Source: Deltaproteobacteria bacterium (lineage in GTDB: Bacteria > Desulfobacterota > Desulfobacteria > Desulfobacterales > Desulfosarcinaceae). From it: a stretch of 49,128 nt of DNA. Below are positions 1 to 49,128 of this stretch, one piece after another. The position numbers were made by a program, and so were the translations under genes. The notes beneath the pieces are model-generated. The model made no database searches, was not told where the DNA came from, and saw only the letters and a program-made list of their open reading frames with translations. The stretch is from assembly GCA_020444075.1 (NCBI GenBank), contig JAHLLR010000037.1:1-49128 (forward strand), read 5' to 3'. Numbering within the stretch: position 1 is the stretch's first letter; each line of letters starts with the position of its first letter.

Positions 1-36
1 GACGGCTATTTAGGTATCGTAACCATCGGAGATTGA
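1..36 (+). CDS. C-terminal tail of an upstream gene (partial)
   Basis: The first frame reads eleven residues, ending in LGIVTIGD, and then TGA. The string resembles the end of a CBS-domain repeat (the usual pattern is GIVTIGD), but eleven residues are too few to assign a family. It may be chance. The 230 bp up to the next gene show no other convincing feature except the ribosome-binding site of that gene. Confidence 0.2.
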   Translation, partial: DGYLGIVTIGD

Positions 37-270
37 AAAAACAGGTCGCTGATTTCAATGATGAAATACTTCCTCAAATTCGAAGCGTTTGAAATCGCCC
101 TTAACGGGTATTCAAACATTATGGGCGGAATAAAGGAGAAGCAGGTATAGTGATTGTTCACGATTTAAAATATTTGACCCAAAAAGTTGTTTTTTTGCAA
201 TCACTTTAATACATTGAAACCGTAAATGGCACGGTTTGTATTTTTTTATAAAATTTGAAAGGTCTAAAGA

Positions 271-2604
271 ATGCCTGCAAAACCCTCCTGGGAAGAACTC
301 AATCAGAAGGTTAAAGACCTCGAAAGAAGCATTGAAATCTACCGTCCCTTCGTGGACAACAGTCCGGACCTTTTTTATCGAACAAGTCTGGATGGCAACA
401 TCCTGTATATCTCGCCTTCGGTTTATAGGCTCTCGGGTTATACCGTGAATGAAGCCATTGGAATGAATTTGGCTGAGGAGATATACCTTTTTCCTGATGA
501 ACGAAAGATTTTCATAGATAAGCTTCAGAAAAAAGGTCAGGTGGTTAATTTCGAGGCGCAATTGAAAAGAAAGGATGGGTCGGTATGGTGGGCATCCACC
601 AGTGCTCATTTCTACAAAGACAAAAACGGTAAAATACTCGGAGTTGAGGGTATAACACGCGATATAACTCGGTTAAAAATTGCGAACCAAGCACTGAAGG
701 CAAGTGAAGAACGGTTTAGGTTGGCATTCCTGACTATTCCTGACGCGATTAATCTGAACAGAGTCTCCGATGGGGTGTATATCGATATCAACGAAGGATT
801 TACTGATCTTACCGGTTATACGCGCGAGGACGTCATTGGAAAGCCATCTCTCGATATCAATATTTGGAAAGTGCCCGATGACAGAAAGCGATTGATAGAG
901 GGTCTGATGAAGACCGGCCATGTAAAAAATCTTGAAGCTCAATTTGTAAGGAAAAATGGGGATATTGGCATTGGCCTTATGTCGGCCCGGATCCTTCATA
1001 TTAACAGAGAAGAGGTCATTCAATCCATAACTAAGGATATTACTGAACGTAAAAATGCCGAGAAATCCCTGCGGAAAAGTGAGAGACGGTTACGTTTAAT
1101 CACGGACAACATGGCGGATGTAATCAGTCAAACGGATGCGCAGCTCAAGATTGTTTATACGAGTCCTTCGATAGAGAGAGTTTTCGGGTACCTTCCGCAA
1201 GAGATCGAAGGCAAATCTGGAACGGACTTGATTCATCCCGACGACCTCGAACAGATTCTCAAGGTAGCTGCAGAAGCCAGGCAACAGGGCGCTCAATCCG
1301 TTCTGCTGCAATACCGTTATCGACATGCAAATGGTAACTATATCTGGGTAGAATCTGCCACTCGCCTGCTTTACGGTGAACAGGGTCAATCGAAAGGGGC
1401 CATCTTCGTTACTCGTGACATCTCTGATCGCATGAAAGCCGAAAAAGAAAAGGTCGCACTGGAAAAGCAACTAATACAAGCACAGAAATTAGAATCCTTA
1501 GGCCGCCTTGCCGGAGGTGTTGCCCACGATTTGAACAACCTGCTTTCGCCGATACTTGGATACAGCGAACTGCTCTTAGATGATTTTGCAATGCATGATC
1601 AACGCAAGGAGAAGTTAGAGCAGATTAACATGGCAGGAATTAGAGCTCGGGATTTAGTGCGCCAACTGTTGGCTTTCAGCCGTAAACAAACGTTGGAATT
1701 CAAGTCAGTAAATATTAACAAGGTCCTTACAGATTTTGGGAAACTTCTTCAGCGTACCATTCGCGAAGATATTGAACTTAGCATTTGCCAATCACCCTTC
1801 ATAAAACCGGTAATGGCCGATATTGGCCAGATCGAGCAAGTGATAATGAACTTAGCATTAAACGCCGCAGACGCTATGCCTGAAGGAGGAAAACTGACAA
1901 TCGAAACGGCGCTTACGGAATTGGATGAAACGTATACGTCGACTCATCCGGTTGTCCAGTCAGGGGAATATGTAATGTTAAGTTTCACTGATACGGGACA
2001 CGGAATGGATGAGGGAACCCGGCTAAAAATTTTTGAACCATTTTTTTCAACCAAGGGCAAACAAGGGACCGGATTGGGGCTCGCAACGGTTTACGGTATT
2101 GTCAAGCAACACAACGGCAACATCTGGGCCTATAGTGAACCCGGCAAAGGATCGATTTTTAAGGTTTACTTACCAATTACCGAAAAATTACCGACTGATA
2201 TAACAATTGATAAAAAAACGAGTTCCGAGTTAGAAGGTTCTGAAACTATTTTGCTGGTAGAAGACGATACACAGGTGCGTGACCTTGCCTTTGAAATCCT
2301 CATGGAACATGGATATACTGTTTTAAAGGCTCAAAATGGAAAAGAGGCACTGAAAGTCAGTGCGTTGCATGAAGGCTCGATCAATCTGTTACTCACCGAT
2401 GTGGTTATGCCAGAGATGAATGGTAAAGACCTGTTTTTCAATTTAAGAAAAGCATATCCGAAAATGAAAGTAATCTATATGTCTGGATATACAGAGAATA
2501 TAATATCCCACCATGGTGTGCTTGATGAAGGATTGCGATTTATCCAAAAGCCTTTCACTGTTTACAATTTGGCGGCAAAAGTGCGGGATGCCCTTACTAA
2601 GTAG
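271..2604 (+). CDS. Hybrid sensor histidine kinase, three PAS domains plus receiver
   Basis: A 777-residue soluble hybrid kinase with no membrane segment, so it should sense a cytoplasmic cue. Three PAS/PAC units lie at about residues 20-130, 145-260 and 270-390. The phospho-acceptor helix carries VAHDLNNLL with His419. The HATPase domain (about 530-650) has the N-box [14 protein letters not shown], the G1 box DTGHGMDEG and the G2 box [15 protein letters not shown]-terminal receiver (about 660-777) has acidic residues VEDD, phospho-acceptor Asp710 in [13 protein letters not shown] and the KPF lysine. The ATG at 271 follows AAAGG. Autophosphorylation and intramolecular transfer to Asp710 are expected for this architecture. 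The output partner is not visible nearby and the ligand is unknown. Confidence 0.93.
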
Positions 2605-2799
2605 GAAGTTCCGTACATCTATGACAATTGAACGAGCTCTATATTGAACACTCCCCGCGGTAAGCCGCAGGAAGTGATTGGTCTGAAAAGGCAGTTATGC
2701 GCACCAGCGTAGAGAAAAAATCGATTTCCAGTTCGCTCGCCAACCTCGGCGCACCGGTGCCGGTATCGCTGTCACGGTTCACATTCAGGCCAGGATAAA

Positions 2800-3267
2800 T
2801 CAGGCGTCGTCCGTCATCTCCAGCTCGTGGGTAATCGTGATCGCCTCGACCACACTCTGGGCGGCCGGGCATAGCGTAATGTAATTGTTGAATGCATCCT
2901 CGGCATCCGGGCGCTTGTCCGCCGGCAGCTTGAGATAATAGTGGACGTTGATGCGCACGATTTTCAGCACACCGTTGACATTCTCGATATCGCCGGTGAC
3001 CGTCGCCATGTAGCGGTCCTGAAAGGTTCGGATCTTTTTTTTGGCCAGCACCGTGGCCAATGTGCCCATCATTCACCCGCCCACCGCGCCCACCAGATGA
3101 TCCAGGGTGGCGGCGTGTTCCTCTTCCGGGTCGACATTGTAAAATTTTTTGATCCCGCCGTGCACGCCATAATAAACCGGCTGGTCAAATCCCCGGATGT
3201 GGGCGATGCGGGTGGGTCCTTTTTCGCGGGTAATCGTGATGTGCGACTGATGAATGATCTCTCCCAT
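2800..3267 (-). CDS. OsmC-like peroxidase/redox protein, probable selenoprotein (Sec65)
   Basis: Read through one in-frame TGA (3075-3073), this gives a 155-residue protein of normal OsmC-family length. The half before the TGA ends TLDHLVGAVGG and the half after begins MMGTLATVLAKKK. In OsmC relatives this is where the catalytic Cys sits (GG-C-xxGT), so the TGA replaces exactly the peroxidatic Cys. The second conserved Cys is present in LCPAAQSVVEAI. OsmC-like selenoproteins are known. A hairpin just after the TGA fits a bacterial SECIS. Start ATG 3267 has AAAGGAAA upstream. The family reduces organic peroxides or acts on thiols. The alternative is a nonsense mutation, but the conserved sequence on both sides, the exact position and the hairpin argue against it. 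Confidence 0.82.
3041..3060 (-). promoter_or_regulatory. Candidate bacterial SECIS hairpin
   Basis: On the minus strand the TGA is followed by 12 nt, then a perfect 7-bp stem TTGGCCA / TGGCCAA closing the 6-nt loop CGGTGC. The loop starts 20 nt after the TGA and has a G at its second position. Known bacterial SECIS elements have an apical loop about 16-37 nt after the UGA with a G near the loop start, so spacing and loop both fit. It lies inside the coding sequence, as bacterial SECIS elements do. SelB binding is inferred. Confidence 0.7.
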
Positions 3268-3601
3268 GGTGGTTTCCTTTCCGTGAAGTGTTTGTTTTGT
3301 ATCGCAAAAACGGTGACTCAGAGGTTTCAGCGGGTTGTAGACGCCCGACTTCTGCGTGAGTGACAAGGGCTGGCGCTTTTTCCAATTCCAGCAACCCCGC
3401 TCAGGCAAAAAATAGGGATGCCTTGGCCGAATGTAAAATGGTCGCGCCATCCCCTTGAAACCAGAGGAGAAATCATATAGCGTTTATCTGTTTCGGAATT
3501 CCGGCAGCCCCGTTCCAATCAGACCCGTTGTGAAAATAAAATGTGAAGCGAGAATTGATCGGCTCATCTCACCATGAATAAAAAACCGGAGGGCTTCAAG
3601 C

Positions 3602-4663
3602 ATGACTTCCATAAAAATTGCGGTTATTCCCGGAGATGGCATCGGCAAGGAAGTCATTCCCGAAGGAATGGGTGCCCTGGAAGCCGCCGGGAGCAAGCAG
3701 GGCGTCAACTTTGAGTGGACAGAATTTGATTGGTCGTGTGAGACCTATCACAAAACAGGGCGCATGATGCCCGAAGATGGCATCGAGCAGCTGCGGCATT
3801 TCGACGCCATCTACCTCGGTGCGGTCGGTTTTCCCGGCGTACCGGACCACATCTCCCTCTGGGGGTTGCTGATACCCATCCGACGCGCCTTCGACCAGTA
3901 TGTGAACCTTCGTCCGGTGCGCTTGTTCGAAGGCGTACCCTGCCCGCTGGCGGGCAAGAAACCCGGCGACATCGATTTTTATGTGGTGCGGGAAAACGTC
4001 GAAGGTGAATACTCTTCCGTCGGCGGCATCCAGTATGAAGGCACCGAGCACGAAGTCGTGTCCCAGGTAAGCCTGTTTTCGCGCCGGGGAACCGACCGTA
4101 TTCTCAAATACGCATTCGAGCTTGCCCAAAGCCGGCCGGCCAGGCATCTGAGCTCGGCCACCAAATCCAATGGAATCTTCCACTCCATGCCTTACTGGGA
4201 CAGTCGGGTAAAACAGGTTGCCACGTCCTATCCAGGAGTCGCCGTCGACCAATACCATATCGACATCCTGACTGCGAATTTCGTGCGCATGCCGGAGCAT
4301 TTCGATGTCGTGGTCGGTTCCAATCTGTTTGGCGATATCCTGTCCGATCTGGGACCCGCCTGTGCCGGTACGATCGCTATCGCTCCCTCGGCGAATATCA
4401 ACCCCGAGAAGATGTTCCCGTCCATGTTCGAACCGGTGCACGGCTCCGCCCCCGATATTGCCGGCCGTGGTATCGCCAACCCCATCGGTACGGTCTGGGC
4501 CGGAGCGATGATGATGCAGCACTTGGGCTATCCCATGATACATGACACGGTGATGGAAGCCATTGAAACTATTCTGCGGGAAGGCAGGACCCTGACGCGT
4601 GACATGGGTGGACATGCCAGTACGCATGAACTGGGCCAGGCCCTGGTAGAGGCAATTAAATGA
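3602..4663 (+). CDS. Tartrate / D-malate dehydrogenase (isopropylmalate dehydrogenase family)
   Basis: A 353-residue beta-decarboxylating dehydrogenase that oxidises a 2-hydroxy acid with NAD+ and a divalent metal. The N-terminus has the family motif IAVIPGDGIGKEVIPEG. Other family features are the arginine-rich substrate stretch YVNLRPVRLFEG, the tyrosine region RENVEGEYSSVGG, and metal ligands in NLFGDILSDLGPACAGT. The C-terminal NAD site reads FEPVHGSAPDIAGRGIANPIG. The ENVEGEYS version and overall similarity point to the TtuC/DmlA (tartrate, D-malate) branch rather than LeuB. The ATG at 3602 follows GGAGGG. It stands alone, with about 330 bp upstream and 200 bp downstream in which I see no gene. 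Substrate choice between tartrate, D-malate and isopropylmalate cannot be settled by eye. Confidence 0.85.
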   Translation: MTSIKIAVIPGDGIGKEVIPEGMGALEAAGSKQGVNFEWTEFDWSCETYHKTGRMMPEDGIEQLRHFDAIYLGAVGFPGVPDHISLWGLLIPIRRAFDQYVNLRPVRLFEGVPCPLAGKKPGDIDFYVVRENVEGEYSSVGGIQYEGTEHEVVSQVSLFSRRGTDRILKYAFELAQSRPARHLSSATKSNGIFHSMPYWDSRVKQVATSYPGVAVDQYHIDILTANFVRMPEHFDVVVGSNLFGDILSDLGPACAGTIAIAPSANINPEKMFPSMFEPVHGSAPDIAGRGIANPIGTVWAGAMMMQHLGYPMIHDTVMEAIETILREGRTLTRDMGGHASTHELGQALVEAIK

Positions 4664-4880
4664 TGCAGAGCGATTGTACCGCATCAAACCGGATGAACAG
4701 AAAGAAACACAGCAAGCAAAGTTCCTTGTGAGCAGGATCGATCAATAATTGCGCTGCTCCCCCCGTTGATCTCGGTCCCTATCCCCTCCTGAAGCGCCGC
4801 CGGCTGCAATTGCATGTTTCTTCAAGATTGTTATTCTTAATTCACTGTAATCATTCACCTCATAATTGGAGAACCCATCC

Positions 4881-5741
4881 ATGGGCACTGTATTATGGTT
4901 TTTGATTCTTCTGCTGTTGAGTCTGGGTGCATGGGGGTTTCATCAATACCGGCGCCAGGAGCTAAAGATGCAAACGCTCAAACAATCCCTTCTGGAAATC
5001 AATCAAAAAGCCCATGAAAAAGAAGAAGCGCACACGAAAAACCAGGCCCAGTGGGAGCAGACCGAGGAAAAATTGCGCAGCTTCCTTCTGTTGATGGATA
5101 CCGTGATGAATACCATCCCCAATCCCATCTATTTCAAGGACGCCGAGGGTGTTTACCAGGGATGCAATAAAGTCTTTGCCAAACAGATCCTGGGCCTGAC
5201 CCGGGACCGGATCATCGGTAAACGCCCCATGGAAATGCCCGATCAGATCCCGGCCGATCTGGCCGCCGCCTATCAACGCGAAGAATACAAGATGATTGAC
5301 AAGGCCGGCTTTCACACCTTCGAGACCCAGGTCCAGTGCGCCGACGGACAGCGCCGGGATTATCTTTTCAGCCTGGCCCCGGTAATGGATCGCCAGGGCA
5401 ACCTGAGCGGCAGCGTGGCCGTGCTTTCGGACCTCACCGAAAAAAACCGTGCGGCCCGGCACCGCATGCAAAAGGAGAAGCTGGAAGGCATATTGGAGAT
5501 CGCCGGGGCTGTCTGTCATGAATTCAACCAGCCCCTGCAGGCCATCTCGGGCTACACCGAGCTGATGGCCATGAAACTGGATGGTCATGAAGCGCATTCT
5601 TATATCGACAAACTCACCGACCAGATTGAACGCATGCGTGACATCACCGACAAATTGCAAGGAGTCACCCGCTATGAGACCAAGGATTATGCCGGCAACA
5701 CCAAGATTATCGATATCAATAAGGCATCTGAAACACAGTAG
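4881..5741 (+). CDS. Membrane-anchored PAS protein with phospho-acceptor helix but no ATPase domain
   Basis: A 286-residue protein: one N-terminal membrane helix (VLWFLILLLLSLGAWGF), a charged coiled coil (about 25-70), a PAS domain (about 75-190, NPIYFKDAEG at its start), then a dimerisation helix with the phospho-acceptor motif VCHEFNQPLQAISGYTELM. It stops about 60 residues later, after RYETKDYAGNTKIIDI, with no N, G1 or G2 boxes, so the catalytic ATPase domain is missing. The stop is clean and I see no ATPase fragment downstream. It may be phosphorylated by another kinase, or may act as a histidine phosphotransfer scaffold; both are inference. ATG 4881 is preferred because GGAGA lies 8 nt upstream; a TTG at 4866 would place this site inside the gene. 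Confidence 0.8.
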   Translation: MGTVLWFLILLLLSLGAWGFHQYRRQELKMQTLKQSLLEINQKAHEKEEAHTKNQAQWEQTEEKLRSFLLLMDTVMNTIPNPIYFKDAEGVYQGCNKVFAKQILGLTRDRIIGKRPMEMPDQIPADLAAAYQREEYKMIDKAGFHTFETQVQCADGQRRDYLFSLAPVMDRQGNLSGSVAVLSDLTEKNRAARHRMQKEKLEGILEIAGAVCHEFNQPLQAISGYTELMAMKLDGHEAHSYIDKLTDQIERMRDITDKLQGVTRYETKDYAGNTKIIDINKASETQ

Positions 5742-6012
5742 GCGTGTGGCAAGCCGCTGAATTCCCATGCTTGCAGGACTCGCCGCAGATATCGTGGGCC
5801 GAACAGCGGGGTTTCAACCTGGATCAGGCCATCGACTATTCCAGAACGAAATGCCGAACGCCGCCACGCAAGGACGAACCTTTCTACCGGCGGTGTCCCT
5901 GCTATGCCGGTGATGATTTTCAGACCCTGCTGGCAAAAATCATCAAGGCCAGATCCCGTTAACCGACAAATCAAGATTGTCAGAAAAACATATCAAGGAA
6001 TCGACACCCGGC

Positions 6013-6954
6013 ATGAAAGCTGCCACGATAACCAGCTATGGCCCTCCTGACGTACTATCCATCCACGACATGCCGACCCCACGGCCCCGATCGGACGAAG
6101 TGCTCGTGCGGGTGCGCGCGGCAGCCATCAACCCCAAAGACACCTTTATTCGCAAGGGGCGCTTCAAGCGCTTTACCGGCAGGCACTTCCCCCTCCTGAC
6201 GGGCTTCGATTTCGCCGGCGAAGTGGCTGCGGTCGGCGCAGCCGTCACGGATACCACGGTAGGAGAGGCGGTCTATGGCATGCTGGACGGCTGGCAGGGG
6301 GGTGCCTGCGCCGAATATGTCGCAGTCAAGGCCGGAAGGTTCTGCAAAAAACCGGAAGGGGTATCTTTCGACGAGGCCGCCGCCCTTCCCCTGGTTTCGC
6401 TGACAGCCTTACAGGCCCTGCGCAACCATGCCGGCATCGCGTCGGGAATGCAGGTCTGCGTCAACGGGGCTTCGGGTGGCGTCGGCAGCATGGCCGTACA
6501 GATCGCCAAAATTATGGGGGCTGAGGTAACGGCCATCAGCAGCGAGCAGAACCACGACTTTCTGGAATCACTGGGCGCCGACCGCTGCATCGACTACCGG
6601 CACGGGGACATTGGCCGCGGGCGTCAATTTGAAATCTTTTTCGATGTCTTCGGCAATCGGCCGTTCAGATCAGTCAAACCGATCTTGAGCCGCCGGGGGG
6701 TCTGGGTCTCCACGGTAATCCAGCCGCATGTGTTTCTCAGCGTCGCCCTGACCCGGTTCTTTTCCCACCGCAAAGCCAAACTGGTGGTGGTCAAATCACG
6801 CGGCGAAGACCTTGCGCAGGTCCGTCGCTGGGTGGCCGCCGGCCTTCTGAGGCCAATTGTTCACGACGTATTCCCGCTGGAAAAAATCCGGGAGGCCCAT
6901 GTTCAGCAGGAAACCAAACACACCCGGGGGAAGATCGTCATCCACATTGGATGA
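6013..6954 (+). CDS. Zinc-independent medium-chain dehydrogenase/reductase (quinone-oxidoreductase-like)
   Basis: A 313-residue NAD(P)H-dependent oxidoreductase of the medium-chain superfamily. The N-terminal GroES-like half has AAAINPKDTFIRKG and LLTGFDFAGEVAAVG, typical of the quinone oxidoreductase branch. No catalytic or structural zinc cysteines are present. The Rossmann half has the nucleotide motif VNGASGGVGSMAVQIAK and ends TRGKIVIHIG, the usual family C-terminus. ATG 6013 starts right at the conserved MKAATITSYG with AAGGA upstream; a TTG at 5977 would add 12 residues unlike the family. The gene stands alone between the PAS protein and the convergent REC-HDOD gene. The physiological substrate (quinone, enone or aldehyde) is not predictable from sequence. 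Confidence 0.87.
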   Translation: MKAATITSYGPPDVLSIHDMPTPRPRSDEVLVRVRAAAINPKDTFIRKGRFKRFTGRHFPLLTGFDFAGEVAAVGAAVTDTTVGEAVYGMLDGWQGGACAEYVAVKAGRFCKKPEGVSFDEAAALPLVSLTALQALRNHAGIASGMQVCVNGASGGVGSMAVQIAKIMGAEVTAISSEQNHDFLESLGADRCIDYRHGDIGRGRQFEIFFDVFGNRPFRSVKPILSRRGVWVSTVIQPHVFLSVALTRFFSHRKAKLVVVKSRGEDLAQVRRWVAAGLLRPIVHDVFPLEKIREAHVQQETKHTRGKIVIHIG

Positions 6955-6987
6955 TCGATTCTATGGGAGGAAAAATCGTTTAACGTT

Positions 6988-8268
6988 TCAACCGAACATA
7001 TACCGGAGTTGTTCCATGCGTTGAGCGATCTCGATAATTGCCTGGTCCTTCATCTGCCCGCTGATCCCCAGCGCTTCCATGGAATCGTTTAGGGATTGCG
7101 AAGTGGCGTTCCCGAAACCGAATCCGGCCGCCTTGGCAAGCAGGTCGGCCTGTTGAAGCGCCTGCAGGGAATGGGAAGCCGTTTCTCTGTCCCCGAGGTG
7201 GTGGTGACGCTTGACAATCGATACAAAAGTATCGGGGTACCCCAGTTTTCCCAGAATGGTTGCTCCAAGGCGTTCATGGTGTTCATCCATCAGCGCTTGA
7301 AGGTGGTCAACCTGGACATCCTGTTTGGCATGCGTTCGCTGCTCCAGGTCACCGGATACCTGGATCAGGAACAATTTGCCGATATCATGCAGCAGTCCGA
7401 TGGAGAAAAGATCCTTATCAACCTGCCATCCAAAGGTTTTAGCCACCATCTCAGTGGTATGGGCACAGGCCAGCGAATGCCACCAGAGGTTCTCCACGAT
7501 TGCTTTGTAAGTCGGGTTATTGGTGGAAAAATAGCCACGGCAGCAAATGGACATGACCACTTCCCGGGTGCGGTTGAGTCCCAGACGATTGGTGGCCTGG
7601 GCAAGGGTCGTATTCTTTTCAATTCCCCGGTAAAATGCTGAATTCGACACGCTGATCAGTTGCGAGGCGACCGACAGGTCCTGCTTGAGCAGATCCACCA
7701 CGTCTTTTATCTCCGCACCACAGTCGATCAACTGCCGTACTTTCATGGCGATTTTCGGTGCAGGAGGCAGCTTTAAATCCCCGTTTTTCAGCTTCCGGGA
7801 GATCGTATCGAGAATCCTGGCGGCGGACACAGCACTTTCGGAGGGACGGGTATCGGTGGTGGCCAATGATTTTCCGGCTGACAGGCGATGATCGTCCAAC
7901 TTGCCGAGAAGACTGTTTTTATCCAGGGGCTTGGCGAGGAACTCATCGCACCCATTTATCAAACAATCCGTTACTATTTGATGCCCGGAAAGGGCGGTAG
8001 CCACAAAAATGCGTGTCCGTTGATTGGATGGAACATCATACTCCTCCTCAATCGATCTGAGCGCCTTGAGGATGGAATCATCACCGGTGTCGGTAACCTG
8101 GATATCGACGATAACGAGATGGTATGGCGTCCCGGCATCGATGGCGGACCGAAATCGCGCCAGCGCTGAATCACGGTCCCCGGTCTCCTCGCAAAGCCCA
8201 AGATCCTGCATAAGTATTTTAGTATGGGTACAGCTGAATACGTCATCGTCGATGATCAACACCCGCAC
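6988..8268 (-). CDS. Response regulator with HDOD output domain
   Basis: A 426-residue protein with an N-terminal receiver (about 1-125: acidic IDDD, phospho-acceptor Asp55 in LVIVDIQV, Lys113 in LAKPLDK) joined to an HDOD domain (about 160-370). The HDOD part keeps an HD pair at 294-295 in GLLHDIGKLF and the typical VDLLKQDLSVASQLISVSNSAF stretch. HDOD proteins lack proven phosphodiesterase activity in most cases and serve as signalling scaffolds in motility, c-di-GMP or stress control. The start is GTG 8268, with AAGGAG 8 nt upstream. It converges with the oxidoreductase gene. The cognate kinase is unknown; the ATPase-less PAS protein and the hybrid kinase in this window are candidates by proximity only. 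Confidence 0.92.
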   Translation of the reverse strand: MRVLIIDDDVFSCTHTKILMQDLGLCEETGDRDSALARFRSAIDAGTPYHLVIVDIQVTDTGDDSILKALRSIEEEYDVPSNQRTRIFVATALSGHQIVTDCLINGCDEFLAKPLDKNSLLGKLDDHRLSAGKSLATTDTRPSESAVSAARILDTISRKLKNGDLKLPPAPKIAMKVRQLIDCGAEIKDVVDLLKQDLSVASQLISVSNSAFYRGIEKNTTLAQATNRLGLNRTREVVMSICCRGYFSTNNPTYKAIVENLWWHSLACAHTTEMVAKTFGWQVDKDLFSIGLLHDIGKLFLIQVSGDLEQRTHAKQDVQVDHLQALMDEHHERLGATILGKLGYPDTFVSIVKRHHHLGDRETASHSLQALQQADLLAKAAGFGFGNATSQSLNDSMEALGISGQMKDQAIIEIAQRMEQLRYMFG

Positions 8269-8515
8269 AGTTACACTCCTTTACGCCCTAGGCGAAATAT
8301 TGCCGGTGACCGGTTTCACAAAAAACCAGTGTTTATTACCACGGGTGCCTTATTTTGCAAGCCTGTTCGATGTCAATCGCTGGGTTCAACCGGCAAAAAG
8401 TTATTGTTTCATAACCGTTAACAGGCTGTTGAAAAGCTATCGGACGGGGCTATACACGATACATTTAATGGTTGGGGTCGTGCATTCAACGCCGATTGCG
8501 CCAGTTATCCATAAT

Positions 8516-8538
8516 TGAAATTTATAGGATAAATTTCA
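8516..8538. repeat. Perfect 23-bp palindrome
   Basis: Two perfect 10-bp arms, TGAAATTTAT and ATAAATTTCA, flank the three bases AGG. It lies in the 430-bp stretch between the REC-HDOD start and the small membrane-protein gene, about 160 bp upstream of the latter. Size and symmetry fit a dimeric regulator site. No second copy is seen in the window. The rest of that stretch shows no gene. Confidence 0.35.
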
Positions 8539-8699
8539 TTCAAAAAATCTTGTTTTAAAATTATTTATAATGAGCTATGGTTTAATCATGCTGGAATTTG
8601 CCCGTTGCGCGGTCCGGCCGGGCGCCACTTAATGAGAGAGTGGAAAGCTTTCGCCAGGGTCCTTCAATGCGAATAACCGCTTCAAGCAGGAGGTGGGAA

Positions 8700-8909
8700 A
8701 TGGGAATACATTTCGAATCGATCGCCACACGGCTCGAGGAATCGGTCCTCCACTTTTTTTCGCCGAGCGGTTTGTTGACCGTCGTCACCCTGATACTCTT
8801 GAGTGTCGTGCTTTTCAGCGGCAGCAGTATCGAACGGCGCACTCTGGACAGGCCGGATGCTGAATATCACCAGGCCGCCGTCTCTCCGATTCTTGATACG
8901 GCCAGGTAA
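8700..8909 (+). CDS. Small single-pass membrane protein, unknown function
   Basis: A 69-residue protein starting at ATG 8700, with a near-ideal AGGAGGT at 8688-8694. Residues about 1-20 are amphipathic (FESIATRLEESVLHFF), followed by one hydrophobic segment SGLLTVVTLILLSVVLF and a charged, proline-containing tail. I do not recognise the family. It ends directly against the stop codon of the convergent potC gene (8909/8910), leaving no room for a terminator between them. The strong ribosome-binding site is the main reason to accept it. Confidence 0.55.
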   Translation: MGIHFESIATRLEESVLHFFSPSGLLTVVTLILLSVVLFSGSSIERRTLDRPDAEYHQAAVSPILDTAR

Positions 8910-9764
8910 TTACTCTTTTTTGCGACTGAAGGAAAGATTGATCACCGCCAGCAAGGACGTGCCCACGATGAGCAGGAAGGAGACGGCGTTGATGACCGGC
9001 GTGGAGCCGTCGCGCACCTGAAGATAGAGGGTGATGGGCAAGGTGGTCTGAGAGCCCACCAGAAAGAGGGTGGTGTTAAAGTTTTCGAAAGACATCAGAA
9101 ATGCCACAGCAAAGGCGCCGATGATGGCGGGACGCAGGAATTTGAGCGTGATGTGCCAGATCACCTGCAGCCGGGTGGCACCGAGGTTGAGGGCCGCCTC
9201 TTCCAGGCTGCGGTCGAATTTTTTCAGCCGAGCCGACACGACCAGGGTCACCAGCGTCGATATGAAGGAAAACTGCCCCAGCACCACTAGCCAGAACCCC
9301 GGTCGGAAAAGGGGCACATCCATACTTAAGGTGTTTTCGAAGAACATCCCCAGAGTGTTGGCGAACAGCAGGATGGAAATACCTAATATCACGCCGGGGA
9401 CCACCAGGGGCGCCAGCATCAGAAAATAAAGGGCCTGCTTGAAGCGGAAATTCTCCTGCTCGAAGAGAAATGCTCCGCAGGTGCCGACAAGGGTCGAAAA
9501 AATCGACACCCAGAAGGCGACCTTGAAGCTAACCTGGATAGCGGAAAGATTGAGCGAGTCGTGAAAGATTCCCACCCGCTCAGGCAGATCCGCGGTGAAC
9601 CACTCGAGGGTGAAGCCTTTCCAGGGAAGCGCCGGAAACTGGGAGTCGTTGAAGGCCAGCACACAGGTAACGAACAGCGGGGCGAAAAGGAAAACGAAAA
9701 ACAAGGCAACGTAGAGCTTGAAGCCCAGCGTGTAAGATCGGGTGTTGGGCAGTGAACGGATCAT
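8910..9764 (-). CDS. potC: Spermidine/putrescine ABC transporter permease PotC
   Basis: A 284-residue inner-membrane permease with about six hydrophobic helices. It carries the binding-protein-dependent permease EAA loop (SLEEAALNLGATRLQVIWHITLKFLRPAI), which contacts the PotA ATPase. The N-terminus (SYTLGFKLYVALFFVFLFAPLFVTCVLAFNDSQFP) is typical of PotC. Start ATG 9764 overlaps the potB stop as ATGA, so the pair is translationally coupled. A longer reading frame upstream lies inside potB and is rejected. Last gene of the minus-strand potDABC operon. Polyamine specificity is by family; other amine-type substrates are possible. Confidence 0.9.
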   Translation of the reverse strand: MIRSLPNTRSYTLGFKLYVALFFVFLFAPLFVTCVLAFNDSQFPALPWKGFTLEWFTADLPERVGIFHDSLNLSAIQVSFKVAFWVSIFSTLVGTCGAFLFEQENFRFKQALYFLMLAPLVVPGVILGISILLFANTLGMFFENTLSMDVPLFRPGFWLVVLGQFSFISTLVTLVVSARLKKFDRSLEEAALNLGATRLQVIWHITLKFLRPAIIGAFAVAFLMSFENFNTTLFLVGSQTTLPITLYLQVRDGSTPVINAVSFLLIVGTSLLAVINLSFSRKKE

Positions 9765-10627
9765 TGAACCACCTGGCTGAGTTTCTGGCGGGTAAGCTTT
9801 AACCCGATCCAGATAATCGAGGAAGAGAGAATCAGCAGGAGGAAGCCGAATGCTGCACCCTGATTCCAGTTGAAGCTGGCGATAAACTGATTGTAGATCT
9901 GTTCGGTGAACCACAGGGAATTCTTGCCCCCGATCAGGTTGGGGGTGAGGTAGTTGCCCAGGGTGAGCATGAAGACCACGATTCCCCCGGACACAATGCC
10001 GGGCATGGCATGGGGGATGATGATCCGCGTGACAATCGAAAAAACATTTCCCCCCAGATCATAGGCCGCCTCGATGAGGCTGTCATCCAGGCTTTCCAGC
10101 ACCGATATCAGCGGCACCACCATGAACAGCATGGAGGTGTATACCAGGCCCATGACCATGGTGACATCGTTGTACAGCATTTCCACGGGGCGCTGCAACA
10201 GCCCGGCTTTAAGCAGGAAGTGGTTGATGACGCCGCTTTCCCGGAGCAGGATCATCCACCCGTAAACCCGCACCAGTTCGCTGACCCAAAAGGGCATGAG
10301 CAGCAGCAGGCTGAGAAAACCGCTGAAGCGTGGCGAAACGACCTTGGTGATGTAAAAAGCTACCGGCAGGGACACGGCGAAGGTGATCATGGTGGTGAGA
10401 ATGGCATACACGGCGGTGCGGGTGAACGTTCTCCAGTAGACCGGTTCGTCAAAAAAATTCAGGTAATTGACCAGGCTCCACACCGTGGCTCCGGCATCGT
10501 CTTCGATCCGAAAGGACATCAGCAGCAGATCGATGTGGGGCAGGACAATAAGCAAAAACAGCCACATGAGCACGGGCGTAACAAAGATCAGGAAAGGCAA
10601 TGTGATGCGGGCCCGGGCGGCGTTCAT
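9761..10627 (-). CDS. potB: Spermidine/putrescine ABC transporter permease PotB
   Basis: A 288-residue permease with about six transmembrane segments, beginning ARITLPFLIFVTPVLMWLFLLIVLPHIDLLLMSF. The EAA loop reads SLIEAAYDLGGNVFSIVTRIIIPHAMPGI, the contact to the ATPase. It forms a heterodimeric channel with PotC. Start and stop overlap both neighbours by 4 nt (ATGA with potA upstream and with potC downstream), which shows a tightly coupled operon and expression of the subunits in fixed ratio. Confidence 0.9.
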   Translation of the reverse strand: MNAARARITLPFLIFVTPVLMWLFLLIVLPHIDLLLMSFRIEDDAGATVWSLVNYLNFFDEPVYWRTFTRTAVYAILTTMITFAVSLPVAFYITKVVSPRFSGFLSLLLLMPFWVSELVRVYGWMILLRESGVINHFLLKAGLLQRPVEMLYNDVTMVMGLVYTSMLFMVVPLISVLESLDDSLIEAAYDLGGNVFSIVTRIIIPHAMPGIVSGGIVVFMLTLGNYLTPNLIGGKNSLWFTEQIYNQFIASFNWNQGAAFGFLLLILSSSIIWIGLKLTRQKLSQVVQ

Positions 10628-11709
10628 GATGCCTTGAAGCAGCTGGCGGAACGGGCGCTCCAGCCGATATCGACACGGTCACCGGCATTCAGGTGATCGT
10701 ATTGTCGGTTCTGGGGAAGGGCAATCATCAGCTCTTTCTCGCCGTCCACAGGCGTGGCCAGCAGGCGGCTGTTGGCTCCATCGAAGAGGATCGACTTGAT
10801 GACCACGGGCAGCCGGTTGAAATCGTCCAGTCCGGCATCCGGGGCAATGATGATGGCCTCGGGACGGATAAAAAACGCCACCGGTGTGCCCGAAGGAAGA
10901 TCAGGGGCGGCGCCGGCGGTGAAGATCTGGCCGTCGGTGGTTTCGATCGTGCAGAGATCCTCCCGGTGATCGGCCACGATACCCTTCCAGGCGTTATTGT
11001 CTCCCACAAAACGGGCCACGAAGGGCGTCTTCGGATGGGCGTATAGCTTGCGGGGGGTATCCACCTGTTCGAACCGGCCGTTGTTCATGACGGCCACGTG
11101 GTCGGACATGACCAGGGCCTCCGACTGGTCGTGGGTGATGTAGATGAAGGTGGTCCCCACTTGGGCCTGCAGCTTTTTCAGTTCTACTTTCATCTGTTCG
11201 CGAAGCTTCAGATCCAGGGCTCCCAAGGGTTCGTCCAGCAGCAGCACGGCAGGGTCCAGCACCAGGCAGCGGGCAATGGCCACCCGCTGTTTCTGCCCGC
11301 CGGACAACTGATCGATCTTTTTATTGCCGAACCCCGGTAGTCCCACCCGCTCCAGGATGTCGGCCACTTTTCTATCGATTTCGGGCTTTTTCTCCTTGCG
11401 CCGCTGGAGGCCGAAGGCGATGTTCTGAGCCACGTTCATCATTGGAAAAAGGGCCAGGTGCTGGAAGATCAGGTTCACCGGCCGGCGGTTGGGCGGGAGG
11501 TTCGCCATGTCGTTGCCGCGGATAAGAATCCGGCCCGCAGTAGGTTCGATAAAGCCGGCGATCATTCTTAATAGTGTGGTTTTTCCGCAGCCCGACGGAC
11601 CCAAAATGGAAAAAAATCGGCCCTGCTCCACCGCAAAGGAAACCTCATTCACGGCGGTGAAATCGCCAAAGGTTTTGGTCACATTTTCAACGGACAGGTC
11701 TAAGGCCAT
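10624..11709 (-). CDS. potA: Spermidine/putrescine ABC transporter ATP-binding protein PotA
   Basis: A 361-residue ABC ATPase. Walker A GPSGCGKTT is at 37-45; the signature LSGGQKQRVAIARCL, Walker B VLLLDEPLGALD and the switch His in YITHDQSEA follow in order. The C-terminal third (about 240-361) is the TOBE/regulatory region seen in the CUT1/PotA group. It energises uptake through PotB-PotC. The gene starts 184 bp after the potD stop, a gap that contains a large stem-loop. Its TGA overlaps the potB ATG. Confidence 0.93.
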   Translation of the reverse strand: MALDLSVENVTKTFGDFTAVNEVSFAVEQGRFFSILGPSGCGKTTLLRMIAGFIEPTAGRILIRGNDMANLPPNRRPVNLIFQHLALFPMMNVAQNIAFGLQRRKEKKPEIDRKVADILERVGLPGFGNKKIDQLSGGQKQRVAIARCLVLDPAVLLLDEPLGALDLKLREQMKVELKKLQAQVGTTFIYITHDQSEALVMSDHVAVMNNGRFEQVDTPRKLYAHPKTPFVARFVGDNNAWKGIVADHREDLCTIETTDGQIFTAGAAPDLPSGTPVAFFIRPEAIIIAPDAGLDDFNRLPVVIKSILFDGANSRLLATPVDGEKELMIALPQNRQYDHLNAGDRVDIGWSARSASCFKAS

Positions 11710-11776
11710 ATCAATCGCAGTTCGTTTTAATTCAATGTTACCATCGTGTTTGTCCAGAAGGTGGTAGGTTTAGGTT

Positions 11777-11859
11777 CAGGCCACGGCCGCAGCGTTTCCG
11801 CACCCGCCGGCGTAGCAACGCTTCGTCGAGGATTGCGGAAACGCGAGAACGCCGGCCTG
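11777..11859 (-). other. Large intercistronic stem-loop between potD and potA
   Basis: Perfect 11-nt arms GCGTTTCCGCA (11792-11802) and TGCGGAAACGC (11834-11844) are nested inside outer arms CAGGCC (11777-11782) and GGCCTG (11854-11859). No U-run follows, so it is not a simple terminator. It sits directly 3' of the gene for the binding protein. Such hairpins often stabilise the binding-protein message or partly stop transcription, giving more receptor than transporter. This role is inferred. Confidence 0.6.
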
Positions 11860-11892
11860 GACTTCAAGATGCCGCTTCCGGATGAACACGCA

Positions 11893-12957
11893 CTAGTTGG
11901 CGGCCTTGACCTTATCCAGGATCAACCCTTCAATGGATTCCAGCTTGGCGGGAACCGGTGGATACCATTTAATGTTATCGATATCGGCCTTGGAAAAGGA
12001 ACGCTGGAAATTGGCTTTGACATCGGCATCATAATAGTCGATGGCCCCGGCGGATGCGGTGGCATATTTTTCCTTGTTGGTGAACACCGCCGCATTCTCC
12101 GGCTTCATCATGAAATTGATCCATTTGTATGCCGCCTCGACATTCTTGGCCTTGGCCGGAATGGTAAAGGTGTCGATCCAACCCAGGGCGCCGCTTTTGG
12201 GGGCAACGAAGTCGATATCCGGATTTTCGGCATGCATTTTCCATCCGCCATTATCCCAGGCCATGGCCACAAACACCTCTTCCGACCGCATGGACTGCAG
12301 CAGTGCGTCTCCATTGGTCCAGTAGTTTTTAACCAGTCCCTTGCCCTCGATCAGCTTTTCACCGACCCGCTCCATCAGCTTTTCATAGCCTTTCGGGTTG
12401 GCGTAAAGCACAAAGGGGTCCTGCTTCATGGAATAGGCGATACCGATCAGGGTGGGGCGTTTGAGCCGGTAGCTGATTCTACCTTTATAGGCCGGGTTAA
12501 GCAGGTCCTTGTAGTCTGAGGCTTCCGGAGCATATTTACGGTTTACGATGAGTCCCGAAGTGCCGTAAACATGGGGAACGGCATAACTCTTATCACCGAC
12601 CATGGTGTTTTTCTTCACGGCCTCCAGCATGGAGGGAACGATCTGGGCGGCATCCACCTTTGAATAGTCAATGGGCTGGTAGAGCTTGTACTTGACCTGT
12701 ACCGATGAAATGCGGTCCTGGCTGGGCTGGGCCAGATCAAACCCCGCTCCGCGGGTGGCACGAAGCTTGGCAATAATCTCTTCGTTGTTTGAATAGGTCG
12801 GCTTCACCGTAATTCCCGTCTCTTTTTCGAACTTGTCCATCAGCTCCTTGGGGGCGTACCCTTCCCAGGTAAGCAGTTCGAGGGTTTCGGCCTGGCACGA
12901 AAGGGAAAACGCAAAGACCAGTGATACTGCACAACATACAATCGCCAACTTTTTCAT
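11893..12957 (-). CDS. potD: Periplasmic spermidine/putrescine-binding protein PotD
   Basis: A 354-residue extracytoplasmic solute-binding protein. The signal peptide MKKLAIVCCAVSLVFAFSLS ends at about residue 23 with QAE. The mature part begins LELLTWEGYAPKELMDKFEKETGI, the standard start of PotD/PotF-type proteins. Polyamine-pocket features are visible in VYGTSGLIVNRK and in MAWDNGGWKM. First gene of the potDABC operon, with GGAGGAG before the ATG. The long leader contains two stem-loops. It captures polyamines in the periplasm and delivers them to PotB-PotC. Confidence 0.9.
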   Translation of the reverse strand: MKKLAIVCCAVSLVFAFSLSCQAETLELLTWEGYAPKELMDKFEKETGITVKPTYSNNEEIIAKLRATRGAGFDLAQPSQDRISSVQVKYKLYQPIDYSKVDAAQIVPSMLEAVKKNTMVGDKSYAVPHVYGTSGLIVNRKYAPEASDYKDLLNPAYKGRISYRLKRPTLIGIAYSMKQDPFVLYANPKGYEKLMERVGEKLIEGKGLVKNYWTNGDALLQSMRSEEVFVAMAWDNGGWKMHAENPDIDFVAPKSGALGWIDTFTIPAKAKNVEAAYKWINFMMKPENAAVFTNKEKYATASAGAIDYYDADVKANFQRSFSKADIDNIKWYPPVPAKLESIEGLILDKVKAAN

Positions 12958-12999
12958 TTTTCTCTCCTCCTGTTGTTTTGCGATGTCCGTAACACTGAA

Positions 13000-13034
13000 T
13001 TGAACCGCTGAAAAATTAGCACTGAGCGGTTCAA
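13000..13034 (-). promoter_or_regulatory. Stem-loop in the potD leader
   Basis: Perfect 10-bp arms TTGAACCGCT (13000-13009) and AGCGGTTCAA (13025-13034) enclose a 15-nt loop, starting about 43 bp upstream of the potD start codon. It could be an operator for a dimeric regulator or an RNA hairpin in the leader. No polyamine-specific family is recognised. Confidence 0.4.
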
Positions 13035-13190
13035 CGCCGAATCAGATCGGGGGGATCTTAGAACTGGAAATCACCTTGAAAAAGACAACTGGGATCATGT
13101 TTCACTTTATTCCCGGGCCACCGTGGCGTCAACATGAAACCTGAAAAAAGTCAGCGCGTGGTTGTCCTGATTTCCTAAGCAGATTCCGGC

Positions 13191-13233
13191 GGCATGAACC
13201 GAGGTTTCCAGGAAACCCACCGGAGCCTATGCC
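13191..13233. other. Nested hairpin in the 430-bp gap between potD and the GNAT gene
   Basis: Arms GGTTTCC and GGAAACC separated by one base are flanked by outer arms GGCAT (13191-13195) and ATGCC (13229-13233), giving a long interrupted hairpin. The gap 12958-13385 otherwise holds the potD leader and no credible gene. Function unknown; it could be a transcription boundary between the divergent genes or part of the potD leader. Confidence 0.3.
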
Positions 13234-13385
13234 ACACAATTGTTAGACGCCGATGAGAAGACCGTTTTTTAACATCAATCTTAATCGTTGAACCATCTTG
13301 TTTGCATTCACGCGCGCTTTTTCGTATGGAAGGGCGCATAAAAAGCACTTAAATTGACGACCAACGTATAAATGATTTCACCGGA

Positions 13386-13988
13386 ATGAATTATCCTTTT
13401 GAATACAGAAAATTGTCCGAAGCCCTCTACGACGCCCTGACCGAGGATACCTTCTATATGACCATGGAAGGCAGCGTTTACGGCGGATCGGGCCAACGCC
13501 GGGAAGCGATGCTGCGCTACTATGACTACTCGATGAAAGAAGCCTGTAAATATGGCAGGCTCTATAGGCCCAATGGAAAGGCCTTCGGCGCATCAATCTG
13601 GACCAAACCAGTCAGCGGAGAACTGTCGAAGCAGATGGCCGATGAGAAAAGAGCCTTTCTCAAGATCCATATGGGCGACGCCAGCCTGGCTAAGTATGCG
13701 CAGATCATTGGAGGAATGGCTGAACAGACCGAAACGGTCGTCCCCCCGAACAGCTGGTACCTCTCTATCGTCGGTATTGCCCCGCCATTTCAAGGTCGGG
13801 GCCTTGGCGGCACGCTGATCCGGCCGATCCTGGACGAGACGGACGAAATGAGCCTTTATACCTACCTGGAAACCTTCACTCCCCGGAACATGAGTTTCTA
13901 CCGGCGGCTGGGGTTTCAGGAAGCCGGGGCTTTCGACGAACCAGGCGTGAACGCACGTTACTGGGTGATGATCCGTGAACCTTTTTAG
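13386..13988 (+). CDS. GNAT-family N-acetyltransferase
   Basis: A 200-residue acetyl-CoA-dependent acetyltransferase. The C-terminal half holds the CoA-binding motif A: LSIVGIAPPFQGRGLGGTLI (the Q-G-R-G-L-G pyrophosphate loop). It is followed by motif B, YLETFTPRNMSFYRRLGFQEAG. The N-terminal 100 residues are less conserved and should set substrate choice. The start ATG 13386 has only a weak ribosome-binding site. It stands alone. The acceptor (antibiotic, small amine or protein) is unknown. Confidence 0.83.
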   Translation: MNYPFEYRKLSEALYDALTEDTFYMTMEGSVYGGSGQRREAMLRYYDYSMKEACKYGRLYRPNGKAFGASIWTKPVSGELSKQMADEKRAFLKIHMGDASLAKYAQIIGGMAEQTETVVPPNSWYLSIVGIAPPFQGRGLGGTLIRPILDETDEMSLYTYLETFTPRNMSFYRRLGFQEAGAFDEPGVNARYWVMIREPF

Positions 13989-14153
13989 CCGGACACCCTT
14001 GTCTTATGTAAAAAACATAGAGGTTGTTTCAAAACGTCTTAGTTCGCCCAACGCCGATATTGGCCGCAATGGGGCGTTCTGAAATTGGCGCCATATAATT
14101 ATATTTCATTGAGTTACCAAGCAAAGACAGAATACCTATCAGGAGGGTCGACA

Positions 14154-14741
14154 ATGAAAGATTCCCACATGAAACGATTTGGTTTGATTACCCTTGCCGT
14201 CATGATGGTGCTTGTCGTGCCGGTTTCAGGCTTTGCCGACAGTCATGCCGACACCATCGCTGTATTTAAAAAATCCCCGGCAGTGATACCGTTTTTTGAA
14301 TCGGCTTATGGTTACGCAGTATTTCCCGCCGTGGGAAAGGGAGGCATTGTCGTTGGGGGCGCTTACGGCAAGGGGAAAGTATATCGGGGCGGCACAGCCA
14401 CCGGAACAGCTACGCTGATCAAGATGTCGATCGGCTATCAGCTGGGCGGTCAGGCCTTCCGCGAAATCATCTTTTTTGAAGACAAACGCGCTTACGATGA
14501 GTTTACCAGTGGAAGCTTCGAGTTCGACGCCAATGCATCCGCCGTGGCCATCACGGCCGGTGCGCAGGCGCAGGCCGGATCCATGGGCGCCACCGCCGGC
14601 GCCAGCGCAGGTCCGTCCACCGGCCAGCAGGCGGGTGCCGGCTATTACAAGGGAATGGCAGTTTTCGTCCATGCCAGGGGAGGCCTGATGGTCGAGGCGG
14701 CCATCGGGGGTCAAACCATCACTTTCGAACCATACCAATAG
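14154..14741 (+). CDS. Secreted SYLF/Ysc84-domain protein
   Basis: A 195-residue exported protein. The signal peptide MKDSHMKRFGLITLAVMMVL ends after VPVSGFAD. Then comes a SYLF (lipid-binding Ysc84) domain: ESAYGYAVFPAVGKGGIVVGGAYGKGKVY and a central glycine/alanine-rich stretch ending in a motif with GMAVFVHARGGLM. SYLF proteins bind phosphoinositides in eukaryotes; the bacterial role is unclear and probably in the envelope. ATG 14154 follows AGGAGGG. In-frame codons upstream to 14085 have no ribosome-binding site and would bury the signal peptide. Confidence 0.85.
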   Translation: MKDSHMKRFGLITLAVMMVLVVPVSGFADSHADTIAVFKKSPAVIPFFESAYGYAVFPAVGKGGIVVGGAYGKGKVYRGGTATGTATLIKMSIGYQLGGQAFREIIFFEDKRAYDEFTSGSFEFDANASAVAITAGAQAQAGSMGATAGASAGPSTGQQAGAGYYKGMAVFVHARGGLMVEAAIGGQTITFEPYQ

Positions 14742-14905
14742 GCGAGGCATCCTCTCCCGGCTAACTTCCTAAGACATGCAAAGCCTTGCCTTGCTTTCAG
14801 GAAATATCGCAGGGCATTTTGCATTAAGCCGCGTCGGTGAACCCTTTTCACCTCTTTTGGCATCCGATCCTTCATATCGGAGACGCCGGATAGCTTAAAA
14901 AAGTG

Positions 14906-14941
14906 TAGGGGAAATCATGGGTTGGCTCATGATTTCCCCTA
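14906..14941 (+). terminator. Stem-loop terminator after the SYLF gene
   Basis: A perfect 14-bp stem (TAGGGGAAATCATG with CATGATTTCCCCTA) closes an 8-nt loop, followed by TGTTTATT. The U-run is short, so it is a moderate intrinsic terminator. It lies about 165 bp after the SYLF stop; the bases between hold nothing recognised. Confidence 0.6.
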
Positions 14942-15048
14942 TGTTTATTGGAGGGTTCTACAACCGGCAGGTCAATGGCATTTCCTACCGTGGTGAATTT
15001 AAAATAGGTTCTCTTCCAGATTGATGCAAGGGTGCAAAGACTATTTTT

Positions 15049-15237
15049 TCAAATTTTCCTCAAGCGGGTGCCGAAAACCATGAGGCCGGCACCAAATAAA
15101 AACATGCTCAGCGGTTCGGACAACAAATTCATCGGGAGGGCACCCTTGCCGATGAAGTCGGCAAACGCCCCTGAATTAATCAGAGGAAAAACCACGAACA
15201 AGAATATCAGGGTAAGCAATGCTGCTGTTTTCTTCAC
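15049..15237 (-). CDS. Minimal PEP-CTERM-like secreted peptide
   Basis: A 62-residue protein from a GTG start with AGGAG 8 nt upstream. It has a signal peptide (MKKTAALLTLIFLFVVFPLI, cleaved near AFA-D), about 13 residues of mature sequence, and then SEPLSMFLFGAGLMVFGTRLRKI. That last part is laid out like a PEP-CTERM signal: a P-containing start, one hydrophobic helix, and a basic end. PEP-CTERM tails are cut by exosortase during export of extracellular matrix proteins. Here EP replaces the full PEP. With almost no cargo between the two signals the role is unclear; it may be a decayed or a very small surface protein. Confidence 0.5.
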   Translation of the reverse strand: MKKTAALLTLIFLFVVFPLINSGAFADFIGKGALPMNLLSEPLSMFLFGAGLMVFGTRLRKI

Positions 15238-15513
15238 GGTTCAGGCTCCTGCCTTGAAAATATATATCTGCTTTCAACAATTAACGTTTCGCGAGCAGTC
15301 GGCAGACGTAGTAGCAATGGGGGTGCCAAAGCAGGTTTCGAACAGGTGAGAATTTTAGCAAAATGGAATTATTGTTATAATTAAAAAAGTTAGAAATATA
15401 ATGGTCTTAAAAGAATACTTATGAATGGGGTTGGCAAGATGATTTCGCTGGAGCACCATTGTGGTGAGAACTTCATCGAAAAAGACGAATTGTGAAAATT
15501 ATTACACAACCAG

Positions 15514-16551
15514 TCAGCCATCGAGAAGCTGGTTTTTCCCTCCCAACTGACCACAGGCTGCCATAATCCTCCCCCCTTTTTCCCCACGCCTCCGAACAAA
15601 CACGTTTTCTGCCACCAGCCAGGCATGAAAGCGTTCGTAGGCTTTTGCCGATGGGGGTTGCCATTCGGAACCGGGCGCCGGGTTGTAGGGAATCAGGTTC
15701 AGCTTAACTGTCATGGGAGCCAGGTATCGCGCCAGGGCCCTGGCATGTTCCTGCCGGTCGTTGACACCTTGAATCAGCACATACTCCATAAACAATGCGG
15801 ATTTTCTGGCCAGCGGATATCCAAGCAGCGACGCTTGCAGTGCTGCCATGGAAATGGATCGATTGATGGGCATGAGCCGGGAACGAATGTCATCGGTGGG
15901 GGCATTGAGGGAGACTGCCAGATTCACCGTCGCACCGTCCAACCGGGCAAGGCGGTCGATGCCGGCGGTCAGACCGACGGTGGAAACGGTGATATGGCGC
16001 CGGGCAATGTCCAGCCCCCGCTGGTCCGTCAGCACTTGGATGGCATGAATCACGTTGTCCAGATTGTCCAGCGGTTCGCCCATGCCCATGAACACCACAT
16101 TGCGGATATCGACCCCCAACTGGTGCCGGGCGGCAAACACCTGGCCAACGATTTCCGCTGCGGTGAGATTTCTCAGCAATCCCATCTTGCCGGTCCTGCA
16201 GAAGCGGCATCCCATTCGGCACCCCACCTGGCTGGATACACACAGGGTGTGGCGCCTGTACATGGGAATAACCACGGACTCGATGTCCAGGCCATCCTCC
16301 AGGCGCATAACAAACTTGACAACATCCCCGTTGGACACCTGCTTAATGATCCTTCCTGGTGACGGCTCCAGGTCGGTTTCCACTTGACCGGCCAGTTCAG
16401 ACAAATGGGAAAAGGCGGCTAACTTGTGGAGTGACATTTTCCCGGCTTTCATCACATGGCGGTAAACCGGCGTGCTAAAGTGGGTCCCCTTGCGGTATCG
16501 CCGGTGAAAAGCTTCGGCAAACTGGTCGTGGGTCTGGTCAACTATTTTCAT
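15514..16551 (-). CDS. rlmN: RlmN-type 23S rRNA/tRNA adenine-C2 methyltransferase
   Basis: A 345-residue radical-SAM enzyme that methylates C2 of A2503 in 23S rRNA and of A37 in some tRNAs. The [4Fe-4S] cluster motif CX3CX2C is at Cys111, Cys115 and Cys118 (VGCRMGCRFC). The catalytic Cys333 lies in MAACGQL near the C-terminus. Other family blocks are GMGEPLDN, ITVSTVGL and LAVSLNAP. Length is normal. It lies divergent from glnS, with a 336-bp gap that shows no gene. A Cfr (C8 methylation, drug resistance) identity is less likely from overall similarity but not fully excluded by eye. Confidence 0.88.
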   Translation of the reverse strand: MKIVDQTHDQFAEAFHRRYRKGTHFSTPVYRHVMKAGKMSLHKLAAFSHLSELAGQVETDLEPSPGRIIKQVSNGDVVKFVMRLEDGLDIESVVIPMYRRHTLCVSSQVGCRMGCRFCRTGKMGLLRNLTAAEIVGQVFAARHQLGVDIRNVVFMGMGEPLDNLDNVIHAIQVLTDQRGLDIARRHITVSTVGLTAGIDRLARLDGATVNLAVSLNAPTDDIRSRLMPINRSISMAALQASLLGYPLARKSALFMEYVLIQGVNDRQEHARALARYLAPMTVKLNLIPYNPAPGSEWQPPSAKAYERFHAWLVAENVFVRRRGEKGGRIMAACGQLGGKNQLLDG

Positions 16552-16887
16552 TCAAGGACACTTTCCCTCTGACTGATTTTTCATCACGTTATGGCCGTTA
16601 AATCTGACCGTTTTCGTGGCGACACCGTATTTTATCGGCAGAAAAAAGCAACCACAAGCTACATCCATTGGGTCTGTTTTCAAAATCGACACCATCGTCG
16701 GCCGGCAGCCGGATGGGAAGGAGATAATTCGCCTCATGGTTCCTTTCCAGGTTTATCGGTTTGACACCCTTTAGGGTTTTTGCCATATTCAGGGCCGCTC
16801 GGCATGCGGATTCCGCAACCGCCTTCCGGATCGGACAACTATTTCAGGCAGCCTGGAATTGCCAGGGGAAAACCAAGGAAAATTAAG

Positions 16888-18579
<1,692 letters not shown>

Positions 18580-18600
18580 TCAATTAGTCATGCTTCAAAA

Positions 18601-18641
18601 ACAATGGGCTACGGAAAATCCCGTAGCCCATTGTTTTTATT
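18601..18641. terminator. Bidirectional intrinsic terminator after glnS
   Basis: A perfect 14-bp stem (ACAATGGGCTACGG with CCGTAGCCCATTGT) has a 6-nt loop AAAATC. It is followed by TTTTATTT on the plus strand and preceded by a run of A, which gives a U-run on the minus strand. It can stop glnS transcripts and also the minus-strand tRNA that once ended at 18642. Confidence 0.9.
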
Positions 18642-18686
18642 TGGTGGAGATGAGGGGGATCGAACCCCTGACCTCAGCGTTGCGAA
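18642..18686 (-). tRNA. 3' fragment of tRNA-Ala(CGC), probable attachment site of an island
   Basis: On the minus strand this reads anticodon loop TTCGCAA (anticodon CGC), the 3' anticodon strand, variable loop GAGGTC, T-arm AGGGG-TTCGATC-CCCCT, acceptor 3' strand CATCTCC, A and encoded CCA. The sequence upstream does not supply a 5' half: no acceptor 5' strand, no D-arm, and the anticodon stem does not pair. It is therefore a 45-nt 3' fragment, the typical att scar left when an element integrates in a tRNA gene and restores the tRNA at its far end. In this orientation the element lies to the right. Confidence 0.8.
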
Positions 18687-18740
18687 GGGTGTTATCGTTT
18701 TATTATTTCATTCATTTCATATAGTTATTTTACAAATTCT

Positions 18741-18763
18741 TGACCATACATTTTGTATGGTCA
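18741..18763. repeat. Perfect 23-bp palindrome next to the tRNA fragment
   Basis: Arms TGACCATACA and TGTATGGTCA around TTT, about 55 bp inside the presumed island end. It could be a recombinase or excisionase arm site, or an operator. The stretch 18687-19059 is AT-rich, shows no believable gene and contains only this palindrome and decayed-looking sequence. Confidence 0.4.
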
Positions 18764-19059
18764 CTTTCAGCAAAAGTGGGACCTTTCCCCTATTTCCTTT
18801 TTCCAAAGGAACGCCGGACCGAGTGATATATGGAGCTACCTATTATTTGTATCACCACGGGCAAAATAGCACAAGATTTCGAACATATCCGGGAGAACCG
18901 GTTCTGATATTATCCTGATATAACCAGAAATTTCAAGCGATGGGTTTTGGTCTTAACACTAAAAATTTTTGAATGTTTAAAAATCATAGGTTGTTTGGAA
19001 CAATGAACGCTGTAGCTGTTTTTTTCTCACGACAGCCTGAATCTTCGACTTCATTGGCG

Positions 19060-20346
19060 TTAGTGGAATCCGAACAACTGTGGCAACCAGAGCGTTGTGG
19101 CCGGCCAATAGGTAATGAGAAAGAGTGTGATAATCTGGGTGCCGATAAATGGCCAGATTTCGTGCACTACTGTATCGAACCTTTCACCAGCCATGCTACT
19201 GGTAATGAACAATAGACCTCCCATGGGTGGGGTGTTCATACCGATGTTCAAATTGACAAGCAGAATCAATGCAAAGTGTATAGGATCGACACCTAAAGAA
19301 ATGGCGAGCGGCGCAAGAATTGGGCTTAATAAAACAACATTGGGGATAATCTCCAATATCATGCCCATGAGCAGCAGGAAAAGATTGATGATAAAAAGCA
19401 TCAAGTATTTGTTGGTGGTCAGGCCAAGCATGCCTTCAGAAATTTCCTGTGGCAGGCTGATATCGGTAATCAGAAAACCCAGTTGACTGGCGGTCCCGAT
19501 GATTAAAAATACAACAGATGTGTGGACCATGCTAGACAGCAAAATACCTTTTAAATCCTTGATTTTTACTGTCCGATATAAAAAAAAACCGAGCAAGAAG
19601 GCATAAAGTGTAGCGAGTCCGGCGGCTTCGGTAGGGGTGCAGATTCCAAAGACAATCCCGCCAAGGATTATAATAGGGCAACCCAGCGCCGGCATGCTTC
19701 GAAATAAGCTCATGCTTACGGTTTTGACCGTCGGCCGAGTACCACGTTTGGGATAATTTCGCTTTTTTGAAATGATGGCTGTCGTTACCATGAGCATTAT
19801 CCCCATCAATATGCCGGGGATAACACCTGCCAAAAACAAGGCCGCAACCGATTCCCCCATGACATGTGCATAAATCAACATCACTAGGCTGGGAGGAATG
19901 ATGGGTCCAATTACCGAAGAGGCCGCCGTGATTGCTGCGGCAAAGGGCTTACCGTAACCATCCTTTTCCATGGCCGGAATGAGTATAGATCCTAAAGCCG
20001 CCACATCTGCCATGGCTACACCGGTGAGGCCTGCGAACAGGATTGAGGCCACGATATTAACTTGAGCCAATCCGCCCCGAATATGCCCCACCAGGGCGTG
20101 GGAAAAGTCCACCAGTGCATCGGTAATTTTGGCCTTATTCATAATATTGCCCGCCAGCATGAATAAGGGCATGGCCATGATGGTGTATGAATCGACGCCT
20201 GACACCATCTTTCGCGCAAGTATAAGCAAATATTCGGGTTCCCAAGCTATCCAGACCGCGCCGACGGATACAATTCCAAGGGTGTATCCAATGGGCACAC
20301 CAAGGGCCACCAAAAAAAGGAAAGAAGCAAGTAGTATAGGTCCCAT
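19060..20346 (-). CDS. dctM: TRAP transporter large permease, DctM subunit
   Basis: A 428-residue integral membrane protein with about 12 hydrophobic segments, the ion-coupled transport subunit of a TRAP system. Family blocks include MAMPLFMLAGNIM, LFAGLTGVAMADVAALGSILIPAM, SVIGPIIPPSLVMLIYAHV and FGICTPTEAAGLATLYAF. The C-terminal NLNIGMNTPPMGGLLFITSSM is also diagnostic. Length is normal for a stand-alone DctM. Last gene of the operon, 122 bp after dctQ. It imports an organic acid with Na+ or H+; the substrate is not known. Confidence 0.93.
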   Translation of the reverse strand: MGPILLASFLFLVALGVPIGYTLGIVSVGAVWIAWEPEYLLILARKMVSGVDSYTIMAMPLFMLAGNIMNKAKITDALVDFSHALVGHIRGGLAQVNIVASILFAGLTGVAMADVAALGSILIPAMEKDGYGKPFAAAITAASSVIGPIIPPSLVMLIYAHVMGESVAALFLAGVIPGILMGIMLMVTTAIISKKRNYPKRGTRPTVKTVSMSLFRSMPALGCPIIILGGIVFGICTPTEAAGLATLYAFLLGFFLYRTVKIKDLKGILLSSMVHTSVVFLIIGTASQLGFLITDISLPQEISEGMLGLTTNKYLMLFIINLFLLLMGMILEIIPNVVLLSPILAPLAISLGVDPIHFALILLVNLNIGMNTPPMGGLLFITSSMAGERFDTVVHEIWPFIGTQIITLFLITYWPATTLWLPQLFGFH

Positions 20347-20468
20347 ATATTTTCTCTTACTGGTTCGATATGCCTGTCAGATCATAGTGGCATTCTGATC
20401 GCGTCTGTTTTATTTATTGCTTATTCGATGAATGGCTGTTGCTTGAAAAATAACAAAATATCGTTGAG

Positions 20469-21002
20469 CTAATCGAATTCAATGTGATGCTCTCGCAACG
20501 CAAGACTTTTCCCCCAGATTCCGGAGGCGATATCCTCAATCGTCATAAGACCCAGGAAGATGATCTGCAGGATGCAAGTCAAAGGGGTGATGATGAACAC
20601 CCATACCATGTTAAAACCCATGGTTGGCGAGGTCTGAATGGAAACGAATTGACAAACTTCGATTCCTTTAATGGTCATGACCACCAGGAAAATAGTGATC
20701 AAAATTCGGCCGACAATGTCACAAAATAAGGCCACACCACTGGGAAATCTCTTCACCATCAGGGCGATGCCCACGTGCAGGCCTCTTTTAAGTGCAAGGC
20801 CAATACCCAAGCAACCGGCATAAATCATCGTATATCGCCCGAGTTCTTCGGACCAGTGGAAGGCCGCATTAAAGCCTGCACGGGAAATTATCCCCGCCAG
20901 CACCACAATCACCATTGCGGCTGTGAAAATGATTACCGCCCAATTAAGGACGGCTTCCAGTTTTTCTGATATCAGCCGAGCTGTTTCTGCAATTTTTTCC
21001 AT
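20469..21002 (-). CDS. dctQ: TRAP transporter small permease, DctQ subunit
   Basis: A 177-residue membrane protein with four helices. The DctQ signature is visible: FHWSEELGRYTMIYAGCLGIGLALKRGLHVGI. It pairs with DctM to form the membrane part of the transporter. It starts 93 bp after the dctP stop; a long stem-loop fills that gap. The coupling suggests less permease than binding protein is made. Confidence 0.9.
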   Translation of the reverse strand: MEKIAETARLISEKLEAVLNWAVIIFTAAMVIVVLAGIISRAGFNAAFHWSEELGRYTMIYAGCLGIGLALKRGLHVGIALMVKRFPSGVALFCDIVGRILITIFLVVMTIKGIEVCQFVSIQTSPTMGFNMVWVFIITPLTCILQIIFLGLMTIEDIASGIWGKSLALREHHIEFD

Positions 21003-21032
21003 GTTCTGTCCCCAGGGTTAGTAAACAGGGGG

Positions 21033-21074
21033 TATATAACGCCACGGCAATGATTCAGGCCGTGGCGTTATATA
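21033..21074 (-). other. Long perfect stem-loop between dctP and dctQ
   Basis: Perfect 16-bp arms TATATAACGCCACGGC (21033-21048) and GCCGTGGCGTTATATA (21059-21074), loop of 10 nt, no U-run after it on the minus strand. It lies 22 bp after the dctP stop. The likely roles are protection of the dctP message from 3' decay and partial attenuation before the permease genes. Confidence 0.7.
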
Positions 21075-21095
21075 GGGAATGTGTGTCTTTGATGT

Positions 21096-22121
21096 TTACT
21101 TTATTTCAGACCTAATACGGTTGACCTCCTCCAGCGCCGCATCTACGAGGTCGCTTTTGGTTTCCTTTTTAACCCATTCAACATAGGCAGGCTGGCCAAT
21201 CTTTCTGAACGCATTGATCTCATCAGCTGTGGGGTAGTAGACTTCCATACCATTTTTTTGGGCTTCTTCCGCTCCAGTGATGTTTTTGATGACAATAACA
21301 CCACGGCCAGCCCATTTTGCTTCTTCCATGGCCTCGATAATGACCTTCTGGTATTCCACCGGCAGCTTCTGGTACCATTTTTCGCTAACGAACCAGGTTA
21401 AACTGCCGTAGTAGTGCTTGAGCAGAGTGGCATATTTTTGGACTTCCCACAGTTTAGCCCAGGAAATAATACCAAAACCATTGGACTGTCCGTCAACGAC
21501 ACCGGTTTGCAGAGAAATGTAAAGCTCCTCCCACGGAATCGGCGTGGCAGAAACCCCAAGGGATTTCCAGAAAGCCAGTCTGCCAGGGTGTTCCAAATCA
21601 CGCATTTTGATGTCGCTTAAATCCGAAGGTTTTTTTACAGGATGCTTGCTGTTGGTAAGACATACAAATCCGCCACCGTCATCAGTTTGTCCGATATAGC
21701 GGAAGCCCTTCTCACGCGCAGCAGCGAATGTGTCCTTAGCAAAAGCACTGTCGTAAAATTTCCAAGCCTCCAGATGGCTGTTAAACATAAACGGGATATT
21801 CAGCGAATACAACTCGGGCACAAATTTACTGGCCGCACCCACCGATGGGCATGCGATTTGGACGGTGCCCATCTGCAACCCTTCCATAGCTTCGGTTTCT
21901 GAACCCAATTGACTGTTGGGATAAATCTTAACTTCAATATCACCACCCGTTTGCGCTTCTACGATGTTTTTAAATACGATGGCTGTAGGATAACCTGAAT
22001 CTTTATAAAGGTCTTCAGAATGTATCAAAGCGATTTTGCAGGTCCATTTTTTTGCCATTGCCACCGACCCGAAGGACACGACTAACATTGCAACACACAG
22101 GATAACCAAGTTCTTTTTCAT
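21096..22121 (-). CDS. dctP: TRAP transporter periplasmic binding protein, DctP family
   Basis: A 341-residue exported binding protein. The signal peptide MKKNLVILCVAMLVVSFGSV ends at AMAK. Family features are YPNSQLGSETEAMEGLQMGTVQ, the ligand-carboxylate Arg region DIKMRDLEHPG, and PWEELYISLQTGVVDGQSNG. DctP-type proteins bind carboxylates through this Arg, so an organic acid, amino-acid derivative or opine-like compound is expected. It follows the dehydrogenase gene by 78 bp in the same operon; its ligand may therefore be the dehydrogenase substrate (inference). Confidence 0.92.
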   Translation of the reverse strand: MKKNLVILCVAMLVVSFGSVAMAKKWTCKIALIHSEDLYKDSGYPTAIVFKNIVEAQTGGDIEVKIYPNSQLGSETEAMEGLQMGTVQIACPSVGAASKFVPELYSLNIPFMFNSHLEAWKFYDSAFAKDTFAAAREKGFRYIGQTDDGGGFVCLTNSKHPVKKPSDLSDIKMRDLEHPGRLAFWKSLGVSATPIPWEELYISLQTGVVDGQSNGFGIISWAKLWEVQKYATLLKHYYGSLTWFVSEKWYQKLPVEYQKVIIEAMEEAKWAGRGVIVIKNITGAEEAQKNGMEVYYPTADEINAFRKIGQPAYVEWVKKETKSDLVDAALEEVNRIRSEIK

Positions 22122-22199
22122 AAGTTCCTCCAGTTAATTGGTTATTAATAAAAACAACTGCCAGAATTGGGATCAAATCATTAACGAGTGATCGGTTCA

Positions 22200-23297
22200 T
22201 TAACTAACGGCATCGGACAAGCCCTTTGCATCCAGGTTGGCAAATCCGAGTTTCTCCAGCGTAAGACCGGTTGCATAAAAATCTTGCTGCAACAGGCACC
22301 CTCCAAGTGTAACGATGGCCGCGGAAATAGGTGTGGGTACGCCAATGGCCTTTCCTAAAGATGCGAACATAGCCAGTCCATTGGAAATATCCTCCACCAA
22401 GTAGCGGCTGTCGACACTTAGCGGCCCTTTTATTCTGCTAAAAACGGGACTGGTGTTGAATAGTTCTTCGTAGGGTGTATCTGGTTCATCCCGTAGGTAG
22501 CCGCGCTTGACTCGGGCCTTGCGCCCGGTCTCCAGTTCAAAACCCATCGCTTGGCCCAGAGCCATGCGTTCGCTATCAACGGCACGCATGATGTTGATGG
22601 TGTGCGAGGTTACTCCTTCTTTGTAATACCAAAACTCGCCTTTTGAATATTCAATTCGCCCGGCATTGAGGATGCAGGCACAATGGGCTTCAGGATTGCC
22701 ATTGGTCAGAAAGGTATGCCAGACATTTTTTGCAGGCTGAATACAATCGTAAATCTGCCTTGCCGCAGCCAGCAATTCTTCAGTGTCCTTTGCCGGAAAC
22801 GCCGCAAAAAATAATTCTTTAACGCGAAGGGAAAGTTCCACCCTACCTTGTTCTGGGAAGGCCCGTGTACCGTAGGCTAAAGTGTTGAGTTCTCCGATTT
22901 TATATTGTTTTTTGATTCCCATTTCTTTGGCTATTTGAAGGAATCGACATGCTCCCATGCTGCCAGCGCAGTGGATAATGATGACCTGATCCTCGTGAAC
23001 CACCGGTGCCAGAACACGTGCGAAATCCTCAATAGCAAAGGCCGGTACAGTCACCAGAATAACTTGAGCGTTTTGAATGGCCTCTTCGATATCGGTTGTC
23101 AGTAAATCCGGGATAACCGAAAAGGTCCCGGCATCTTCCTCAACCGTGATTTTTCCATTTGCTTTCAACTTCGCAATGGTATCACCAAACTGAGGCAACT
23201 CATAAAGGGCTACCTCTTTGCCTCGATTTTTCAGGTCCGCTGTTGCCGTAATGCCACCATTGCCGGCACCGAGAATCGCTACCCTCTTTACTTCCAT
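22200..23297 (-). CDS. NAD(P)-dependent opine/octopine-type dehydrogenase
   Basis: A 365-residue protein. The N-terminal Rossmann fold begins VKRVAILGAGNGGITATADLKNRG, and the C-terminal alpha-helical domain matches the octopine/nopaline dehydrogenase family (SHTINIMRAVDSERMALGQAMG and the segment with YLVEDISNGLAMFASLG). Family members interconvert an N-(carboxyalkyl) amino acid with the amino acid and an oxo acid using NAD(P). The start ATG 23297 follows GGAGG; a longer reading to 23432 would run through the promoter. First gene of the operon with dctPQM, which suggests catabolism of an imported opine-like acid. The true substrate is unknown. Confidence 0.83.
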   Translation of the reverse strand: MEVKRVAILGAGNGGITATADLKNRGKEVALYELPQFGDTIAKLKANGKITVEEDAGTFSVIPDLLTTDIEEAIQNAQVILVTVPAFAIEDFARVLAPVVHEDQVIIIHCAGSMGACRFLQIAKEMGIKKQYKIGELNTLAYGTRAFPEQGRVELSLRVKELFFAAFPAKDTEELLAAARQIYDCIQPAKNVWHTFLTNGNPEAHCACILNAGRIEYSKGEFWYYKEGVTSHTINIMRAVDSERMALGQAMGFELETGRKARVKRGYLRDEPDTPYEELFNTSPVFSRIKGPLSVDSRYLVEDISNGLAMFASLGKAIGVPTPISAAIVTLGGCLLQQDFYATGLTLEKLGFANLDAKGLSDAVS

Positions 23298-23427
23298 TAT
23301 TAGTATTCCTCCACATTTAATGATAGCTATGGACCTGCACACCGCATCAACATGCGACTGCCTTTGATCCGACAAATGAAGGGAAGCCAATGGCGCCTTG
23401 GCGAGATGTACCTTCTTCCAGTCAAAA

Positions 23428-23444
23428 TACAAACACTATGCCAA
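23428..23444 (-). promoter_or_regulatory. Sigma-54 (-24/-12) promoter of the dehydrogenase-TRAP operon
   Basis: The minus strand reads TTGGCATAGTGTTTGTA. Compared with TGGCAC-N5-TTGC, the -24 element is TGGCAT, the spacer is exactly 5 nt and the -12 element is TTGT. It lies about 130 bp before the dehydrogenase ATG. The gene just upstream encodes a sigma-54 activator, which supports the call. Confidence 0.65.
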
Positions 23445-23554
23445 GGAGATATTACTAAGAAAATGAGACACGAGATCTGGTGTATTAACAAGATGTTGAT
23501 ATGTAAATAAAACGAATGTTGTTCAAAAACTATTATTGGAGGCAGAATAGGAAG

Positions 23555-23571
23555 TGTAATTTATTTTTACA
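23555..23571. promoter_or_regulatory. Upstream activator site, palindrome copy 1
   Basis: TGTAATTTATTTTTACA: 5-bp arms TGTAA/TTACA with a 7-bp spacer. The centre is roughly 120 bp upstream of the -24 element. It is the same form as two further copies beyond it. Probably bound by the adjacent sigma-54 activator. Confidence 0.6.
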
Positions 23572-23625
23572 TTAAAAGCGGAAAGAATAAAAGCAGGTAT
23601 AATAATTACAATATATTAACTATCA

Positions 23626-23660
23626 TGTAACACTTTTTTACAATGTAATAATATTTTACA
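23626..23660. promoter_or_regulatory. Upstream activator sites, palindrome copies 2 and 3
   Basis: TGTAACACTTTTTTACA (23626-23642) and TGTAATAATATTTTACA (23644-23660) are tandem palindromes with identical arms TGTAA/TTACA and 7-bp spacers. Their centres are 18 bp apart, so they lie on nearly the same face of the helix. They sit about 190-210 bp upstream of the -24 element, a usual distance for enhancer-type sites. Confidence 0.65.
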
Positions 23661-23676
23661 TTATGATTGCCCAGCT

Positions 23677-25596
23677 TTATAGACGGAGGTTATATTTTTT
23701 TAACTTTCGATAGAGCGTGGGGCGTGTTATCCCCAGCATCTTTGAAGCACCAGCGATGTTGTGATTGGTCTTTTTCATAGTTTCCGCGATGATTCTTTTT
23801 TCAGCTTCTTCCAACAGTGAACTGCCACATGCTGCCTGATCGAAGTCCGCTTTCTCAGAGACGATTAGATCAAGGTGCTCGGGCGTAATTAGATTTTTGT
23901 CAACGAAATTGACGGCGCGTTCCACGACATTCTCCAACTCCCGGACATTTCCTGGCCAAGGGTACTGCCTTAAGATGTTTTCTGCCTCAGACGAGAATTG
24001 AACCTTTGGTTTTTTGAAGGTTTGCCGGCATCGATTTAAAATATGGTTGGCCAAAACTGTAATATCTTCTGGTCGATTGCGAAGCGGCGGGATGGGGATG
24101 GGAAAAACATTAAGTCGATAGAACAGGTCTTCACGGAAATTGCGGTTAATGACTTCCTTTTGGAGATCGACATGAGTCGCAGCAATGATGCGAACATCAA
24201 CTGAAAGAGGATTATGCTCACCGACGCGAATCACTTCCCCGGACTGAAGCACACGCAACAACTTGACTTGCATGTCGCGTGGCATATCACCAATCTCATC
24301 CAAAAACACTGTTCCGCGGTTGGCTAATTCAAATTTTCCAGGGCGGCCTCCTTTACGTGCTCCTGTGAAAGCACCCCCAGAATAACCGAAAAGTTCGCTT
24401 TCCAATAGCTCCCGAGGGATTGCACCGCAGTTTATTGCCACGAAAGGTCTATTGCTACGGTCACTCTGGTTATGGATAGCCTGGGCAAACAATTCTTTGC
24501 CGGTACCGGTTTCACCAGTAAGCATTACGGTAGATTTGCTTTGGGCGGCCTGCAGAGCCTTTTTTTTTGCCGCTTGAACAGCCTGGCTGATACCTATTAT
24601 ATCCTCGAACGTAAATTGAGCCTGGGAACCCGCCATCTCGTTGACGATTTTTCGAATCCGGTTAATCTCGTTAAAAACGATTATAAATCCGCGGACTTTC
24701 CCCATGGGTCCAAATATTGGTTTGAGAGTTGTGAGGGCTTGGACCAAAGTCCCGAGAGGATTTCGGAAAAAACACTCCTGGTCAAGATAGCGCCCTCGCG
24801 AATCCACTTCGGCATCGAGATCCAGACGGTCACGCATCAGCCGATTAACTGGCCAACCGATCGGATCTTCCCGGAGTTGGAGAATCTGTTTACCGTGCGC
24901 ATTGATCTGATTAATTGTCCCGTCGCGGTTGACGGCCATAACGCCGCTATCTATGGATTCGATGATGGCGTTCATGTAACTGTTGCGAAGCATCAATTCG
25001 CGCGATTTATGCAACAGGCTTAGTTGGCTTTCGATAGACCGTGCAGCGGTGATCATCATGCCGAGCGTGTGGGAATGAACTTGCTCGGCCCTGCCCGTGA
25101 TAACAATCACCCCCATCAATCTATCATCAATACCGAAGATAGGCGATGCGGAATTGGTATACCCTCTTCCCCGTTTACAATATGTCTGGCGTTCGGTAAT
25201 CTGAACCGGTATCTGTCTCGCATGGGATAGCGCTATGGCAGATGTACCTACATCTTTTTCTGTCCATCGATATCCTGGGCAGCAGTTAATCCGCATCAAT
25301 TCTTCTAGGAGAGCCCTGTCGCCCACCATCTGCAAAATATACCCATCACAATCAGTGATAGCCATACCGAACCCAGCACCCATAAAAAGGCTGTATAATT
25401 CCTCCATCTGTCGTGTTCCAATTTCAAAAAATTCCGGGTTATCTCTTCGGCGTTTTTCTAATTCTTCATGGCTGAGATGCGTGTGGTTCGGTGTAATTAA
25501 TTTATTTGGATCGATCCCATACTCGCGCGAACGTATATGGGATTGCTGAATTTCGATTTGTAAAACCTTGGGGTCAAATATTGTGTGTGGAGGCAT
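23677..25596 (-). CDS. Sigma-54-dependent transcriptional activator (AcoR-like)
   Basis: A 639-residue enhancer-binding protein. The N-terminal GAF-type sensor covers about residues 60-200 ([23 protein letters not shown]), as in AcoR. A PAS domain lies at about 210-320 and the AAA+ domain at about 335-560. The AAA+ domain has Walker A GETGTGKE, the sigma-54 contact loop GAFTGA, and Walker [10 protein letters not shown]. The C-terminal Fis-type helix-turn-helix is [20 protein letters not shown]. It lies immediately upstream of the dehydrogenase-TRAP operon; the gap contains a -24/-12 promoter and three palindromes. It most likely activates that operon in response to a small molecule. Confidence 0.93.
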
Positions 25597-25688
25597 AATG
25601 TATCATTGATGCTGGTATGAAAAGTATATCCTTACAGGCATCTTTATAACCTGAAAATTATACTCTTTGCCGCACAGTCAGTTTGTGA

Positions 25689-26681
25689 TCAAATACTGTT
25701 ATTGTCCACTTTTATTTGTTCTTCCGACCTATCGGTTGCCGTTGGGGGAGTTGGTGTTATCTCCGAGATGGCATCATAAAGCTGATCGGTTAGGTCGATT
25801 TCCACCGCCCGTAAGCAATCTTCGAGTTGCTTGACACTTCGGGCGCCGATAATTGGTGCTGTGACTGCTTTGTTCCTGCTGACCCATGCCACGGCTAAAC
25901 TAACCGGATGGTACCCTGCTTCCATGGCGAACGCATAAAAGTGCTTTGCAGCGTCAAACATCCATCGATCACGGTACCGTTTCTGATACCTGTGGTCGGT
26001 GGTCAGTCTGCCTTCCCCCGTCGTGTGAACTTTGCCGTATTTCCCGGCCAACAGGCCCGCACCAATAGGGCTATATGTAATGACACCGAGGTTTTCAGCC
26101 TTGGCCATTGGCAAAATTTCCACCTCCGCCTGGCGTTTAACCAAATTGTACATGGGTTGAATGCAGTCGATCGGGGCCCAGTCGTGCTGGGTAGCCAATC
26201 CGCAGGCTTTCATGGTTTGCCAGGCGGAAAAGTTGCTGACGCCGAGATAACGCACCTTGCCCTGGGCAACCATATCATTCAAAGCGCGTAGAGAGACCTC
26301 TAACGGCGTATAATTATCGAATTTGTGCAGAAAAAAGATATCAACATAATCAGTTTTTAGTCGCTTTAAGCTGGCCTCTATGGATTGAATAATGTTGCGC
26401 CGTGAACCACCCTGAGAGTGAATCTCGGAACCAAACGGCGACCCACATTTTGTAGTGATGATAAGCTGCTGTCGGTGATCGGCTATCAATTCCCCCAAAA
26501 TGGTTTCTGCGATTCCGTCACCGTAAACATTTGCACAGTCAAAAAAATTGATGCCGCTATCCAGACAGCGCTTGAAAATTGCTTCAGATGCAGACTTGTC
26601 TGCTTCGCGGCCAAATGTCATCGTTCCCATGCAGAGTTGCGAGACCCGGATACCTGTATTGCCTAAAAGTCCATATTTCAT
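25689..26681 (-). CDS. Aldo/keto reductase
   Basis: A 330-residue NADPH-dependent oxidoreductase. The catalytic tetrad can be seen: Asp and Tyr in FFDCANVYGDG, Lys in IITTKCG and His in IFFLHKFD. Further family blocks are LGVSNFSAWQ, VITYSPIGAGLLAGKYG and IIGARSVKQLEDCL. It lies 92 bp upstream of the activator gene on the same strand, so it may share its transcript. A link to the opine-type pathway is possible but not proven. Confidence 0.9.
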   Translation of the reverse strand: MKYGLLGNTGIRVSQLCMGTMTFGREADKSASEAIFKRCLDSGINFFDCANVYGDGIAETILGELIADHRQQLIITTKCGSPFGSEIHSQGGSRRNIIQSIEASLKRLKTDYVDIFFLHKFDNYTPLEVSLRALNDMVAQGKVRYLGVSNFSAWQTMKACGLATQHDWAPIDCIQPMYNLVKRQAEVEILPMAKAENLGVITYSPIGAGLLAGKYGKVHTTGEGRLTTDHRYQKRYRDRWMFDAAKHFYAFAMEAGYHPVSLAVAWVSRNKAVTAPIIGARSVKQLEDCLRAVEIDLTDQLYDAISEITPTPPTATDRSEEQIKVDNNSI

Positions 26682-26998
26682 AGCGTCTGCCTAAAAATTG
26701 ATAAATATGATTTTACATTCAAAGAAACGGTGCTTTGTTAAAAATTATGAGAAGTCCCACATATTGTGATTCGCCTTCGATTAAAAGGCTCCAGATAAAG
26801 ATAACAACCAGGCTGATTAAATAACAGATACCATTATTCGATACAATATCGTCAAGTTTTCTTATTTTTTTACCAGCTTGGTAAATCAGGCCGTGGATCA
26901 GAAAAATTGTCTTGCGTGATAGGTCAGAACCCGCAACTCAGGAGGATTGCATATAGGAGTGGATCCTGATCTGAAAATCCAAGTTTGCTCAGTGTCTT
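26682..26998. other. AT-rich junction between the metabolic island and the phage-like element
   Basis: 317 bp with no credible reading frame. It contains an imperfect palindrome TTTACC-agctt-GGTAAA near 26869-26885. This is where phage-type genes abruptly begin, so a left attachment site or a deletion scar is expected here. I could not find a clear direct repeat shared with the region after the integrase. Confidence 0.4.
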
Positions 26999-27205
26999 TC
27001 ATGATTTTTTCACCTCCCGGCCACTTCCGAGTGTCAAATCCTGAAAATACCGGTCCAGGTTGTCGGTATGGGCATAATAGCGGTTGTCGATGATGCGCAC
27101 CGGCAGTCCCCGTTTGACGAATTTCATGACCGTCATTTCGGTCATCTGCAGGTAATCCATGATCGCCTGCTTGCCGATCAGAATTTTATTGGAGCTGGCT
27201 ATCAT
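26999..27205 (-). CDS. Small helix-turn-helix protein downstream of terminase
   Basis: A 68-residue protein. IGKQAIMDYLQMTEMTVMKFVKRGLPVRIIDNRYYAHTDNLDRYF has the layout of a MerR/excisionase-type winged helix: a helix-turn-helix followed by a short beta wing. Small proteins of this type serve as excisionases or terminase small subunits. It is the last phage-type gene at the left end of the element, separated from the terminase by a hairpin. The head-tail joining protein expected after a GpA-type terminase is also about 68 residues long, but the sequence does not resemble it. Confidence 0.6.
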   Translation of the reverse strand: MIASSNKILIGKQAIMDYLQMTEMTVMKFVKRGLPVRIIDNRYYAHTDNLDRYFQDLTLGSGREVKKS

Positions 27206-27233
27206 TCTAATCCACCCTGATGTTCAGTTGATG

Positions 27234-27275
27234 CGGCCCGGAGAAGGCGATTCTTGCATTCCGGGCCGTCTTTTT
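27234..27275 (+). terminator. Hairpin with T-run between terminase and the small HTH gene
   Basis: Arms CGGCCCGGA and TCCGGGCCG enclose a 17-nt loop, followed by TCTTTTT on the plus strand. As an intrinsic terminator it faces rightward, opposite to the genes beside it, so it could protect the element from outside transcription. On the minus strand it is a plain hairpin after the terminase stop. Confidence 0.55.
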
Positions 27276-27288
27276 CATAGCGCCTGAC

Positions 27289-29232
27289 TCATCGGTTCAA
27301 CCATCGGGGACGCTCGTAGGCGATGCGATGGCTTTCAGGGGGTTCCTCCTGTTTCGGCCTGTCCGCTGTCTTTTTCTCCGGATCATTTTTCCGCCAGAAC
27401 GAAACCCCCAGCACCTCATGGGCCAGCAATAAAAGCGTTGCGCAGTCCCAGGCATGGTTCGGCCGTTCCTGCGGGTTCTCCCATGCCCCCTTGTCGTTGA
27501 TCCCCTCCACGGTCATCTGCCGGGCCCAGTCCTGGGTTAATTCCCTGTGGTAGTGCCAGCATCCCGGATCCCCGGGGGCGATCTCCAGGATCCCGGCCAG
27601 CTGGTTCTTGAAATAGTTGGTATCGAAGCGCACCAGTTTGATCCCGCCCGGGATCGGTTTTTTGGATCCCGGATAATATTCCCGGTTGGAGTAGGCATAG
27701 GGGGTGGCCATGGTCTGCTTGCCCATGGTCGGCAGGATCCTGCCCCGGTGCATGCGGCAGAAATCATAGACCTCGCTGGTGCGGTGCCCCATGGCGTCCA
27801 GGAGGGCCAGCCGGACCGGATACACCTTGCCATCGGCATCCTTGTACTGGTGATCCCATAACACCTGGGCCAGGGCCTCGAAGGTCGGCACCTTGCCTTC
27901 CCGGATCCCCCATGAAGCACGTTCCATCCCGTAGCCGAAGGCCCGGATCTCGTAGTACAGGCCGTCATCCTGGGTGTCCCCGCCGGCCAGCAGGCAGGCC
28001 ACCTTTCCGCCGGAAGGAACAACACCCCGCGGCCGGTCGTCGGCCAGGGCCAGGATGCGGTCCTCGCTGCGCTCCAGCGCCACCGTCAGCCACGGCTCGG
28101 CCGCATGGCCGTTGCGGAAGTCCTTCATCTTGTTGCGGTTGCCCAGGCCCTCCAGGAAGGCATGGGCCACCTCCCACAGCTTGACGAAGGGGCTCAGCCA
28201 GGAGGGGATGTGGAACCCGATGGTCACAGGCCGGATCGAATTCAATGCCGAAGTCAGAGACCGGCCCTTGCCCCGGTCGCGCCACTCTCCCGCCCGCACC
28301 GCCAGGTCACGGTCCGCGTCATCCCACTTGGATGAACAGTGGACGCATGCGTACCAGGCCGACTGCTCGGCTTTCATGCGCAGGGGATCGCGCAGGTCCT
28401 CCGGCCAGCGGATGTTCTCGAAGGTCATTTTCTGATAGCCACCGCAGCGGGGACAATTCACCCAATAGTCGAACACCAGCTGGCACTCGGTGGTCAGGGC
28501 CCGCCAGATAGGCCCGGTCTCCACCGACGGCGAGCTGGTCCGCCAGATCTTTCGCATGTGGGCAAATGTCCGCGTGCGTTTCTTGGCCAGGTCCGTGGGA
28601 CTGGCCTCTTTTTTGGTGGCCGTCTCCGGATACTTGTCCTCTTCGTCCAGGACCACGTAGGGCAACGGCTTGTTGGCCAGCCTGGCCGCGCTGTTGGCCC
28701 AGGCCATGTAGATGATGGCGTTCTGCAGTTTGATCTTGTTGGAGGACAGGTCGTCGGCGTACCCGGTGAGGTAGGAGCGCAGCCGGGGACTGTCTTCGAA
28801 CATGGGCTTAATCCGGTCGCTGCTGTTCTCCCGGGCCGTGTTCTCGTCGGGCATGACCACCAGGGCGTTGCCGGGCCTGCGGTCGACGGCGTATGCCAGG
28901 CAGGTGTAGTTGATCTCCGACTTGGCCGTTTGCGGCGCCGCGCATACCACGATCTCCTGGACCGAGGGGAAGAAACTGGCGTCCAGGATGCCGGCGGCAT
29001 AGGGCACGGTGGAGTTCTTCCAGCGCCCGGGCACCGCCGCGTCCTTGGGCAGATGCCGGTGGCGCTCGGCCCAGACCGACGGCCGGATTGCCTTTTTCTT
29101 CTTCAGCACGCGCCGCTCAGCCCTCGAGAACCGCACGGAGGAAACGCCGCCGCCCAGCCGCTCGAGCTGCTCCTCGGTCAGCCACCGGGTGCCGATCGGT
29201 ACCGGGTTTTGGAAGAAATCGATCATGGCCAT
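27289..29232 (-). CDS. Phage terminase large subunit, GpA family
   Basis: A 647-residue packaging motor and nuclease. The N-terminal ATPase has a Walker-A-like APQTAKSE, and Walker B in YVVLDEEDKYPE. A zinc ribbon (CPRCGG ... CVHC) follows at about 270-320. The nuclease part begins LLAGGDTQDDGLYYEIRAFG. Length is normal for the family. ATG 29232 is preferred as it starts at the conserved region and overlaps the end of the upstream gene. Portal, protease and capsid genes normally follow, but none is present here. Confidence 0.9.
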   Translation of the reverse strand: MAMIDFFQNPVPIGTRWLTEEQLERLGGGVSSVRFSRAERRVLKKKKAIRPSVWAERHRHLPKDAAVPGRWKNSTVPYAAGILDASFFPSVQEIVVCAAPQTAKSEINYTCLAYAVDRRPGNALVVMPDENTARENSSDRIKPMFEDSPRLRSYLTGYADDLSSNKIKLQNAIIYMAWANSAARLANKPLPYVVLDEEDKYPETATKKEASPTDLAKKRTRTFAHMRKIWRTSSPSVETGPIWRALTTECQLVFDYWVNCPRCGGYQKMTFENIRWPEDLRDPLRMKAEQSAWYACVHCSSKWDDADRDLAVRAGEWRDRGKGRSLTSALNSIRPVTIGFHIPSWLSPFVKLWEVAHAFLEGLGNRNKMKDFRNGHAAEPWLTVALERSEDRILALADDRPRGVVPSGGKVACLLAGGDTQDDGLYYEIRAFGYGMERASWGIREGKVPTFEALAQVLWDHQYKDADGKVYPVRLALLDAMGHRTSEVYDFCRMHRGRILPTMGKQTMATPYAYSNREYYPGSKKPIPGGIKLVRFDTNYFKNQLAGILEIAPGDPGCWHYHRELTQDWARQMTVEGINDKGAWENPQERPNHAWDCATLLLLAHEVLGVSFWRKNDPEKKTADRPKQEEPPESHRIAYERPRWLNR

Positions 29233-29639
29233 TGGAATGTCTCCCCGTCCTCGAGCATGGTTTGCACATACAGGTGCAGGGCAAAACCGAACTCGAGAAC
29301 GGCATACTCGATGGTGGGTCCCCACGCCGAGCAGCCCGGGATCTGAGCAGAAGAAACGATATAGCCCTCGTCCTCAGCAGAAAACGCGACGGTCACCGCA
29401 AATCTGAATTGATCCGGTGCCATCCCGGATGCCGGCAGAGGCGGTTTTTCTTCGGCGGCTCTGCTTCTTATTTCCTCAAATACTTCAAGCATCGCTTTCT
29501 CGAGGTGCAGGGCAAGCCCGTCGCCCGAAACCGATACCAGCCGGTGCTCATGTAATAGCGCATGCTCGGCCTTCAGGTACTGGTACAAAGCCATCATTGC
29601 CATAATCAGGCAGGCTATCCAACTCGTTGTCTCAAGCAT
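29223..29639 (-). CDS. Membrane-anchored HicB-like protein
   Basis: A 138-residue protein with one N-terminal hydrophobic helix (TTSWIACLIMAMMALYQYL) and a C-terminal segment GYIVSSAQIPGCSAWGPTIEYAVLEF that follows the HicB partial RNase-H fold pattern (xPGCxxxGxTxEEA). HicB proteins are antitoxins to HicA, but no HicA gene is beside it. The helix would place it at the membrane, which is unusual for HicB. Its stop lies inside the terminase start (10-nt overlap). Role unknown; the HicB link rests on motif likeness only. Confidence 0.5.
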   Translation of the reverse strand: MLETTSWIACLIMAMMALYQYLKAEHALLHEHRLVSVSGDGLALHLEKAMLEVFEEIRSRAAEEKPPLPASGMAPDQFRFAVTVAFSAEDEGYIVSSAQIPGCSAWGPTIEYAVLEFGFALHLYVQTMLEDGETFQWP

Positions 29640-29730
29640 ATTTAGCCTCCGAAGGTTCGAGCACTTGCTACTTTAAAAAAAGGATGTGATTATCTATTCA
29701 ACTAAAAAATCAAGACGATGAAGGATTATT

Positions 29731-30156
29731 ATGGAGTTCATTGAAATCAAAACGAGACCACAGTTAGAAGACACCTTTGAAATTTTAAAAGAGTTGGTGC
29801 CGGAATTAAAAAAAGAAAATTTCTTTGAGTCTTTGAATCATGATCTTATGAAAAATCAAAAACTGTTCGGCATAACATCATCAGGAAAACTTGTATCAGT
29901 GGCAGCCGTATGGTTGTTAATGAATGGATTGCTTGAAAAATTTTTATGGATTCATGCATTTGTGACCACCAAAGGTGAACGTTCAAAAGGCTTTGGACAA
30001 AAACTGCTTTTAGAACTCGAAAAATATGCTGATAGAGAAAAATTCAATGAAATCAGAATTCATGCCCATCGCGAACGGGCAATTGCTTTTTGGGAGAACA
30101 ATGCGAAGTTTGAATTATTCTCACATGTGTACAGAAAAAAGATTGAATTAAAATAG
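29731..30156 (+). CDS. AT-rich GNAT-family acetyltransferase, inserted cargo
   Basis: A 141-residue acetyltransferase. The CoA motif region is FVTTKGERSKGFGQKLLLELEKYA (the R-S-K-G-F-G pyrophosphate loop), followed by EIRIHAHRERAIAFWENNAKFELF. It lies on the plus strand inside the minus-strand phage operon and is much richer in A+T and Lys codons than its neighbours, both signs of a separate origin. It splits the packaging genes from each other. Substrate unknown. Confidence 0.8.
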   Translation: MEFIEIKTRPQLEDTFEILKELVPELKKENFFESLNHDLMKNQKLFGITSSGKLVSVAAVWLLMNGLLEKFLWIHAFVTTKGERSKGFGQKLLLELEKYADREKFNEIRIHAHRERAIAFWENNAKFELFSHVYRKKIELK

Positions 30157-30259
30157 AGCAATATCTTTAGGCTAAACAATCATTGATTGTTAAAGAACAC
30201 CATAGAAGGTTGATTAATTCGATTCATTTCCATTTTCACAGATCTTGAACTTCCATGGG

Positions 30260-30451
30260 TTAACGACGGTTGAGTTTCTGACTACTCGGTAAATAAGGTT
30301 CCCAGTCGGTCGAAATGAAGTCAATATGGTCGACCCGGGCCGCCTCCGGGAAGATTCCGTTGTCGTCCTTGAAATATTTGCGGTTCGGATAGGCTTTCCG
30401 GGCCACATACCCCCCGGGCGCACATGCGCGCATCGCCTGCAGCATTTCCAT
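30260..30451 (-). CDS. Small phage protein resembling DUF2829/Tad2
   Basis: A 63-residue protein. The N-terminal MLQAMRACAPGGYVARKAYPN and the C-terminal FISTDWEPYL follow the layout of DUF2829 proteins (EAL-x-x-GKKVxRxxWNG at the start and xxDWE at the end). Some DUF2829 members (Tad2) sequester Thoeris signalling molecules. Its ATG overlaps the preceding stop by one base (TGATG), which supports translation in this frame. The match is by eye and the protein is short, so the family call is tentative. Confidence 0.4.
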   Translation of the reverse strand: MEMLQAMRACAPGGYVARKAYPNRKYFKDDNGIFPEAARVDHIDFISTDWEPYLPSSQKLNRR

Positions 30452-31221
30452 CAGTCCCTCCTTTTCACGATCACATCGATCTCGTCCATGCGGCCGAACT
30501 CGTCGAGCAGCTCGTCGATTACCGGGTAAACCTGATCACATAATGCCTGCGATTTGTTCCGGGCCTTTTCGATCGCGGCGATCCAGTCGCTCGCGTTGGT
30601 CCGGACCGCATGCTTCAAGCCGGCTTCCAGCGTGGCGATCTTCATGGCCGTGTGCAGCTCGACCTCATCGATCTTGCGGTACAGGCCCCGGTCCCTGGCG
30701 TTCTCGAACTCCTTGCGGTCCGCATCCTCCTTGGCCTTGCGCGTTTCGTGGCGCAGCTTCTGAATGTTCAGATCCTCGGCCTCGTCCGCCCGGTTGAACC
30801 CGGACTGCATCAGCTGCGCCCGGGCCACATAGGCCATCACCTCGGTCATGGTGATGGCTTTCTTGTCGGCAAAGGACAGCAGTCCGGAGCGCCGGTCCTG
30901 GTACACCTTGGATTTTTTAACCGGCTCATCCCTTCCGGGGGCACAATACCCCTCGATCTTCAGCCACCGGGCCACATCGGCAATGGTGCCGACGGTTGCA
31001 TCCCTTTCCTGCAGGGTGGTACCGGACCCCTCGACATCCGCCACCGCCTCAGCCAGGGCCTTTTCCGAGGCCTGCCAGTCGCGCAGCTTCGACGCCGTGC
31101 TGTCCTGGTTGTAGGCCTTGAGGGTGGATACCGTGGCGTTGTACAGGGTCGTCAGCCGTGCCTTGTCACTGTCGCCGACGGTCTTTAAAAGTGTGTCGAT
31201 CCGGTTGCGGTCGATGTTCAT
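30451..31221 (-). CDS. Phage terminase small-subunit-like / DNA-packaging protein
   Basis: A 256-residue largely helical protein. The C-terminal half (NIQKLRHETRKAKEDADRKE followed by LYRKIDEVELHTAMKIATLEAGLKHAV) resembles the Nu1/small-terminase pattern, a charged helix followed by a pocket that contacts the large subunit. It is two genes away from the GpA-type terminase in the same operon, which fits. ATG 31221 is chosen; the preceding codon is TTG. A structural or scaffold role cannot be excluded. Confidence 0.55.
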   Translation of the reverse strand: MNIDRNRIDTLLKTVGDSDKARLTTLYNATVSTLKAYNQDSTASKLRDWQASEKALAEAVADVEGSGTTLQERDATVGTIADVARWLKIEGYCAPGRDEPVKKSKVYQDRRSGLLSFADKKAITMTEVMAYVARAQLMQSGFNRADEAEDLNIQKLRHETRKAKEDADRKEFENARDRGLYRKIDEVELHTAMKIATLEAGLKHAVRTNASDWIAAIEKARNKSQALCDQVYPVIDELLDEFGRMDEIDVIVKRRD

Positions 31222-31230
31222 CAACTATTC

Positions 31231-31674
31231 CTAGACCAGCTTGGGGATCTCGGGCAGTTCCAGGGGCGCAAGCTCCGCGCCCCAGTCCTGCGTGATCTCA
31301 AACCCCACGGAGCTTTTGTATTCGGTTTTTTCCAGCTCGTGGAACGTGTGGGGAATGTTCATCTTCTTCGCGAGTATGAGCTCGTTGGCCGTCCCCTTGC
31401 TTTTGCCGTCATGGATGAAGATCGCCCGATCCCCGTCGTTGAGCACATCCAGGGACCGGTGCTCAAACGCCCCGCGCAGGTACTTGAAGTTCAGGAAGTG
31501 CAGCTTGAGCGGGATCGCCTTTTCCTTGCACAGGTCGCGGGCCACCTTGCACACGCCCTCGGGTTCGGCATGGGTGACGATCTCGGTGATGCCGTAGGTT
31601 TCGATTTCTTCCATCAGCAGGATCTTGACCCGTTCATCATTGAGCGTCCGGCTGCCGTGCACGGAGAGTTTCAT
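31231..31674 (-). CDS. SLOG-domain (YspA-like) nucleotide-binding protein
   Basis: A 147-residue Rossmann-type protein. The N-terminal SVHGSRTLNDERV is the typical start of YspA-like SLOG proteins (GSRxxxD). VTHAEPEGVCKVARDLCKE and IFIHDGKSKGTANELILAKK match the nucleotide/ligand loops (HDGxSxGT). SLOG proteins bind or process nucleotide-derived molecules and occur in phage and conflict systems. It sits 9 bp before the packaging gene. The ligand is unknown. Confidence 0.65.
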   Translation of the reverse strand: MKLSVHGSRTLNDERVKILLMEEIETYGITEIVTHAEPEGVCKVARDLCKEKAIPLKLHFLNFKYLRGAFEHRSLDVLNDGDRAIFIHDGKSKGTANELILAKKMNIPHTFHELEKTEYKSSVGFEITQDWGAELAPLELPEIPKLV

Positions 31675-31693
31675 GCGCTATCCTTCCAATGAG

Positions 31694-32056
31694 TCATTCA
31701 AACCGCCGCATGCGGATTTCGCCGGTGAAGACCAGCCGCAATATCTCCGGTTTGGCATCCAGCAATAAGGCCGCCGCCTCGAACGCCGCCCGGATCAACT
31801 TGCCGCCGTCGCCGTTGTCCACGGGCGGGGTGAACCGCATGCTCAACCCGCTTTCACCAGCCAAACCCACCCTGGCCCCAAGCTCCGGATGCGCGTCCAG
31901 GTATTCGCGCAGGGCCCTGATCTCAGGGACGCTGCGCCATCCTGGTAATGCATCCACAGTGCCGGCCGCACGCCGGTCCGCCGGGACATCCTCGACACAC
32001 CGGCCGCACGCCGGGTTGCCGTATTTCTCATTGAGCTTGTCGATGGGGGTTGTCAT
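31694..32056 (-). CDS. Hypothetical phage protein
   Basis: A 120-residue protein, with a Cys pair (CGRC) near residue 17-20 and no recognised domain. It overlaps the upstream gene by 29 bp and ends 20 bp before the SLOG gene, so it belongs to the same operon. High G+C like its phage neighbours. Confidence 0.6.
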   Translation of the reverse strand: MTTPIDKLNEKYGNPACGRCVEDVPADRRAAGTVDALPGWRSVPEIRALREYLDAHPELGARVGLAGESGLSMRFTPPVDNGDGGKLIRAAFEAAALLLDAKPEILRLVFTGEIRMRRFE

Positions 32057-32819
32057 AAAGATGTTTCCCGTACCTGTAATCCTTGTGGATCATCCCGTCG
32101 CCCTTGTTTCCGACAATGCACGGCTGAACCCATGTCCACTTGCCCGGCGCATACTCCCGGGGATGACCGCGGCGCAGGTGAACGCGCGGACTCGCGTGCC
32201 TGCCTCCCAGGGACGAACCGGGCCCGCCGCGACCGTTCAGTTCAAGCGTGTAATAGCTGAACAGCGGCATCCTGCCGCGTTTGCTGCGTTTTTTCTGAAG
32301 TTTCGGGGGCGGATCGTGACGGACCCTGCGGACATTGGTGCAGTTGATGGCGGAAAGGAAACACTTGATCGCGATAACCAGATTGTTTTCCTCTTCTTCA
32401 AACGCCTTGTACCCGGAAATCCCGTATGCATAACCGGCATTACTCTCGCCGAACCGGATAAACGGCGCCTGGGACGCGCCTTTCAGCTTCCAGCGGCCAT
32501 ATGATTTTTCATATAGCATGATCTGGGTTAATGGTTTGTCCGGCATCTGATGCACCAGTACGAGTTTGACGACCTTCCGGTCGTTATGGAGATATTCCGT
32601 CGTAAAGCAGCAGCGGTCGTATGGCAGCCGGCTTAATGCATCGACGACCGTGAAGCTTTCAAGCGAATCCAGTTCACCCATATCGAAACAGACAAAGCTT
32701 CCGGCGGATCTCATCGTCCAGAGCAACTCTTCCCTTGCGTCGGCATCCACCAGCCCGTGATAGATATCGATTCCGCCAAACTCGACGATCTCATCCAGCA
32801 GCTGGTTAAAGTAAGTCAT
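32028..32819 (-). CDS. Hypothetical phage protein with a C-terminal HLRRGHPR motif
   Basis: A 263-residue protein from ATG 32819 (in-frame codons upstream have no ribosome-binding site and cross the repeat region). The C-terminal part VHLRRGHPREYAPGKWTWVQPCIVGNK is a pattern repeated in many phage proteins of unknown function (HLRRGHxRxxxxGKxxWVxPxxVG). The N-terminal half has no family I recognise. It is the first gene after the primase and the candidate origin. Confidence 0.7.
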   Translation of the reverse strand: MTYFNQLLDEIVEFGGIDIYHGLVDADAREELLWTMRSAGSFVCFDMGELDSLESFTVVDALSRLPYDRCCFTTEYLHNDRKVVKLVLVHQMPDKPLTQIMLYEKSYGRWKLKGASQAPFIRFGESNAGYAYGISGYKAFEEEENNLVIAIKCFLSAINCTNVRRVRHDPPPKLQKKRSKRGRMPLFSYYTLELNGRGGPGSSLGGRHASPRVHLRRGHPREYAPGKWTWVQPCIVGNKGDGMIHKDYRYGKHLYDNPHRQAQ

Positions 32820-32882
32820 TGCGCCTGCCCCCTCTCCCCTCGTTAACCTCACGCCGCCCAAAGGCCGGTGCCAACGCCGGGC

Positions 32883-33170
32883 TGATCCGGGTGATCCGGG
32901 TTTAATCCAGGTTGGGCGGTGCAACCCGGATCACTTTTCAACCTGTAATTCCAGCCAGTTGTTGCTACCGATCCAGGTGATCCATGTTTTTTTCTATAAA
33001 ATAGCTCCGGAGGATGTATGACGCGCGCGCACATACACGCGCGCACACGCGCACGCGCAAATATGTTCCTTAAACCCGGATCACCCGGATCACCATACGT
33101 AACCTGTTGATATTTTGGGCCGGAAGTGATCCGGGTATACCTGGATCAACCCGGATCAACCCGGATCACC
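32883..33170. repeat. Cluster of GGATCA-type repeats, candidate replication origin
   Basis: About ten copies of a short unit, CCGGATCA(A/C)CC or its complement GG(T)TGATCCGG, lie in 290 bp. Examples: 32883-32901 (two head-to-tail), 32922-32934, 32970-32986 (variants with CAGG), 33072-33094 (two) and 33126-33170 (four). Both orientations occur. The last copies enter the 3' end of the primase gene. Repeats next to a primase-helicase are typical iterons of P4-like origins. Confidence 0.65.
33021..33060. other. Alternating purine-pyrimidine tract (potential Z-DNA)
   Basis: Almost perfectly alternating GC/AC dinucleotides (runs such as gcgcgcgcacatacacgcgc), about 40 bp, directly inside the GGATCA repeat cluster, with an AT-rich stretch on its left side. 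Such tracts can flip to Z-DNA and ease strand opening. A simple-repeat expansion without function is the alternative. Confidence 0.55.
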
Positions 33171-35543
33171 GCCATCCGGTATCAGGGCGATTCCGACCAG
33201 GGTCCGGGTAGGCACGCCGCCGACCCTGGGTCGATACTGCCGCAGGTTGGTCACCGCGGCCTGCAGTTCCCTGAAAAAGTTCTCCTTGCCCATTATCGAG
33301 TATCCACTTCCGTCGGCATATCGCTTATAGCGGCGATAAATGTCACTCTTGGCAGTCTCGTAGTTCTGTCCGACCATGCATTCGTCCTCGACGAAGCAGA
33401 GCACCGGGTTGTTGGCCCGCCGGTGTTCCATCAAGAGTGCCCGTGTCTCGTCATCGTCGGTGAACCCGTTTTGCGACCACAGCCGGTGCAGCCCCACCAG
33501 GGCCCAGTGGAAGATATCCGACAGCTCGGCGATCAGTTTCTCCTTGAGCAGCGGATCGCCGTCCTCGAGGAACTGGCGCTTGAACAGTACCGGCAACAGC
33601 TTGCGGAACACGCCGTCGCTGTTGTCCAGGATCCGGGGCAGCCGGTTGCCGGCAAAGGCCAGCTTGCAGTGCGGTCTGAAGTGAAATGCATTCATGTGTT
33701 TGTAGGCCGCGCTGATCGCATCCCCGGAGGTGATCGCCTTGAAATACGCCGACTCGATGGCCCGGTTGCCGATCTCGGTGCTGATGTTGAGCACCTTGCC
33801 GTAGAGGCTGGACCGGTGGAACTCGTTGTCCAGGTCGTTGAAGCTGGTGGCCGAGCAGTTCTCGCTGCCGACCAGGGCCTCGAGGATGGAAAGCAAAGTG
33901 CTTTTGCCGTCCGCTCCGGGGCCCAGCAGAAGGAGCGCCTTCTCGTAGCGCACCTCGCGGGTCAGGCAATAGCCGGCGAACTCCTGGACCTGGGCAATCG
34001 GCCCGGGCGTCTGGACAGTCTCCTCCAGGAACGTTAAAAACCGGTCGCAGCGGCCCTTGCCGTCCGGATCGAACGTCACCGGCAGCTGGTAGGACGAGAA
34101 AAAGTCCTTTTTGTGGGCGACGAGTTCCAGCGACCGCAGGTTGAGCATGCCGTTTTTCAGGCAGACCCAGTTCTCGCGGTCGTTGAGTGTCCGGCCGTGG
34201 GGAAGCGATGACAGCCGCTTGGCCTGGAAGGCCGCGTCGCGTACCCGCGACTGCTGGGCCTCGTCGCCCAAAAGCTCGATGCAGCGGCGCTCGATGTAAT
34301 CGTCGGCGTAGCGCTCGAAATACGCGCCGTTCCACTTGTGCACCAGCCCGCTGTCCGGATCGCAGAGGATCTCCACCTCTGCGCAGATCCGGTCGGCCAA
34401 AAGCCGGGGCTTGAACGATACCCGGCCGCCGGGGCCCATATCGAAGAAATCGGTGGCACAGGCGTTTTTGGCCGCATCGGCGGTTACCGTTTCGGCGGCA
34501 TCGATGAGCGCCTGCAGATCCGCGGGGGATTTGTCGTGCCTGACGAAAAAATCGGTCAGGTCCTGGCCGTGATCCTTTGGCCAGGTCCCATCCTTGTCCC
34601 GCCCCATCCATGCCGGCCATTCCAGCAGGCGAACGCTCCCGGCGACCTTCACCAGGCTGTCGCCGGCGTGCCGGGCATATTTCTGTCCGGGCTGGTCGGC
34701 ATCGTAGGCGATCACCACGTCGCGGCCGGACAGCACCTGCGCCTGTTCCGCAGGCCAGTACTTGGTCTTGCTGGTCTGGGTGATGGCGTCGAAGCCTTGC
34801 GATACTGCACAAATGACATCGGACTCGCCCTCGACCACGAGCACCACCTGGTCGCTGGTCATGGGCCGGGCCGGGAACAGCCGGGCCTTGCCGGTGCCGG
34901 GGGCGAAGCTGAAGATCTTCATCCGCTTTGCTCCGGGCTTGTAGCAACGGATGTTGCCCAACACCCCGTCGCTGTCGAACACCGGGATGGCCACCCGGTC
35001 GGCCCGGTCGATGGCGATCAGCCGGCCGGCGGCCTTGTCCCAGCGCCGGGTCTGCAGGCGCAGGTCGAGCTTTTCGATCGCCTCACCGGACCATCCGCGC
35101 TCCCTGCCCAGGCGCTCGCGCCAGCTTTCGGGAAGAGACGGCATCGCCGACCAGGCCTCGGCCAGCTGGGTGATGGTAATCCTGTGGGCTTTTGCAGACG
35201 ATTTCGCGCCATCGGCCGGCGTCTTCCCGCCGGCGCCGGCGTTCTTGTCCCGTTCGTCCGATCGCGTACGTATGCCGTGACGGCTGCAAAATTCCTTGAA
35301 GTCGTCGGTGGTGTTGCCGGCTCCCCTGGTTTTCGACCACAGGCGGATCAGGTCGCCGTGCACCTGGCAGGTGAAGCAGTTGTATACGTCCTTGACGATG
35401 TTGTAGGAAAATGAAGGATTGGTCTCTCCATGGAACGGGCAGAGCCCGTGCAGCTCGTCGCCCTGGCGGTCGCCGTGCACCTCGAACAGACCGCGGGCGA
35501 TGGCCTCGCGCTCGGCCTCGGCCAGTTCAAGCGCCTTACCCAT
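33156..35543 (-). CDS. Phage primase-helicase (CHC2, TOPRIM, D5/P4-type helicase)
   Basis: A 795-residue protein that should prime and unwind at the element's own origin. The N-terminal CHC2 zinc finger has Cys35, His38, Cys56 and Cys59. A TOPRIM-type fold follows at about 180-290 (VVLVVEGESDVICA and IAYDADQPGQKYARH). The helicase Walker A GPGADGKST is near residue 540, then Walker B-like and sensor motifs (FAGNRLPRILDNSDGVFRKLLPV). Length and order fit P4-alpha-like proteins. The upstream codon TTG 35546 is passed over for ATG 35543. Confidence 0.92.
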   Translation of the reverse strand: MGKALELAEAEREAIARGLFEVHGDRQGDELHGLCPFHGETNPSFSYNIVKDVYNCFTCQVHGDLIRLWSKTRGAGNTTDDFKEFCSRHGIRTRSDERDKNAGAGGKTPADGAKSSAKAHRITITQLAEAWSAMPSLPESWRERLGRERGWSGEAIEKLDLRLQTRRWDKAAGRLIAIDRADRVAIPVFDSDGVLGNIRCYKPGAKRMKIFSFAPGTGKARLFPARPMTSDQVVLVVEGESDVICAVSQGFDAITQTSKTKYWPAEQAQVLSGRDVVIAYDADQPGQKYARHAGDSLVKVAGSVRLLEWPAWMGRDKDGTWPKDHGQDLTDFFVRHDKSPADLQALIDAAETVTADAAKNACATDFFDMGPGGRVSFKPRLLADRICAEVEILCDPDSGLVHKWNGAYFERYADDYIERRCIELLGDEAQQSRVRDAAFQAKRLSSLPHGRTLNDRENWVCLKNGMLNLRSLELVAHKKDFFSSYQLPVTFDPDGKGRCDRFLTFLEETVQTPGPIAQVQEFAGYCLTREVRYEKALLLLGPGADGKSTLLSILEALVGSENCSATSFNDLDNEFHRSSLYGKVLNISTEIGNRAIESAYFKAITSGDAISAAYKHMNAFHFRPHCKLAFAGNRLPRILDNSDGVFRKLLPVLFKRQFLEDGDPLLKEKLIAELSDIFHWALVGLHRLWSQNGFTDDDETRALLMEHRRANNPVLCFVEDECMVGQNYETAKSDIYRRYKRYADGSGYSIMGKENFFRELQAAVTNLRQYRPRVGGVPTRTLVGIALIPDGGDPG

Positions 35544-35752
35544 CAATAAGTGTCCCGTGATCGATTGATGACCAAAATTCCATTTTCCATTGCATTTGCA
35601 AAATTTAAGTGGACGCGACTGTCGAGCTTTCTTCCACCGCTACATAAAAGGTCTCCGGAAGGACCCGCTGTATATCCAATGATACCATATGGTTACAATT
35701 CTGGCGCGCCGGTCCTGTTTTCGGGGGCCGGGGGTGCCGGGATCGCGCAGCC

Positions 35753-35788
35753 AAAAAGACCGGACATCCCCCGGGGGCGGCCGGTCCG
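35753..35788 (-). terminator. Intrinsic terminator after the ParB-like gene
   Basis: On the minus strand GACCGG pairs with CCGGTC, followed directly by TTTTT. It lies 18 bp after the ParB-like stop. The remaining 200 bp up to the primase start hold no clear gene, only a possible promoter region. Confidence 0.6.
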
Positions 35789-35805
35789 GCGGCTCTTCCC
35801 GGAAT

Positions 35806-37506
35806 CTACGGATCGTTTGCGCAATCGGCGGGCGGATCGCCCAGGATCTCGTCGGGCACCATGCCGCTCGTATCCGCGCCGGACTCCAGGAACACCCGGA
35901 TCAGCTCGCCCTTTTTGCAGGCCTTGAAGGCCCTGCGCTTAAGCGTATCCGCGAGGAAGGCCTGCGCGTGGGGATCCTCGAACAGGCCGAACTGTTTACC
36001 GAACGCCATCATCTCGGCTTTGGTTTTCTTATCGAGATATTCGGCGGTAAAACGCCACTCGCCGGCCAGGTCGATGCCGATGTGACGGGCCACCATGCCG
36101 CGCTCCTCGGTGGCGTAGTCGTCGGAGAGGATCGCCTGCAGGGCCACGGCATTGATCTCATCTTTCACCTGCAGCATGTCCATGCAGGAGATCAGGGTAA
36201 ACAGGGCAGCAGTGTCAATGGATCGGAACTCGCTGCCCTCCCAGCGCTGTTTGCCGATTTCAGGATGACGCTCCATGTACCAGTCGTGGATCCTGGCATT
36301 GCCCTTGACGATGGTGAACAGGGCCACCTGGTTGGCGGTGAGGCTGCCGGGAACGACGGTCTCGAAGCGCTGGGGCAGCTGCTCCTGGTAGAACACTTCA
36401 CGGAAGTGGCGGCCATGCCAGGCTACCCGGGGGCCGTCTTTCTTCTCGGGTTTGGACTTGCCGGCGCCGGCGTCGGAGAATTGGCCGCCCTTGGCCGCCT
36501 TGAAGCAGGCTTCGTCGCCGAAGCAAGCGCGGTCCTCGCTGGACTCGCCGCTGAGGTACAGGATGGAGAGATGATGCTCGCAGGTCCGGCATTTCTCCGC
36601 GATCCGGTCGCTGCCCCAGAAGTGGTGGCAGTCGCTCCAGCCGACCTCGTCGTCGAACCGGAACCCGGTGGTGCCGAATTTCTTCGGGTATCTGGTGCGG
36701 CTCCAGGTCTTGAGAAGATGGGCGGATTGTTTCTGCTTGAAGCATTTGGGCCGGTTGCAATGATCATCGCCGTCGCCCATATCGAACAGCCGGATCTGGA
36801 CGCCGGTGTTCTGGGTGCAGGAGAGGCAGCCCTCCGCCTCGATGTTGAACCGGGCCGACTTCAAAGCCGGAGAGATGCGCCGGATCATTTCCTTGAGGGA
36901 GGCGACTGATACCTGACGGTGTTGGCTCTCCTTGATCGTTTTATCGAACACCTGCATCCGCTGCTGCTTGTCGTCCATGCGCGCCAGTTGCTCCAGGTGG
37001 CCGTACTTGAGTTCGCCCTTGTCCCAGGCGGCCAGGATCTTTTTGGGCAAACGCAGGATCATCAGCCGCCGGCGGATGTACTGCTCTTTTATGCCGGTGC
37101 GCTGGGCCAGCTCCGGGATAGCGTCGACTCCCTTGCGGTCCACGAAGATTTTAAAGGCTTGCGCCTCCTCCAGGCCGTCCAGGTCCTCGCGCTGCAGGTT
37201 CTCGATGGTCTGGATATCCAGGGCCGTGTCATCGTCCATCTGCTGGACCATGGCCGGGATCGTGGCCGCCTCGACACCGCCGTTGGCCTCGGCCACCGCC
37301 ATCCGCGCCCGCCAGCGCCGCTCGCCGGCGACCAGCTCGTAAGGGGTTTCACCGTCCACCGGCCGGACCAGGACCGGTTCCAGGACGCCTACATTGGCGA
37401 TGGACGCCACCAGTTCGTCGAACCTGGCGCCGCTGAACGCCTTGCGCGGGTTGAACGGCGACGGCGCGATCGCCGTCAGGCTGATCTCCTCGAAGCTTCT
37501 TTGCAT
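35806..37506 (-). CDS. ParB/Spo0J-like protein with two Cys-rich modules
   Basis: A 566-residue protein. The N-terminal ParB-like domain has ISLTAIAPSPFNPRK and LVAGERRWRAR (the CTP-binding-like GERRxRA box). A helix-turn-helix follows (ELAQRTGIKEQYIRRRLMIL). The long C-terminal part carries two copies of a CxxC...CxxxxCF module: CLSC with CNRPKCFKQK, and CRTC with CFGDEACFKAAK, probable zinc sites. The protein could partition an extrachromosomal form or regulate the phage operon. It carries no ParA beside it. Confidence 0.85.
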   Translation of the reverse strand: MQRSFEEISLTAIAPSPFNPRKAFSGARFDELVASIANVGVLEPVLVRPVDGETPYELVAGERRWRARMAVAEANGGVEAATIPAMVQQMDDDTALDIQTIENLQREDLDGLEEAQAFKIFVDRKGVDAIPELAQRTGIKEQYIRRRLMILRLPKKILAAWDKGELKYGHLEQLARMDDKQQRMQVFDKTIKESQHRQVSVASLKEMIRRISPALKSARFNIEAEGCLSCTQNTGVQIRLFDMGDGDDHCNRPKCFKQKQSAHLLKTWSRTRYPKKFGTTGFRFDDEVGWSDCHHFWGSDRIAEKCRTCEHHLSILYLSGESSEDRACFGDEACFKAAKGGQFSDAGAGKSKPEKKDGPRVAWHGRHFREVFYQEQLPQRFETVVPGSLTANQVALFTIVKGNARIHDWYMERHPEIGKQRWEGSEFRSIDTAALFTLISCMDMLQVKDEINAVALQAILSDDYATEERGMVARHIGIDLAGEWRFTAEYLDKKTKAEMMAFGKQFGLFEDPHAQAFLADTLKRRAFKACKKGELIRVFLESGADTSGMVPDEILGDPPADCANDP

Positions 37507-38030
37507 GCTTGCCTCTCGGTCAGGTTATTGGTTTGCCGGTCATATTCGGGCAGGTTGCTCGGCAGGGTCGGGTGAATGCCGTCGAAGGTGATCCGTCCCC
37601 TGGCCGTTTTGGCCATCAGGTTCACACAGATCGCCGCTGTCTGCAGCAACCGCTTGTTGAGTTCGACCCGCCAGTGGGGATTGTCCATGCGGATGGCGTC
37701 GATCCTGGCCACGCGCTTGCGGAACATCCGCCGGAACTCTTCCAGGCCGCACTCGCTGTTCATGTCCGCCCAGAGGAATTCCTGGATGCTCCTGGCCGCT
37801 TTGATCACATCGGCGATGCAGCGCTCTTCATCGGTCAGGGTCGTTTTCCGGGAAGGACCGAAGAACTGTTCGATGCACGTCGGTATGCCCCCGCCGGATG
37901 CGCAGGCGATCTCCTCGACGATCAGCGAGGCCTCGGCCGGATCGATGCCGCAGTCGTCCAGGTGTTCGGTGAACGACTGAAACTCGCGGATCAGAAATCC
38001 GGCCACCAGTTTTGCGTCGGTGGGTTTCAT
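37476..38030 (-). CDS. Hypothetical phage protein
   Basis: A 184-residue, mostly helical protein with a strong AGGAGGAG ribosome-binding site before ATG 38030. No domain recognised; FDGIHPTLPSNLPEYDRQTN near the C-terminus is unusual. It overlaps the ParB-like start by 31 bp, which suggests coupled translation. The ATG also overlaps the upstream stop as ATGA. Confidence 0.65.
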   Translation of the reverse strand: MKPTDAKLVAGFLIREFQSFTEHLDDCGIDPAEASLIVEEIACASGGGIPTCIEQFFGPSRKTTLTDEERCIADVIKAARSIQEFLWADMNSECGLEEFRRMFRKRVARIDAIRMDNPHWRVELNKRLLQTAAICVNLMAKTARGRITFDGIHPTLPSNLPEYDRQTNNLTERQACKEASRRSA

Positions 38031-38224
38031 GGCTCCTCCTGTCCCTGGGTAGAAAAAAGGGTGTAATCGTTGCCGGGCAAGGCCATGGCCACCCGGTCGG
38101 GCGACGGCCGGTCGTACTCGGTCAGGATCCCGGCCAGCCGGCATTCCGGACAGACAAAACCGACCAGCATCTCACGGGGGACGATGAGCCCGCAGCGGCA
38201 CTTCAATCCTGCGTCGTCATTCAT
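38027..38224 (-). CDS. Small zinc-ribbon-like protein
   Basis: A 65-residue protein with LKCRCGLIVPREM...FVCPECRLAG: two Cys pairs (CxC and CxxC), a probable zinc ribbon. Its stop overlaps the next start by 4 nt (ATGA). Part of the early operon; DNA or protein binding is plausible. Confidence 0.6.
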   Translation of the reverse strand: MNDDAGLKCRCGLIVPREMLVGFVCPECRLAGILTEYDRPSPDRVAMALPGNDYTLFSTQGQEEP

Positions 38225-38435
38225 GCTTTTTTTCTTTCCCGAAAATCCGCTGCCACAGCCAGGCCGGTATCACCACCGCACCGGGCGAGAACTGCACCTG
38301 GTCGCGCCGCAGCCGTAACGGGCTGCCGGAATCTTCCACCGTTACAGTGATCCAGTCCGGATTCGAGTCATCCAGAATGCCCGATATGGGAACACGCTCC
38401 ACGCGTTGCATTCTCATCGGTGTTGGACTTTCCAT
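38217..38435 (-). CDS. Small hypothetical phage protein
   Basis: A 72-residue protein with alternating polar/hydrophobic residues (WITVTVEDSGSPLRLRRDQVQF), likely a small beta fold. It overlaps the next gene by 8 bp. No family recognised; the start could also be the internal ATG at 38414. Confidence 0.5.
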   Translation of the reverse strand: MESPTPMRMQRVERVPISGILDDSNPDWITVTVEDSGSPLRLRRDQVQFSPGAVVIPAWLWQRIFGKEKKHE

Positions 38436-38736
38436 GGCGGCGCCGGGTCCTGGCGGTAATCCCCATGCGCCGCAGGTATCCCGACATCCCGCCCAGGGTG
38501 CAGCCGATCGATGCGGCCATGGCCGTAAAGGTCATGTCCGTCTTGACCATGGCCATGATGTCCCGGTGATGTTCTTTAAGGTCGATGCGCCGGGGTCGTT
38601 TGACGAACGCCACCGGCTTGCCCTGCGGATCGGAAACGCTCCGGTGGCGGCGCCCGGCGGTTACCGGTACGGGAATCGTGGTGTCTGTAAGCCGGCCGCA
38701 TTGTTTGCAGACGCAGGCGATCTTAATCGTTTCCAT
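38368..38736 (-). CDS. Small DNA-binding-like protein with Cys pair
   Basis: A 122-residue protein starting METIKIACVCKQCGR: a Cys-rich N-terminus (CxCxxC), then a helix-turn-helix-like region (MTFTAMAASIGCTLGGMSGYLRRMGI), resembling phage-type regulators. ATG 38736 overlaps the upstream stop by 14 bp; the longer reading upstream lies inside the neighbour. Confidence 0.55.
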   Translation of the reverse strand: METIKIACVCKQCGRLTDTTIPVPVTAGRRHRSVSDPQGKPVAFVKRPRRIDLKEHHRDIMAMVKTDMTFTAMAASIGCTLGGMSGYLRRMGITARTRRRHGKSNTDENATRGACSHIGHSG

Positions 38737-38953
38737 GCAGCGCCTTTTCCGTCCGCAACGGGTATTCCCGGCTGGCGGGACGATAGTCCCTGTCCGTCGG
38801 ACGCGATGCGCATTCATCGGCGGCTTCCAGAAGCGCCCTGGCAAGCCCCCGCATCTGTGCGGGCGTCATTTCTGCGCCCGGCCCCGGAAGGTCGACTATC
38901 GCCAGCGGCCGGTTACCGGCGGTTCTGACGTGACGGACGTTTAAAACCTTCAT
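38723..38953 (-). CDS. Small hypothetical phage protein
   Basis: A 76-residue protein with no recognised domain. MTPAQMRGLARALLEAADEC is a probable amphipathic helix. Placed in a tight chain of overlapping genes. Upstream of it, 109 bp hold no intact gene. Confidence 0.5.
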   Translation of the reverse strand: MKVLNVRHVRTAGNRPLAIVDLPGPGAEMTPAQMRGLARALLEAADECASRPTDRDYRPASREYPLRTEKALHGND

Positions 38954-39062
38954 GGGAAGTCCCTTCAGATTGCCCCGTTGGCAGGCTGATTTATTCAGCC
39001 GCTACTTGACCCGTCGGGGCGGCCGGGGAGGAGGCCACCGTTGCCGGCGCCACGCTCGCGAA

Positions 39063-39203
39063 TTACTTCCAGCCGTGCTCGGCCAGCTGCACCATGAACC
39101 ACCAGAAGGGCAGGCCGATTATGATCGCCAGGGCGATGAACCTGGCGATGATCTCCAGCCAGCAGCGCAAGGGGATATCCGACCATCGTATGGGCGCCAT
39201 CAT
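39063..39203 (-). CDS. 46-residue single-pass membrane protein
   Basis: ATG 39203 overlaps the upstream stop as ATGA. The protein is MMAPIRWSDIPLRCWLEIIA, then a hydrophobic helix (RFIALAIIIGLPFWWFMVQL) and AEHGWK. The frame stays open for 23 more codons after the TAA (an Ala/Pro-rich stretch ending in TGQVAAE), so it may be a shortened form of a 70-residue protein. Small phage membrane proteins can act as holins or in exclusion; no evidence here. Confidence 0.45.
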   Translation of the reverse strand: MMAPIRWSDIPLRCWLEIIARFIALAIIIGLPFWWFMVQLAEHGWK

Positions 39204-39592
39204 CGGGAATACTCCTCCAGCAGCTGGATCAGCTGCCCTAAAAGGTTTTTATCCAGATCGATCGCCGCGGACTTCCCGCCTCCGAAAACAATCAGCGTCA
39301 CGCTTTCATCCTCGTTTCGGGAAAGTGCGTACAGCAGGCGGTGCCCATCGATGGTGTGCGCCAGCTTCGGCTTCCCCGTCTCGCGGAAATCGCAACGGAT
39401 GAGATTTCCAAACTCGGCCGCGGCCCGGCGGGCATAGTCGAAATCGGGAAGGGTTTTGACCGGCGTGCGTCTATCGGCGAACCAAAGCAGGGTGTTGCCG
39501 ACCGGCGCCGCCTCGATATACTGGATCAGCGACACGATCCCCAGGTACAGCCGCTCCAGCAGCGCTTTGCGGATCTTTTTGGGCGGGTTCAT
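39200..39592 (-). CDS. Hypothetical phage protein
   Basis: A 130-residue protein from ATG 39592 with AGAGG upstream. It starts with a basic helix (NPPKKIRKALLERLYLGIVS) and has a mixed C-terminal half (IDGHRLLYALSRNEDESVTLIVF) of the sort seen in small alpha-beta folds. No family recognised. Coupled at both ends by 4-nt overlaps. Confidence 0.55.
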   Translation of the reverse strand: MNPPKKIRKALLERLYLGIVSLIQYIEAAPVGNTLLWFADRRTPVKTLPDFDYARRAAAEFGNLIRCDFRETGKPKLAHTIDGHRLLYALSRNEDESVTLIVFGGGKSAAIDLDKNLLGQLIQLLEEYSR

Positions 39593-39978
39593 TTGCGTTT
39601 CCTCTTTCGTCCGGTCTTTTTGCGTTTTCCCGGCTTTTCGATCCTGCCGCGGGCGGCCATCAGTTCCAGGGTCATGCCGGAGGCCGCAAAGCGGTTGAGC
39701 ATCCGGCGGGTCAGGTTCGCGTCCCGGCCGAGCAGCCGGCACACGGTCCCGAAGGCGGTTACCCACCCTATGGCGTCCGGGTGGTCGTCGTTGACCCACA
39801 GCAGCGTGCGCGACTGGAACCGCGGCCGGCCGATGTCCAGGATCGCCTGCCTGAGCATGCCCGCCGCCAGCTTCTTCAGGTCGATAATCGGATCCTGCGT
39901 ATCCTGGACCGGCGTGATGTATCCGATAATGCTGCCGCCGCCGGCCGAGCCGCTGGAGTCAGCCATGGAGACGGGCAT
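39589..39978 (-). CDS. Hypothetical phage protein with strongly basic tail
   Basis: A 129-residue protein; the last 15 residues are KPGKRKKTGRKRKRK, which suggests nucleic-acid binding. The middle has MLRQAILDIGRPRFQSRTLLWVND. It overlaps both neighbours. The start could also be ATG 39966. No family recognised. Confidence 0.5.
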   Translation of the reverse strand: MPVSMADSSGSAGGGSIIGYITPVQDTQDPIIDLKKLAAGMLRQAILDIGRPRFQSRTLLWVNDDHPDAIGWVTAFGTVCRLLGRDANLTRRMLNRFAASGMTLELMAARGRIEKPGKRKKTGRKRKRK

Positions 39979-40189
39979 GCGGAATTTCGATCGACTTCAG
40001 ATGTTCGGCGCTGCTGAGCAGGTCGGCCAGGGCCATGCTTCTGCGGCAATGCTCCGGATACGTGGTCATGATCATCCTGGCCGCGGCCCGGATCAGCATG
40101 ACGGCATCCGGTTCATCCATGGAAGGAGTCCCCATGATCCTGTCGAACTGCGCGTCCACCTGCCTGCAGGTTTGTACGAAATCGCCCAT
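39959..40189 (-). CDS. Small hypothetical phage protein
   Basis: A 76-residue helical protein (MGDFVQTCRQVDAQFDRIMG...). GGGAA precedes its ATG. It overlaps the next gene by 20 bp. No family recognised. Confidence 0.45.
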   Translation of the reverse strand: MGDFVQTCRQVDAQFDRIMGTPSMDEPDAVMLIRAAARMIMTTYPEHCRRSMALADLLSSAEHLKSIEIPHARLHG

Positions 40190-40217
40190 GGTCGGTTCCC
40201 GGTTGAAGCGGCCGCAG

Positions 40218-40364
40218 TTATCCCTGGTTCAGCAATGAAGCCAGGAACTCCTGCTGTCGGCGGTTGATTTCTTCCAATATGACTTCGATCTCTTCCCGGA
40301 CGATCCGCCGGATTTTTGCCCCCGGATCCCGGCGCCCGGTTCCATCAGTTTGCTTTTCTTCCAT
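40218..40364 (-). CDS. 48-residue helical phage protein
   Basis: ATG 40364 follows GGAGGAACGCGGGC. The peptide runs MEEKQTDGTGRR, then KIRRIVREEIEVILEEINRR, then QQEFLASLLNQG, that is, one long charged helix. Position in the operon and the ribosome-binding site support it. No family recognised. Confidence 0.4.
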   Translation of the reverse strand: MEEKQTDGTGRRDPGAKIRRIVREEIEVILEEINRRQQEFLASLLNQG

Positions 40365-40404
40365 GCCCGCGTTCCTCCCGGGTTGATGTGGCCGGCCTCC
40401 GGTT

Positions 40405-40524
40405 TCAACCGGCGAAGATGAATATCAGCAGCTGTGCACTGGCCTGGCAGACGATCCCGAACAGCACGCCGGACAGGTACGGGTGTTTTTCGTCGAAGGG
40501 AAGTCTGATTTTCCTGATTTTCAT
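40405..40524 (-). CDS. 39-residue membrane peptide
   Basis: ATG 40524 lies 8 nt after a GGGAGG. The peptide has a basic N-terminus (MKIRKIRLPFDEKHPYL) and a hydrophobic end (SGVLFGIVCQASAQLLIFIF). It would insert once in the inner membrane. An ATG at 40530 is only 2 nt from the ribosome-binding site and less likely. Confidence 0.4.
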   Translation of the reverse strand: MKIRKIRLPFDEKHPYLSGVLFGIVCQASAQLLIFIFAG

Positions 40525-40542
40525 TTGCATCGCCTCCCCTAG

Positions 40543-40818
40543 TTATTGGTTGTTAGCCTTGACCTGACGTTCCGAGCCTCGCCGTGCCATGCCATATCCC
40601 GCTTTTCCACGCTTGGCCTCGCTGTGACCGTTTCTTGGAGACCTTTTTATGGGCTTGCCTGTAGACGGATCGATGACATCGAGACACGGTTTCTCTTTCC
40701 GATCATTCGTGAAGGCGACCGCTTCATAGTCCCGCAACACCCGCCCCAGCTGGACATGGATCGTTTTCATTTCCAGATAGAGCCGGTCCTTGTCGGACAA
40801 TGGTTTAAGCCCACTCAT
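40543..40818 (-). CDS. Small hypothetical phage protein
   Basis: A 91-residue protein from ATG 40818, beginning SGLKPLSDKDRLYLEMKTIHV and ending with a very basic stretch (KRGKAGYGMARRGSERQ). Two nucleotides after the upstream stop, so probably coupled. No family recognised. Confidence 0.5.
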   Translation of the reverse strand: MSGLKPLSDKDRLYLEMKTIHVQLGRVLRDYEAVAFTNDRKEKPCLDVIDPSTGKPIKRSPRNGHSEAKRGKAGYGMARRGSERQVKANNQ

Positions 40819-40820
40819 GA

Positions 40821-41045
40821 TTAAGCTTCCACTTCCCGGAGATCCGGAGCGGCCCATCGTTGAGCGCCCTGGACGGCAACCATAAACGTCACCGTCGACC
40901 GGTACCGTGGATGTTGGGCGTCCTGGATATGGAAATGGTAGAGGATTTTTCCGACGGTATGACGTTCATCCTGAACCCCGAGGAATTCCAAAAACTGAGG
41001 CGCGACATTGTTGGCCATGGCCGTGCGGTTCAGGATCGTCTGCAT
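40821..41045 (-). CDS. Small hypothetical phage protein
   Basis: A 74-residue protein from ATG 41045, which overlaps the CII-like stop by one base (TGATG) and follows a GGAGGAAGG. Sequence: MQTILNRTAMANNVAPQFLE... with HFHIQDAQHPRYRSTVTF. No family recognised. Confidence 0.5.
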   Translation of the reverse strand: MQTILNRTAMANNVAPQFLEFLGVQDERHTVGKILYHFHIQDAQHPRYRSTVTFMVAVQGAQRWAAPDLREVEA

Positions 41046-41503
41046 CACCCTTCCTCCAGCCATTTATTGACGTTCTGGTCCAGTTCGAAGACCACGGCGT
41101 TCCTGGCCAGGTCCACATCCAGTTTCCGGGCCCGGGGAACGGCGGACAGCACTGCATGGAACCGGGCCAGCGCCGGCACGTCGTCCAGGCACTCCTCGGC
41201 CAGGGTGGGTTTGTCCGGAAGGTTGTTCTCGGCATTCTTTTTCAGGTGGAAGCCGTCCGGCTCAAGGTATTTGCAGACGGCGGGGTCGCCGTTGGTGGCG
41301 ATCACGGCCGCGTGGAGGAAATCCAGAGAGAGTTTGATCTCGCCGTCCAGGGTGGCGTAGACGGTGCGCTTGCTGGTGCCCATGATCTCGGCGATGGCCG
41401 GGATTACATCGCTGTCGATGTCATCGGAATAGAGCAGGCGGGTTTTCAGGTCGGATGCGATCTCCGGGCAGTCGAACTTGCGTGGGATTTTATGATAAGC
41501 CAT
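41045..41503 (-). CDS. Phage CII-like regulatory protein
   Basis: A 152-residue protein. AIAEIMGTSKRTVYATLDGEIKLSLDFLHAAVIATNGDPAVCKYLE follows the pattern of P2-type phage CII regulators: an N-terminal helix-turn-helix with a linked segment on dose of DNA binding. ATG 41503 has GAGGTG 5 nt upstream. Located early in the operon, two genes after the Cro-like gene, as in temperate phages. Likely controls the lysis-lysogeny decision or early transcription. Confidence 0.7.
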   Translation of the reverse strand: MAYHKIPRKFDCPEIASDLKTRLLYSDDIDSDVIPAIAEIMGTSKRTVYATLDGEIKLSLDFLHAAVIATNGDPAVCKYLEPDGFHLKKNAENNLPDKPTLAEECLDDVPALARFHAVLSAVPRARKLDVDLARNAVVFELDQNVNKWLEEG

Positions 41504-41512
41504 GGTCACACC

Positions 41513-41785
41513 TCATTTTTTTTGCATTTTGCGACCTTTGGTTTTCATAGGCTTTGACCGGCGGCCTGATACGCTGCGACCATGAAACGTGGCCCTGATA
41601 CTGTAATCCCGGTAATATTTTTTCCTTGCCTGATAACTTTGCGGGATTCTGGGATCCGTGCCTGAATCATCCGTTGGAAGCTCTTTGTCGAGGATCGCTT
41701 CAATCTCGCCCAGCCGGGCATTGAGCTGCTCCCTGACGGCGTTGAGGGCATACTTGAGGTGAATAACTGTTGGAATATCAGTCAT
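41513..41785 (-). CDS. Small hypothetical phage protein
   Basis: A 90-residue protein from ATG 41785 with AGGAAGAG upstream. A helical N-terminus (IHLKYALNAVREQLNARLGEIEAIL) and a basic tail (GRRSKPMKTKGRKMQKK). It overlaps the Cro-like gene by 8 bp. No family recognised. Confidence 0.5.
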   Translation of the reverse strand: MTDIPTVIHLKYALNAVREQLNARLGEIEAILDKELPTDDSGTDPRIPQSYQARKKYYRDYSIRATFHGRSVSGRRSKPMKTKGRKMQKK

Positions 41786-42005
41786 CGCTACTCTTCCTGT
41801 GGGTATCCTCAAGAATGGCATTTTTGATTTCATCCGAGCTGCCGTATAGCCATAGGGACGCTTTCACACCGAGAGTCTGTTCAAGATGTTTGGCCCTTTT
41901 CCGGCCCGGCCGAATGCGGGCGCATGCATAATCACTGACTTTTGCTGGAGGGAGCTTGGATCTCTCGGATATTTCTTTTAATTTTCCATATGGGAGTTTC
42001 ATCAT
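41778..42005 (-). CDS. Cro-like helix-turn-helix regulator
   Basis: A 75-residue DNA-binding protein (ISERSKLPPAKVSDYACARIRPGRKRAKHLEQTLGV) with a Cro/CI-type helix-turn-helix. First gene of the leftward early operon and divergent from the CI-like repressor; the 124 bp between them contain three operators. Two adjacent ATG codons (42005 and 42002) make the exact start open. Confidence 0.75.
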   Translation of the reverse strand: MMKLPYGKLKEISERSKLPPAKVSDYACARIRPGRKRAKHLEQTLGVKASLWLYGSSDEIKNAILEDTHRKSSDD

Positions 42006-42020
42006 TGAGCATCCCTTATA

Positions 42021-42122
42021 TACCTAAATAATGGGTACTATAAAACCCATAAAAAAGGAATGTCAACAATAAAAATTACCTAAATTTAGGAATTGTCCAA
42101 ATACATACCCGATGATAGGGTA
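42021..42122. promoter_or_regulatory. Divergent promoter region with three operators
   Basis: Three 17-bp sites of the form TACCY-N7-GGGTA: TACCTAAATAATGGGTA (42021-42037), TACCTAAATTTAGGAAT (42077-42093) and TACCCGATGATAGGGTA (42106-42122). The middle site has a perfect 12-bp core, CCTAAATTTAGG. The right-hand site touches the repressor's ribosome-binding area. This is a lambda-like genetic switch in layout. Confidence 0.65.
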
Positions 42123-42129
42123 AAAAATT

Positions 42130-42648
42130 ATGGAACCCGTTGAGATTTTCAGAAATAACATCCGACACTTAATTGAGCAGTCTGGCCTAACCCAATTGCA
42201 TATCGCGGGGGGGATTGGAGAAAGCCCACAAAAGCTAAATGATTATTTGAAAGGACGAATTAATTGGGGGGAACAAAAAAGGCTAAAATTATCAAATTTC
42301 CTAAAGGTTGATTATCACAGTCTATATAATGAGAAGTTTACGGCTGGTGTTGTTGCGACAATCGGCATTAGTTCGGAGACTGGTTATGAAATAATAAGGA
42401 AACAAACCGGTCCAAAACAAGACACAGGTAGGGAACACCCAAAAGATACGGAAAAACCTGCTCAACCGGATCCTGACCTGCTGGCGCAGGTAATTGAAGG
42501 GGTGGAGGGTTATCTTCACGATCATAGGAGAGCGCTCGAACCGAAGTTGAAGGCTCAGCTTGTTTCCTTGCTGTATGATTATTTCTCTAAAACCGGTGAA
42601 AAAGTAGATAAAAGGAAAGTCGAAAGCTATCTCAAACTGGTCGCATAG
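42130..42648 (+). CDS. CI-like repressor
   Basis: A 172-residue protein with an N-terminal helix-turn-helix (IEQSGLTQLHIAGGIGESPQKLNDYLKGR, residues about 14-42). The C-terminal part is short and helical, with no LexA/CI-type serine-lysine protease motif, so induction by RecA-type autocleavage is unlikely. An anti-repressor or other signal may lift repression instead. It starts 7 bp after the right-hand operator. Probably maintains the dormant state of the element. Confidence 0.75.
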   Translation: MEPVEIFRNNIRHLIEQSGLTQLHIAGGIGESPQKLNDYLKGRINWGEQKRLKLSNFLKVDYHSLYNEKFTAGVVATIGISSETGYEIIRKQTGPKQDTGREHPKDTEKPAQPDPDLLAQVIEGVEGYLHDHRRALEPKLKAQLVSLLYDYFSKTGEKVDKRKVESYLKLVA

Positions 42649-42672
42649 TACCATCCGTTCCCGGAGGTCTCA

Positions 42673-43335
42673 ATGGATCCAGATTTGGATGTCGCATTTC
42701 AGGTTCGCCAGTTCATAGAAAGGTCAATGATAATCGGCCCTGAGCCTGTTCCCGAGGTGACCGAACCCCCGGACAGGAAAAAAGGTATTCGCCATAAAAT
42801 TGCCTTTTATACCGCCATTGCTGCTGTAAGCATGGCGGTATTTTTTTATGGAGCGTTGCGTCTGGCGGTGCATATCCATTCCCCGGATGGTCGGTCGACC
42901 GAAACGGCGGTTAAAGCGGCGCCGGTCGAAACCTTGCCGGTCTTCATGCCGGCAGTGCTCAAGGACCCGCAGATCCTGCATAGCGGTAAAATCACCGACC
43001 CGCTTCCCCATGCCATCACTGATCGCACCGTTACCATTTCGGGATACACGGCCAACCTGCCCGTCGACACGCCCTTCGTCTGGCTGATCGTGGACGTGCC
43101 TTCCATCGGCCGTTGCTGGCCAAAAAGGCCAATGATCCAGCCCAACGGCACCTTCCAAGCCACCATCTTCGAAGGTGGTCCTAATTTGGGTTACACCGTT
43201 TCCCTCTACGCAGTGGGATACGGGCTCAATAAAATTATTGAACAATGGCTCGCCGCCGGAACTTTCGGCGGATTGCCGATGGTTCCGCAACAGTATCGAT
43301 TGGATTCAGTTAGGTTGTCTTTGAATGGAGTGTGA
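42673..43335 (+). CDS. Membrane-anchored protein of unknown function, co-transcribed with the repressor
   Basis: A 220-residue protein starting 24 bp after the repressor stop. A short cytoplasmic N-terminus (about 1-40) is followed by one membrane helix (AFYTAIAAVSMAVFFYGALRL) and about 150 residues outside, predicted to be beta-rich. The outer part has DTPFVWLIVDVPSIGRCWPKRP, FQATIFEGGPNLGYTVSLYAVGYG and WLAAGTFGGLP. I do not recognise the family with confidence. Expression in the dormant state makes it a candidate for superinfection exclusion or signal sensing. That is inference. Confidence 0.7.
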   Translation: MDPDLDVAFQVRQFIERSMIIGPEPVPEVTEPPDRKKGIRHKIAFYTAIAAVSMAVFFYGALRLAVHIHSPDGRSTETAVKAAPVETLPVFMPAVLKDPQILHSGKITDPLPHAITDRTVTISGYTANLPVDTPFVWLIVDVPSIGRCWPKRPMIQPNGTFQATIFEGGPNLGYTVSLYAVGYGLNKIIEQWLAAGTFGGLPMVPQQYRLDSVRLSLNGV

Positions 43336-43477
43336 TTCTCGATGAAATTGGATAAAGGCGATTTTACCCGAAAACACCCCTAATATCAATTTTCGGGGGC
43401 AAACTGACCGAATGTTCAAATAGTTATCCCAAGACAATCCTATCGATTTGCGATAGTGACGATAAAGGATCACAAAA

Positions 43478-45292
43478 ATGAAGATAAACCGTATCGTAAT
43501 CAAAAACTTTCGATCATTTGAGTTCCTTGATATTCCGGTTACATGTGGCACGACTTGCATTATTGGAGAAAACAACACTGGCAAGACTAATTTACTTCAT
43601 GCTATTCGGCTCTGCCTCGATGCAGGCCTATCTTCTTCCTACCGCTCACTCATTCAAAATGATGTCCACTCGACAGTTGATATTTCGAATCCAAGCCAAG
43701 TGCTAATCGGACTTGAAATTACGGATTTCGAGGGGAAGGTTAATGAAGAAGCATTGGTCGGTGCATGGCAGAGTAAGCCTGGAAGAGCAAGGCTCATGTA
43801 TCGATTTCGCCCCAAGACAAGCATTCGTGAAGATCTTGATTCGGGCGATATAGCACCAGGCGATCTAACGATAGAAGACTATCATTGGGAGATCAGCGGC
43901 GGCGGTGATCCTGATTATGATCTTGCTGACATCGAATGGGAAGAAGATATTGGCGCACAAATCAGGTTTTCCGATCTGCAATCGTTTCTGGTTGTATTCC
44001 TTCCCGCTCTTCGTGATGTGGAAAGCGATCTGAGGCAATATCGCTTTTCCCCGCTCGCTCGTTTAATAAACGCAATGGGAATCGAACCAGATGAGCAGGA
44101 AGAACTGCTCGATAAGCTGCGTGAAGCGAACGTGGGTATAGCTGAATCGCCTTCTGTCGAAGAGATTGCAGAGGCTATAGACAAATCGTTCAAGGTTGTT
44201 GCTGGACCGGCCTTCAGTATGGATGTCGGCATAGGTGTCGCTGAGCCGTCCTTTCAGGCCATTGTTAGAGCGCTTCGCATACTAATGTCAAATGATGCAA
44301 TGAATGAGTTCGACCCGTCCTCAAACGGACTTGGACTAAACAATATTCTCTATGTTTCGATCCTAATCGAATATTTTCATAAACGATTGGCACAACAGAA
44401 ATCAGCTGGTCAAATCATACTGTTAGAAGAGCCGGAGGCGCATCTGCATCCGCAGCTACAGCTTGCCTTGTTCAATGCGCTAAGCGTGCTTCCTTTTCAG
44501 TCTATACTCACGACGCATAGCACCCACATAACAGCCCAAGCCGACTTGAGATCTTATGTCGTGTTGACACAGACCGGGACGCCAGCTGTGGCATCATCAG
44601 TGCCAGCCGAACAATGTGGATTCGATGATGACGATATCAGTGATTTGGAGCGCTATCTGGACGCAACAAAGTCGAATCTCCTTTATGCTCGAAAGGTTAT
44701 GTTGGTTGAAGGTCCAGCCGAGCTGTTCCTAATCCCAGCTCTCATCAAGCAGGTGAATGAAATCGATCTTACGAGAGAAGGTGTCTCAGTCATACCTATC
44801 TACGGTGTGCATTTTGATGTTTATGCACGCCTTTTCTCCGAAAACGGACTACCGAAGAAATGTGCTATCATTACTGACGGTGACTTGAAACCTAGCGACG
44901 CTGTGCTGGATTTGGAAGGGGAGGACGACTTGCCACCGTCTCCGGATCTTAAAGCATTAGAAAATGACCGAGTAAAAGTTTTTGCATGTAAAACCACATT
45001 CGAGCGGGCAATAGTGTTTCCCGGCACCCTTGAGATGTTTGCCAATGCTGCGGAGGAAATTGGTGCGCCTATCGTTGCCCAAAAGCTTTATGATGGTCTG
45101 CAAGCGATTGATGATGGCATAGATGGGAGGGAAAGGAAGGCACTCCTAATGAATCTTCGTAAGGCCGTGCTTAATACGGCAAAACGATTTGGAAAGGCTC
45201 GCTTTGCACAGGTGACAGCACGTCATGTGGAACTCGCAAAAGTAATCCCAAAATATCTCGACGATGCTGTTAAATGGCTGCTTGAACAATGA
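43478..45292 (+). CDS. gajA: Gabija anti-phage protein GajA (OLD-family ATPase-TOPRIM nuclease)
   Basis: A 604-residue protein. The N-terminal ABC-type ATPase starts INRIVIKNFRSFEFLDIPV with Walker A GENNTGKTN; the signature region is GLGLNNILYVSILIEYF and Walker B is IILLEEPEAHLHPQLQ. The C-terminal TOPRIM has the metal residues in LVEGPAELFLIPALIKQ and ITDGDLKPSDA. GajA binds and nicks phage DNA when cellular nucleotides fall. It is slightly longer than typical GajA. The start of gajB overlaps its stop by 4 nt. The pair is lower in G+C than the phage genes, which fits cargo. Confidence 0.93.
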   Translation: MKINRIVIKNFRSFEFLDIPVTCGTTCIIGENNTGKTNLLHAIRLCLDAGLSSSYRSLIQNDVHSTVDISNPSQVLIGLEITDFEGKVNEEALVGAWQSKPGRARLMYRFRPKTSIREDLDSGDIAPGDLTIEDYHWEISGGGDPDYDLADIEWEEDIGAQIRFSDLQSFLVVFLPALRDVESDLRQYRFSPLARLINAMGIEPDEQEELLDKLREANVGIAESPSVEEIAEAIDKSFKVVAGPAFSMDVGIGVAEPSFQAIVRALRILMSNDAMNEFDPSSNGLGLNNILYVSILIEYFHKRLAQQKSAGQIILLEEPEAHLHPQLQLALFNALSVLPFQSILTTHSTHITAQADLRSYVVLTQTGTPAVASSVPAEQCGFDDDDISDLERYLDATKSNLLYARKVMLVEGPAELFLIPALIKQVNEIDLTREGVSVIPIYGVHFDVYARLFSENGLPKKCAIITDGDLKPSDAVLDLEGEDDLPPSPDLKALENDRVKVFACKTTFERAIVFPGTLEMFANAAEEIGAPIVAQKLYDGLQAIDDGIDGRERKALLMNLRKAVLNTAKRFGKARFAQVTARHVELAKVIPKYLDDAVKWLLEQ

Positions 45293-47055
45293 GACTTACA
45301 ACCGAACAAAAACAGGCCGTTCGCTGGGATAAGGACGCATTTATTTCAGCATGCCCTGGCAGTGGAAAAACGAGGGTTATTATTTCTAAGCTTGTCCGGA
45401 CGATGGATGAGGTCCGCGGCACACCGCGAATGGTTGGTTGTATCACATACACAAACACGGCTGTTCATGAAATTGAGGCGAGGCTTCGACACCATTCACA
45501 GCCAGGAGATGAAGACTTTTATGATGTTTGCACCATTCACTCATTCTGCCTCAATCACATTTTTCGCCCTTTTTGTCATCTAATCAAAGGATATAAGCAG
45601 GGTTTTAAGGTTCTTACACCCGATAGCAAAGAATTCGCAAATTTTGTTACATCAACATGCGATAGATATGGACGCTACAACCTTAATTTTCAAGATATAG
45701 AAGAGTTTTCTAATCTGCGCATGAGCCCGGTTGGTGAGCCGGTTGGGTATACCATAGAGCGTGGTGCGATCACTCCTAACATGGCTAAGCGCTTTTGGAA
45801 AACCATTCGATATTCTGGATTTGTCGATTTTGCAAATATCATTTATTACTCGCTCCTGCTTCTTCAGAAACGAGCAGAAATTCAAAACTACATTGCATCC
45901 AAATTCGCATGGATTCTGGTTGATGAATTCCAGGACACATCGGATCTTCAGGTTGAAATCCTTTCTCTGATCGCGGATCTTGGCAGGACTCGATTTTATT
46001 TGGTTGGAGACCCTTTCCAATCGATATTCCAGTTCGCTGGAGCCAGGCCAGATCTTGCGGACAATTTTGCTAATCGCATCGGGGCGCGGACAGACCTGCC
46101 TCTTTCCGGGAATTTCCGTTCAAGCCAACCAATGGTGGAACATGCCGAGTTGATTTTCCCTCGCATACCACCAATGTCTGCTCGTGGCGAAGCAAGGCAC
46201 TATATAGAACAACCTCAGTGGCGTCACGGGCATTCGTCCTTCGAAGTGCTCACGGATTATTTTTTGCCTGGCCTTGATAGCCTTGGGATTCCACATGGAA
46301 ATTCTGCAGTTCTGGCCCCGACATGGTTTACCTTATTTCCACTCGGCAGGAAACTTCGTGAGTTTGGGATAAGCATTTTTGGCCCAGGAGCTCGGCCCTA
46401 TAGGCGGAATCGACAGTTCGCACCACTCGCAGAACAAATATGTGGTTATTTGATGGAATCGAATCCAGACTCGATTATAGGGATCGAACGGACTCTCTTT
46501 AACACCCTTCTTGATATAACTGGCCGTGCAAATTTCAGTGTATTTTCATATAAAGGTCGGGTCGTTGTATTCCGCCTTTTGGAAAAGGGCAGTGAGTTGT
46601 ATCAGATACATATGGGAGCGGTTACCTGGCTGGAGTCGGCAGCCGATGCATTTTCCGATGTACTGATTGACGCAGGATATCTGACAGATGGAGAAAGGCA
46701 AATATTTTCAGCTTCTGTCGAGGAGATGAAGGCAGATATGAAAAGAAACCGAGTGGACCTGCCTAACCTTGGGATCTCCGATTTGGGTATCTATTCCAGC
46801 CCCAATGCCGCACTCAAGCTTTCAACAATCCATAATGCCAAGGGTCGAGAGTATGATGCAGTCGCCATGATTGATGTCCATGAAGGCCGTTTACCATCCT
46901 ATTACGCAAAAACCCCAGATGACATCGCCGAGCAAAAGCGTTTGTTTTATGTTGGAACCACCCGTGCAAAGCGCTTTCTCCTCTATGTCACCGATGATGC
47001 AGGCCGCAATGGGCCATCCCGGTTTTTGCAAGAGATTAAAAATGGGTTTCATTGA
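45289..47055 (+). CDS. gajB: Gabija anti-phage protein GajB (UvrD-like helicase)
   Basis: A 588-residue superfamily-1 helicase. The Q-motif and Walker A read LTTEQKQAVRWDKDAFISACP and GSGKT. Walker B is VDEFQDTSDLQ; motif III is YLVGDPFQSIFQF; motif IV SGNFRSSQPM; motif V STIHNAKGREYDAVAM; motif VI EQKRLFYVGTTRAKR. GajB senses DNA ends and activates GajA. Its start overlaps the gajA stop (ATGA). The 142-bp region before gajA probably holds their promoter. No third gene follows in the same direction except the integrase after 197 bp. Confidence 0.93.
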   Translation: MRLTTEQKQAVRWDKDAFISACPGSGKTRVIISKLVRTMDEVRGTPRMVGCITYTNTAVHEIEARLRHHSQPGDEDFYDVCTIHSFCLNHIFRPFCHLIKGYKQGFKVLTPDSKEFANFVTSTCDRYGRYNLNFQDIEEFSNLRMSPVGEPVGYTIERGAITPNMAKRFWKTIRYSGFVDFANIIYYSLLLLQKRAEIQNYIASKFAWILVDEFQDTSDLQVEILSLIADLGRTRFYLVGDPFQSIFQFAGARPDLADNFANRIGARTDLPLSGNFRSSQPMVEHAELIFPRIPPMSARGEARHYIEQPQWRHGHSSFEVLTDYFLPGLDSLGIPHGNSAVLAPTWFTLFPLGRKLREFGISIFGPGARPYRRNRQFAPLAEQICGYLMESNPDSIIGIERTLFNTLLDITGRANFSVFSYKGRVVVFRLLEKGSELYQIHMGAVTWLESAADAFSDVLIDAGYLTDGERQIFSASVEEMKADMKRNRVDLPNLGISDLGIYSSPNAALKLSTIHNAKGREYDAVAMIDVHEGRLPSYYAKTPDDIAEQKRLFYVGTTRAKRFLLYVTDDAGRNGPSRFLQEIKNGFH

Positions 47056-47252
47056 TTGATATGCAGCCTTACAAAACAGGGTTAACGAGCGCTTCACAAT
47101 GACGGCAATTCCGCTGCGCCCATTGCGACCGATGTGCTCGATCATTAAATCCGGTAAAGAGAAAAACGTCCATAAATATATAAGAAATGATTAATTATAA
47201 TTGGTGAATACTTGTAAAAACTTAGGTTTAACCAAGTACAATTCAAAACAGG

Positions 47253-48353
47253 TTGCAATTTACGGTGAGCATCCATCAAAAAAAAGACGGCCGTTGGTTC
47301 GTCCGAATCCGCGACAAAGAAAGCAGACGGCTCATAGATAAATATTTTGGCCGTGGGATCGAAGCGGAACGCCAAGCCCGCGACTACAATGAATCCCTGG
47401 GGTTAAGAGAATGGACTCGCCGGACCCCCAAACAACAGTCACCCTATTTTGTGGAACTGGTCAATGCCTATACATCCGCCAAGACTGGCCAGATCCAGCC
47501 AGTCTCAATGCAAAATCTTTTGTATAAACTAACGGGGGTAATCCTTCCAACCCTGGGCCAAGAAACCCAGGCAATGAACATCACCGCCGCCCGATTAGAT
47601 AAATACGTCAATAAACGACTCAAAACCGGTGTAAAAAGAACGACCGTGCATCGTGAACTCTCCGATATCCGGGCAATCCTGAACTGGTCGGTTAAACGTG
47701 GCTACATTACCCGGAACCCCGCCGCCGGATTCGAAATGCCGGAGAGAGATGATGACATCATATCGCCGCCGACCATCGAGGAACTGAATGCTATCATGGC
47801 CAACGCTCTTCCGCATCTGACCCGGGCGCTGGCTCTCAGCTACTATACGGGATTGCGTCCAGGAGGTGAATTATACCGCATCTCCTGGAACGATCTCGAT
47901 TGCAGCAACGCCTCTCTACTGGTCATATCTGCCAAAAAACGCGGTAAGCCGTCCCGACGGGTCCCTATTCATCAAGAATTTTTCGGATCCCTGAAACGAT
48001 GGTATCATGAGGATATAGATGCGGGCCTGCCCGATGAAATGGCGATTGTCAATTTCAATGGCCAACCCGTCAGATCCTTAAAAAAGGCATTCAACTCGGC
48101 AAAGGCCGCCGCCGGCATTACCCGACGCCTTCGGCCCTATGATCTTAGACACGCTTTTGCTTCCTCGATCCTTGCCGAGGGCGGGGACCTGAAATCAACT
48201 TCCGAAATGCTGGGCCATTCCCGCACGGGCACAACCCTACGAATCTATCAACATACCAACCCAACCATGCACCGTGCGGCCGTTCAGCACCTCCCAAGAT
48301 TGACAATCCCAGAAAACAAACACCGATCCAAGGGGCATGGGCTTAAAAGATAA
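47253..48353 (+). CDS. int: Tyrosine recombinase / integrase
   Basis: A 366-residue site-specific recombinase. The N-terminal arm-binding and core-binding region covers about 1-165. The catalytic residues are visible: Arg in SYYTGLRPGGELYRISWND, Lys in AKKRGKPSR, His-x-x-Arg in PYDLRHAFASSI, His in MLGHSRTGTT and the nucleophile Tyr in LRIYQHT. The start may be TTG 47253 or GTG 47265 (MSIHQKK); both have only a weak ribosome-binding site. It faces away from the element interior and sits at its right end, so it should act on the att site just downstream. Confidence 0.9.
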   Translation: MQFTVSIHQKKDGRWFVRIRDKESRRLIDKYFGRGIEAERQARDYNESLGLREWTRRTPKQQSPYFVELVNAYTSAKTGQIQPVSMQNLLYKLTGVILPTLGQETQAMNITAARLDKYVNKRLKTGVKRTTVHRELSDIRAILNWSVKRGYITRNPAAGFEMPERDDDIISPPTIEELNAIMANALPHLTRALALSYYTGLRPGGELYRISWNDLDCSNASLLVISAKKRGKPSRRVPIHQEFFGSLKRWYHEDIDAGLPDEMAIVNFNGQPVRSLKKAFNSAKAAAGITRRLRPYDLRHAFASSILAEGGDLKSTSEMLGHSRTGTTLRIYQHTNPTMHRAAVQHLPRLTIPENKHRSKGHGLKR

Positions 48354-48821
48354 GGGTAGATGATGAGATGTTTTTCTACTGGGGCTTGATTGGGATAACG
48401 ATCTTTTGGCGCACGAATATTCAGGAAAAGGAGTCAAGACCATTTATCACAACATTATGCAATTATGACCGGCCGAAGCTATTCTCAATTTATCTGCAGT
48501 TGGAGGAAATGTTCCATTCCAATATCAATCCGAAAGTTTGGTGGGGGGTATTCTATAGGAGAGATTCAATGCGCTATACATTTATGTAGCGGGGAAGATA
48601 TATAACAAACTGTTTTATAAATAAATGGTGCGGCGGCGTCCATCAAATTTAAGTCTTAAATATTTTATATAACTAAATAATAATTAGAAATTAAAAAATA
48701 CCGCCTTAAATACCGTCAAAATCTTTGTGATGCTTACCAAATGGTGTAAGGTCTTTATCGCAATTTGAACATAAAATAATTGCGTTGAACATTTCGAATT
48801 GCACCGGCTTAAGCGCATTGT
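48354..48821. other. AT-rich gap after the integrase
   Basis: About 470 bp with no convincing gene. It has two copies of AAATACCG near 48697-48717 and the imperfect palindrome CTTACC-aaat-GGTGTAAG near 48733-48750. The right attachment site is expected here. No copy of the tRNA-Ala 3' fragment seen at 18.6 kb is present before the window ends. Confidence 0.4.
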
Positions 48822-49128
48822 TCAGGAAGTTTCATGTTCAAGATCCTTTGGCTTGCCAAAGAGGTACTTGAAAATGTCATCTCTGTGGTGTTCCATTGCA
48901 AGTGGGGTTGTACGCACCTCCACCGGGAGCCAAGCTGGATGTTCTACGATAACACCATCATATGCAGCAGCTAAAAAATTAATCGGCCTGTGCATAATTA
49001 GTTGATGGCGAACAAGAGATTCCAGAAGCTGGCAGCCGTTCAAAGAAATTCCAGCACCAATCAATAGATGATGTGGATTAGTTTCGATTTGATCTGACAC
49101 CGCACTTGAAAAAGTGAGGGTTACCGGT
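48822..49128 (-). CDS. Hypothetical protein, start beyond the window
   Basis: The frame is open from the window edge to a stop at 48822 (about 100 residues). A GTG at 49100 could be the start, but the frame continues upstream in FSSAVSDQIETNPHHLLIGA, so the gene is probably cut by the window. LIGAGISLNGCQLL and AYDGVIVEHPAWLPVEVRTT are the most ordered parts. I do not recognise it. It may be the first chromosomal gene after the element or the last one inside it. Confidence 0.45.
   Translation of the reverse strand, partial: PVTLTFSSAVSDQIETNPHHLLIGAGISLNGCQLLESLVRHQLIMHRPINFLAAAYDGVIVEHPAWLPVEVRTTPLAMEHHRDDIFKYLFGKPKDLEHETS

What the first reader, a model, noticed from the sequence alone, without database searches (positions are those of the whole stretch)
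2800..3267. OsmC-like selenoprotein with a SECIS-like hairpin
An in-frame TGA replaces exactly the catalytic Cys of an OsmC-family protein; conserved sequence continues on both sides. A 7-bp hairpin with a G in the loop starts 12 nt after the TGA, at the spacing known for bacterial SECIS. A standard annotation would split this into two false genes.
Basis: partly seen in the sequence, partly recalled or inferred. Interest (0 to 1): 0.8.

Follow-up and report, generated by a model that had tools for sequence, protein, structure and literature searches.

The report
OsmC-like selenoprotein subfamily, no cysteine forms seen
A gene of a probable sulfate-reducing bacterium uses one "stop" codon to insert the rare amino acid selenocysteine at the predicted active site of a small OsmC-type redox protein, and every relative of its branch whose site was read here has the same codon.

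Summary
The finding is confirmed. On the minus strand, 2800-3267 encodes a 155-residue OsmC-family protein with an in-frame TGA (codon 65, 3073-3075). The codon aligns with the first conserved Cys of Cys-containing OsmC proteins; the second is kept as Cys133. A 7-bp hairpin (3041-3060) starts 12 nt after the TGA with G in its loop. It meets the published bacterial SECIS limits and pairs more often across relatives than the coding sequence alone predicts. Both halves are under purifying selection. The genome has selA, selD, two selB and tRNA-Sec(UCA). The gene's own terminator is also TGA, without such a hairpin. In 61 genomes whose site I read, 61 have TGA and none has Cys. The protein fails the NCBIfam model for OsmC-type selenoproteins (14.9 vs 95 bits) and the published UxxT motif (it has UMMG), and a tree puts it on a branch apart from that group. 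OsmC-like selenoproteins have been known since 2005, so the kind is known; this apparently Sec-only subfamily is not in the lists I could read, and two likely papers were not held. Most likely role: a Sec-type OsmC/Ohr peroxidase with a Sec65-Cys133 selenenylsulfide cycle (inferred).

The parts
2800..3267 (-). OsmC-like selenoprotein gene, 155 residues plus terminal TGA stop
   Evidence: both halves under purifying selection
3073..3075 (-). TGA codon 65, read as selenocysteine; aligns with the first OsmC Cys
3041..3060 (-). SECIS hairpin: 7-bp stem (3060-3054 with 3047-3041), 6-nt loop 3053-3048 with G at 3052
2869..2871 (-). codon of Cys133, the second OsmC Cys (presumed resolving residue)
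   Evidence: invariant in the 43 rows; aligned with the second Cys of Cys-type relatives
2800..2802 (-). terminal TGA, without a SECIS-like hairpin, taken as stop
3275..3282 (-). purine-rich ribosome-binding site (GGAAAGGA), 7 nt before ATG
   Evidence: sequence printed; assignment by eye

Best explanation
The gene makes a 155-residue OsmC-fold protein in which UGA codon 65 is decoded as selenocysteine by the cell's SelA/SelB/SelD/tRNA-Sec system. Decoding is directed by the stem-loop that begins 12 nt downstream; the terminal UGA lacks such a loop and acts as a stop. Shown from sequence: gene, family, conserved UGA, SECIS, machinery. Inferred: Sec65 attacks a peroxide or similar oxidised substrate, Cys133 then forms a Sec-Cys selenenylsulfide with it, and a dithiol donor (in Ohr/OsmC, lipoyl-bearing proteins; recalled) reduces it. 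I hold Sec insertion at about 0.97 and a peroxidase-type role at about 0.55. The protein belongs to a subfamily that is, as far as sampled, always Sec and separate from the OsmC selenoproteins modelled by NCBIfam.
For: Pfam OsmC 40 bits. AlphaFold2 model (mean pLDDT 80.6): Foldseek gives 51 PDB matches with E<=0.001, and 46 of the 50 rows listed bear Ohr/OsmC-type names. The Sec column equals the Cys column in 5 of 5 nearest Cys-type relatives and in the genome's own Cys paralogue, and Cys133 aligns with their second Cys. TGA in 8 of 8 named relatives, in 45 of 45 rows (these 8 included) and in 17 of 17 further loci. Purifying selection on both sides: pN/pS 0.02-0.17 before and 0.09-0.42 after the TGA in six comparisons. 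SECIS: 96.1% of cells paired vs 92.1% in shuffles and covariation score 0.280 vs 0.207 (0 of 500 shuffles as high for each), 15 double-change cells vs 4.9 (0 of 500), pairing 4.9-52.6% when the partner is slid; G in loop position 1 or 2 in 44 of 44 rows. Machinery. The terminal TGA has no hairpin by the same test.
Against: No protein or selenium data. Two of the five covariation measures do not exceed shuffles (pairs with a double change, and further pair types: 86 of 500 each), and the slide by -1 also shows 15 double-change cells. selA was not found in 1 of 37 phylum genomes with the gene (G355, 82% complete) nor in 1 of 8 named genomes (D. cetonica draft); assembly gaps could explain both. 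selA occurs in 355 of 395 sampled genomes anyway, so co-occurrence proves little. The divergent row L065 keeps only 3 of the 7 pairs, though another hairpin is possible there. The model is weak at residues 34-42, and its PDB matches have TM-scores of only 0.40-0.61 with rmsd 10-14 A, so the overall superposition is poor. Two sequence searches of the PDB gave no match. No partner gene is conserved nearby, so the substrate is a guess.
Confidence: 0.92

Rival explanations
1. A pseudogene, or a sequencing error that created a nonsense codon.
For: Standard ORF calling splits it. One relative (L141) does look broken.
Against: The same TGA is in 61 of 61 genomes read, some of them single-contig assemblies; purifying selection continues after the TGA.
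Confidence: 0.01
2. Two cistrons coupled by termination-reinitiation at the overlapping UGA-AUG (TGAATG), giving a 64-aa and a 90-aa peptide.
For: TGA is followed at once by ATG in 43 of 44 rows.
Against: In the sister clades (15 loci L126-L140, and L065) TGA is followed by CTG, so the restart codon is not kept while the TGA is. The cut would pass through the central helix 47-76 of the model. It leaves the hairpin covariation and the Cys alignment unexplained.
Confidence: 0.03
3. UGA is a general sense codon (Trp or Cys) in this organism.
For: UGA is in frame and conserved.
Against: The same gene ends with TGA in the window and in 5 of 8 named relatives, if TGA is a stop there; Sec machinery with a UCA-anticodon tRNA-Sec is present. 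In-frame TGA elsewhere in the genome was not counted.
Confidence: 0.005
4. A selenoprotein, but not a hydroperoxidase: e.g. an OsmC-fold thiol/persulfide or other redox transferase.
For: Identity to the listed Ohr/OsmC structures is only 10-18%; a subfamily segment around residues 34-43 (GVHGGIKxFY in the window's clade) with H36, and H51, invariant in 43 rows; a probably anaerobic lineage (by nearest matches).
Against: Both OsmC redox positions are kept.
Confidence: 0.4

Closest known systems
OsmC-like selenoprotein of the Sargasso Sea / GOS sets (PMC1088965, 2005; PMC2398784, 2008), redox motif UxxT
   Same: OsmC domain, Sec in the redox motif, bacterial SECIS
   Different: Motif here is UMMG (UxxG), or ULTG in sister clades. 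I saw table rows and figure legends only, not those sequences.
NCBIfam NF041052 OsmC_like_Se, OsmC-related (seleno)protein
   Same: OsmC family; two members read here have U at the same column
   Different: The window protein scores 14.9 against a cut-off of 95. The members used in the tree lie on another branch next to Cys forms. They lack the GVHGGI segment.
Ohr / OsmC organic hydroperoxide reductases (PF02566; e.g. 6ebg, 1nye, 1qwi)
   Same: Family profile, fold match, two redox positions (65 and 133 here)
   Different: Sec instead of Cys; 10-18% identity; the Ohr catalytic Glu (recalled) was not shown to be present.

Membership tests
Bacterial selenoprotein | in-frame UGA aligned with Cys of homologues, protein conserved on both sides | tested here: met
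Bacterial selenoprotein | bSECIS: apical loop 3-9 nt with G in first two positions, UGA-to-loop distance 16-37 nt (limits from passages of PMC13188914) | tested here: met
   loop 6 nt, G at position 2, distance 19 nt; pairing and covariation across 44 rows (three of five measures beyond all shuffles)
Bacterial selenoprotein | selA, selB, selC, selD in the genome | tested here: met
Bacterial selenoprotein | selenium in the protein | not testable with these tools
   needs mass spectrometry or 75Se labelling
OsmC/Ohr superfamily PF02566 | profile score over the curated cut-off | tested here: met
   40 vs 27.5 bits
OsmC/Ohr superfamily PF02566 | OsmC fold | tested here: met
   best matches are Ohr/OsmC, E down to 4.5e-06, but TM-scores 0.40-0.61 and rmsd 10-14 A
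NF041052 OsmC_like_Se | score over 95 bits | tested here: not met
   14.9 bits
OsmC-like selenoprotein (UxxT) | UxxT motif | tested here: not met
   U-M-M-G at 65-68; T is at +4
Ohr hydroperoxide reductase | peroxidatic residue, resolving Cys, and catalytic Arg and Glu (recalled) | tested here: inconclusive
   Sec65 and Cys133 present; R14 and R20 invariant but not placed against Ohr; Glu not identified
Ohr hydroperoxide reductase | hydroperoxidase activity | not testable with these tools
   enzyme assay needed

The most novel reading that the evidence does not exclude
This is an obligately selenium-dependent branch of the OsmC superfamily that gained Sec independently of the OsmC selenoproteins modelled so far, spread through the phylum and never reverted to Cys. 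Its SECIS moved along the mRNA: the apical loop is 19 nt after UGA in the window's clade and 25 nt in the sister clades.
Probability: 0.5. Interest if true: 0.55.

Novelty: new variant of a known kind. Interest (0 to 1): 0.42.

Why it matters
The gene is split by standard ORF calling and falls far below the curated OsmC selenoprotein model, so a fairly widespread gene (37 of 395 genomes in the phylum sample; 49 of 242 in the order sample) is probably misannotated. [quoted passage not shown] At superfamily level that holds here too (OsmC), but within this subfamily no Cys form was found, which makes it a test case for what Sec does that Cys cannot, and for how SECIS elements shift within coding sequence.

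Tried and rejected
Pseudogene, reinitiation and reassigned UGA were considered and rejected (see rivals). PDB sequence searches with the protein (E<=0.001) and with the 43-row profile (E<=0.01) gave 0 matches, so only the fold search links it to solved structures. Rfam at gathering thresholds: 0 matches in the window. Plasmids: no match. Viral contigs: 27 candidate stretches, none confirmed.

Neighbourhood: 29 regions (window 1-13000, the 8 named loci with up to 3 kb flanks, and 20 regions with about 5 kb flanks, out of the more than 40 loci then held) were compared. One cluster of 22 regions and one of 7 overlap the gene itself, as judged from their representative ORFs. One cluster of 7 regions looks like sensor kinases (by eye). 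No other cluster spans more than 3 regions. No operon partner was found.

The intended search of another phylum via L019 turned out to cover the same phylum, with the matches I compared at the same coordinates as under new handles, so it is not independent. It does show that after the family and its fragments the next matches are Cys-type OsmC proteins at 48-53 bits, against 180 or more for complete family members. Long branches in the tree make the sister group unsure; the Sec2 label needs two changes there, so 'sister clades' is descriptive.

Literature: searches. PMC1088965, PMC2398784, PMC9312934, PMC13188914, PMC5029168, PMC8318568: passages only. PMC12013277: passages and section 7. Not held: Haft and Tolstoy 2025 (asked for by PMC id and by DOI) and the 2007 Olavius selenoproteome paper. 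The supplementary selenoprotein tables of PMC8318568 were not seen. So absence from print is claimed only for what I read.

Full report
Observation. The finding is on the minus strand of the window. The frame opens at ATG 3265-3267 behind a purine-rich GGAAAGGA, meets TGA at 3073-3075 (codon 65) and ends at TGA 2800-2802. Under table 11 it appears as a 125-aa ORF ending at the TGA (with an upstream in-frame start) and a 90-aa ORF starting at the ATG next to it. Read through, the 155 residues match PF02566 at 40 bits; the C-terminal piece alone reaches 27.6 and the N-terminal piece has no match at E<=0.001.

Conservation. A scan of genome contigs gave 8 loci, all with TGA at the site, 63-95% identical; two of the closest are Desulfosarcina (94 and 95%), which is why I call the host a probable sulfate reducer. 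In a phylum sample the 9-row profile hit 37 of 395 genomes, the window's own included, at E<=1e-10. One of the 37 (G192) is a fragment that stops before the site. For the other 36 the site reads TGA; with the 8 named loci this is 45 of 45 rows, one genome (G047) being there twice as two contig ends. In an order sample 49 of 242 genomes matched at E<=1e-6. Of 52 match rows 50 contain a TGA and the other 2 do not reach the site; three of these genomes (G000, G105, G315) are also in the first sample. I read 17 of these loci, one per genome: 17 of 17 have TGA at the site; L141 also has a later TAA and L142 runs into masked bases. For the rest I have only the tool's count of stops. That makes 61 genomes read (window, 8 named, 35 others, 17). 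None has Cys. In one search, on the same phylum, the first non-Sec matches are Cys OsmC proteins at 48-53 bits.

Is it coding after the TGA? In six pairwise comparisons with the window, pN/pS is 0.02-0.17 before and 0.09-0.42 after the TGA. The downstream part evolves as protein, somewhat less constrained than the upstream part.

SECIS. After UGA come 12 unpaired nt, then UUGGCCA-CGGUGC-UGGCCAA. Loop size (6), G position (2) and UGA-loop distance (19) lie within the limits quoted in PMC13188914. In 44 rows the seven pairs form in 96.1% of cells; 15 cells show changes on both sides against 4.9 in shuffles; sliding the partner drops pairing to 4.9-52.6%. RNAalifold finds the same stem unaided. 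If codons are resampled synonymously, rows with at least 6 pairs fall from 43 to a mean of 22.2 (maximum 30 in 2000 trials), so the stem is not only a by-product of the conserved LA-x-x-LA peptide. Against this: two of the five covariation measures are within shuffles (86 of 500 each) and the slide by -1 has as many double-change cells; such a hairpin follows 2.6% of all TGA triplets in the window; the full window stem arises in 4.9% of synonymous resamplings; single-sequence folding of the window is unremarkable. The terminal TGA has no such hairpin even at 5 bp. In the sister clades a different hairpin, about GCGCGC-UGGxx-GCGCGC with its loop at distance 25, can be drawn in 15 of 15 loci (end pairs G-U in some); L131 has a change on both sides and L139 on one side that keep pairing. 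I did not test that stem against coding constraint. Some of those loci and L065 also allow a GU-rich hairpin at distance 19, so which one works there is not settled.

Machinery. The genome (5.59 Mb, 95.75% complete) has selA, selD with its own in-frame TGA, a tRNA-Sec with anticodon UCA and two full-length selB. Of the 37 phylum genomes with the gene, 36 are among the 355 of 395 with selA. This is close to the base rate and proves little. Of the 8 named genomes 7 have selA.

What the protein is. The AlphaFold2 model from the 9-row alignment has mean pLDDT 80.6, with residues 34-42 poorly predicted. Foldseek gives 51 PDB matches with E<=0.001; 46 of the 50 rows listed carry Ohr/OsmC-type names, the other 4 (2ql8 twice, 1ml8, 2egt) being a putative redox protein and uncharacterised entries. 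TM-scores are 0.40-0.61 and rmsd 10-14 A, so the chain is matched piecewise rather than as a tight superposition. Sec65 lies in helix 47-76 and Cys133 between two helices. In the alignment with Cys relatives, Sec65 matches the first Cys and Cys133 the second. Across 43 rows the invariant residues include R14, R20, H36, H51, D56, residue 65, E95 and C133.

Mechanism. Established for Ohr/OsmC (recalled): the first Cys is oxidised by a hydroperoxide, the second forms a disulfide with it, and lipoyl proteins reduce it. By analogy Sec65 would be the attacking residue and Cys133 the resolving one. This step is inferred. No conserved neighbour points to a substrate or reductant.

Relation to known families. 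OsmC-like selenoproteins were reported in 2005 (3 sequences, UxxT) and 2008, and are listed as UxxT in the 2022 and 2026 reviews. NCBIfam has NF041052, OsmC-related (seleno)protein. The window protein scores 14.9 there against a 95-bit cut-off, and the NF041052 search of the own genome found only the Cys paralogue on contig C93, below the cut-off. NF members read here (L069 FULLTQL, L070 FUMFSQL) have Sec at the same column but different surroundings. In a tree of 67 rows all 58 Sec rows of this family lie on one side of a 100/100 branch, and the two NF041052 Sec rows lie elsewhere next to two Cys proteins. The separating branch is long (6.0) and the tool warns that long branches meet, so independent origin is suggested, not shown. 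Of the deep-Sep paper's nine new families (section 7) none is named OsmC; three (DG, DW, DF; DW occurs in Desulfosarcina) are hypothetical proteins said to have no conserved domain, whose sequences I did not see. Two likely places of prior mention are not held. Novelty is therefore claimed only for the lists I read.

Verdict. The kind is known; the subfamily appears new, fairly widespread and Sec-only in the samples. Sec-only rests on the genomes of one phylum (plus one scan of genome contigs that reaches close relatives only) and on profile thresholds; a Cys member elsewhere is not excluded.

Noticed in passing
own genome, L002 (contig C27) and L003 (contig C148): Two full-length SelB genes over the curated cut-off (372 and 296 bits), 31% identical over 635 residues; the lower-scoring one lies directly after the tRNA-Sec(UCA) gene. 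In the order sample 9 of 96 genomes list two or more SelB over the cut-off, counted by eye from a table that was cut at its weak end. A paper search for two or multiple SelB found nothing relevant.
   Followed up: partly
L126-L140, L065: Sister clades carry ULTG instead of UMMG; L126-L140 allow a SECIS-like hairpin with its loop 25 nt after UGA instead of 19.
   Followed up: partly
window 2800-3267: The same gene uses TGA both as Sec codon and as stop; so do 5 of 8 named relatives.
   Followed up: yes
L069 (genome G198): NF041052-type OsmC gene with in-frame TGA in a genome given as 100% complete that shows no selA match at E<=1e-60.
   Followed up: no
L014 (Desulfopila sp. IMCC35006): A Desulfocapsaceae copy is 92% identical to the window protein and nests among Desulfosarcina copies in the tree, which suggests transfer between families.
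   Followed up: no
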